From Verrucomicrobiales bacterium (GTDB lineage: Bacteria; Verrucomicrobiota; Verrucomicrobiia; Limisphaerales; UBA9464): a DNA stretch of 45,793 bases. The stretch lies in NCBI GenBank assembly GCA_005805505.1, contig SYMJ01000040.1, positions 1 through 45,793 of the forward strand, in the 5' to 3' direction. Of this stretch, positions 1 through 45,793 are shown piece by piece (position 1 is the stretch's first letter; each line of letters begins with the position of its first letter). The notes beneath the pieces are model-generated. The model ran no database searches, was not told the origin of the DNA, and was given only the letters and a program-made list of their open reading frames with translations. The position numbers were made by a program, and so were the translations under genes.

Positions 1-1071
1 CGACCGAATTCGCCCATCACCACGACGAGCGTTTCCTTCAGCGTGCCGCGCTCGTGCAGGTCGTTGATCAGCGCACTCAAACCCCGGTCGAAATCGGGCA
101 GCTTCTTGTCGAGGCTCTCAAAAATCTTCGCATGATGATCCCAGCCTCCGTAGTTCACGGTGACAAAGCGCACCCCGCTTTCCACCAGACGGCGGGCCAG
201 CAGGCAGCTTTGTCCAAACTCGCTCCGACCGTAGGTGTCGCGCAAAGCCTCGGATTCTTTCTCGAGGGCGAAGGCGTTCTGGGCGTCGGGCGACAAGATC
301 ATGTCGGTGGCCTTCTGAGCGAACTCATCGTAGGTGGCCATCTGGTCGTTGCCGCGGATGTGTGCCGAGAGGGTGTCCACCGCCTGAAGCAAGGTGCGCC
401 GGCGTTCCAAGATTTTGGGTGTCAGCTGGGCCGGGCAGGCTAGATCGCGGACCTTCCAAGATTTGTCGTTGGGATTCCCGGCCTTGAAGGACTCGTAGCG
501 GCCTCCAAGCCACGCGCTCTTTCCGAGTTCCCAGGTGAAACTGGGGTTCTTGGGCACAGCGATGTAAGGAGGCACTTTTCCGATGAACCCTGTCTCATGC
601 GCAACGATGGCACCCATCGCTGGATGATCCCCGAACGGTGTACCAAACTTGCCTGAAAGAACCCAGTTGGTCGCGGTCTCGTGGTGGTCGTTGTCATGCG
701 CGCACGAGCGGACCAGGCAAACCTTGTCCATCGTCTGCGCCATCTTGGGCAGGAGGTTGCCCACCTTGAGGCCGGTGACGTTGGTGGGGATCTCAGTGTA
801 CTTGCCGCGGATTTCCTCAATGGCTCCGGGCTTCAGGTCAAAGGAATCGTGATGCGAAAGGCCGCCTCCGAGGTAAACCAGCAACACCGACTTGGCTCGG
901 GGCCCTTTGCGAATCAATCCGTTGGCAGAACCAGCTAGAGCGCTCTCCCAAGAAAGCACGCTGGGCAGCGAGAGCCCCAGCGGAGCCAGTGCACCCAGGC
1001 GCAAGAAGCCTCGTCGCGAGAGTCCGTTGCATTGGGTTGCATGCCGGGAGGCGAGGGAGATGTCGATCATG
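1..1071 (-). CDS. DUF1501 domain-containing protein (Tat-exported), C-terminus cut by the window edge
   Basis: Reverse-strand translation from ATG at 1071 gives MIDISLASRHATQCNGLSRRGFLRLGALAPLGLSLPSVLSWESALAG...AKSVLLVYLGGGLSHHDSFDLKPGA...VRSCAHDNDHHETATNWVLSG. It has a twin-arginine signal and DUF1501 motifs. It is missing from the ORF track because it has no stop in the window. Confidence 0.9.
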
Positions 1072-1088
1072 GCGTGACTCGGTTCTGG

Positions 1089-3878
1089 TTAGTGGTTGAA
1101 GGCGAACTCCTTCGTGTTGAGCAGGGCCCAAAATAAATCGGGCAGCACTTCCTCCGGAGGGGTCTCGGTGAACTGCTTCAGTACCCGTTCTAACTCCACG
1201 GCATTGGGGCGTCGTCCGACGGTGATGAGGTAGAGTTCTTCGACCAGTCGCGGCCCGTCGGTGGGGGTCTTGGCCGAGGAGATCAACTCCTTGAGCCGAC
1301 CTTCCGGGTGCTGGATCTTCTTGTTCAATTCCTCGCCGTTTTGGAGGTGTAGCAATTGCGGCAAGGTCACCTCGCCGCTGCGTTCGCAGGCGCAGGCCGT
1401 CACCCGCTCGCTGCGGCCGAAGAGTGTGAGAAAGTAGCTGCTGACGGTGGGTTCGGGCACTTGCACGGCACGCATTCCCACCGGGAAGCCATCGAACCGA
1501 TCGGGTACGCCGGTGGCTGAGCTAATGGCATCGGCCATGACCTCCGCAGGCAGGCGGCGAGCGTAGTAGTGCGAGTAAAACCGGGTGTCGGTTTCGTTGC
1601 CGCGCACGGTGCGTGCGCTGAGTTGGTAGGTTCGCGAATTGAGGATGAGCCGCATCACGTGCTGCAGGTCGTAGCCGCTTCCGACAAACTCTCGGCTGAG
1701 CAAGGCCCACAGTTCCGGATTCGAAGGCGGATTGCTGGCACGAAGGTCGTCCACAGGTTCCACCAGACCGGCTCCCAAAAAGTGTTTCCAGAGACGGTTA
1801 ATCATCGCCCCGGCGAAGTAGGAGTTGTTAGTCGAGGTGAGCCAATCGGACAACTGAGCCCGTGGATCGGTGTCGGCGCTGAACTCCATCGGCTTTCGGT
1901 CGAGGGGGCGTGCCTCGAGGTCGCGCAGGGTGCGGGGTTGCCAGGCGCGGGGGACTTTGTTCCGGCTTTCGGCCAGTTCGCGTTTCTTGGCAGTGAACTC
2001 GCGTTTCCGGTCGCGGAATTCGTTTTGGGCGCCTTCGAGTTGCTTCGCCCATTCATGTCCGGTCGTGGGAGTGGCAGTTCCGCTGTCATAGCCCAATGCC
2101 AGCAACTTGGCTTCCGCTTCCTTTAGTTTCGTTTCTGCCTCCTGCAAACGTTGAGTGCGTTCGCGTTCCTCGCGACTCATGGTGAGCAAGGTGGTGGCCC
2201 CGTCGGCGGGTCCCTTTCGGTCGAGGGTCACGCGATCGAAGAAGGCGGCAAAATGGTAGAAATCGTCTTGGGTGTATTTCTCCAACGGATGGTTGTGGCA
2301 CCGGGCACAACCGATGCGCGTGCCCATGAACGCCTGCGCGACGGCATCCGGCGCTTCGCTCTCGGTGGAACGCTTTTCACCGACCAAATACACGTAGTAG
2401 CCAATTTCCGGGTGTTGGACCGAATCGCCGCTGGCTGTCAGGACATCGCGTACCAGCGCGTTCCACGGGCGATGAGCGGCCACTTGATCCCGCAGCCATC
2501 CGTGGAAGGCGCGGACATTCTTTGCACCGCGGACGTCATGATCGCGTTCCTTGCGGTTTTGGAATAAATCCGCGAGTTGGAGTGTCCAGTAATCGGCGAA
2601 CTCGGGGCGCTGGAAGAGGGAGTCGGTCAGAGTTGCCCGCTTTCCCGGTGAACGGTCGGCTTGGAATGCTCTAACTTCTTCCGGTGTGGGCAGCGTTCCG
2701 AGCGTGTCGAGCATGGCCCGACGTAAGAAAGTTGCGTCATCGCACCGGGGCGATGGGGGCAGGTTCAACGACTGCAACTTAGCGAAGACCGAGACATCCA
2801 CCGGATTCTGAGCGCGGGTGAACTTCCATCCCTCGACCACGTTGGTGAACGGAATGGTCACTCGAACGATTTCAACCAGTCCCTGGAAATGGATTCGGAT
2901 GGCGGTCTCACCGGGACGGATCGCCTGAATCCGCCCTTCCGGAGTGACGGTGGCGATATTTTGGTCATTGGAAAAAAACTGAGAAAGCCAGGTGACGTCC
3001 CGGATGCGTCCATCGGGCCAGTGGGCGCGTGTTAGTAATTGCTGGGTTTCGCCGGGTGCGAGAATGCGGCTCAACACCGAGCGTTTTGCGGTCCGCGGAT
3101 CCGATTGTGTGGGAGTCGATGGATTGGGAATCCCGGCGAGGATTTCTAATTGGTTGGCATCGGTTTCCTCATCGGCTGGCAAGGGTCCTGGTGCTCGGGC
3201 GGCGATCCATTTCGCCAACGTGTGATGGTAGCGGGAGCCCTCGGCAAAGCGCACTTTACCTTCATGCGGAACGAGGCCTAGTGGCTTGGTGATGAACAGA
3301 GACTCTTCAGGGAAGGCGGGGTTGATTCGGCGTCCGCTGACATCATTCGCGACCCAGCCGTAGTCGTGTTCTGGAGCGTAACCTCGCAGCGACAATTTGA
3401 AGCCGTTCTGTCCGGCCAGCTTGCCATGGCATGAACCCATGTTGCAGCCCGAGCGGGTGAGCAGTGGTTCAATCTCCTGTCGGAACGACGGTGAGATTGG
3501 GTGGGCGGCGTCTTGCACCCCCACGGCGACACGGTGGGTTTGTCCCCCGAAACGGACCAGAACCTGGGCCGTGCCATCACCCACGGCGTGAACTAGGCCG
3601 TTGGAGGTGACTGTCAGGATTCGCTCATCCGTGCTGCTGAAGTGCGCCTCCAGTGTGACGTCTCGAAAGAGGTTGGTGAGCCCCGTGGGAGAATGGGTGG
3701 GTGCTGAGACTAGAACTCCGTGCACGTCATCCGATCCCCGCAAATTTATTCGAGTGGGTTGAACCCACAGCCGAGCGCCAACGGTGTCGTTGGTCAGTAC
3801 CAACCCGGTCACCGCAAACACAGCCATTCGAGCGCATGAGCGCCAGAATGCTCGCAGGGCCGGGCGGGGGGTGAACAT
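1089..3878 (-). CDS. DUF1549/DUF1553 domain-containing protein with Big_2-like Ig domains and a CxxxCH-like cytochrome segment
   Basis: 929 aa ORF with SGCNMGSCHGKLAGQNGFKLSLRGY, GTRIGCARCHNHPLEKYTQDDFYHFAAFF and INRLWKHFLGAGLVEPVDDLRASNPPSNPELW motifs. Paired with the downstream DUF1501 gene. Confidence 0.92.
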   Translation of the reverse strand: MFTPRPALRAFWRSCARMAVFAVTGLVLTNDTVGARLWVQPTRINLRGSDDVHGVLVSAPTHSPTGLTNLFRDVTLEAHFSSTDERILTVTSNGLVHAVGDGTAQVLVRFGGQTHRVAVGVQDAAHPISPSFRQEIEPLLTRSGCNMGSCHGKLAGQNGFKLSLRGYAPEHDYGWVANDVSGRRINPAFPEESLFITKPLGLVPHEGKVRFAEGSRYHHTLAKWIAARAPGPLPADEETDANQLEILAGIPNPSTPTQSDPRTAKRSVLSRILAPGETQQLLTRAHWPDGRIRDVTWLSQFFSNDQNIATVTPEGRIQAIRPGETAIRIHFQGLVEIVRVTIPFTNVVEGWKFTRAQNPVDVSVFAKLQSLNLPPSPRCDDATFLRRAMLDTLGTLPTPEEVRAFQADRSPGKRATLTDSLFQRPEFADYWTLQLADLFQNRKERDHDVRGAKNVRAFHGWLRDQVAAHRPWNALVRDVLTASGDSVQHPEIGYYVYLVGEKRSTESEAPDAVAQAFMGTRIGCARCHNHPLEKYTQDDFYHFAAFFDRVTLDRKGPADGATTLLTMSREERERTQRLQEAETKLKEAEAKLLALGYDSGTATPTTGHEWAKQLEGAQNEFRDRKREFTAKKRELAESRNKVPRAWQPRTLRDLEARPLDRKPMEFSADTDPRAQLSDWLTSTNNSYFAGAMINRLWKHFLGAGLVEPVDDLRASNPPSNPELWALLSREFVGSGYDLQHVMRLILNSRTYQLSARTVRGNETDTRFYSHYYARRLPAEVMADAISSATGVPDRFDGFPVGMRAVQVPEPTVSSYFLTLFGRSERVTACACERSGEVTLPQLLHLQNGEELNKKIQHPEGRLKELISSAKTPTDGPRLVEELYLITVGRRPNAVELERVLKQFTETPPEEVLPDLFWALLNTKEFAFNH

Positions 3879-4097
3879 CCGAGGTAGTATGTTCCTCTGT
3901 GAATCCCATCTCCAACTTGTTTTTCGCCGCAGTGGCTCTTTTTCGGGGTTTTCGGAAAGGCAGTGAGTTGAGTGCCAAGGCCGAGTGTGGGCTACCGGCT
4001 AGACTATCTTCGCCTCACCATCGCTCGCAATTCGGATTGGCCGGAGGCGATATCCGATGGGAGCGGCAAACACAGGTGAACCACCCGTGAGCGCCCG

Positions 4098-5789
4098 TCA
4101 ACGCGTGGGATTTGTTGATAACCGATCTTCCAAACTGCGCTGTTTGAGGCTCTGGCGATGGGTTCTCGAGCGGTGGATCATCCAGAGGCTAATGAGAGGC
4201 CAGACGATCCATCCGAATCGGGCCGCGCCCTGAATCGGGCGTACGGCCATGGTCTCGGAATCGGCGAGGGACAACAGGGCGACGGGGGCCGACGCGGGCA
4301 ACGAGAACGGCGAGATGCCTGCGATCCAAATCCCCACGTGCAAGTAGTCGTTGTCGATGCTGGCGATGATCGCTCCGGCCATGAGCGGCAGTACGCCGAT
4401 GAAGAGCAGGCCTATGCCAACGGCTCGGCCCCCTTGGGCATCCAACAGGGCCTGCAGCGATCCGGTCACCGCGAAAAGGATCAGGCAGTGGATGATCAGG
4501 ATGTGAAGCCCTGCGTGATGGCCCGGAAACCAGCGCGATTCGAGCAGGGCATGGGTGAAGAGGTACCAACCGATGCCGCCGCAGAGTGAAATGATCACAG
4601 TGCAGAGGGTGGCCGAATCGGTGTCACCGAAGGCGGGAAGACGATCCTCGCCGTTCTTGAAGGCGCGCCGCCAACCACGGATTTGCCGCTCACGGTCTGG
4701 CGTGACGATGCCAGTAAGCACACAGGCTAGGCCGGTGGTGAACAGGCCGTACACCGCGATCATGGCGAGCGCCTCCTTATTGTCGGGCTTCCAGTCGAGG
4801 GCTTGACTCGTGAACCAACGAAAGCTTCGGGATGGAAATAAATCTCCGGGATCAATGAGCGGCAGTGCATGCCCGAGCAGCACCACTTGCACCGCAACAA
4901 AGGTGGCCACCGCCCAAAATTGGCTAAGCAAATGGGCTTCTTCCTGCCGCCACTTGCGGCAGAGCATCATCACGAACAGGCCGATCAGCCCGGCTTGGGA
5001 AAGCGTGGTGAAGACCACCTCGGGCAGGCCCAGATTGAAGAACCGAGGCGTTGGAAAGAAATTCTGACCGATGCGCAGCGCTGCGCCGGCCTTCTCGGGA
5101 AGGAGTTCGGGCAGGCTCTCGTAGAAGACCGGAGTGACGGTGAGGTACTTGAAGAAAACGAGACCGAATTTGGCCAACTGGGGAATGACGGTGTAGAGCG
5201 AGAAAACCATTCCGATGGAAATGAGGAAGGCCCAACGGCGGTTTCGGACGACGGTGCCGGTCAGGAGTCCGGTGGCGTGGTAAGTGACCGCGGTGGTGAA
5301 AAGAATCCAGTACAGCGGAGCCCAAGCCGAAGCGGGAACATGCCCCCGAGCCATGGCCCAGGCGGTGAACGGGAGGATGGAGGCGGCCAAGAGGTATTCG
5401 CGCAAGGGCAGGCCGAAGAGGTATCCTAATACCTTGGTCAGTGGGGCCATGGGGACGAGCCGTTGGTAGTCGACGCTCCCTTCGTCCCGTTCGGTGATCA
5501 TGCCGCCGGAGACTTGGGCGGTGCCCATGACAAACAAGATGAAGGCTTGCAGGACTAGCAGCGGGATGATGGCCGAGCGGGCGGCGCTGACCGGATCGGA
5601 CTCGCTGCGAATACCCAGTGAGTAGGAAATGCCGACGATGAACGCGGACAGCACCAGCGTGATGCAAAGCCCCAGACCCAAATCGCGGGATCGAAGCCGA
5701 GAGCGCACGTAGCGTCGCAGCACGGGATTCTCCCAGAGCCGCCAAGCGGAGACCTCGTTTTGGTCGGAGTCCGTCGTAGGGGCGTTCAT
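4098..5789 (-). CDS. ABC transporter permease (ABC-2 type)
   Basis: 563 aa multi-TM protein. ATGA overlap with the upstream ABC ATPase gene (5786-5789). Confidence 0.8.
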   Translation of the reverse strand: MNAPTTDSDQNEVSAWRLWENPVLRRYVRSRLRSRDLGLGLCITLVLSAFIVGISYSLGIRSESDPVSAARSAIIPLLVLQAFILFVMGTAQVSGGMITERDEGSVDYQRLVPMAPLTKVLGYLFGLPLREYLLAASILPFTAWAMARGHVPASAWAPLYWILFTTAVTYHATGLLTGTVVRNRRWAFLISIGMVFSLYTVIPQLAKFGLVFFKYLTVTPVFYESLPELLPEKAGAALRIGQNFFPTPRFFNLGLPEVVFTTLSQAGLIGLFVMMLCRKWRQEEAHLLSQFWAVATFVAVQVVLLGHALPLIDPGDLFPSRSFRWFTSQALDWKPDNKEALAMIAVYGLFTTGLACVLTGIVTPDRERQIRGWRRAFKNGEDRLPAFGDTDSATLCTVIISLCGGIGWYLFTHALLESRWFPGHHAGLHILIIHCLILFAVTGSLQALLDAQGGRAVGIGLLFIGVLPLMAGAIIASIDNDYLHVGIWIAGISPFSLPASAPVALLSLADSETMAVRPIQGAARFGWIVWPLISLWMIHRSRTHRQSLKQRSLEDRLSTNPTR

Positions 5790-6796
5790 GGCAGGAGAGG
5801 CGGGGTAGCAATGTCGACGAGGAGTTCCTCCAGTGAGGAACGTTTCTCTTCGAAGGTCCTCAGGCGTACCCGGCGCCGAACTAATGTTTCCAACAGCTCC
5901 GCCTGGGCTTCGTCGTCTCCGGTGAACTCGAAGGAGATCCGCGCGGATTCGACGCGCAGTTCACTAATTGTGGGCTGTTGGGTGAGCCAATCGGCGGCTT
6001 CGGACGGCGGCGAGAGCAGGCCGAGGGTCAGCCGGCGGCGTGTGTTGCCGAGTTGGGACCGTACTTCATTCACGCTCCCGTGGGCCAAAAGTCGGCCCCG
6101 GTTGAGGACGCACAGGGAGGTGCACATCTCGCTCAACTCGCTGAGGATGTGAGAGCTGATGAGGATGGTTGCACCGGTGGCGGCGAGGCTTTGCAGAGCG
6201 GTGCGGAGATCCCGGCGGGCCAGCGGATCGAGCCCGCTGGCCGGCTCGTCGAGAATGAGCACGCGGGGTTCATGCAGGAGGGTCTTGGCCAAGACCACAC
6301 GCTGGGTCTGACCTCTCGACAATTCACGGCAACCGTTGTTTCGCAGGTTGGACAAGCCCACGGTTTCTAGGCATCGGTCGGTGCGTTGGCGCCGCTGGTG
6401 TGCGTCGCGCAGCCCGTAGGCGGCGGCGTAGAAGTCGAGGAACTCCCACACCTTGAGATCGCTGGGGACCGGAGCCAGATCGGGCATGTAGCCCATCAAC
6501 CGGCGGGCTTGGCGGGGGTTTTCGGCGATGTCGATACCGTCGAAGAAGACATCGCCATGGGTGGGTTCCATGAGCGTGGCCAGCACCCGGAAGGTGCTCG
6601 TTTTCCCCGCGCCATTGGGTCCCACGATGCCGAGGATTTCACCGGGCGGTACCGCCAAAGTTAGGTCGTTGACGGCGACGAAATCTCGATAATCGACTCG
6701 CAGAGATCGGATGTCGACGGCGACACGACTTTCTCGCGCGAGGCCCCCGGCTGGGCTGCCCAGCGGTGTTGGGTTAGGGGCCGAATTCAAATTCAT
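5786..6796 (-). CDS. ABC transporter ATP-binding protein
   Basis: Walker A GPNGAGKTSTF, signature LSRGQTQRV, Walker B VLILDEPASGLDPLARRD. Confidence 0.95.
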   Translation of the reverse strand: MNLNSAPNPTPLGSPAGGLARESRVAVDIRSLRVDYRDFVAVNDLTLAVPPGEILGIVGPNGAGKTSTFRVLATLMEPTHGDVFFDGIDIAENPRQARRLMGYMPDLAPVPSDLKVWEFLDFYAAAYGLRDAHQRRQRTDRCLETVGLSNLRNNGCRELSRGQTQRVVLAKTLLHEPRVLILDEPASGLDPLARRDLRTALQSLAATGATILISSHILSELSEMCTSLCVLNRGRLLAHGSVNEVRSQLGNTRRRLTLGLLSPPSEAADWLTQQPTISELRVESARISFEFTGDDEAQAELLETLVRRRVRLRTFEEKRSSLEELLVDIATPPLLP

Positions 6797-7733
6797 CCCA
6801 GTCAGCAGGCAGTTCCACGCCCAACTTGTTCATCTCTTGCGAGGCTTCAATGAGTCGTCGTTCGCGAGCCGCCTCGTATTTAGCCAGTTGATCCGGCCGC
6901 AGCACCGACCGGAGGGCGTCGCGCGGATGGAGGTTGGCGGGTGCGATCTCACCGGTCGCCCCCTCGAGCCGGATGGACGCGTCATAATCCGGAGACGACT
7001 GGGCCATGATGCCGAAGAGTTGATCTGTTTGCGCAGGGTCGAGTTGAACGAGGTTGTTAATTCGTTGCACTTGCATGTCGGCGTACTGCTGGACTCGCTG
7101 AGACCTTTCTTCCAGACGCTCGGCTTTGAAGGCTTCCAGTTGAGGGCCCGTGAGCAGGGCTTCCATCACCGGGTCCAGTCCTTCATCGGTGCGGTCATTG
7201 CGCATCGACTTCACAAGCTGCAAGTAGGTGGTGTCGTCGCTGGAAATGAGATCGTTCCATTTTTTTCGATCCGCCCGGGATTTTTCGGAGAACCACTTCT
7301 GAAGGGATTCTTGTTGGTTGGGGTTTAGGTCGTACTTGCGGGCCAGTTCTCCGATGAGGCTGTCGGCTTGCTGTTTGGACTTTTGATCCGCGATGCGCTC
7401 GAACAGCGGTGCCATGTCGCGGAGCAGGGGTTGGGCGGCGCGGAAAAGATCGTCGGAACTAACCGTGCGCCCCTCGCGCAGACGCTGGGCGATATCACGG
7501 CCCCGATCATAGGCGGTTTGCGCAGGCGTGCGCGACGAACGAGGTCGGGTTTCTTCGAGGGCCGCGATGCGGGTGCGTGCCTGCTGCAACTCGGTCTCCA
7601 AGTGCTGGATTTGTGCCTCTGGAGTCCCGGCCATCCCAGGTGTGCTGTGTTGGAACAGGCCGACACCTAGCCCGCCCACGGCCAGCCCGATCACCAAAGG
7701 CACCATCGCGCGGAGACCTTGCGTTGGAATCAT
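6774..7733 (-). CDS. Hypothetical membrane-anchored coiled-coil protein
   Basis: The ORF track extends to 7796. An internal ATG at 7733 (MIPTQGLRAMVPLVIGLAVGGLGVGLF) avoids overlap with the ThuA gene. N-terminal TM, then coiled coil EAQIQHLETELQQARTRIAALEE. Confidence 0.6.
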   Translation of the reverse strand: MIPTQGLRAMVPLVIGLAVGGLGVGLFQHSTPGMAGTPEAQIQHLETELQQARTRIAALEETRPRSSRTPAQTAYDRGRDIAQRLREGRTVSSDDLFRAAQPLLRDMAPLFERIADQKSKQQADSLIGELARKYDLNPNQQESLQKWFSEKSRADRKKWNDLISSDDTTYLQLVKSMRNDRTDEGLDPVMEALLTGPQLEAFKAERLEERSQRVQQYADMQVQRINNLVQLDPAQTDQLFGIMAQSSPDYDASIRLEGATGEIAPANLHPRDALRSVLRPDQLAKYEAARERRLIEASQEMNKLGVELPADWDEFEFGP

Positions 7734-7773
7734 AGAGAGAGGTAAGTCGGCACGAATCCAGCGCAAGAAATTC

Positions 7774-8652
7774 TCACTCCCGGCTGTGGACATCACTGGC
7801 CGTGGGGAAATCGGTCGGGATGGGCAGGGTGACCCGGCCGGTGGCCGCCCATTCGGTGCCGCGCAGGAGGGTGGTGATAAAACCTACGCACTTTTGGGAG
7901 GTGAGGTCGGGGCCGTTGTTGTGGCCGAGGGCCGTGTGGAACACCCGACCTTGACCGAAGGCGATGGTGAAGAGGAGGGGCTCGTGCTTGCCGGTCCCGT
8001 GCGTCTTGGGGTCCGAAAAGGCCGTGGCCAAGACGGTGAGGTTCTTGGCCGGTCCGCGCAGGCGATCGTAGAGTTCATCCTTGGCGTGCATCCATTGCGG
8101 CGGGAGTCCCTCCATGATGGGGTGCTTCGGTTCGCGGGTGGTCATTTGGAAGGCGTGCTGGCTGCCATGGCTGCCGCCCGGCCCCGGCGAGGTGTCGCGC
8201 ACGATCTTGCCTTCCCAATAAAGCCACGGTCCGGATTGTTCGTTGCGCCCTTCCCAACCGCCGACGCCGATCATTTCGTTGTACTCGGGCCATTTTGCGA
8301 AGGCGTTGTTGGCGGCATGAACTGAAACGAAGCCGCCCCCATTGCGAACGAAGGCGACTAGGTTCGTTCGCAGTTCCTCGGGCCAGAGGTCGCCGTTGTA
8401 GTTGGAGAGCACCACTGCCACGCCGTCGAGCTTGGGTTTCACCGCGGCCATGTCACCGCCCTTGCTGGGCAGGGTGACAACCTCCACCGCGAAGCGTCCG
8501 GAAGCCTCGAGAACCTTCTTCAGGTGCGGCGTGGAGGATCGCCAGTCGTGGTTATTTTGGCCGTCGATGAGAAGAACGCGAAGTCGGCCGGAATCCGCGG
8601 CGAATACGGACATCGTCAACCACGCAGCAAGCAGCAGAACACGCTGGATCAT
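7774..8652 (-). CDS. ThuA domain-containing protein
   Basis: Signal peptide, then LRVLLIDGQNNHDWRSSTPHLKKVLEASGRFAVEVVTLPS...GGGFVSVHAANNAF...GSHGSQHAFQMTTREPKHPIMEGLP. Confidence 0.9.
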   Translation of the reverse strand: MIQRVLLLAAWLTMSVFAADSGRLRVLLIDGQNNHDWRSSTPHLKKVLEASGRFAVEVVTLPSKGGDMAAVKPKLDGVAVVLSNYNGDLWPEELRTNLVAFVRNGGGFVSVHAANNAFAKWPEYNEMIGVGGWEGRNEQSGPWLYWEGKIVRDTSPGPGGSHGSQHAFQMTTREPKHPIMEGLPPQWMHAKDELYDRLRGPAKNLTVLATAFSDPKTHGTGKHEPLLFTIAFGQGRVFHTALGHNNGPDLTSQKCVGFITTLLRGTEWAATGRVTLPIPTDFPTASDVHSRE

Positions 8653-8835
8653 GGCCGGACGTTGGCGTTGGGAAGAGACCCTGACCAGTCATAAAAGACT
8701 GGGCCCGGCGAGCGACCTTGGAACGGGTGGATGCGTGGTCTCGCCCGGGCGGTAAGCGTTTGGGTGCGGGAGTTTTTTTCGGTGCGTTTTTCGATGGATG
8801 AGGAATTGTGAACCCTTCCAGAATCCCTGTTTCCC

Positions 8836-10134
8836 ATGAGCTCCCTCACCCCATTGTCTCCTTCTCGCCAAGGAATCGCAGGCCTGATGCGTCGGACCCG
8901 TTTAGCGGCTCTGGTGTTGGCTTCTTGCGTCCCGATGTTCGCGGTTCAGGCCCATGATTGGCCCGAGTTCCGCGGCCCAACTGGGCAGGGAATCTCTCCG
9001 GCCAAACAAGTTCCCATCCGCTGGAGCGGGAATAGCAATGTGGTCTGGAAGACCCCGTTGGCGATGGCCGGGTGGTCGTCTCCGGTTTTGGTAAAGCAAC
9101 GCCTCTACCTGACGGGTTCTGGTGCTAAGCCTGGCTCGAGCAGTTTGGAATTGGCGGTGCTGTGTCTCGACGCGCGGTCGGGTGCAATTCTCTGGAGCAC
9201 CAACGTCTTCACGCCGGACAATGGAGCAAATCTCCATCGCAAGAATGGTTATGCCAGTCCGACACCCGTGGTGCGCGACGGTCGGCTTTACGCCCATTTC
9301 GGACATTTGGGAACGGCCTGTCTCGATCTAAAGGGACAGGTGATTTGGCGTCAGACGTCGGTCCAATACCCGCCGGTCCACGGCAACGGCGGGTCGCCCG
9401 TTTTGGCGGGAGACCATTTGATCTTTAGTTGCGATGGGGCTTCGGATCCGTTCGTGATCGCGCTGGATTGTAAGACGGGTGCGGTGCGGTGGAAGACCCG
9501 GCGGCCGAATGATGCGTTGGCCAAGAAGTTTTCGTTCAGCACGCCCTTGCTCATCACTCATGCCGGCCGTCAGGAACTCATTAGTCCGGGTGCTGGTGGC
9601 ATCTATGCATACGATCCGCTCAGCGGTCGACCGCTGTGGCAGGTGGGCACGGGCACCGGCTTCTCGGTGGTGCCCCGACCGGTCTTCGCGCATGGGTTGC
9701 TCTACGTGAATATCGACTACGATTTTCCTAAGCTCTATGCGATCCGCCCCGGCGGTGAGGGGGATGTCACTGCGACCCACTTGGCTTGGCAAATCGGTCG
9801 TGGGGCCCCCAGCACCCCCTCGGCCTTGGTCGTGGGAGACGAGCTCTACTTCGTCTCCGATGCCGGTATTGCGACGTGTGCCGATGCGCAGAGCGGCAAG
9901 GTGCATTGGAATGAACGGCTCGGTGGTGGATTTTCGGCTTCGCCGGTGTTCGCCGATGGCCGGATTTATTTCCAGAACGAGGAAGGCGTCGGCTTCGTGG
10001 TTCAGGCAGGCAAAACCTTCGAACTACTGGCCCGCAACGAATTGGGTGAGCGCACGCTGGCCAGCAGTGCTGTCGATGATGGAACTCTCTATTTGCGGGG
10101 AGCCGAGCATCTCTATCGCATTGGCAAGAAGTGA
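8836..10134 (+). CDS. PQQ-binding-like beta-propeller repeat protein (BamB-like)
   Basis: HDWPEFRGPTGQGISPAKQVPIRWSGNSNVVWKTPLAMAGWSSPVL and repeated LDxKTGAVRWKT-type blades. The start may be the downstream Met (MRRTRLAALVLASC). Confidence 0.9.
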   Translation: MSSLTPLSPSRQGIAGLMRRTRLAALVLASCVPMFAVQAHDWPEFRGPTGQGISPAKQVPIRWSGNSNVVWKTPLAMAGWSSPVLVKQRLYLTGSGAKPGSSSLELAVLCLDARSGAILWSTNVFTPDNGANLHRKNGYASPTPVVRDGRLYAHFGHLGTACLDLKGQVIWRQTSVQYPPVHGNGGSPVLAGDHLIFSCDGASDPFVIALDCKTGAVRWKTRRPNDALAKKFSFSTPLLITHAGRQELISPGAGGIYAYDPLSGRPLWQVGTGTGFSVVPRPVFAHGLLYVNIDYDFPKLYAIRPGGEGDVTATHLAWQIGRGAPSTPSALVVGDELYFVSDAGIATCADAQSGKVHWNERLGGGFSASPVFADGRIYFQNEEGVGFVVQAGKTFELLARNELGERTLASSAVDDGTLYLRGAEHLYRIGKK

Positions 10135-10301
10135 GGCGGTGACGGCCCAGAGGTTTTTTTCGGGGGGGAGCAGGGTTTGATCGCCGGCTCTCCATGGTCC
10201 GAGCGTGGCAACCCGACCGCTGCCTTGCTCCGGACCCCCGGTGCGTGGTTCTGTTCGGACTCCGGTGAGGCACGCAGTTTTCGTGAGGTCACCGGGCTGC
10301 C

Positions 10302-11495
10302 ATGCCTGTGCCCTTTGCCGTTCCCACGGCCCGTCTCACCTGTTCGCGTTGTCGACGCCCGGCCTCCGCCTGCTGGTGCGCCGAGTTGACACCGGTCGAA
10401 ACGGCGACGCGGGTGGTGTTCTTGCAGCATCCCCGTGAGTCCCGGGTGGCCATCGGGACGGCCCGCATTGCGCACTTGGGTTTATCCCGCAGTGAACTCC
10501 ATGAGGGGATTGAATTTGCCGGTCACCCACGCATCGAGGAATTGCTGGCCCGACCCGGGACGGCCTTGCTGTTTCCCGGTCCCGGAGCTGTGGCGCCCGA
10601 CGCTCTCGAACGACCGCCCGAGACGTTGATCATCATCGACGGCACGTGGCCCCAGGCGCGCAAGATGGTGGCGCTCAATCCGGCGCTGCGGGCCTTGCCG
10701 CGCATCGGATTCATGCCGCGCAAGCCGGGCAATTACCGCATCCGCCGAGAACCTGACCTTCATTGTGTCGCCACCGTGGAGGCGGTGGTCGAAGTGCTCA
10801 GCGCCTGGGAGGGAGATGAGCAGCGGTTTTATCCGTTGCTCAGTGCTTTCGACGCGATGGTAGATCGTCAAATTGCCGCCACCGCCGCGCGCACGGCCCC
10901 CCCTCGACGTCGGTTAAAAAGAGCGGATCCGTGGTGGGAAAGCCCGGCCATGCCCAACCTCATGGCTTTGTGGCCCAGCCTCGTGGTGGTGGCTGGCGAA
11001 GCCAATGCTCATCGGCGGGACAGCCCCGTGGCTGGATCTCCCGAACTCCTCCAATTCGTGGCGATGCGGCCGGCAACGGGGGAAGTGTTCGAAGTGTTTT
11101 TGACTCCGCGCCGACCGTTGGCGGCTCGGGCTCACCAACACTTGGAAGTGCTCCAGGAGATGATTTTGGGCGGCCGAACCGTCGCGGAGGCGACCTCTGC
11201 TTGGAACGGTTTCCTCAAGCAGGGGGACCATTTGGTGGGTTGGGGTGATTTTGCGGTCCAACTTTGGGCGCAGGAATCGTGGCATCCCGAGTGCGAGCCC
11301 ATCGATTTGCGTATCGTGGCGGCCCATCGTCTCAAGCGCCGTCCGGGAACCGCCGCATTGGCTGCTCAATCGATTGGAGCCAACGTCGAAGGCCCGGCGG
11401 TGGCCAGCGGTCGGGCCGGTGCGGCAGTGCGGGTCATGTCGGCCTTCATTCGGCGACTGCTGGAAGAGCAGCGGGCGGGCTCAGGGCAAGCGTAA
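10302..11495 (+). CDS. DTW domain-containing protein (tRNA-uridine aminocarboxypropyltransferase-like) with a ~170 aa C-terminal extension
   Basis: TCSRCRRPASACWC Cys motif, LQHPRESRVAIGTARI, IIIDGTWPQARKM (DTW-type motif), FMPRKPGNYRIRREPDLHCVATVEAV. Confidence 0.85.
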   Translation: MPVPFAVPTARLTCSRCRRPASACWCAELTPVETATRVVFLQHPRESRVAIGTARIAHLGLSRSELHEGIEFAGHPRIEELLARPGTALLFPGPGAVAPDALERPPETLIIIDGTWPQARKMVALNPALRALPRIGFMPRKPGNYRIRREPDLHCVATVEAVVEVLSAWEGDEQRFYPLLSAFDAMVDRQIAATAARTAPPRRRLKRADPWWESPAMPNLMALWPSLVVVAGEANAHRRDSPVAGSPELLQFVAMRPATGEVFEVFLTPRRPLAARAHQHLEVLQEMILGGRTVAEATSAWNGFLKQGDHLVGWGDFAVQLWAQESWHPECEPIDLRIVAAHRLKRRPGTAALAAQSIGANVEGPAVASGRAGAAVRVMSAFIRRLLEEQRAGSGQA

Positions 11496-11504
11496 CCACC
11501 CGGA

Positions 11505-11651
11505 GGGTTGCTGATCGATCAGTGCCTCCATGATGTGGAGGCAACTCAATCCAAAGCGGTTCAATTCCCGAGCGGCATGGCTGAAGGTTGCCGCAGGATC
11601 GCTGTCACTCCTGTCGCCAAAGGCACCGGTCGGCGAGAGTCGGACTCCGAC
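11505..11651 (-). pseudogene. Remnant of an old-yellow-enzyme/NemA-like alkene reductase
   Basis: The minus-strand ORF 11481..11741 contains VGVRLSPTGAFGDRSDSDPAATFSHAARELNRFGLSCLHIMEALIDQQP. This resembles the VG(V/I)R(L/I)SP-G-F...(Y)LH(V/I)-E region of OYE-family reductases, with no flanking barrel. Confidence 0.55.
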
Positions 11652-11716
11652 GCATTCCGGTTGCCAAGCCCAGCGATGCAATCTTTCCGCGGGGAGGGTC
11701 TTGGCGAAGGGGAGGG

Positions 11717-12442
11717 TTACTGTCCGGGTTGATAGAACCAATCCACCTTGCTGTTAGCACCCTTGGAGAGGGTCTTCCAGGGCATGACGGCGGTGTGTCC
11801 GTCTGCCCACGCATAATTGCCGCCCTGACCGTGACGGACGTAGCGGAACAAGGCGACCCCCAGGCTGGGTGGGTACAAGTACCCGTAGTGCCACCACTCC
11901 AGACCCTTAGAGGGATCGAGGCCGTCGCCGTTCATCACGGTGTCCGAAGGCTTGGTGATGAGGGAGGTTTTTACTCGGTCCGCCGGGGTGTATCCGAGGT
12001 AGGCATAGTTGTGCCCATACCCACCGTAGCCCTGATATCCGGGAACATTGGCCGGGATGACGTTGGTGCCGATCTTGGCCGTGGGGCAGGCCACCACCTT
12101 GTCCTTGGCGACGAGGTTGGTGAAGTTGCGGTTGTCGGTGGCGATGTACGTGGAGATTTCAGCGAACCATCGACTCGGGGCCACCCACCCGGATCCGACC
12201 GGAGCCTCGGTGCCCGCGACCGGCAGAAAGTCGGTTTGGTCGCCCGCATACAGCAAGTAGCCCAAGACAATTTGCTTCTCGTTGCTCGTGCAGCGAATTG
12301 TTTGAGCCTTGGCCTTGGCTCGTGCCAGAGCCGGTAGAAGCATTCCTGCCAAGATGGCGATGATGGCGATGACGACGAGCAATTCGATCAGCGTGAAGGC
12401 ATGGCGGAACAGCACGGCCCTCGATGATGGAAAAGGTCTCAT
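11717..12442 (-). CDS. Prepilin-type N-terminal cleavage/methylation domain pseudopilin
   Basis: [46 protein letters not shown] and C-terminal [19 protein letters not shown]. Confidence 0.93.
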
Positions 12443-12532
12443 GGATCTTTGACATGTCAGCCCGCCCGGCAGGGTCTGTCAAAGTGTGTCTTCGGCGTTG
12501 GCCGGGCTGGTTGAGCAAACTCAGTCGCGATC

Positions 12533-13219
12533 TCAGTCCCGCATGAAGTGGCAGGTGTAGCCGCCGGGGTTTTTGACGAGGTACTTTTGATGGTAGCCCT
12601 CGGCAGAATACCAGATGGAGGCGGTGGCGATCTCGGTGACCACGGGGCGGCGCCACTTGCCGGAGGCGTTGACCCGGGCCTTGACCGTCTCGGCCGTCGT
12701 TTTCTGAGTTTCGTTGAAGGTGAAGATGGCCGAGCGGTACTGGCTGCCCGCGTCATTGCCCTGGCGGTTGAGCGAGGTGGGGTCGTGCATGCGGAAGAAC
12801 CACTTCTCGAGCAACTCTTCGAGCGACAAGGTCTTGGGATCGAAGACGACTTTGACCGACTCGGCATGGCCCGACTTGCTATCGTGGGTGTCGTCGTACT
12901 TCGGGTTGGGCAGCCATCCGCCGGTGTATCCCGACTGAGTTTCGCGAACGCCGGGAATCTTGCGCAAGATCTCCTCCATGCCCCAAAAGCAACCGCCGGC
13001 CAGGTAGATGGTTTCCAGCCCTGGAGCGGGCTGTGGTGCCGGGGGCACGGCGGGTAGCGCCGCCGCGAGGTTGGTCGATGCGTTGATCGAGGTGGGTTGG
13101 GTCATGGGAGCCTTTTTCGGAGACGAGGTTTTCTGGGGAGCGTCCGCAGCGGCGACGGTGGTCTGGAACAGAACCAGCGAGGCGACCAAAAGGGACACGG
13201 TGGCAATCCAACGGCGCAT
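12533..13219 (-). CDS. msrA: Peptide-methionine (S)-S-oxide reductase MsrA with N-terminal signal
   Basis: IYLAGGCFWGMEEILRKIPGVRETQSGYTGG...FFRMHDPTSLNRQGNDAGSQYRSAIF...EGYHQKYLVKNPGGYTCH. Confidence 0.95.
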   Translation of the reverse strand: MRRWIATVSLLVASLVLFQTTVAAADAPQKTSSPKKAPMTQPTSINASTNLAAALPAVPPAPQPAPGLETIYLAGGCFWGMEEILRKIPGVRETQSGYTGGWLPNPKYDDTHDSKSGHAESVKVVFDPKTLSLEELLEKWFFRMHDPTSLNRQGNDAGSQYRSAIFTFNETQKTTAETVKARVNASGKWRRPVVTEIATASIWYSAEGYHQKYLVKNPGGYTCHFMRD

Positions 13220-13437
13220 GAGTCACCGATACCCTCACCGGCGCTCGGCGCAACCGCCAATTGCATGGAGGACCCAGGTGAGGAGGAAGGACGGATCCGT
13301 CCGGATGAGGGGACGCAGTCTATAATGCCCCTTGGGCTAACCGTGGCTTGAAGTCTCTCCAAGGAGCGTCAAGGTTGTTTTAAATTCTCCCTGAAGTTCG
13401 CCGGTTTTCCTGTGCTGTTTGTTAAACCCCTCCTGAA

Positions 13438-15783
13438 ATGAAGCTACGCTCCTCGATCCTCCGGTGCTGCCTGCAGTCCTCCCTGTTGCCGCTGTTACTG
13501 GCCACAGCAGTGCAGGCAGCTGACTCGTCACCGGCCGTGTTGCCCGGAACTCAACCGCTGACCCAGACGGGTGATTTGGCCCACGCCTTGGTCGGGGGCA
13601 TCGACCGCTATTTGGACCGGGTCCTGGCGGCTTCACCCCAAACCCGCGCCCGCCATTGGAACCGGGACCTCAACTCGCCGGAGGCCTATGTGAAGTCCAT
13701 CGAGACCAACCGCCAGCAACTGGCCCGCATTCTCGGTGTGGTGGACGCTCGCGGGCCGGCGCAACTGCGGATTTCGGCACCGGTCTCGGGTGGCTCTTCC
13801 GGTAATCTGGCAGAAGTGGGCCGCGGCCGCGGATTTAAGATTTTCTCGGTGAGTTGGTCGGTGGTTCGTGGAGTGGAGGCCGATGGCTTAATGCTCGTTC
13901 CTGATGGCGAGGCCAAGGCTTTCGTAGTGGCCATTGCCGATGCGGATCAGACGCCGGAGCAACTGGCCGGTCTTCAGGCGGGCGTCCCGGAGTCCGATCA
14001 ATTTGCTCGCCGGTTGGCCGAACGCGGATGTCGCGTGCTCATTCCCGCGCTGGTTGATCGCTCCGATACTCACAGCGGATTGCCCGGGTCGCGCAAGCTC
14101 AAGCAATCCCAGCGTGAGATGCTGTGGCGGGCCTCCTACGAAATGGGGCGCACCGTGCAGGGCTATGAAGTGCAGAAGGTGTTGGCTGCCGTGGATTGGC
14201 TCGGTTCGCAGCAGTCGGCCTCGGGATCTAAGAAGCCTGTGGGCGTGATCGGTTACGGCGAGGGCGGTATGGTTGCGTGCTTTGCTGGAGCCTTGGATCC
14301 CCGCATCGATGTCACGGCCGTCAGTGGGTTTCAGGTGAATCCGCGCCTGCATAACGAACCCATTGACCGGAACGTCTGGTCGCTGACCGACCAGTTCGGC
14401 GCGGGCGAAATTGCCGGGCTCATCGCACCCCGTGGATTGGTTTGGGTGCATGGAAAATTCCCCGAGACTCAGTATCCCGCCAAATCGGGCCAGTCCCACC
14501 ATGGCGCCGCACCCGGTAAACTGGGGCGTCCCGATCCCGAGGTGGCCCGGCAAGTTCTCGAAGAGGCGGGGGCTTGGTTGAAAGGGGTGCCCGGGCTAGA
14601 TCAATGGAAGCTCGTCGAAGCTCAGCCGGATGAGTTGTTCAATGATGAGGCCTTGGGTGCGTTCGGCGATCGGTTGGGGCTGCCAGAGGCCCCCGCAGCA
14701 TCCGCCGCTGCTTCTGCTCTCCAACCGCTCCCAGACAACACGGCGCGTCAGTTGCGTGCGTATTCTCAAATTTTGGAAGACACCCAGTGGCTCATGCGTG
14801 AGTCCGAGTTCACGCGTGCTGCATTTTGGAACAAGGCGGACCGCAAGAATGCCGACACCTTCGCTCAGAGCACCCGCGCCTATCGGGAATATTTATTGAA
14901 GGAGGTCATCGGCCCCATTCCGCCGGCCTCGCTGCCAGCCTCACCGCGGACCCGGAAACTCATTGAGACCAATGGCATCACCGCCTACGAGGTGATGCTC
15001 GACGTGCATCCGGATGTGGTGGCCTACGGAATCCTCGTCGTGCCCCGCGGACTCAAGCCCGGCGAGAAGCGTCCGGTGGTGGTTTGCCAACACGGGCTCG
15101 AGGGCCGGCCGACGGATGTGGCCGATCCGCGCATCGACGCCGGAGCGTATCACACGTACGCGTGGCGATTGGCCGAGCGCGGCTTCGTGACCTTCGCACC
15201 GCAAAATTGCTACATCGGCGAGAACCGCTTCCGTCAGGTGCTGCGCAAGGCCCAACCGCTCAAGCTCACGCTCTGGTCGTTCATTCACCGCCAGCACGAG
15301 GTTATCTTGGATTGGTTGGCCTCGCAGGAGTTCGTGGACCCCTCGCGCATGGCTTTTTACGGGCTGAGCTACGGCGGCAAGACAGCCATGCGCATCCCGC
15401 AGGTCATCGACCGTTATTGCCTGAGCATTTGCTCGGCCGACTACAACGAGTGGATTTGGAAGAACGTCTCGGCTCGATCGAGCTACAGCTATTTGTATGG
15501 GGGTGAGTACGACATGCCCGAGTTCAATTTGGGCAACACATTCAACTACGCCGAGTTGAGTTGGCTCATGATTCCCCGGCCGTTCATGGTGGAGCGCGGC
15601 CATGACGACGGTGTCGGGCCCGATGAGTGGGTGGCCTACGAGTTCGCTAAGACCCGTCGGCAGTACGTCAAGCTGGGCTTGGGTGACCGCACCGAGATCG
15701 AATTCTTCGACGGGCCCCACACCATCCACGGCAAGGGCACCTTCGACTTCTTGCACCGTCACCTGCACTGGCCGAAGCCCTAA
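13438..15783 (+). CDS. Tandem alpha/beta-hydrolase (acetylxylan-esterase/dienelactone-hydrolase-like) exported protein
   Basis: Signal peptide. Two hydrolase-like halves with VIGYGEGGMVACFAGALDPRI and MAFYGLSYGGKTAMRIPQVIDRY. Confidence 0.82.
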   Translation: MKLRSSILRCCLQSSLLPLLLATAVQAADSSPAVLPGTQPLTQTGDLAHALVGGIDRYLDRVLAASPQTRARHWNRDLNSPEAYVKSIETNRQQLARILGVVDARGPAQLRISAPVSGGSSGNLAEVGRGRGFKIFSVSWSVVRGVEADGLMLVPDGEAKAFVVAIADADQTPEQLAGLQAGVPESDQFARRLAERGCRVLIPALVDRSDTHSGLPGSRKLKQSQREMLWRASYEMGRTVQGYEVQKVLAAVDWLGSQQSASGSKKPVGVIGYGEGGMVACFAGALDPRIDVTAVSGFQVNPRLHNEPIDRNVWSLTDQFGAGEIAGLIAPRGLVWVHGKFPETQYPAKSGQSHHGAAPGKLGRPDPEVARQVLEEAGAWLKGVPGLDQWKLVEAQPDELFNDEALGAFGDRLGLPEAPAASAAASALQPLPDNTARQLRAYSQILEDTQWLMRESEFTRAAFWNKADRKNADTFAQSTRAYREYLLKEVIGPIPPASLPASPRTRKLIETNGITAYEVMLDVHPDVVAYGILVVPRGLKPGEKRPVVVCQHGLEGRPTDVADPRIDAGAYHTYAWRLAERGFVTFAPQNCYIGENRFRQVLRKAQPLKLTLWSFIHRQHEVILDWLASQEFVDPSRMAFYGLSYGGKTAMRIPQVIDRYCLSICSADYNEWIWKNVSARSSYSYLYGGEYDMPEFNLGNTFNYAELSWLMIPRPFMVERGHDDGVGPDEWVAYEFAKTRRQYVKLGLGDRTEIEFFDGPHTIHGKGTFDFLHRHLHWPKP

Positions 15784-15818
15784 ATTCAGAATCTAAAAAT
15801 CCGGAACTCCAAGAGCCC

Positions 15819-17264
15819 ATGAAATCCACGTCCATTCGTCGCCGGCCCTTCTTGCGCATGACCGGTTTGGTCGGCCTGGCCACCGCGGCCGGCGGGATCG
15901 CCCGTGCTGAGGAGACCGCACCGGAGCTGCACATCGAAGGGTATGCCGGACTCGTCAGCTATCCGCAGGGGGCTGAACTGACCCTTCATGTCTCCTCCAG
16001 CCAGCGGCGGTATTCTGTCGAAATCACCCGCATGGGTGCTCAGCGAACGGTGGTCTGGAAGGGGACCTCGGAGACGGGCGCGATCCAGCCGGTGCCGGAC
16101 AATGCCTCGTCGCACGGATGCCGCTGGCCGGTGGGCCTCCGGGTGCCCATCGCCGCGGATTGGAAGTCGGGCTACTACCAAGTTCAGTTCCGCGTGGAGG
16201 ATCATGGGGGCAACTACGTGCGGCGCACGCACCGGGTGGCCGACTCCAGTTGCTTCTTCATCGTGCGAGCAGCGCAACCGGGACGGGATTCGAAGATCCT
16301 CCTGCAGTTCTCCACCAACACCTACAACGCCTACAACAACTGGGGCGGGTTCAGTCTTTATGCCTTCAATGGTCGCGGGGGCAATCAGGGGCACCGGGTG
16401 TCCTTCGAGCGTCCGCCCGGATCGCAGTTCTCGAGCTGGGAACAGGCCTTCGTTGAATGGGCCGAGTCGCACGGATACACCTTCGAGTACGCCGCCAATA
16501 GCGACCTCGAGTCGCACCCGGAAATCCTCAAGGCCTACAAGCTGGTGCTCAGTGTGGGTCACGACGAGTACTGGTCGACCCCCATGCGGGACAATTTGGA
16601 GAAGTTCATCGGCGACGGCGGCAATGTGGCTTTTTTTAGCGGCAACACGTGCTGCTGGCAGGTGCGTTCCGAGGAAAACGGGTCGGCGCTGACGTGCTGG
16701 AAACAGAACGTCCAACAAGATCCGGTGTTCGTGGCCCGCGGCAGTCAGGCCACGCTCTCCTCCCTGTGGGGGCACCATTTGATCCAGCGTCCGGAGAACC
16801 AGCTCACGGGCGTGGGCTTTCTCTGGGGCGGCTACCACAAGAGCCATGGGCAGCTCATGGACGCGTCGGGGGCTTTCAATGTCCACCGTCCAACCCATTG
16901 GGTGTTCGAGGGCACCTCGCTCAAGACCGGTGATAGTTTCGGGGCCAAGGACACCATCGTGGGTTACGAGTGCGACGGTTGCGAACTGGAGTGGCAGGAG
17001 GGGTTGCCCAAGCCCACCCATCGCGATGGCACGCCGGCGAACTTCGAAGTGCTGGCGACGGCCCCGGCCCAATGGCATCCGGATGACTGCGAGTGGTACG
17101 AACGTTGGCAACCCGGTCGCAAGGGACACGCCGTGCTGGGCACGTACACCCGCGGAGGCACGGTGTTTACTTGTGGCTCGACCGATTGGTCCCACGGGCT
17201 TCGCGGGCGGGATCCGATGGTCGAACGCATCACTCGCAACGTCCTAGATCGACTGGGAAAATGA
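15819..17264 (+). CDS. N,N-dimethylformamidase large (beta) subunit-like protein
   Basis: STNTYNAYNNWGGFSLYAFNGRGG...LSVGHDEYWSTPMRDNLEKFIGDGGNVAFFSGNTCCWQVR. Twin-arginine-like N-terminus. Confidence 0.85.
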   Translation: MKSTSIRRRPFLRMTGLVGLATAAGGIARAEETAPELHIEGYAGLVSYPQGAELTLHVSSSQRRYSVEITRMGAQRTVVWKGTSETGAIQPVPDNASSHGCRWPVGLRVPIAADWKSGYYQVQFRVEDHGGNYVRRTHRVADSSCFFIVRAAQPGRDSKILLQFSTNTYNAYNNWGGFSLYAFNGRGGNQGHRVSFERPPGSQFSSWEQAFVEWAESHGYTFEYAANSDLESHPEILKAYKLVLSVGHDEYWSTPMRDNLEKFIGDGGNVAFFSGNTCCWQVRSEENGSALTCWKQNVQQDPVFVARGSQATLSSLWGHHLIQRPENQLTGVGFLWGGYHKSHGQLMDASGAFNVHRPTHWVFEGTSLKTGDSFGAKDTIVGYECDGCELEWQEGLPKPTHRDGTPANFEVLATAPAQWHPDDCEWYERWQPGRKGHAVLGTYTRGGTVFTCGSTDWSHGLRGRDPMVERITRNVLDRLGK

Positions 17265-20026
17265 GCCTGTCCCGATTTGGGTCCATTCGACGGCGCGCCG
17301 CTGGGGTCGCTGGTTGGGTTTGTGCGACCGGTCTGCTGTCCGTCGTCGCGATGGGTGTGCCGGGCCGGTCGGCAGACTCCGTCGATTTTAACCACGATGG
17401 GGTGCCGGAGACGCTGATCCATCAGCCCGGTAAAACCGTCTTGCAGAAACCCGAGGGCCAGCCGGTCGACTTTCAGTTTCCCGAGGGAGTTTCCGTGCTC
17501 GATGCCCAAGGCAAGGATTCCGGGCTGCGTTGGGTAGACCTCAACGGCGACGGGTTTGCAGACCTCATTCAGTCCCATCCGGAGGGCTACGCCATCCATC
17601 TCTGGAACCGCAATGTTCGAGCCGAACTGGGTTGGACCAAGGGTTGGTCGCAATTCGTCCGGTCCGCTCGTCGCACCGGGGCCGATGACGAGCCACCGTC
17701 TCTGGTTGGTACGACGGTGCGCGTGGTCGATGGGGTGTTGCTCATCGAAACTCCGGCCACCGGTGCGCAGCCTGCCCGAACCCAGCGGATCTCTGCCCGC
17801 GAACTCATCGCCGTGCGCATGCCGCCTCCCAAATCCCCGGAAGAGGCGTTGGCGTCCATGCGGTTGCCGGAAGGTTTCCAAATCGAGTTAGTGGCGTCTG
17901 AGCCGTTAGTGATCGATCCGGTTCACCTCAACTGGGACATGCAAGGGCGGTTGTGGGTGGTCGAGATGCGCGACTACCCGTTGGGCCTCGACGGCAAAGG
18001 CAAACCCGGTGGCCGGGTGAATATTCTCCACGATGACAATGGCGATGGGCGCATGGATCGCGTGGTACCGTTCCTCACCGACCTGGCCTTTCCTTCGAGC
18101 GTGTTGCCCTTCGGAAAGGGTGCGCTCATTGCGGCGGCCCCTGACTTGTTCTACGCCGAAGACACCGATGGGGACGGGCGTGCTGATGTGCGACGCGTGC
18201 TCTTCACGGGCTTCACCGAGGGCAATCAGCAGCACCGCTTCAATGGATTCGAATGGGGTCTCGACGGCTGGCTTTACCTCGCCAACGGCGAGAGCGGCGG
18301 GACGGTGAAAAGTCTCCAGACCGGCAAGACCTTGTCCATTAGCGGACGCGATTTACGGATGAATCCGGACACCGGCGAGATGGAGACCGTCTCGGCCCAA
18401 ACCCAGTTCGGTCGTCGTCGCGATGATTGGGGTCACTGGTTCGGCAACAACAACCCCAGCTGGCTGTGGCAAGTGACCTTGCCCGAGCACTACCTCCGCC
18501 GAAATCCGAAGGTGGCGGTGAAGCGGGTGAGCCAGATGCTGGCCCAACGCGAAGATTCTACCCGGGCCTTCCCGGCCTCCGCGCCCTTGATCCGACCCAA
18601 CCAACCGTGGTCGCTAAACCATGTGACCAGTGGGTGTAGCCCCACTCCGTACCGCGATGACTTGTTCGGGCCGGCTTACGCGCACTCGGTCTTTATTAGC
18701 GAACCGGTCCACAACGTGATTCATCAGGAAGTGCTCAGTGCCCGGGGCAGCGCCTTGCACAGCCAGCGGGCCGCCGGCGAGGAGCGTTCCGAATTCCTGG
18801 CCAGCACCGATAACTGGTTCCGGCCCACGACCCTGCGGGTAGGCCCCGACGGGGCGTTGTATGTCGCCGACATGTACCGCTTCATCCTCGAGCATCCGGA
18901 GTGGATTTCCCCGGAGATGCAGGCTCGGGTGAAGCAGCGAGCGGGCGACGACCGTGGTCGCATCTACCGCATTTCCCCTCGCGGGGCCGCGCGGCGTCCT
19001 ATCCCGAAGCTGGGCCTTCTGGACACAGCGGGGTTGGTCGCGGCCATGGATTCACCCAATGGCTGGCAGCGAGACTCGGTCCAAAGACTCTTGGTTCAGC
19101 GAGGTGACGCAGGAGGTGCCGCTGCCGGCCTGCGTGGGTTTATTTCGCCGGACCATCGCCCACAAGTTCGCGTGCAGGCTTTGGCCACCTTGGGTTTGCT
19201 GAAAGGGGGCCTCGATGCAGCGACGGTGATCACGGCCCTAGCCGACCCACATCCGGGAGTCCGACGCCAAGCCTTGGAGCAATCGGAACGTCTGGCATCC
19301 AGTCACCCGGAGGTCTTTCCGTTGGTGGCTGCCTTGGCGCGCGATCCGGAGGCCTCGGTGCGATTGCAGGCGGCCTTCACGTTGGGGCAATGGCCCGCGG
19401 AGCCGGCCGAACCGGTCTTGCGCGAACTGGCCACCCGGGATGGCGGCGATGAACTCATTCTCACGGCTATCCAGACCTCCTTGCGACCGGACAGTGCATT
19501 GTTCACCGCGTTGAAATCGGGCCAAAAGGCTGCGCCCGCGGCGACGACCCCTGTTCTGAAACCGAGTTCGGCCGATCGAGCGCAGGTCATCGCGCAGTAC
19601 ACCGCCAGCACCGCTTTACTGAAGGGCGACCCCCGACGAGGACACGGTGCTTTCACAAGCCTGTGTGCCGGATGCCATCGCCTGCGGGGCGAAGGCCAGG
19701 AGGTGGGCCCCGATCTCGGCATGGTTGCTGACAAACCTTTGGATTGGATGCTCATGGCCATCCTGGATCCCAGTCAGGCTGTTGAGGCGCGCTACCGGGC
19801 GTGGACCCTGCAACTCACCGATGGGGAATCCCTCACCGGACTCATCGCCGCCGAGACAGCCAACAATTTGGTGATGCGGTATGCCGGCACCAGCGAGCAA
19901 CCTGTCCTGCGTTCAGCCATTCGCAGCATCACCGCCCAGTCCGCCTCCCTCATGCCCGCTGGCTTTGAGTCGGCGCTGAAGCCTCAGGAGTTCGTCGACT
20001 TGCTGGCCTGGATCCGGGGCGAGTGA
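17261..20026 (+). CDS. PVC-type heme-binding CxxCH protein (membrane-bound dehydrogenase-like domain, HEAT repeats, cytochrome c domain)
   Basis: ATG at 17261 overlaps the preceding TGA (ATGA). MRLPEGFQIELVASEPLVIDPVHLNWDMQGRLWVVEMRDYP and SLCAGCHRLRGEGQEVGPDLGMV. The ORF-track start at 17093 lies inside the upstream gene. Confidence 0.92.
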   Translation: MSLSRFGSIRRRAAGVAGWVCATGLLSVVAMGVPGRSADSVDFNHDGVPETLIHQPGKTVLQKPEGQPVDFQFPEGVSVLDAQGKDSGLRWVDLNGDGFADLIQSHPEGYAIHLWNRNVRAELGWTKGWSQFVRSARRTGADDEPPSLVGTTVRVVDGVLLIETPATGAQPARTQRISARELIAVRMPPPKSPEEALASMRLPEGFQIELVASEPLVIDPVHLNWDMQGRLWVVEMRDYPLGLDGKGKPGGRVNILHDDNGDGRMDRVVPFLTDLAFPSSVLPFGKGALIAAAPDLFYAEDTDGDGRADVRRVLFTGFTEGNQQHRFNGFEWGLDGWLYLANGESGGTVKSLQTGKTLSISGRDLRMNPDTGEMETVSAQTQFGRRRDDWGHWFGNNNPSWLWQVTLPEHYLRRNPKVAVKRVSQMLAQREDSTRAFPASAPLIRPNQPWSLNHVTSGCSPTPYRDDLFGPAYAHSVFISEPVHNVIHQEVLSARGSALHSQRAAGEERSEFLASTDNWFRPTTLRVGPDGALYVADMYRFILEHPEWISPEMQARVKQRAGDDRGRIYRISPRGAARRPIPKLGLLDTAGLVAAMDSPNGWQRDSVQRLLVQRGDAGGAAAGLRGFISPDHRPQVRVQALATLGLLKGGLDAATVITALADPHPGVRRQALEQSERLASSHPEVFPLVAALARDPEASVRLQAAFTLGQWPAEPAEPVLRELATRDGGDELILTAIQTSLRPDSALFTALKSGQKAAPAATTPVLKPSSADRAQVIAQYTASTALLKGDPRRGHGAFTSLCAGCHRLRGEGQEVGPDLGMVADKPLDWMLMAILDPSQAVEARYRAWTLQLTDGESLTGLIAAETANNLVMRYAGTSEQPVLRSAIRSITAQSASLMPAGFESALKPQEFVDLLAWIRGE

Positions 20027-20146
20027 GGGGTGGAAGCGGTCCCGGTGAAGCGCTGCCTAGACCGTAGCGGCAATCCAGGATGTAGCCTGATGAGACTCCT
20101 ATTCCGAAGGGCCTCCTATTCCCATGAGCCTACTATTTTGATGAGT

Positions 20147-20370
20147 CTCCTGGGTAGGGACCGATCTCCGAGCTACCCCTATGAGGCACCGCCTAACCGA
20201 CGAGGCCCCATGTAGGCCGGGTCCCCTGACCCGGCGTCCGGCTCTTGCGGGCCGCCCGGTGAGGGCACCGGGCCTACAAGGAGGTGCGTGGGTGAGGTGG
20301 AGTTCGTGGCGTGAATCCGGGATGCAGCCCGATAAGCCTCCCAGGTAGGGACCGACTTCCGAAGTTGTTG
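20147..20370. repeat. Two copies of a dispersed repeat (consensus CTCC-nGGTAGGGACCGAnnTCCGA); a third degenerate copy lies at 38763-38790
   Basis: 20147 ctcctgggtagggaccgatctccgagctac; 20338 ctcccaggtagggaccgacttccgaagttg; 38763 cctccgaggtagggcgatttctccgaaag. Confidence 0.7.
20211..20278. repeat. REP-like nested palindrome
   Basis: TGTAGGCCGGGTCCCCTGACCCGG...CCGGTGAGGGCACCGGGCCTACA: outer arms TGTAGGCC/GGCCTACA, inner stems CCGGGT-cccctg-ACCCGG and CCGGT-gagggc-ACCGG. Confidence 0.85.
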
Positions 20371-20422
20371 AATCGGTTAAGGCTTTGAGTGCGTCGGGTT
20401 CGCTGAAACCCATTCTTCCACC

Positions 20423-22765
20423 TCACTCCTGAAGGAAGCTCAGCAGGCGACGGGCTTCGGGGAGCAGGAAATGGAAGTCGGTAAAGGGTTCGAAGCCGAT
20501 GTCTTGCCAGCGCACGTGACCCTCGCCATCCACCAAGAAAACCCCGTGCAGGGCGGCACCCTCGAAGTCGTCATGCGCATGCCATTTCTTGAAGGCCGCC
20601 AGCGTCGGGTCAGCCGCTAGAGGGAATGAAATCCGGCCGTCCTTCCCGGCCTTTTCCCGCGTCTTGGCCAGGCCTTCGACGGTCTCGGTGCTAATGGCCA
20701 AAATATCGATCCCGGCCTTCTTGAACTCCTCGGTTCGCGGGGCAAGCAAGCGGAGTTGCTCCACGCAGTGCAGGCATCCGCCGCCGAGGTAGAAGACGAG
20801 CAGCACCGGGCGCCCGTGGAAATCGGCTAAGTGGATGGGCTTGCCGTCCGAGCCGGTGACCGCCAGCGGCGGGGCCGGCTGCGGGTTCCAGCGGAAAGAT
20901 CCCAGCGAGTCGTGCGCGGGCCGGGTTCCGGAGTCGGTCGGATAGGTGGCCGCCGGTCGCCAGTCCGAGCCGGTGTCCGAAGCCTTGGAGGCGGCAATCA
21001 CCGGGGCCAGACGGCGCACGATGGGCAGGTGGGTGTCCATCTGGGCGCTGAGACCCCGCAAGGTCGCGAAGGTCTTCAGGGCTTCATTGGTTTGGCCGGC
21101 CTTCCACTGGAGTTCGGTTTGCAAGGCCAGCGGGTGCACTTGGTTAGTTCCGGCGTCCACGGCCTCTTTGGCCAGCTTCAGGGCCTGATTGGTGTTCCCG
21201 ATTTGGAACCACATCGCGGCGAGGCGTTCCTTGGAGACGGTCTTCAGGGCCTCCAGACGCTTGGGCAGGTCGTTGGTTTCGCCGGCGTGCACATTCAGAC
21301 CCACGCGCAGTTCCTCGATGAAATTCTCCAAGTTCTCCATCGGTTCTGTGGTGCGCTTCACGGCATCCGCGATGGCTGAATCGATTTCGCCGCGGCCTTT
21401 CTTGTCGGCCTTGGCCTTGGCCTCGGCGGCGTCCACATGGGCTCGTCGCTCGTCGCGCAGCACTCGGATGGCCGCCTCGATGGATTCAATTTGCTCCGAG
21501 ACGCCCACGCGGTTGCCTTTGCCGAGATGGGCCAACCCGAGCAGGCGCGCCCGTCGTCCTTGCTCGTCGGCCAGAACGGTCGGTTCCAGATAGGGGGTCT
21601 GACTCAGTCGCAGGGCTTCGTCCCACAGTTCCCAACGCAGCAGTGTCTCCATCAAGCGTCGGCGTCCGTGGGATCCGGTGCCCCGCTTTTCGTAGGCGAT
21701 CCCGTTGGTCTGCTTGTCGAGGGTGTTGAAACCGGGATGTCGGGGCATCTCGATCAAGTTGACGCACAAATCCACCGCCCGGTTGACCTGTCCGATGTAA
21801 TTGTAGGTTTGTACCAACCACTCGCTGTTGTGCGCGTAGTTGTGGATGTGGTCGGGCAACAAGCGGTCGGCCATCAACTGGCTGTTGTCCACGCGCACCG
21901 AAGCTTCCTGTTGCCACGCCATATCGGGGTAGCGCTTGAGCTTGTTGAAGGTGTGGCCGGCCATGTGCCACTGATGGGCCACGCCCGGGGAGCTCTGGCC
22001 GGATTTCGAGGCCGAGGGAACCGCCCGGAGGGCCGACTCATCCTTTTCACCGTCCCAGAGGTGGATGCGGTAATGGTGCGCCGGGTGCATGGGCTGCTGC
22101 GCAAAGACCTCCTTGAGAATGGATTCGACCGCTTGGGCGCTGCCGATGGGCCAGCCCTTGTAGCTGCTGTCCCACACGTGGACCGCGAGGAAGGCCTTGG
22201 CCTCCACGTCTTCGGGAAACTCGAAGATGATGTTCTCGAGCGCGCGGGTGTAGTCGCGGCGGCGTTCCTTCTCGTCGCGATTCGGGTCCTTGTGGAACTC
22301 GGCCAGGGATTCGATCCAGAGCTTCTCGCGGCGATGGACGGTTCCCTTGCGGCGGTCGGCCTCCTTGATGAACCCGGCCGCGCGGGTGGCGTTGTTGGCG
22401 TTGGCCATGGCCATGCCCCAGTAAGCCATGGCGCAGTTCGTGTCGCGGAAGGCGGACTCGCGGAAGGAGCGCTCGGATTCCAAGTACCAGAACCCGTGCA
22501 ACTGCCCCACGCCTTGCAGGAAGAACTTGCGGGCGACGTCGTTGGTGGTGGTGATGTCGAAGTGGATCTCCGGCATGCCCGACATTTTCCGGGCGTGTTG
22601 GCGCAGGCCTTCGTTGAAGATCTGCCCGTGCATGGAGTGGCCCGGATCCACCGTCTTGGCGTCGTCGGGCCCAGCCTTGGTTGGGTCGCCGTCATGGGCC
22701 ATCCCTGAGAGGACGGTGCTTAGGAGAAGAATTCCTAGCACCCCTGTATACCCGCGGCGTCGCAT
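20423..22765 (-). CDS. TPR-rich protein with C-terminal redoxin (AhpC/TSA) domain
   Basis: N-terminal TPR-like region (ARKFFLQGVGQLHGFWYLESERSFRESAFRDTNCAMAYWGMAMAN). C-terminal VLLVFYLGGGCLHCVEQLRLLAPRTEEFKKAGIDILAIS. Confidence 0.85.
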   Translation of the reverse strand: MRRRGYTGVLGILLLSTVLSGMAHDGDPTKAGPDDAKTVDPGHSMHGQIFNEGLRQHARKMSGMPEIHFDITTTNDVARKFFLQGVGQLHGFWYLESERSFRESAFRDTNCAMAYWGMAMANANNATRAAGFIKEADRRKGTVHRREKLWIESLAEFHKDPNRDEKERRRDYTRALENIIFEFPEDVEAKAFLAVHVWDSSYKGWPIGSAQAVESILKEVFAQQPMHPAHHYRIHLWDGEKDESALRAVPSASKSGQSSPGVAHQWHMAGHTFNKLKRYPDMAWQQEASVRVDNSQLMADRLLPDHIHNYAHNSEWLVQTYNYIGQVNRAVDLCVNLIEMPRHPGFNTLDKQTNGIAYEKRGTGSHGRRRLMETLLRWELWDEALRLSQTPYLEPTVLADEQGRRARLLGLAHLGKGNRVGVSEQIESIEAAIRVLRDERRAHVDAAEAKAKADKKGRGEIDSAIADAVKRTTEPMENLENFIEELRVGLNVHAGETNDLPKRLEALKTVSKERLAAMWFQIGNTNQALKLAKEAVDAGTNQVHPLALQTELQWKAGQTNEALKTFATLRGLSAQMDTHLPIVRRLAPVIAASKASDTGSDWRPAATYPTDSGTRPAHDSLGSFRWNPQPAPPLAVTGSDGKPIHLADFHGRPVLLVFYLGGGCLHCVEQLRLLAPRTEEFKKAGIDILAISTETVEGLAKTREKAGKDGRISFPLAADPTLAAFKKWHAHDDFEGAALHGVFLVDGEGHVRWQDIGFEPFTDFHFLLPEARRLLSFLQE

Positions 22766-22819
22766 TGCGGAAGGCTAACCGCGAGGCACCGGGGGCCAAG
22801 AGGGATCTTGAGGATCCGG

Positions 22820-24205
22820 TCAATGAGTTTCGCGCAGGCAGTAGAGTCGCGAGGCGGTGCGGATGAAGAGCCGGTCCCCAGCGATGGCGGGAGTGGCCAT
22901 GCACAATTCGCCCAGCGCATTGACCCGCTCCAACTGGTAGGGGTCCTTACCGCTGACCACATAGGTGTCGCCGTCTTCGCTGAGGCAGAAGACTCGCCCG
23001 CGGTAGGCCCAGGGTGAGGCGGTGAAGCCGGCCGTTCCGTCGACCTTGATCCGCTGCTTGCCGTAAAGTTCCCGACCCGTTCGAGCATCGCGACAGCTCA
23101 AGAAGCCGAAATCCCACAGCACGTAGAATCGGCCGTCGTAGGCCAGTGGCGACGGGTTATACGGGGCAGCGTTGGCTTCCATCCAGGCGATGGTGGCGCT
23201 TTCCCGGGCTCCTTCCGCCAGGGTGAGATCGCCGACTCCGCCAGGGCGGATGGCGTAGACGGGCTTGTTGAGCTTGAGGTTGTCACCGACGTACCCCGCG
23301 CCGACATACAGCAACCCCTCGGCCTCGAACGGGGTGGGGATGACGATCGTTGAGGGCCCTTGCAGATGCCACAGCACCTTGCCTGTCAGGTCGTAGCTGC
23401 GGATTTGAGTGCGGCCCGGAACCACCAGTTCGGTGCGCTTCGGGGTCTTCCAAAGGTAGGGGGTGCTGAAGTTGCTGGGTTCATCGCGCGGGACTTGCCA
23501 CAGGATCTTGCCTGTCTTGGCGTCGAACGCACTCAAGGTCGAAGCCTCTTCGTTGTCGTTCACCACATACACCCGTCCCTCGTGCAAGACAGGGGAAGCG
23601 GAGGTGCCCCATCCGTAGCGCATCTTGTGGGGTTGAATGGGTTGCGACCAAACCACCTTGCCCTGGAGATCGAGGCAGAACAGGCCCACCGATCCAAACA
23701 GCACGTACACGTGCTTGCCGTCGGTGACCGGGGTCTCGGAGGCATAGCTATTCTTGAGGTGGATGGGCGTGGTCGGAATTGCTCCGTGAAGCTCGGTGCT
23801 CCAGAGGGTCTTGCCCGAGTCGCGGTCGAGGCACAGGGCCATCCAGCGTTGGCGCTGCTTCGGGGGTTCCGGGCGGTCGCCGCCGAAATACAGACCCTTC
23901 TTCGGAGCCTCCAGTTCTCCCTCGCTCACTGCCGTGGTGAGGAACACCCGTTTTCCCCACACGATCGGCGAAGACCACCCGCGTCCGGGAACCTCTGCAC
24001 GCCAGGCAACATTCGTTTCCGGGCCCCAGACCAAGGGTAGCCGATCCGAGGTGCCGACTCCGCGGCTTTCGGCCCCCCGGAACTGGGGCCAGTTGGCCTG
24101 TGCGGCTGCGTCTTGTGCCAGCGTGACGGTGAGCGCCAGAGCGACGCCAGCAGCCAGCCATCGCTGCCCGATTCGCATTCCCCACACGCCGACGTCTGTC
24201 TTCAT
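22820..24205 (-). CDS. PQQ-binding-like beta-propeller repeat protein
   Basis: NWPQFRGAESRGVGTSDRLPLVWGPETNVAWRAEVPGRGWSSPIVWGKRVFLTTAV...FDAKTGKILWQVPRD. Confidence 0.9.
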   Translation of the reverse strand: MKTDVGVWGMRIGQRWLAAGVALALTVTLAQDAAAQANWPQFRGAESRGVGTSDRLPLVWGPETNVAWRAEVPGRGWSSPIVWGKRVFLTTAVSEGELEAPKKGLYFGGDRPEPPKQRQRWMALCLDRDSGKTLWSTELHGAIPTTPIHLKNSYASETPVTDGKHVYVLFGSVGLFCLDLQGKVVWSQPIQPHKMRYGWGTSASPVLHEGRVYVVNDNEEASTLSAFDAKTGKILWQVPRDEPSNFSTPYLWKTPKRTELVVPGRTQIRSYDLTGKVLWHLQGPSTIVIPTPFEAEGLLYVGAGYVGDNLKLNKPVYAIRPGGVGDLTLAEGARESATIAWMEANAAPYNPSPLAYDGRFYVLWDFGFLSCRDARTGRELYGKQRIKVDGTAGFTASPWAYRGRVFCLSEDGDTYVVSGKDPYQLERVNALGELCMATPAIAGDRLFIRTASRLYCLRETH

Positions 24206-24278
24206 CCGCCTTGGCTAACGATCTCTGTGAAGGGAGGCAACTTCCATCGGCTAAAGCACAATGGGTTTCAGGTCCGGC

Positions 24279-25727
24279 CTACGCGACCACCGACCGCACC
24301 ACTTCGCCGGAGACGTCGGTGAGGCGGAAGTCGCGGCCGGCGTGGCGGTAGGTGAGGCGCTCGTGGTCGAAGCCCAGCAGGTGGAGCATGGTGGAGTGCA
24401 AGTCGTGCACGCTCACGGGGTTCTCGACCGCGCGGAACCCGAACTCGTCGGTGGCGCCATGAGCCACGCCGCCCCGGACGCCGCCGCCCGCCAGCCAGAC
24501 GCTGAAGCCGTAGTGGTTGTGGTCGCGGCCCAGCTTAGACTTACCGCTGTCGCCGAGTTCGACCGAGGGCGTGCGCCCGAACTCACCGCCCCAGAGGATG
24601 AGCGTGTCGTCGAAGAGGCCGCGCTGCTTGAGGTCGGTGATGAAGGCGGCGATGGGGCCATCAATCTCGGCGGCGTTCTTCCGGTGATTGGCCTCAATGT
24701 TGTCGTGATGGTCCCAGGGTTGCCCGGCTCCGTGCCACAACTGCACCACCCGGACTCCGCGCTCGAGCAACCGCCGGGCGATGAGCGTCTGCCGGCCGTG
24801 CACGGTGTCACCGTACATGGCCCGGACGGAGGCCGGTTCGCGGGACAAATCGAAGGCGTCGCTGGCTTCCATTTGCATGCGGAAGGCCAGCTCGAACGAT
24901 TCGATGCGCGCCTCCAGTCGAGGATCCGATCCGTGGTCGCTCCGGTGGGCGGCATTGAGCGAGGCCAGAAGATCCAGCTGCCGGCGTTGCATGCCCGGGG
25001 TGGCGTGCGGGCTGCGGATATTCTCGATGAGCCGCTCCACCTCGCGGTGTTGCGGATCCACAAACGTCCCCTGGAACACGCCGGGCAGGAAGGCCGATTG
25101 CCAGTTCTCGGAGTCCTTGATGGGCAAGCCGCCGGGGCATAGCGAGACGAAGCCCGGCAAGTTCTGGTTCTCGGTACCGAGCCCATACAGCGCCCAGGAT
25201 CCGAAGCTGGGCCGTGGCTGCACGCTGTCGCCGCAATTCATGAGCATGAGCGAAGGCTCGTGATTGGGCACTTGCGCATGCATGGAGCGGATGACGGCGA
25301 TGTCGTCGGCATGGGCGGCGGTGCGGGCGAAGAGTTCGCTGATTTCTAAACCGCTTTGCCCGTAGCGCGAGAACTGGAAGGGCGAGGGCAGGGCTGCGCC
25401 GGTTTTGCGTTCGGTGCGGAGGTATTGACCGGGCAGGGGTTGGCCGGCGTATTTCGCGAGGGCCGGCTTGGGGTCGAAGGTATCCACCTGCGACGGCCCG
25501 CCATTGAGGAAGAAATGCACGACGCGGCGGGCCCGCGGTGCGAAGTGGGGTGAACGGGCGGCCAGCGGGGAAATGGAGGAGCCCGCGGCCGTTGCGGTGG
25601 GAAGGTCTCCGAGGGTCTGCAGCGACAGGGCCCCGAGGCCGAGGCCAGATCGGGTGAGAAAATCACGACGACTGAGCGAGGGCCGATGCGAACTCTGGCT
25701 GGAAAACGGGGAGAACCTGGAAGGCAT
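24279..25727 (-). CDS. DUF1501 domain-containing protein
   Basis: SRRDFLTRSGLGLGALSLQTLG Tat-like signal; RVVHFFLNGGPSQVDTFDPKPALAKYAGQPLPG; WGGEFGRTPSVE. Confidence 0.95.
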   Translation of the reverse strand: MPSRFSPFSSQSSHRPSLSRRDFLTRSGLGLGALSLQTLGDLPTATAAGSSISPLAARSPHFAPRARRVVHFFLNGGPSQVDTFDPKPALAKYAGQPLPGQYLRTERKTGAALPSPFQFSRYGQSGLEISELFARTAAHADDIAVIRSMHAQVPNHEPSLMLMNCGDSVQPRPSFGSWALYGLGTENQNLPGFVSLCPGGLPIKDSENWQSAFLPGVFQGTFVDPQHREVERLIENIRSPHATPGMQRRQLDLLASLNAAHRSDHGSDPRLEARIESFELAFRMQMEASDAFDLSREPASVRAMYGDTVHGRQTLIARRLLERGVRVVQLWHGAGQPWDHHDNIEANHRKNAAEIDGPIAAFITDLKQRGLFDDTLILWGGEFGRTPSVELGDSGKSKLGRDHNHYGFSVWLAGGGVRGGVAHGATDEFGFRAVENPVSVHDLHSTMLHLLGFDHERLTYRHAGRDFRLTDVSGEVVRSVVA

Positions 25728-25746
25728 GGTAGGAGGAGCAGGTCGT

Positions 25747-28290
25747 TCAATCGGCGAAGGCGAACTCGTTGGTGAGGAGGAGCACGTGGGCGTACTGCTC
25801 CCAAGGGCTCAGTCGTGGCTCGGGTGGTCCGATCGGCGGCAGCACAGGTCGGTCGGGTGCGGTTTCGGCGGCGGTCACGAATCGGAGTCCGTCAGTGATT
25901 TCAGTGGGTCGGGCGGCTCGTTGGAAAAGGCGTCGGTGCAAGTCGTGGATGCGGGCCGTGGGAGACAGTGCGGCTCCGGACTTGGCCAGCGACCGGGCCT
26001 GATCGGCGGCAAAGGTACCGTTGAGAAAATAGAGCCCTTGCTGCGGCACGGTGGTTTCGTGTCGGACGGCCACATGCAAATCTGGGTTGGCGAAGTCGAA
26101 GGTGCGCAGCACGCCGGGGAGGAATTGTCGGTCCACGAAACCGTAGACAGAGCGTCGGTGGTTATTGGGTTCGAGAAGACCTACGGCCGGACCAGCCATC
26201 CGGGGATCCAGTCGGCCGGAGGCGGTGAGCAGGGCGTCGCGCAGTTGTTCGAATTCCAATCGGCGCAGCGGGAACTGCGCGAGCCAGCGGTTCTCGGGAT
26301 CGAGTTTCTGGATTCGGTTCCGTTCATCCGCACTGCGCCCATCGTGTCCCTGGGACGCCGATTGGTACGCGGCGCTGGAGACGATGAGCCGGTGGAGTGC
26401 CTTGAGGCTCCAGCCTGAATCGACGAAGCGCAGGGCCAGCCAGTCGAGCAGCTCGGGATGGCTCGGGGCTTCGGCGCGCAGGCCCCAGTCGCTGGGGGTC
26501 TTGACCAGGCCGGTGCCGAAGTGGTGTTGCCAAACGCGGTTGACCATGACGCGGGCGGTGAGCGGGTTGTCGGGCGAGGCGATGGCTCGGGCGAGTTCGA
26601 GGCGGCCGTTGCCCTTCTGGAATGGGCGGCGGTCGGGACCGGTCAGTACTTCGAGAAAGCGGCGTGGGGCCTCGGGCCCTGGCTGCGAGGGGCTACCGCG
26701 GCGGAACACCACGGGCTGTGGTTCCGGGGGGCGATCGACGAGCACGAGTGCGGCTTGGACACCGAGGGCGATGAGTCGTCGGTCGACCGCGCCCTGGAGT
26801 TGCCAGAGTTCGACGGTGATGTCGGTCGGGTAGAAAAACTCGGTGTTCACCATTCCGGTGTCGGGAACGGTGGTGGGCGAGGCCGGGTCGTGGAGAAAGC
26901 GGCGGAGGGCTTCGGAGGGCGGGTCGGGAGTACCGGCCTGTGGGTCGATCGGTTTTGTAGCCTTTTTTGAGGCCTCCCTCAGGGCCTTCCAGTCGTTGTC
27001 CACCCGAGTGAAGAGATCGCCGTAGCGCCGGGTGACCTCGGTCCGGGAGGTCGGCGCTTGGGCAAAGGCCGCAGCCACCCGTGGGTTCCAACTCTGTGCG
27101 AGGTGGCGGGAGGCGGCGAGCGCCCGGGCGGCCGCGGACGGCCAGTCGGCGTCGGGCAGGTGATGCAGGTCTGCGATGAGGATCCGCCAGGGTCCGAAGA
27201 TCGGGTGATCGGGAGTGGCCGACACGTTCAGGAAATCCCGCCACCGGCGCACCGACATGGGGATGATGTCTCTGGTGGAGAGGAGTTGGTCGAAGCCTTC
27301 CTCGGGGTAGTCCTTCAGATTCAACTGCGCTGCGAGGTAGTCGCCGGCCCGTTCGCGCAGTCGGGCGTTGGCCTCGGAACGGCGCAAGCGCATCTGGTCG
27401 GAGGATTTCTTTCGCAGGGCGGCGAGTTCAGAATCTTGCGGTTCGTTGAAGGTGACTAGTTGGTCGTCGTTGCCCCGGAGCACGCCGTAGAGGGAGTAGT
27501 AGTCGGCCGTCGGAATGGGGTCGTATTTGTGATCGTGGCAACGGGCGCAGGCGACGGTGAGGCCCAGGGTGCCGCGGGTGATGACGTCGATGCGGTCGTC
27601 GATGATGTCGTGGGTGACGCCGAGGAAGCGGCGGCCGCCGGTGATGAAGCCCAGGGCGGCGAGGTCGGGGGAATCGGCCGGGACGATCTGGTCGGCGGCG
27701 AGTTGGAGCAGCAGGAATCGGTCGTAGGGCAGGTCGGTGTTGAGGGCATTGATGACCCAGTCGCGGTAGGCAGGTGCGTGAACAAAGCGGGGTTCTTCGC
27801 GTCCGTAGACGTAGCCCTTGGTGTCGGAGTAGCGGGCGACGTCGAGCCAATGGCGTCCCCAGCGTTCGCCGTATCGGGGGGAGTTGAGCAGGCGGTCGAT
27901 GAGTCGGCCGGTCGCACCGGTGCGGTCACGGGCGGTTTCGGTGATGAAGCGGTCAACGTCGGCGGGTTCGGGGGGAAGGCCGGTGAGATCAAGGCTGAGG
28001 CGTCGGATGAGGGTGCGCGGGTCGGCCGGCGGGGCGGGGTGGATTCCGGCGGTTTGGAGCCGGGCGAGGAGGAAGCGGTCGATAGGATTTTGTGCCGATC
28101 CGGGGTGGCCGGTGTCGGGGATCGTGACGGGACGCACGGGCTGAAAGGCCCAATGTTCGCGGGCGTTGTCGGGAGGCCGGACGGCAGCGTGGACTGCGGC
28201 GTGGTCGGAGCCGAGGGCCAGCACGATCGCGAGGGTCCGCACGATGGCGGGGATGCCTGCAAGGAACTGGGTCAGGACTCGGGGGATCAC
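25747..28290 (-). CDS. DUF1549 and DUF1553 domain-containing protein
   Basis: NPIDRFLLARLQTAGIHPAPPADPRTLIRRLSLDLTGLPP...VACARCHDHKYDPIPTADYYSLYGVLRG...MVNRVWQHHFGTGLVKTPSDWG. Confidence 0.95.
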   Translation of the reverse strand: MIPRVLTQFLAGIPAIVRTLAIVLALGSDHAAVHAAVRPPDNAREHWAFQPVRPVTIPDTGHPGSAQNPIDRFLLARLQTAGIHPAPPADPRTLIRRLSLDLTGLPPEPADVDRFITETARDRTGATGRLIDRLLNSPRYGERWGRHWLDVARYSDTKGYVYGREEPRFVHAPAYRDWVINALNTDLPYDRFLLLQLAADQIVPADSPDLAALGFITGGRRFLGVTHDIIDDRIDVITRGTLGLTVACARCHDHKYDPIPTADYYSLYGVLRGNDDQLVTFNEPQDSELAALRKKSSDQMRLRRSEANARLRERAGDYLAAQLNLKDYPEEGFDQLLSTRDIIPMSVRRWRDFLNVSATPDHPIFGPWRILIADLHHLPDADWPSAAARALAASRHLAQSWNPRVAAAFAQAPTSRTEVTRRYGDLFTRVDNDWKALREASKKATKPIDPQAGTPDPPSEALRRFLHDPASPTTVPDTGMVNTEFFYPTDITVELWQLQGAVDRRLIALGVQAALVLVDRPPEPQPVVFRRGSPSQPGPEAPRRFLEVLTGPDRRPFQKGNGRLELARAIASPDNPLTARVMVNRVWQHHFGTGLVKTPSDWGLRAEAPSHPELLDWLALRFVDSGWSLKALHRLIVSSAAYQSASQGHDGRSADERNRIQKLDPENRWLAQFPLRRLEFEQLRDALLTASGRLDPRMAGPAVGLLEPNNHRRSVYGFVDRQFLPGVLRTFDFANPDLHVAVRHETTVPQQGLYFLNGTFAADQARSLAKSGAALSPTARIHDLHRRLFQRAARPTEITDGLRFVTAAETAPDRPVLPPIGPPEPRLSPWEQYAHVLLLTNEFAFAD

Positions 28291-28396
28291 TTTCGGTAGA
28301 GTACCCGAAGCGGTTCGGACGCGTCATGGGTTAAAGCGGGTGGTCGGGGCGATCGGGTGGGTTTTGGGTGTGTGGCGGTGTTGCGGGTTCGGCCAT

Positions 28397-28443
28397 GGGG
28401 CTGAGTCGCGGTGGGGGTTGAGTCGCGATGGGGCTGAGTCGCG
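28397..28443. repeat. Three tandem copies of GGGGYTGAGTCGCG, with a degenerate fourth near 28637
   Basis: ggggctgagtcgcg (28397), ggggttgagtcgcg (28414), ggggctgagtcgcg (28430), ggcgttgagtcggg (~28637). Confidence 0.75.
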
Positions 28444-28715
28444 GGTGTGGCTCCGCGGGATCGGTCCTGCGCTCGCAGGGAACGTTGGGACAGGAGGAGC
28501 TTTCGCGCTATCGCGCTGACGGGATCAGGATGTGGACGTTCCAATGCTCGCTCCGGCCCGATCCCGCTGCCGCCGGGAACTATCAGACTCTCTATCGGAG
28601 TCTGGAGGGATTTGGGTGGCGGACCAGCGGGGGGAGGCGTTGAGTCGGGTGCCACAACTCGAGTTTGGCAGAAGCACGACTTAATTTGCGCATCGATCGC
28701 CATACCGTAGGACCC

Positions 28716-28922
28716 ATGGAAACAGTGACCATTTCGCCAAAGTTCCAAATCGTCATCCCTCAGCGGATCAGGGAGTCCATGGGGCTTCGCTCTGGAGAAA
28801 AAGCCCACGTATTGGCCTTCCGCAATCGCATTGAGATCATCCCCATTCGCGATGTGCGAACGCTGCGTGGTTATCTCAAAGGCATCGATACTTCAGTTGT
28901 TCGCCAGGGCGACCGAGTTTGA
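28716..28922 (+). CDS. AbrB/MazE/SpoVT-type antitoxin
   Basis: METVTISPKFQIVIPQRIRESMGLRSGEKAHVLAFRNRIEIIPI. Confidence 0.88.
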   Translation: METVTISPKFQIVIPQRIRESMGLRSGEKAHVLAFRNRIEIIPIRDVRTLRGYLKGIDTSVVRQGDRV

Positions 28923-29092
28923 ACGTGGTGGATTCATCGGCGTGGCTCGCCTCTTTCGCCGACGAGCTGACTGCGCCTGTGTGGATGCAGCACGACAAGT
29001 TGGTTGTCTGCCCAGCATCCAATCTCATCGGCGACACCGCTTTCCCGACCGCTAACAGGGATCCAATCGTCAGGTGCGAGCTTCAGGCATGA
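28919..29092 (+). pseudogene. Truncated PIN-domain toxin (VapC-like) remnant
   Basis: TTG at 28919 overlaps the antitoxin TGA. In-frame LNVVDSSAWLASFADELTAPVWMQHDKLVVCPASNLIGDTAFPTANRDPIVRCELQA*. It has a PIN-type start (VVDSSAWL) but only 57 codons. Confidence 0.65.
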
Positions 29093-29157
29093 GAGACCCT
29101 ACGCTTTCCACTGCTTCAGTTCGGAGCATCCTCCCAACCTCTGACCCAGGGATGCCA

Positions 29158-29433
29158 AGAGCCTGTCTGAAAATGGGGAGGGGTCCTGCGGCTGGGGAAT
29201 TCTGGGTTGGGCAAGGCGGTGAGCGGCGGGGCAGACCTCCTGCGGTCTGTTCCGCCCGAACCAACGCAGTCCAACCCGGAAAGACCCGCCGCCCGGAGGG
29301 TTTGGGAGGGAAGGGTCCGCTGGCGGCGTTGCTTGTCGGTCACAGACCGCTGCGGGTCTGCTTCCTCCGCGCGCCTTGCCAATCGAACCCTTCCCTCCCA
29401 AACAGAACCCCTCCCCATTTTCAGACAGGCTCT
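29158..29433. repeat. MITE-like palindromic element with perfect 27-bp terminal inverted repeats
   Basis: AGAGCCTGTCTGAAAATGGGGAGGGGT (29158-29184) and its exact reverse complement (29407-29433). Inner inverted pair GTTTGGGAGGGAAGGGT/ACCCTTCCCTCCCAAAC and paired CAGACC/GGTCTG hairpins. Confidence 0.9.
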
Positions 29434-30097
29434 AAGGAATCCGTGCTTTGAGTTGGGTTTGAAGGGCCTGAGGGAGGGCTGACTTCTGCAGCCACGCGGA
29501 GGCCTCGGCCGGATTGGAACGTCCCCAGCGCTGGAAGACCGAGTGGAGCAACTCGGCACGGGTCGGGGAATCGTTGACCCGCAGCCCAAGGCTGGCGGCG
29601 ACGCTGGGTGAGTTGTTCATGCGCTCATGGATGATGCCGACCAGCGCCTGATCTCGCAGGGCGGGTTCGAGTCGACCCAGCGACGTGGTCGCACTCTCGA
29701 ACTGGTTGATGGCCCAAGCCCGGTAGATGTTGCGGATCGCCATCGATTGCTCGCAGCCTTTCGGCAGTGAAGCTGCCCAGTCTATGGCTTCTTCCGGACT
29801 GCGAGAGCCCCATTGGAATCCCACCTTGGCCACGGTTTGTCCGCGGACAACCGGGTCGCTGATCATCAGGGCGGCGCTGGCAGCAGCCAGAGGGTCGGCC
29901 GCCGCAGCCGTCGGCAAGGCTTGGTTGAGCCGGGCATTTAGGGTCTCAGCTGGAGCCAGGGTACGGAAGGTATCCAACGCGGCCGACGGGTCGGCGGTGA
30001 CCCAGAGTTGGGCTAGTTCGAGTCGCTCTGAGGCTTGGGTGATTATGGGCAGGATCTCTTGGAGGAACGCTGCGGCTGCGGCGGGATCGGTTTTCAC
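29432..30097 (-). CDS. Helical-repeat hypothetical protein, 3' segment; same frame as the upstream ORF, separated by one TAA
   Basis: Repeat signature W..(T/A)DP.AA..(W/F) continues that of 30125..31426. Begins at a GTG. Confidence 0.6.
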   Translation of the reverse strand: MKTDPAAAAAFLQEILPIITQASERLELAQLWVTADPSAALDTFRTLAPAETLNARLNQALPTAAAADPLAAASAALMISDPVVRGQTVAKVGFQWGSRSPEEAIDWAASLPKGCEQSMAIRNIYRAWAINQFESATTSLGRLEPALRDQALVGIIHERMNNSPSVAASLGLRVNDSPTRAELLHSVFQRWGRSNPAEASAWLQKSALPQALQTQLKARIP

Positions 30098-30124
30098 CCA
30101 AGCCTCGGTCCCTCGGAGGAGAGG

Positions 30125-31426
30125 TTAAATCCCTTGGCCCTGCTGCCATCTCGCTTGAGCCCAGTCCATCGCCGCTCTGGGATCTTCGGCGGCCCATTCG
30201 GCCGTGAGGGTTGGAGCCCATTGGCTTTGGATATCGGCGGATATCCGCTCGAACCGGTGGACTGCAGACTTCGGGTCCACCTGGGCGAGACGTTCGAACA
30301 GGTTGCCCAGGACCCGAGGCTCCGTCGCCTCCAACTTCGAATGATCCAACAACCAGTCCAGGGCCGCCAGCGGGTTGGCGTACGTCCAACTACGAACGAG
30401 CGAACTCACCAGAGGACGAGCGATGGGCTCAGGCAGTCGCTCGAGGATGGCCGCCCCCAGTCGGGGCTGATGGGAGATCCAATCCAACTCACGGGCCACC
30501 TCATTCGTATCACCGGCATGGGTCCACACCTCGCGCGGAATAGAATCCAACAGTTTCAGCACGAGCGATGGATGCTTCTCTTCGACAAGCACCATGAAGA
30601 GGATCCAGGTTTTGAGCCCAGGCATTTCATCGTCGAACGTTTCAGTGGAGAAACTCGCCAAAGCGTCTTCCGGTGCGCTCGCCAACCATTGGGTGTAGAG
30701 GTTGATGAGCAAACTCCTCCGATGGATCGGTTGCGTCACCGATCGGGCCTGTTCAAGCGCTCCCGGTAGGTCCGAATTCATCCATTCCAAAAGCAGCCCC
30801 TTCAGCGCCGCGAATTGGGAGCCGCCCAACTTGTCATGAGGATCGACCGAAGTGCGTTCGGGGTCCATCAGGAAGGCCCAGGCTGCGGATCGGTCGGCGG
30901 TGCCCCACGATCGACCTAGGGTATCCAGGACGGCTTCCAAGCCCGTTTCGGGCGTCAGTTTGCTGAGGGCGAAATCCCAGAAGGCAGCTCCACAACCGGG
31001 GGCTTTGAGATCGGCGCTTCGGATCAACTCCTTGATGAGCCGGACTCGCTCCTCAGGATCCTGTGTCCTCGACTCGATGGCCGCGAGCCGCCGAAGGACC
31101 TCTTCGGTGCCCAAACCCGATTCGACGGACACCGGAGATTCATTTCGTTCGGTGGGGCTCGAATCGTCCACCTTGGAGTCTTGGGTGGCCGAACCAGAGT
31201 TCGCTCCATCCACCCGCATGGATTGGAATCGGACCGACACCACCGATGCCACAAGCACCACTGCGAGAAGCCCTACCGTCCATCGGGCCTTGCGGGCCTT
31301 CGATGCCAGGGCACCGGCCGTGGCTCCCTCAGATCGCCTAGGAACAGAATACCGTGAAGGAACTCTGTTCGGGATCATGAACCGAAGCGTAGCCACCCAG
31401 AGATCTCCATCAAGAGCTGCCAGCAA
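30125..31426 (-). CDS. Helical-repeat hypothetical membrane-anchored protein, 5' segment
   Basis: TM segment WTVGLLAVVLVASVV, then repeats such as YTQWLASAPEDALASF, WTYANPLAALDWLLDH and TAEWAAEDPRAAMDWAQARWQQGQGI*. Confidence 0.65.
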   Translation of the reverse strand: MLAALDGDLWVATLRFMIPNRVPSRYSVPRRSEGATAGALASKARKARWTVGLLAVVLVASVVSVRFQSMRVDGANSGSATQDSKVDDSSPTERNESPVSVESGLGTEEVLRRLAAIESRTQDPEERVRLIKELIRSADLKAPGCGAAFWDFALSKLTPETGLEAVLDTLGRSWGTADRSAAWAFLMDPERTSVDPHDKLGGSQFAALKGLLLEWMNSDLPGALEQARSVTQPIHRRSLLINLYTQWLASAPEDALASFSTETFDDEMPGLKTWILFMVLVEEKHPSLVLKLLDSIPREVWTHAGDTNEVARELDWISHQPRLGAAILERLPEPIARPLVSSLVRSWTYANPLAALDWLLDHSKLEATEPRVLGNLFERLAQVDPKSAVHRFERISADIQSQWAPTLTAEWAAEDPRAAMDWAQARWQQGQGI

Positions 31427-31449
31427 CTATCCCCAAACCCAGGGAAACT

Positions 31450-31690
31450 AAAAAGGGGTCAAAAACGGGCTCAGGGAAGTATTTCCGAATTTGATTCACC
31501 CCTTTTTTGTAAGCGGGACCTTGATCAACGCCTACTCTGACTCAATGAACTGGTAGTTTCTCCGGTGCCTGATGGGTAGTGAGGTTGCCTCAGAGGCTTG
31601 CCAAACGCCGAGCCTGATCCGCTCATCGATGAGGGAGGAGAGATTTAGGTGACCGCCCAACGGGGAGTTGAAACGTTCGAAAATCGGGGA
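31450..31690. repeat. Repeat family copy A (R1 block 31463-31500, R3 block ~31616-31690), with 10-bp arms AAAAAGGGGT/ACCCCTTTTT at 31450-31507
   Basis: aaacgggctcagggaagtatttccgaatttgattcacc and ccgctcatcgatgagggaggagagatttaggtgaccgcccaacgggga, both recurring near 34.7-34.97 kb. Confidence 0.8.
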
Positions 31691-31738
31691 AATGAGGCTG
31701 CGTTTAGGTGGCCTCAACAACGATCGTTGGAAGAAAAC

Positions 31739-31775
31739 TTGACATTTGTGGCAACATGTACAGGTTATTGTCCAT
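31739..31775 (+). promoter_or_regulatory. Putative phd-yoeB promoter/operator
   Basis: TTGACA at 31739-31744, TGTACA (YefM core hexamer in E. coli) at 31757-31762, AT-rich GGTTAT/GTTATT near 31763-31769, ATG at 31776. Confidence 0.5.
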
Positions 31776-32036
31776 ATGAAAGCGATCACCTATACCGCTG
31801 CACGGGAAAGCCTTGCGTCAACGATGGATCGTGTTTGCTTGGATCATGATCCAGTGATCATCACGCGTAATCGCGATCAAGCCGTTGTGATGATATCGCT
31901 TGAGGATTATGAATCGCTTGAGGAGACTGCTTATCTTCTTCGTTCGCCTGCAAACGCCCGTCGCCTTCTTGATTCAATTTCGGATTTAAAGGGAAGCGGT
32001 GGTATTACGAAATCCATCGACGAACTCATGAAATGA
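31776..32036 (+). CDS. Phd/YefM-family antitoxin
   Basis: MKAITYTAARESLASTMDRVCLDHDPVIITRNRDQAVVMISLEDYESLEETAYLLRSPANARRLLDSI. Start set at ATG 31776, after TTGACA/TGTACA upstream. Confidence 0.93.
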   Translation: MKAITYTAARESLASTMDRVCLDHDPVIITRNRDQAVVMISLEDYESLEETAYLLRSPANARRLLDSISDLKGSGGITKSIDELMK

Positions 32037-32290
32037 ATATTCAGTTTTCAACTCGTGGATTTGAAGATTACGTATATTGGCAGACTTTTGATGAGAGGAT
32101 TCTTAAAAAGGTTAATGATTTACTGAGGGATATTTCTCGCAATCCCTACGAAGGCATCGGTAAGCCTGAACCATTAAAGCATGTCTTAAGTGGATTTTGG
32201 TCTCGTCGAATTACGGACGAACATCGGTTGGTTTACAGAGTTGAAGGTGATGTCATTAAGGTTGCGCAAGTTCGCTACCATTATGAATAA
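32033..32290 (+). CDS. yoeB: Txe/YoeB-family mRNA interferase toxin
   Basis: ATGA overlap with antitoxin. FEDYVYWQTFDERILKKVNDLLRDISRNPYEGIGKPEPLKHVLSGFWSRRITDEHRLVYRVEGDVIKVAQVRYHYE. Confidence 0.95.
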   Translation: MNIQFSTRGFEDYVYWQTFDERILKKVNDLLRDISRNPYEGIGKPEPLKHVLSGFWSRRITDEHRLVYRVEGDVIKVAQVRYHYE

Positions 32291-32352
32291 AATCGCTGAT
32301 CCGGGCTCAGCGCTACAGCGAATAAATCGAATTGTCACGGACCGCGCTCCGC

Positions 32353-32473
32353 AAACGGGGTCAGAAAACGATTTCTGATTTTCGATACACCAGTTCCCTT
32401 TGCCCAGAACTCGGAAAAGGGCCCCGCAACCTGAACGGGCTCTTGCCTAGGCATTGGGCGAAAGTTGCTGACA
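32353..32473. repeat. Repeat family copy B (R1+R2 blocks)
   Basis: aaacggggtcagaaaacgatttctgattttcgatacaccagttccctttgcccagaactcggaaaagggccccgcaacctgaacgggctcttgcctaggcattgggcg closely matches 34734-34855. Confidence 0.85.
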
Positions 32474-32566
32474 TCCGCACGCGCTTGCAGTCGGTGCGGT
32501 CGAAGAGCGGGAGCTTCGCCCAAGTGGGATTGGGTTCGAGATCGGCGATTGATGGGAGAAATGCGG

Positions 32567-33499
32567 TCATGCTTTGGCGATTTTCTCCAGCGGCTCTATG
32601 GCGTCTTGCAGCAAACGTTTCCCGGTGACTTCCAGGAGCTTCAAGGAGGGTGCTTGCGAGACAAGCAGTCCGTATTCGCAGGTGTGGCGTGCCTCGTTCA
32701 AGTCCGCTTCGTTTTCGGGCTGGACGAGCTGGCGAAGGCCGTTTCCGACCTTCGGAATGAGGTCTCGCCAGATGGTAGGGAAGCGACTTTGCAGCGCCGC
32801 CGCCCAAATTTGCGACCATTCGAGTAGTGAGTCCTCCTGCCGGGCTTCGGCAAGGTAAGCGAGTGCGAGGACGCGCCCGAGGTCTTTGTTGCTGCGTTTG
32901 ATGCGGCGTCCGCCAATGAGACCGCTCATGGGTTCTTCGCCGATCGCGGGATGATGGAGCAGATTGGCAAGGGCCATGGTTTCGGGTCGGGCGATGGCGA
33001 TGCCGAAAGGTGTGTGGATGGGCTCAAACTCTGCGAGTGACAGAAAGCCAAAGCTGCACAGGCTGAAATGGCCACGGGAGGTCACGATTCGGATGTCTTT
33101 CCGGCCAAGGTCTGACTCCGATTCCGGGACGGTCAGCAGTTCGATAATCCATTCCGTGGAGCCCGGAGGATGAAGGCGGACGACGGGCAGCTTATTGTCG
33201 GGTGTGGTGGCATCACCCGGATTGCCCCAGTCGCCTTCAGCGCGCAGTTCCCATTGATCGTCAAACAAACGGTTGGCAACGGCTTCTCCCGCCGGGATGG
33301 CCTTGATGCGCGGGGCGAGGAGGCAATTTACGTCTTTCGTGCGGACCTGGAGTTTCGGGTTGTCGCCAAAGAAGTAATAACCCGCCGCGAGACTGCCGAT
33401 GACGATGATGTTTTCCCGGAAATCAGCCGGGATTGCAGTGGCGATGCGCTCCAGCACGGTGCTGGGCGAAATGAGCTTCACAATGCCTTCCTGATTCAT
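32567..33499 (-). CDS. Nucleotidyltransferase-like protein
   Basis: IIVIGSLAAGYYFFGDNPKLQVRTKDVNCLLAP resembles the GS-x(n)-DxD core of MNT/AbiEii-type nucleotidyltransferases. ATGA overlap with the upstream winged-helix gene. Confidence 0.6.
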   Translation of the reverse strand: MNQEGIVKLISPSTVLERIATAIPADFRENIIVIGSLAAGYYFFGDNPKLQVRTKDVNCLLAPRIKAIPAGEAVANRLFDDQWELRAEGDWGNPGDATTPDNKLPVVRLHPPGSTEWIIELLTVPESESDLGRKDIRIVTSRGHFSLCSFGFLSLAEFEPIHTPFGIAIARPETMALANLLHHPAIGEEPMSGLIGGRRIKRSNKDLGRVLALAYLAEARQEDSLLEWSQIWAAALQSRFPTIWRDLIPKVGNGLRQLVQPENEADLNEARHTCEYGLLVSQAPSLKLLEVTGKRLLQDAIEPLEKIAKA

Positions 33500-34566
33500 A
33501 GCGGGCGGCCTTTGGTTGCGGGAAAGGATTTAAGGAACTCGAGCGCCTGCGATTCGAGGCGGGCCTCGTGCAGATCGAGCAGGCATTCCAAAGGGTCTGC
33601 CCAAGGGAGATTGTTCTCAGCAGGTTGGAAAAGGGACTGTGCGCGGCGGATGGTGTGAATCACGAGTGTCGGCGATTCGTCCCGGCGTGTCGCTTTTTCC
33701 AGGGCTGGGTCGAGCTTTTCCACGAACGAGAGGTCTGCGGCTTTGCGTGCGGAATGAATGGAAAGGTTGAGGCGCGGATTGCCGATGAGGTCGAGCGAAG
33801 GCTGGTAGTATTTTGCTCCCCAGACTCCGCCGACCGCCAGGTCTTGCCGCCCGAGTGAACGCAACCGGCGCAGCAGCGACTCCGGCGAGCGAGCCTGACC
33901 TGAGCGATCCACAAAGCGAACCGTGGCCCGGACATCATCGGACACCGCGACCAATCGCGCCCATTCATCGCGAGGGAAGATCCGCAGCTCGACACTGCGA
34001 TCCGAATGGCGCTTCAAGCAATGTTCGAGACGTTCCAGCGAGCGCGAAACCGTGGGGTGACTAGCGCCGGAGATTTCCAGGAGCGAACCAATCGAGAGCG
34101 GGCCCCGTCCGAGCAACCACTGATGGATGAGAATTCGCAGAATTTCGTAGTGCGCTTCTGAACTCCTGCTTGCCCCGGTTGGGCGTTGCGAAAGTTCATG
34201 CTGAAGAATTTCTTCGAGGACTGGTACCTCGCTGGACACAGGCGATCGTGGGATGCCACTCCATTTTCCAGACCGACGAACCACTGCGGATAAATGATTG
34301 AAAATTTCTGGCCGGAGCACTGAGGCCGCGCCCTGCCATTCGTCCCGCAAGCGCGAGTCGGTAATGCCGGGCTCTTCCAGCACGAGAACGGCATGCCGTA
34401 GTTCCTTGGACGATGAGACGACTCGCGCCAGATCCATCAAGGTAGTGCGCAGCCGGCGCGCATCCTTCGTCTCGATCAGCACCTCGTAAGCCGTGTCGCC
34501 CATGACAGCGTCAGCCCGAAAACCAGGGAAGTTCTCAATGGAGCACTCGTAGCGAAGCGTTTTCAT
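33496..34566 (-). CDS. Winged-helix regulator, possibly an AbiEi-like antitoxin, partner of the nucleotidyltransferase
   Basis: HTH segment LSIGSLLEISGASHPTVSRSLERLEHCL, then SPESLLRRLRSLGRQDLAVGGVWGAKYYQPSLDLIGNPRLNLSIH. Confidence 0.55.
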   Translation of the reverse strand: MKTLRYECSIENFPGFRADAVMGDTAYEVLIETKDARRLRTTLMDLARVVSSSKELRHAVLVLEEPGITDSRLRDEWQGAASVLRPEIFNHLSAVVRRSGKWSGIPRSPVSSEVPVLEEILQHELSQRPTGASRSSEAHYEILRILIHQWLLGRGPLSIGSLLEISGASHPTVSRSLERLEHCLKRHSDRSVELRIFPRDEWARLVAVSDDVRATVRFVDRSGQARSPESLLRRLRSLGRQDLAVGGVWGAKYYQPSLDLIGNPRLNLSIHSARKAADLSFVEKLDPALEKATRRDESPTLVIHTIRRAQSLFQPAENNLPWADPLECLLDLHEARLESQALEFLKSFPATKGRPL

Positions 34567-34573
34567 GATTTTA

Positions 34574-34622
34574 ACTTGCGACCTTGATTATAAGGTCGCA
34601 AGTAGAATCGCAGGTCGCGAGT
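34574..34622 (-). promoter_or_regulatory. Palindromic operator overlapping a TATAAT -10 box, plus an extra half-site
   Basis: ACTTGCGACCTT-gattat-AAGGTCGCAAGT perfect 12-bp inverted repeat (34574-34603). Minus-strand TATAAT is at 34592-34587. Half-site AGGTCGCGAGT at 34612-34622. Related AAGTCGCACCTTGATTTGAAAGTCGCGCCTT around 34665-34697. Confidence 0.75.
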
Positions 34623-34730
34623 TCATTTTATTGAGCTCAGGGCGAGAGCTATAATTTTAAATTAAAGTCGCACCTTGATTTGAAAGTCGCGCCTTCAGTT
34701 AGCGGTGAGAAGTGTTTGGCGACTCCAAGA

Positions 34731-34899
34731 CGGAAACGGTGTCAGGGAACAATTTCCGATTTTGGATGCACCAGTTCCATTTGCCCGGAACTCCGAAAAA
34801 GGCCCCGCAACCTGAACGAGATCTTGCCTGGGCATTGGGCGATCGTTGCAGACACTCTCCTGAGTCAAATTCGGAAATCGTTCCCGGACCCCGTTTCCG
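34731..34899. repeat. Repeat family copy C: MITE-like element with ~34-bp imperfect TIRs, followed by R3 block to ~34975
   Basis: Left CGGAAACGGTGTCAGGGAACAATTTCCGATTTTG; right arm reverse complement CGGAAACGGGGTCCGGGAACGATTTCCGAATTTG. Confidence 0.88.
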
Positions 34900-35021
34900 C
34901 TCATCGATGAGGGAGGAGAGATTCAGGTTGCTGGCCAATGGGGGGCATTGAGAGTTTCGTCAAAATCGGAAATTAGACTCGGTGAGGCGGTCTAAATAAC
35001 GTTAGGCCTTTTCGCACGCGC

Positions 35022-35363
35022 ATGACTCAAGAAGCCACCGTCAGAATTCACGGAAGCGATTGGAAACTCGCCGACGTCGAGGATGCCGTTGCCTTTTGTC
35101 GGGAACATCAATGGCGTCGCGAGCAGTGGGTTCGTCGCGATGCACTGGTTCAGCGCACGGGCACGACGAGCCTTTACACCGGCCAGCGATACGATCCGGC
35201 GTACTGCGAGTTGGTTCGCAGAGGCTGGAGTCACGACCACTGCGAGATTTGCTGGTGGACTTTATCCGAGGGCGGCGACGAGGAGCATTCGGTCGGTTAC
35301 ACCAACGGCGGGCGGTGGATTTGCAGCGAGTGCTATCGTCACTTCATCGAAACAAAAGCATGA
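35022..35363 (+). CDS. Small hypothetical protein with paired CxxC zinc-ribbon-like motifs
   Basis: HCEICWWTLSEGGDEEHSVGYTNGGRWICSECYRHFI. Begins 15 nt after GTTAGGC. Confidence 0.65.
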   Translation: MTQEATVRIHGSDWKLADVEDAVAFCREHQWRREQWVRRDALVQRTGTTSLYTGQRYDPAYCELVRRGWSHDHCEICWWTLSEGGDEEHSVGYTNGGRWICSECYRHFIETKA

Positions 35364-35450
35364 CAACCCGGCCATGCGCTGCAGCGAACCCGGCCATCGC
35401 GTTGCGGTTGCGAGCGAACGCCCTCGTGGGCCGGGTCGCTGAGTGCGCAT
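35363..35450. other. Possible degenerate attC-like hairpin
   Basis: ATGCGCtgCAGCGAaCCCGGCC (35374-35395) pairs with GGCCGGGTCGCTGagtGCGCAT (35429-35450), leaving one bulged A. Preceded by TGACAACCC at the stop codon of the 35022 ORF. Confidence 0.4.
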
Positions 35451-35829
35451 CGAGGGCGAGCCGCGTTCACTCATCCACATCAACACCCTGCTTGTGCGAG
35501 CCGATTCGCCCGAGGAGGCGCACCAGAAGGCGTGGGCCCTGGGTCAGCAGGAAGAGCACAGTTACGAAAATACGGACGGCAGACGTGTGACCGGGGTCTT
35601 TCGTGGTTTGGGCGAGATGAATGTCATCCACGACGAGTTGGAGCATGGAGCCGAGTTGATTTATCGGGAGCGAGTGGGTTTGTCGGAGGAGCAAATTTGC
35701 GCGCTCGTTAAACCGAAGGCCCAGCTTGGCGTGTTTGCGCCGAGAGAGCCGGCGGTCGGTCCGAATTACATGCCGAAGTCCGTGATGGACGAGTTGAGAA
35801 AAGGCGGACTGCATGAATCTGAAGTCTAG
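35443..35829 (+). CDS. DUF4288-like protein, probably N-terminally truncated
   Basis: MRIEGEPRSLIHINTLLVRADSPEEAHQKAWALGQQEEHSYENTDGRRVTGVFRGLGEMNVIHDELEHGAELIYRERVGLSEEQI. GTG start directly after an in-frame TGA. Confidence 0.65.
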   Translation: MRIEGEPRSLIHINTLLVRADSPEEAHQKAWALGQQEEHSYENTDGRRVTGVFRGLGEMNVIHDELEHGAELIYRERVGLSEEQICALVKPKAQLGVFAPREPAVGPNYMPKSVMDELRKGGLHESEV

Positions 35830-36223
35830 AACCGGACAGCCTGATCCCCGGGAGCTACAGGTCGCCTCCGAGCCTTTCACTGAACTGGTTCGTTGGCTGA
35901 ATACACGACGCACCATCGACTGGTTCATTATGGCTGTCTTGGGGGGCGTCGTGCTGTTTGTTGTGATGCAGTTGCCCCGGACACACGCTTTGCCTGAGGG
36001 CTATACGGACACTTACTTTCCGCGAGGTGGCCACCGCTACTTGATCGCTCTTGGAGGTGTCAAAAAGGTGGGTCAGGAAGTCCTCAATTATCAGGTTGTG
36101 GGGACTGTAGTGACGGGCACGGTTCAATTGAGGCTGGAGCATGACGACGTCAGGACGTTTCACCTCGATTTGAAGACTCACACCGTGTCCCTGGGAGACC
36201 GAGTTCAAGAGGATGCACGCTGA
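35813..36223 (+). CDS. Hypothetical single-TM protein
   Basis: 136 aa with TM WFIMAVLGGVVLFVVMQL. Overlaps the DUF4288 ORF by 17 nt, suggesting coupling. Confidence 0.55.
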   Translation: MNLKSRTGQPDPRELQVASEPFTELVRWLNTRRTIDWFIMAVLGGVVLFVVMQLPRTHALPEGYTDTYFPRGGHRYLIALGGVKKVGQEVLNYQVVGTVVTGTVQLRLEHDDVRTFHLDLKTHTVSLGDRVQEDAR

Positions 36224-36605
36224 TTCATCCGTTGTTCAACCGTGCCGGCCTCGGCGTGGGGCAGCGCCGGATAGCAGTTCATGATCGCGCCTCGCCTATT
36301 GGACGCCGGTTGTTTGAACCAACCTTGCTCGTATAAGGCCTCCATGACGGTTGTCATTTCTTCACGCGAGTGGAATGCCCGTCCTCGACAAGCGGGAGCT
36401 TGGAAACGCCATGGGTGCAGATTCCAAGGAGACCCGCATTGCCGCCGGACAGACTTGGAACCGGGCGGTTCGTCGCCGAGAACCGAAGCTGACACAAAAA
36501 ATCGGAAGGTCTCTCGACCCATTTAGTTTCCTGCCGGTCTCCAGTCGGGGCAAGTCTTGGACGCTTGCCATGCCACGGAACAGGGTTTAACCACACAGAG
36601 CAGTC

Positions 36606-36935
36606 ATGAGTAACCACCAAAATATCGACCTCAGAAGTCTCGCCATGGACCAGAGGACGGCGGAGAAGCTCTTGGCGAATCCCGCCTTGGTGGATCGCGG
36701 TTTGGCGAATCTGGATCGGTGGTTAAAGACCTGTTCCCCCGGTGTGCGCCCCGTATTGATCGAGTGGCAGACCTTGCTCCAGCGGCCGCTGCCAGAAGTC
36801 ATCTTGGTATTGCGGAGCACCGATCAGCGGGCCACCCGTCTCAGGCAATCCAGCCCGTTTGCCGGTCTCTTGTCTGTTTCCGAGCGAACCGAAATCTTGA
36901 AGCGCTTTCCGACTCGTGAACCGCAACCAGCTTGA
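36606..36935 (+). CDS. Hypothetical protein coupled to a DUF6036-like nucleotidyltransferase
   Basis: 109 aa; 20-nt overlap with the downstream ORF. Confidence 0.65.
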   Translation: MSNHQNIDLRSLAMDQRTAEKLLANPALVDRGLANLDRWLKTCSPGVRPVLIEWQTLLQRPLPEVILVLRSTDQRATRLRQSSPFAGLLSVSERTEILKRFPTREPQPA

Positions 36936-37470
36936 ACACCTCATCCGTGCCGCCGCCGGCAATGCCGATGTCCGTGAAATCGTGGTGATTGGCAGCCAGT
37001 CTATCTTGGGGGCTTTTCCCAACGCGCCGGAAGACCTGCTCGTATCGATGGAGGCAGACGTGTTCCCCAAAGATCGCCCTGAACTTTCCATCGTCATCGA
37101 GGGCTCGATTGGAGAGCGGTCGATGTTCCATGAAACCTTCGGCTACTACGCCCATGGTGTGGATGAAACTACGGCCATTTTGCCAATCGGTTGGCAGGAA
37201 CGCCTCGTGCGAGTGGAAAACGAGAACACGAGAGGCAACATCGGATGGTGCCTTGAACCCCATGACTTGGCCGTGAGCAAGCTCGTCGCTGGTAGGGAGA
37301 AAGACTTGAGCTTTGTCGCATCGTTGATCCGCCATGGAATGGTCTCGGAAACGATCTTGCGTGAGCGTTTGAGTACCATCGATTTCACGGCGAAAGACGG
37401 GAAAGCCCGTTCATTGACCCGTCTGGATCGAGTCGCGAGATCTGTTCTTGGCAAAGAATCCGGTGCGTAA
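36916..37470 (+). CDS. DUF6036-like nucleotidyltransferase family protein
   Basis: VREIVVIGSQSILGAFPNAPEDLLVSMEADVFPKDRPELSIVIEGSIGERSMFHETFGYYAHGVDETTAILPIGWQERLVRV. Confidence 0.75.
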   Translation: MNRNQLEHLIRAAAGNADVREIVVIGSQSILGAFPNAPEDLLVSMEADVFPKDRPELSIVIEGSIGERSMFHETFGYYAHGVDETTAILPIGWQERLVRVENENTRGNIGWCLEPHDLAVSKLVAGREKDLSFVASLIRHGMVSETILRERLSTIDFTAKDGKARSLTRLDRVARSVLGKESGA

Positions 37471-37501
37471 ATGGGCCTTTTGGTTCTCAAGTATGACTGG
37501 A

Positions 37502-37540
37502 AATAGGGTTCGGGAACGACGTCTGAATTTGATTGAGCCG
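37502..37540. repeat. Repeat family copy D (R1 block)
   Basis: aatagggttcgggaacgacgtctgaatttgattgagccg aligns with R1 of copies A-C. Confidence 0.6.
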
Positions 37541-37718
37541 TTTGGGGTCGGCGATGCGGCAGGTCTCCTTTGAAAGGAATCGCGGTCAGCGCGTCATCCT
37601 GGGCGATGTCCCGTTGTTGGGCCGCTTCTTCCGATCCGAATCTTCCAGAACCCACCAGAACCGATTGTACGTATTTCTCACCCTCGTGGAAGTCGACGGT
37701 GCCCGTCGAAGGAACTGA
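37533..37718 (+). pseudogene. C-terminal remnant of a secretin (GspD/PilQ-like)
   Basis: VILGDVPLLGRFFRSESSRTHQNRLYVFLTLVEVD matches the secretin C-terminal pattern (LGDIPxLGxLFRS...LLVFLTP). Confidence 0.6.
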
Positions 37719-37782
37719 GAACCCAGAGCAAGCTCGGCGACTGGGGTTGTCAGCGACGAGGGCTTGGATCCAGGGTGGGGCG

Positions 37783-38742
37783 GTGCGTGGGACTGTTGAG
37801 ACATCGGGGGCTTCGGCCCGTTCCGGGGCGTTGGCCGCGCTGGGTTGCTACCTGCTGTGGGGTCTGGTGCCGCTTTATTGGAAACGCTTGGCGGCGATCG
37901 ACTCGCTGGAACTCATCGCCCATCGGCACTTGTGGTCGCTGGCGTTGCTGGCCTTGTTGATGGTGGTTCGGGGAGAGGGGTGGGGCTCGGCGGTGGCGGC
38001 GTTGTCCACCGTCCGGGGTGCTGCGCGGCTCATGCTGGCGTCGCTGCTGCTGACAACCAACTGGCTGGTGTATGTCTGGGGTGTCAACACGGGCCACATT
38101 GTCGAAACCAGTCTGGGATACTTTCTGGTGCCGCTCTTCAGTGTGTTGGCCGGTCGGTTTTTGCTGCACGAACAGCTGCGCCGGGTGCAGTGGATCGCCC
38201 TGGGTCTGGCGGAGGTTGGGGTGGGTTCCATGGTGGCCCAAGCGGGTCGGGTGCCCTGGATCACGCTGGCCTTGGCGGGGAGTTGGAGCGGTTACAGCGT
38301 TTTGCGCAAGCAGTCGACCTTGGGGGCCATTCCGGGCTTGGCGGTGGAAACCGTGCTACTGGCTCCCGCGGCGCTGGGGTTCTTGGTGTGGAGGCACGTC
38401 GAGGGCTCCGGGGCCCTGGGTCGAGTGGATGCCTCCACGCATGTGCTCCTCCTGAGTTCCGGGGTGATCACGGCCATCCCGCTGCTGTTGTTCGCCCACG
38501 CGGCCCAACGCATCCGCCTCTCCACCTTGGGCGTGATGCAATATGTGGCTCCGACCCTGCAGCTGACCCTCGGGGTCTGGGTGTACCACGAGCCGTTGAG
38601 CCGAACGCGGCTTTACAGCTTCTTGCTCATCTGGGCGGCTCTGGCCCTCTACTCGGTGGACAACTTGTGGGCACAGCGAGCAGGCGGGACGTCTGTGAGC
38701 CCCTCACCGAAACCCATCTCGGACACGCCAAGCGCGCGTTGA
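37783..38742 (+). CDS. rarD: EamA family transporter RarD
   Basis: GALAALGCYLLWGLVPLYWKRLAAIDSLELIAHRHLWSL...NWLVYVWGVNTGHIVETSLGYFLVPLFSVLAGRFLLHEQLRRVQW. GTG start at 37783 proposed; the ORF-track start at 37570 would add an unrelated N-terminus. Confidence 0.88.
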   Translation: MRGTVETSGASARSGALAALGCYLLWGLVPLYWKRLAAIDSLELIAHRHLWSLALLALLMVVRGEGWGSAVAALSTVRGAARLMLASLLLTTNWLVYVWGVNTGHIVETSLGYFLVPLFSVLAGRFLLHEQLRRVQWIALGLAEVGVGSMVAQAGRVPWITLALAGSWSGYSVLRKQSTLGAIPGLAVETVLLAPAALGFLVWRHVEGSGALGRVDASTHVLLLSSGVITAIPLLLFAHAAQRIRLSTLGVMQYVAPTLQLTLGVWVYHEPLSRTRLYSFLLIWAALALYSVDNLWAQRAGGTSVSPSPKPISDTPSAR

Positions 38743-38861
38743 GCCCGGATGGGTAAGTGCAACCTCCGAGGTAGGGCGATTTCTCCGAAAGCGCCGAGGA
38801 ATGCACCCAGACCTGAAAATTCACCCCCGGGTTTGAGGATGACCCCGTTTTGCAAGTCCCC

Positions 38862-39371
38862 TCAGTGCTTCTGGGTCTTGATAAAATTCAGCACTTGTTC
38901 GGCCTGATCGGAGGTCGAGCCCTTCGGATCCACCCACACGCACACGCCGTCTTTGAAGAGGAAGGCCGAGCGGCTGGCCATGCCGATGAGGTTCTTCACG
39001 CCGAAGGCTTCGGTCACGGCCTTTTCTTTGTCGGCCAAGAGGGCGAAGGGGAAGGACTGCTCGTCCTTGAATTGCTTCTGGCTGGCCTCGCCATCGGTAC
39101 TCACGCCGTAGACCTTGACTCCCTGTTTCTGCAACTGGCTCCACGCGTCGCGCAGTGAGCAACCTTGCTTGGTGCAGCCCGGGGTGCTGGCCTTGGGGTA
39201 GAAGTACACCAGGAGGTAGCCCTGTGCTCCGGCCTTGGCCAGCTCGACGGGCTTGCCGTCCTGATCATTGCAGGTAACGGCCGGTGCCTTGGCTCCGACG
39301 GCGAGTTTTTCGGCGGCGTTGCCCAGGAAAGGAAAGAGAGAGAGGGACATGGCGAGGAGGACGGCTTTCAC
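38862..39371 (-). CDS. Peroxiredoxin (Bcp/PrxQ-like) with signal peptide
   Basis: YLLVYFYPKASTPGCTKQGCSLRDAWSQLQKQGVKVYGVSTD. Confidence 0.93.
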   Translation of the reverse strand: MKAVLLAMSLSLFPFLGNAAEKLAVGAKAPAVTCNDQDGKPVELAKAGAQGYLLVYFYPKASTPGCTKQGCSLRDAWSQLQKQGVKVYGVSTDGEASQKQFKDEQSFPFALLADKEKAVTEAFGVKNLIGMASRSAFLFKDGVCVWVDPKGSTSDQAEQVLNFIKTQKH

Positions 39372-39416
39372 GGACGCTAATGTGCGCCACGATTACGCTC
39401 TGGCAACCCTGAGGAT

Positions 39417-40655
39417 GTGAACTCTCTGTTGAAGGCGCCGCCCGTATTCCGGCCTTCCGGGTTGATGCATCGGGCCCGGCTGGAGCAGCTTCGTGCCATG
39501 TCTCCTTGGATTGCGGTGGGCCGAGTGTGCCGGCGGCGGGTCGGGCCTTCGGTGATGGCGTTGTGGCTCGCCCTGACGAGCCCATGCGGTGTCTCGGGCG
39601 CATTGGGGGCGTCGCTGTGGGAGATTCACGAGGCGCGTTCGGTGCGCGTTCTGAGCGATCCGATCCAAGTCGCGGGGCTGGGCTGGTTCGCAGAAGATGC
39701 GCCGGTGTTGCGCCGGCTGCCGGAGCGGGTGAAGGACCAGGTGAGTCCGGCTGTGTGGGGCTTGGCTCAGCATCCTTCCGGAGCCCGAGTGCGCTTTCGG
39801 ACCGATTCGACCCGTCTCGGTCTCGTGGCCAAAAACCCGGACGCGTCGACGATGCACCACATGACCAGCGTCGGCCAAAACGGCTTCGACCTGTATGTCG
39901 ACGGCCAGTACCGCAACAGCGCCTGGCCGGATGCGAAGGGATTAATCCAGCGGGAGTGGGCTTTGGGCGAGGGACGCCCGATGCGGGAGGTGACGTTGTA
40001 TTTGCCATTGTACAAGGCGGTGAGCATCGAACGGTTGGTGCTGGACCCAGGGGCCACGCTGGCCGCGCCGACGCCGATGGCTCGGCCTCGGCCGGTGGTG
40101 TTTTATGGTTCAAGTATCACGCAGGGAGGCTGCGCCGAGAATCCCGGACTGAGCTACACGGCCATCTTGGGTCGGTCGCTGAACCTCGACTTCATCAACC
40201 TGGGTTTTAGTGGTGCGGGTCTCGGGGAGCCGGCCGTGGCGGAGGCGGTGGCGGAGATCGACGCGGAGGCCTTCGTGCTCGACTACTGGGCCAATCCGTC
40301 GCCCGAGGTGTACCGCGAGACCCTGCCGGGATTCGTGGACACGGTGCGCCGGCGGCATCCGCGCACGCCGATTCTCGTCACCGGCCCGTTTTGGTTTCCG
40401 GCCGAAGCGGGATCGGCCTCGATCCATGCCCAACAAGAGAGCAAGCGCAAGACGGCCCGCGACTTCGTGGCCGCCCGGCGGAAAGCGGGAGACCGGGAGA
40501 TCGTGTTTGTGGATGGGCTCGAAATGCTGTCGCGCTCCCAGGGTTCGGGATTGGTGGATGGTGTGCATCCCAACTCGCTGGGTTTCCAATGGTGTGCCAA
40601 TGGGCTCGAACCGCAGTTGCGGCGGGCCTTGAAACTGCCCTCCAAACGGCGCTGA
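39417..40655 (+). CDS. SGNH/GDSL hydrolase family protein
   Basis: VVFYGSSITQGGCAENPGLSYTAILGRSLNLDFINLGFSGAG...LVDGVHPNSLGFQ. The true start may be a later Met (for example 39498). Confidence 0.9.
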   Translation: MNSLLKAPPVFRPSGLMHRARLEQLRAMSPWIAVGRVCRRRVGPSVMALWLALTSPCGVSGALGASLWEIHEARSVRVLSDPIQVAGLGWFAEDAPVLRRLPERVKDQVSPAVWGLAQHPSGARVRFRTDSTRLGLVAKNPDASTMHHMTSVGQNGFDLYVDGQYRNSAWPDAKGLIQREWALGEGRPMREVTLYLPLYKAVSIERLVLDPGATLAAPTPMARPRPVVFYGSSITQGGCAENPGLSYTAILGRSLNLDFINLGFSGAGLGEPAVAEAVAEIDAEAFVLDYWANPSPEVYRETLPGFVDTVRRRHPRTPILVTGPFWFPAEAGSASIHAQQESKRKTARDFVAARRKAGDREIVFVDGLEMLSRSQGSGLVDGVHPNSLGFQWCANGLEPQLRRALKLPSKRR

Positions 40656-40748
40656 GGCTGTGCGGATTCCCGCCCGGAATCCGGCTGGTTCGCTGCAGGA
40701 AATCTGGACCACAAAGAGCTTGTGCCTTCACGCGCGGCTGCTTTTCAT

Positions 40749-40764
40749 ATCGGTGAATGCCGAT
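40749..40764. promoter_or_regulatory. Putative ArsR operator
   Basis: Inverted repeat ATCGG-tgaatg-CCGAT immediately upstream of arsR. Confidence 0.4.
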
Positions 40765-40774
40765 GCGTTTAACA

Positions 40775-41212
40775 ATGCCAGCCAAGCCGCTCGTGCGCGC
40801 CGCCGCGGCCTTGGCCGACGGAAATCGGGTGCGCATTCTCCGGGCGATCTCCGGGGCCGAGTTGTGCGTGTGCGAATTGTGCGACGCGCTGGGTCTGACC
40901 CAGTCGACCTTGTCCACCCACTTGCGGGTGCTGCGCGACGCCGGGCTGAGCGCCTCCCGCAAGGAGGGCAAATGGAGCTACCACCGACTGACGCCATTGG
41001 GCCAGTCGGTGACCGAGGCCTTTTTCGCAGTCTTCCCGTCGGTGTTGGCCACCGATGCACACCTGCGGCGGGATCAGGCCCGCCTGGAGCGGCGTCTGGC
41101 TTTGCGCGACGAGGCCGACCAGTGCTGTGTGGGATCGCAATGCCGATCGATGGAGTCCCGGTCGTTGGGATCTCGATCGCTGAAATTACGGGAGCGGAAA
41201 GGAGGCGCATGA
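40775..41212 (+). CDS. arsR: ArsR-family metalloregulator
   Basis: ALADGNRVRILRAISGAELCVCELCDALGLTQSTLSTHLRVLRDAGL. C-terminal EADQCCVGSQC. Start placed at the third ATG because the track start at 40757 lies inside the putative operator. Confidence 0.92.
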   Translation: MPAKPLVRAAAALADGNRVRILRAISGAELCVCELCDALGLTQSTLSTHLRVLRDAGLSASRKEGKWSYHRLTPLGQSVTEAFFAVFPSVLATDAHLRRDQARLERRLALRDEADQCCVGSQCRSMESRSLGSRSLKLRERKGGA

Positions 41213-41913
41213 GCCAACAGAACCGTGCCTCCCGATCGCTGCCGTGGGCTCCATGGCTGGCGGAGTTTTTGGGCACGTTCCTCATCGTGTTCGCGGGCAC
41301 CGGAGCCATCGTGGCCAATGAGGTCTCGCACGGTGCCATCACCCACCCGTGCATCGCACTCACGTTTGGAGCGGTGGTGATGGTGCTCATCTACGGGTTC
41401 GGTGAAACCAGCGGGGCCCATTTCAATCCGGCGGTGACGGTGTCCCTGGCGGCTGCCCGTCGCTTTGAGTGGCAGGCAGTTCCGGGTTACGTGGCGGTCC
41501 AGTGTGGCGGGGCCTTGGCGGCCAGCGGGCTGCTGCGGTGGCTGTTTCCCACCGTCGTGAATTTGGGAGCCACCCGGCCTTCGGGATCCGATTCCCAGAG
41601 CCTGGTTTATGAGGCGATCCTGACCTTCTTCCTCATGGTGGTGATCTTGCAGGTTTCGGTTGGGGCCAAAGAAAAGGGCATCACCGCCGCCGTGGCCATC
41701 GGTGCGACGGTGGGATTGGAGGCGATGTTCGCTGGGCCGATTTGCGGAGCCTCCATGAATCCCGCCCGTTCGTTCGGACCGGCCATGTTCGGGCCCGGTC
41801 TCGGTTCGCTGTGGATTTACTGTCTGGGCCCGGTATTCGGGGCGCTTTTGGCGGTTCCGGTGCATCGCATCCTTCAAGGGACCCGTGCGGGTTCGCCGCG
41901 CGGCAAGTCTTGA
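41209..41913 (+). CDS. MIP/aquaporin family channel (AqpS-like context)
   Basis: GGAGG ribosome-binding site then ATG 41209, overlapping the arsR stop. NPA motifs AHFNPAVT and ASMNPARS. Confidence 0.93.
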   Translation: MSQQNRASRSLPWAPWLAEFLGTFLIVFAGTGAIVANEVSHGAITHPCIALTFGAVVMVLIYGFGETSGAHFNPAVTVSLAAARRFEWQAVPGYVAVQCGGALAASGLLRWLFPTVVNLGATRPSGSDSQSLVYEAILTFFLMVVILQVSVGAKEKGITAAVAIGATVGLEAMFAGPICGASMNPARSFGPAMFGPGLGSLWIYCLGPVFGALLAVPVHRILQGTRAGSPRGKS

Positions 41914-41965
41914 GTCGTCTGCGCTAAATCACCCGAACGAAGTCTCCTCCCACACTCTTCTCACC

Positions 41966-42430
41966 ATGAAACTCCTAGAATTTCGAACCCTCCTTATTCA
42001 GCACCCCAGTGCGCTCCTGCGATTCCAACAGCCGGATGGCACCTTCCTTGCGGTCCACGCGCATGTCTCGGAAGTGGCGCGGGTCGAGAAGCACTACATC
42101 GACTGCGGCGGGGTGCTTCGGGCCGATGCGTTTTGCCGCCTGCAAACCTGGGTGGCCGACGATGTGGATCATCGCCTGATCGCCGCGAAACTCCTGGCCA
42201 TTTTCGACAAGGCGGGTCCGGTTGGATTGCGCGACGACTTGGAGGTCGATGTCGAACACGAGGTGGGCTTTGTCACGCAAATGCCGCTCGAGTCGGTGAC
42301 GGAGCAGGGCGGGGAACTCGTCCTGCGTCTGGGGCTTCGACACACCGATTGCCTGGCCCAAGACCGTTGCCAGGTCGCCGCACCAGCCCCTCAAACAATC
42401 GGTTTTCGCACGCTTCCCAAAGCACGATGA
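41966..42430 (+). CDS. DUF6428-like protein
   Basis: [71 protein letters not shown]. Confidence 0.75.
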
Positions 42431-42897
42431 ATGCCCCCATGAATCCAGAAACTCAAACTCCTTTGATCCTCGTGCTGTGCACGGGCAACTCCTGTCGTAG
42501 CCACATCGCCGAGGCCATTTTGCGCGCGGCCTCGGGCGGGGTGTTCCGCGTGGCCAGTGCCGGCAGCAAACCTGCCGGATATGTCCACCCGCTATCCATT
42601 CGGGCGCTGGCTGAGATCGGTATCGACATCGCCAGCCACACCTCGAAGCACATGAACCTCTTCCTCGACCAGCCGGTGGAGACGGTGATCACCGTGTGCG
42701 GCAATGCCGACCAAGTGTGTCCGGTGTATCCGGGCCAGGCGAATCGCTACCACTGGCCCTTCGAGGATCCGGCCCACGCCCCGGGCACTGAAGACGAGCA
42801 AATGGAGGTATTTCGACGAGTGCGCGACGAGATTCGCCGCGTGTTCGAGGCCTATGCCCGGGGTCGTATCGATCAGGCTCGGCTTCGGGTGGGCTGA
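42427..42897 (+). CDS. arsC: Arsenate reductase ArsC, LMW-phosphatase type
   Basis: [25 protein letters not shown]...[20 protein letters not shown]...[34 protein letters not shown] overlap with the upstream gene. Confidence 0.93.
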
Positions 42898-42995
42898 ATG
42901 GTCCTGCTGGAAAGGTGTGACCGATTGGTCCGCTGCAAAGGGTTGATACCGCGGATTGAGTTCGTGGCCCTGTATGGTTTTCTCAGCTCAGCGCG

Positions 42996-44315
42996 ATGAC
43001 TGTGAACCCACTACTTCAATGGTCTCTGAGAAAGATCTCTGCTGCCTTGCAGTCCGGAGAGCTGACGCCGACCCATTTGACCGAAACGGCCCTCAAGTCG
43101 GCTCGGCGGGGTGCGGCCTCACGGGCGTTCATTGTGATCGACGAGGCCGGGTCGAAGGCCCAAGCCGTAGCCCTCGAGGCGTCCGGTCCCCAAGGTCCGC
43201 TCTGGGGGTTGCCGCTGTCGGTGAAGGATCTCTTCGATGTTCGTGGTCTGCCCACGACGTGCGGGTCGCCGTTTTATGCGGGTACCCGGCCGGTGCCCCA
43301 GACGGACTGTCCGTACGTGGCCGATTGGCGCGCGCAGGGGACCGTGTTGGTGGGTAAGACAAACTTGAACGAGTTTGCCTACGGCATCACCGGCGAGAAC
43401 CGCTGGTTCGGCGATGTCACGCAGCCGGGGCATCCGGACCGTTTGACGGGAGGATCGAGTTCTGGAGCCGCGGCCAGCGTGCTCACGGGTGCGGCCGCAA
43501 TCGGTTTGGGCACCGACACGGGCGGATCTTTGCGCGCGCCGGCGGCGCTGTGCGGGATGGTGTCGTATCGGGCGACCTTGGGCAGCGAGGATGCTTCCGG
43601 AAGTTTTCCGCTGGCCCACGCGTTCGACACGCTGGGATGGCTGCAGCGCAGTTTGGGCGATTTGCCCTGGGTGGCTCGGAATCTCCGGCCCAGCATTGCC
43701 TCACCGGTCGTGTCGCGGGCCCCTCGAGTAGGCGTGGTGCACGGCGATTGGCTGGCTCCGGCCGAGCCTGAGGTGCTAGCCGGACTGGAGAGTTTTGTGG
43801 AAGCGTTGAAGGCCGGCGGTGCCTCGGTGGAATCGGTAGAAGGCATTGGGTGGGAGCATGCGGTGGACTGCTTTGTTCCCATCCAGGCCCATGAGGCTCA
43901 TGCCACCCATGCGCCGTACTTGCCGCACCATGCGGGTGCTTACGATCCGGCGATCTTGCCGCGGTTGGAATTGGGGCGGGGAATTTCCGCTGCGCGGTAT
44001 TCGGAACTGCTCGCCGAACGCGATGCATTCCGTCGCGGGTTCGATCCGCTCTTCGCGCGATTTGATGTGCTCATCGCTCCGGCCAGTGCGATGCGTTTTC
44101 TGAAAGCTGGCGTTGATCATGCTGCCACCCGACCCCGCATGATCCGGCTCACGGCGCCCGCCAGTTTAGGCGGATTGCCCGTGGTGACGGTCCCCTGGAT
44201 CGAACGCGGTGAACCCGGCCTGGGGTTCCAATGCATGGGAGCTCCCGGTTCGGATGGCTTGTTGTGGTCGTTCGCCGAATGGCTGGCGGACTTGCATCTG
44301 CCGCAGATTCCCTGA
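42996..44315 (+). CDS. Amidase family protein
   Basis: SVKDLFDVRGLPTTCGSPFYAG; GKTNLNEFAYGITGENRWFGDVTQPGHPDRLTGGSSSGAAASV; GTDTGGSLRAPAALCG. Confidence 0.93.
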   Translation: MTVNPLLQWSLRKISAALQSGELTPTHLTETALKSARRGAASRAFIVIDEAGSKAQAVALEASGPQGPLWGLPLSVKDLFDVRGLPTTCGSPFYAGTRPVPQTDCPYVADWRAQGTVLVGKTNLNEFAYGITGENRWFGDVTQPGHPDRLTGGSSSGAAASVLTGAAAIGLGTDTGGSLRAPAALCGMVSYRATLGSEDASGSFPLAHAFDTLGWLQRSLGDLPWVARNLRPSIASPVVSRAPRVGVVHGDWLAPAEPEVLAGLESFVEALKAGGASVESVEGIGWEHAVDCFVPIQAHEAHATHAPYLPHHAGAYDPAILPRLELGRGISAARYSELLAERDAFRRGFDPLFARFDVLIAPASAMRFLKAGVDHAATRPRMIRLTAPASLGGLPVVTVPWIERGEPGLGFQCMGAPGSDGLLWSFAEWLADLHLPQIP

Positions 44316-44462
44316 CGGGATGGACCTCGGTGAGCCTTCTGTTCGGGGCGGGCGTCGATCCTGATGGGGATCCTGTGATTTTGATTCCGTAATCCGTCAC
44401 CGGAATTCCGCGGAGTTTTGCGTTTTTCATTTTCGGTTTCCCGGCACACTGCACTTGTCGTT

Positions 44463-45641
44463 ATGAGCAAAGCGTCCGCCCACAAGATTTCGAAGAAGTT
44501 CGCCTCCTACCCTCGCCTCAACCCGTTCGCCGTCGGCAAGAGTATCTCTGCTGCCGATCTCATCGATCAGTCGATGTTGGCCTACAATGGTGGCCGATTG
44601 CGCGAGGCGGCCCAGCTGCTTGCCAAGAAAATGCTGCCGAATGACGGGTTCATCGGCATGTCGTTGACAGGCGCTTTGACTCCGGCTGGCTTGGGTAAGA
44701 GCTGTCTCATCCCGCTGATGAAGGGCGGCTACGTGGACTGGATTATTTCGACGGGGGCCAACTTGTACCACGACCTGCACTTCGGTTTGGACATGCACTT
44801 GCACAGCGGCACGCCGTTTCTTGACGATGTGGAATTGCATGATGAGGGCGTCATCCGCATTTACGATGTGCTCTTCGACTACAACGTGCTGCTCGATACC
44901 GACGCGTTCGTGCGAGAGGTGATCCAGTGTCCGGAGTTCCAGAAGGTCATGGGCACCGACGAGTTCCATTACTTGCTCGGCAAATACGTGCACGCCCGCC
45001 AGAAGAAGCTGGGCATCCGGGATAGTTCTATCCTGGCCACGGCCTACCAGTGCGGTATCCCTATTTTCACCAGTAGCCCGGGCGATAGTTCCATTGGTAT
45101 GAATGTGGCGGCGATGTCGTTGCGCGGATCGCAACTGCTGCCCGATGTGAACCGCGACGTGAACCAGACGGCGGGCATCGTGTATCACGCCAAGAGCACG
45201 GGTCACACGAGCAGCGTGTTCATCTTGGGCGGCGGCAGTCCGAAGAACTTCATGCTGCAAACCGAGCCGCAAATTCAGGAGGTCATGGGCATCCAAGAGA
45301 AGGGGCACGACTACTTCCTGCAGTGCACGGATGCGCGTCCGGACACGGGTGGTCTTAGCGGTGCCACGCCGGCCGAGGCGGTGAGCTGGGGTAAGATTGA
45401 TCCGGACAAGCTCCCGGACTCGGTGGTGTGCTACACCGACAGCACCATCGCTCTGCCGCTGCTGACGGCGTACGTCACGGCGCGCGTCAAGCCCCGCAAG
45501 CTCAAGCGGCTCTACGACCACCGCGACGCGATTCTCGGCAAGGTACGCGAGATGTACCTGAAGACCGGCACCGTCGACAAAGTCCTCACCAGCCGCAAAG
45601 TCGCCAAGCGCTCCAGCTCCATCGGCCTCAAAAAACCCTAA
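44463..45641 (+). CDS. Deoxyhypusine synthase family protein
   Basis: [42 protein letters not shown]...[15 protein letters not shown]...[43 protein letters not shown]. Confidence 0.92.
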
Positions 45642-45662
45642 GGGGTCGGTCCCGAATGGCAG

Positions 45663-45793
45663 TTAGTTAAGGCCTAGGCGTTTCTTGGTGAGCCGCTTTC
45701 TGCGAGGCGGGTGGGGTAGGTTTTCCAGCATGTACTCCATGGTGGCCCGCTGCATTTCCTGCAGCAGGTCCCAGATTCGCCGTTGATTGGCCA
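45663..45793 (-). CDS. Hypothetical protein, C-terminal fragment running off the window
   Basis: Reverse-strand open frame ...ANQRRIWDLLQEMQRATMEYMLENLPHPPRRKRLTKKRLGLN*. Confidence 0.4.
   Translation of the reverse strand, partial: ANQRRIWDLLQEMQRATMEYMLENLPHPPRRKRLTKKRLGLN

Follow-up and report, generated by a model that had tools for sequence, protein, structure and literature searches.

A spaced array of conserved half-sites upstream of a winged-helix gene in Verrucomicrobiota: a probable autoregulatory operator

What is the role of a perfect palindrome, accompanied by further copies of its half-site, just upstream of a two-gene operon in a Verrucomicrobiales bacterium? The locus lies in a contig stretch of 45,793 nt, analysed as a whole and called the window here. 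A sequence-only reading of this DNA had described a 12-bp inverted repeat with a minus-strand TATAAT at its centre and three additional half-sites. All of these elements were confirmed. The palindrome, ACTTGCGACCTTGATTATAAGGTCGCAAGT, occupies positions 34574-34603, with 12-nt arms that are 100% complementary and a 6-nt spacer, and is the sole perfect inverted repeat in the 45.8-kb window with arms of at least 11 nt and a spacer of at most 12 nt. When the intergenic region (201 nt) was put through 2,000 dinucleotide shuffles, no palindrome with 12-nt arms arose, and a single shuffle gave arms of 11 nt. The TATAAT reads from 34592 to 34587, 20 nt from the ATG at 34566, and the half-sites are found at 34612-34622, 34665-34675 and 34684-34694, 5' of the gene for a 356-aa protein.

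The half-sites are regularly placed. Their centres (the TTG/CGA midpoints) fall at 34578/79, 34598/99, 34617/18, 34670/71 and 34689/90, successive distances of 20, 19, 53 and 19 bp, with the first centre 12 bp upstream of the start codon. The array is built of units of ~12 bp with the consensus TAACTTG/CGACTTT (slash at the centre; unit sequence, as TAACTTGCGACTTT) and a period of 19 bp, and its last unit is inverted and set at 20 bp. This terminal unit, u3 (34574-34585, plus strand), ends 7 nt from the ATG and forms one palindrome arm; a leave-one-out motif search places the 19/20 array of three units at this position. The other arm is u2 (34592-34603, minus strand; ACTTGCGACCTT), and u1 (34611-34622, minus strand; ACTCGCGACCTG) follows in the same orientation, 19 bp from u2. 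Two upstream units on the minus strand, 34664-34675 (core GTGCGACTT) and 34683-34694 (core GCGCGACTT), make up a second pair, the nearer of them 53 bp from u1. The palindrome is the last two units, u2 and u3, standing face to face at 20 bp, and is not the basic unit of the array.

We searched the 3.6-Mb assembly for the paired site TYGCGACYT-N10-TTGCGACYT with up to two mismatches. It occurred at two sites, and both belong to this promoter: u1-u2 matches exactly, the upstream pair (34665-34692) with two mismatches. A reversed control pattern also gave two matches genome-wide, so that the evidence lies in the location of the matches and not in their number. As the paired site is confined to this promoter, the operator looks local, i.e. 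autoregulatory, within an assembly that is ~80% complete and with the proviso that single-unit targets may exist beyond the paired-site pattern.

Homologues of the 356-aa protein were identified in other Verrucomicrobiota at 98, 90, 88, 54 and about 35-42% identity, and the gene pair is rare: of 388 genomes drawn from across the phylum, 10 had any match to the regulator. Self-similarity was analysed in the 180 nt upstream of 14 members, leaving out L002, the near-identical relative (98%). A lag of 19 bp was the top-scoring lag in 12 of the 14 promoters and the second in the other two. Its summed score was 204, compared to a mean of 125 (sd 6.7) at other lags; shuffled sequences reached at most 148, and control windows drawn 100,000 times from other loci at most 151. 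Promoter sequences differ widely between subgroups, and the shared period is consequently not simply identity by descent.

The complete 19/20 geometry was present in all eight homologues of the window's subgroup (termed YPT-type), down to the ~35% protein identity of L025, which has the same arrangement as the window. A leave-one-out motif with 19/20 spacing recovered the annotated array in all eight promoters, at p<=0.0025 in seven and at 0.0175 in L026, where the fit is weak; the motif was built on hand-placed units, which makes this test not fully independent. The spacing pair (19,20) scored 238 and the next best pair 133. The centre of the last unit lies 12-16 bp before the start codon in the YPT-type members, except in L027, where the distance is 26 bp. 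L027 and L028 carry five contiguous units, spaced by 19, 19, 19 and 20 bp. The sequence-only reading had proposed a search for the same palindrome upstream of homologous operons, whose lack of it would count as a refutation; taken literally this is what we see, but not in substance. What relatives have kept are the units and their spacing, not the perfect palindrome, which is found solely in the window and in L002; seven other members pair at 7-10 of the 12 positions. The conserved feature is, on this comparison of promoter sequences, the unit and its spacing and not the perfect symmetry.

Across the 14 homologues, the form of the operator also goes with the type of recognition helix in the 356-aa protein (YPT/HPT versus YRT). 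In the eight members with a (Y/H)P(T/A) recognition helix, direct units are spaced by 19 bp and the last unit is inverted, at a distance of 20 bp. The promoters of the six members with a YRT helix have 19-bp tandem repeats with a different core (ATTGC-N9-GCAAT in the best cases), and no inverted last pair was seen in these six. A branch with support 91/91 separates the YRT group from the other members in the protein tree. The geometry of the outlying L025 suggests that the 19/20 form is the older one.

The TATAAT hexamer (34587-34592, minus strand) lies between u2 and u3 and had been called a -10 box. The hexamer is present, but its status is that of a candidate: it stands alone, a consensus scan of 34540-34760 found no sigma-70 promoter or -35 partner, and relatives' promoters do not conserve it. 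No promoter was identified in the window's subgroup. In two other relatives the signals are clearer. L024 has TTGACT-17-TATAAT and L021 has TTGAAA-17-TATAGT; in both the last repeat holds the -35 and the -10 ends 6 nt before the ATG. This distance suggests leaderless transcripts in those two genomes.

The 356-aa protein (33496-34566, minus strand) is the proposed autorepressor or antitoxin. Limits taken from the secondary structure of an AlphaFold2 model (mean pLDDT 83.8) divide it into a PD-(D/E)XK-like region (residues ~1-105), a winged-helix region (~135-200) and a C-terminal nucleotidyltransferase (NTase)-like region (~216-346). Winged-helix Pfam matches were weak (residues 151-182, E 0.01-0.02, below cut-offs). 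Foldseek matches to the model were likewise all weak, the best being Megavirus polyadenylate synthase (E 0.0027) and the others XPF nuclease (E 0.037, probability 0.80), MarR regulators, the Helicobacter pylori nucleotidyltransferase JHP933 and the AbiEi-type antitoxin Rv2827c. Many relatives have a D-x8-E-V-K motif near the N terminus that would suit a PD-(D/E)XK-type domain; the window's subgroup reads EVL.

The second gene (32567-33499, minus strand) overlaps the first by 4 nt and encodes a 310-aa NTase-like protein, the proposed effector or toxin. The regulator comes first in the operon and the putative NTase second, and the pair is adjacent in most relatives. Conservation is higher for the 310-aa protein than for the regulator (52-56% identity to distant members), and its relatives share in the family alignment a GS...RTKD-x-D motif that looks like a nucleotidyltransferase signature. 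DUF6036 lends the assignment weak support: comparison with a DUF6036 set profile aligned only this signature motif (P 0.005). Foldseek with the 310-aa model (pLDDT 70) returned no significant match, although the list was rich in NTases. Neither protein of the pair matched Pfam, NCBIfam or PADLOC above cut-off, sequence searches of the PDB gave nothing useful, and plasmid, phage and viral-contig searches with one or both proteins gave no match.

A dN/dS of about 0.1 for both genes (0.10-0.12 for the regulator) indicates purifying selection. At residue 58 the putative DxD reads RTKDVN in the window and TKD(A/V)D in relatives, including L002, L003 and L004; the DxN could mean that the second gene is inactivated, or it could stem from an error in the assembly. 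The truncated hsdS (see below) and the DxN give the window copy the look of a remnant. L002 has an intact regulator and operator, beside a second gene that breaks off after about residue 114. A copy of a dispersed repeat, described below, starts at the truncation point in L002.

We consider it probable (roughly 0.8) that the 356-aa winged-helix protein uses the sites as a multi-site operator to repress the two-gene operon to which its own gene belongs. This part of the sequence-only reading is well supported by the fixed geometry in diverged relatives, the parallel with the recognition helix and the absence of another paired site in the genome; its perfect palindrome is not the conserved feature, and its -10 assignment is unproven. 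That the 356-aa protein is the binder, and repression the outcome, is what we infer from these comparisons. In the mechanism that we propose, each ~12-bp unit (AACTTG/CGACTT) would be one recognition site, and centres 19 bp apart, slightly less than two helical turns, would make protein molecules neighbours along the DNA. The geometry suggests that binding could be cooperative. The last unit, facing the previous one at 20 bp, would close the array over the promoter and start-codon region. Once occupied, the array would block RNA polymerase, and the operon would be kept low and tuned to the amount of free 356-aa protein.

A different regulator could read the same sites: some host factor, or HsdM and HsdS as a complex to which the array is a bipartite methylation target. 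Type I enzymes recognize bipartite sites, and in many cases the operon has hsdM on one side and hsdS on the other. However, arrays are kept in L020, L021, L025 and L026, with no hsd genes seen close by, and in the window with hsd remnants only; the repeat type, moreover, goes with the recognition-helix type of the 356-aa protein. We therefore regard another binder as unlikely. It is quite unlikely, in our judgement, that the array serves activation, or a switch between activation and repression, in place of simple repression. The window promoter has no -35, and the upstream pair of units, 53 bp away, stands at about five helical turns. The obligatory units, however, cover the candidate -10 and start in the window's subgroup, or the -35 in L021 and L024, positions that are typical of repression, and the analogues AbiEi, Rv2827c and RptR all repress (PMC7319586, PMC12255303).

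Transcription from an upstream promoter would allow the palindrome to fold into a perfect 12-bp stem, and such a 5' leader hairpin could control translation or termination. We rejected this function as very unlikely, because the pairing is lost in relatives (7-10 of 12 pairs in other members) and what is conserved is unit and spacing, not perfect symmetry. Relatives do conserve the 19-bp spacing of direct unit copies, between which no base pairing is possible, and the YRT subgroup lacks the inverted last pair. The least credible explanation is that the array arose by chance or belongs to the MITE-like dispersed repeats around the operon: repeat copies do lie close by, at about 34731-34899 and 32350-32473, but the units are outside the repeat and stay with the gene family where it occurs in other bacterial families and classes.

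Autorepression through this array would be of a known kind, that of the autorepressing operators of defence and toxin-antitoxin operons. The closest parallel is AbiE (AbiEi/AbiEii; Rv2827c-Rv2826c in Mycobacterium tuberculosis), in which AbiEi and Rv2827c bind several promoter-overlapping repeats and thereby autorepress (PMC7319586). As in AbiE, the operon is bicistronic, with the winged-helix regulator first and an NTase-like protein second, although the NTase assignment is weak here. The core fold of AbiEi-type C-terminal domains is NTase-like (PMC7319586); the C-terminal domain described here belongs to a protein whose model gave weak structural matches to NTases and Rv2827c. The two differ in that AbiEi uses 23-bp inverted repeats, whereas the units here repeat in tandem at 19 bp and end with an inverted one at 20 bp. 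The regulator described here also carries an additional nuclease-like domain at its N terminus, and its winged helix is central. The Pfam AbiEi model did not match any of ten family members at E<=1, and the regulator profile was not significantly similar to an AbiEi set from the same phylum (hhalign, P=0.11). For the partner, AbiEii (DUF1814, PF08843) gave no match at E<=1 in eight members of the 310-aa family, a PF08843 search of the bacterium's own genome listed no match at the operon locus, and the 310-aa profile was not significantly similar to an AbiEii set from the same phylum (hhalign, P=0.19). We did not file the operon under AbiE, since neither gene belongs to the Pfam families and the 23-bp inverted repeats are absent. 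By analogy, it resembles an AbiE-type autorepressed pair in its mode of action, yet stands outside AbiE by sequence. We infer an AbiE-like regulator/nucleotidyltransferase pair acting in defence, with a toxin role.

RptR, the repressor of the RRDM defence island of enteropathogenic Escherichia coli, acts at three direct repeats (PMC12255303). It is a 79-aa alpha-helical protein that binds 6-bp TAGCTA palindromes in 9-bp repeats and is encoded by the first gene of the hsd island (PMC12255303). Common to both cases are the link with type I restriction-modification and, for RptR, an embedded toxin-antitoxin pair (DarTG2) (PMC12255303). Here, in contrast, the regulator is a multidomain protein with its own partner, often located between hsdM and hsdS, and its operator has a 19-bp period. 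With 356 aa versus 79 aa, another unit and a period of 19 versus 9 bp, it was not assigned to RptR. MenAT systems similarly pair an NTase-like protein with a regulator or antitoxin (PMC10435456, PMC11375011), but no sequence match to them was found, and the activity of the 310-aa protein is a prediction. The literature search found no paper on this regulator/NTase-like gene pair, and the pair is unnamed in Pfam, NCBIfam and PADLOC.

From the fixed 19/20-bp array it can be predicted, precisely and testably, which protein binds and how it is arranged on the DNA. Given that operator type parallels recognition-helix type, the 14 homologues could form a natural series in which a winged-helix repressor and its sites change jointly. 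With its recurrent placement between hsdM and hsdS, the pair would join RptR/DarTG2 as a second case in which a self-regulated cassette sits within type I restriction loci. More tentatively, and at somewhat less than even odds, we speculate that this is a phylum-wide regulator/NTase family of type I restriction-modification loci, in which a PD-(D/E)XK-winged helix-NTase-like fusion represses through the array until a phage-linked signal arrives, as a back-up suicide device coupled to restriction.

The gene pair is often found inside or beside hsd loci. The order in L004 is hsdM, regulator, NTase-like gene, hsdS; L027 has hsdM upstream and the start of hsdS downstream, L028 has hsdM upstream, and in L022 and L023 the pair lies between hsd genes. 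L024 has hsdR upstream, and a SIR2-domain gene followed by hsdS downstream. No hsd genes were seen near the pair at L020, L021, L025 and L026; the next downstream genes are HipBA-type in L026 and a large helicase in L025. The window itself retains an hsdS remnant (32442-32570, minus strand) of 42 aa, 56% identical to the HsdS N terminus of L004, and a probable hsdM remnant (34693-34724, minus strand) that adjoins the upstream units. The latter consists of about 30 bp matching the 3' end of L004 hsdM, in a blastn alignment of the window with L004 that starts inside hsdM.

Several other elements surround the operon. Just past the hsdS remnant, and convergent with the operon, lies a complete YefM/YoeB toxin-antitoxin pair (31746-32290, plus strand; Pfam E 9e-24 and 2e-37). 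The operon is flanked, at 34731-34899, 32350-32473 and 31618-31722, by copies of a dispersed repeat (~170 bp, partly palindromic, MITE/REP-like); the assembly contains 23 matches to it, of which about ten are long. A gene of the DUF6036 nucleotidyltransferase family (36606-37470, plus strand; E 1.7e-9) is located 2.4 kb from the operon; a profile comparison of its product with the 310-aa family failed to align. It is preceded by an overlapping 109-aa ORF without a family match, possibly forming another two-gene module. In L024, positions 2958-13001 are a dense defence cluster that comprises HsdR, the regulator/NTase-like pair, an HTH_3 gene, a 1,286-aa SIR2-domain ORF and HsdS.
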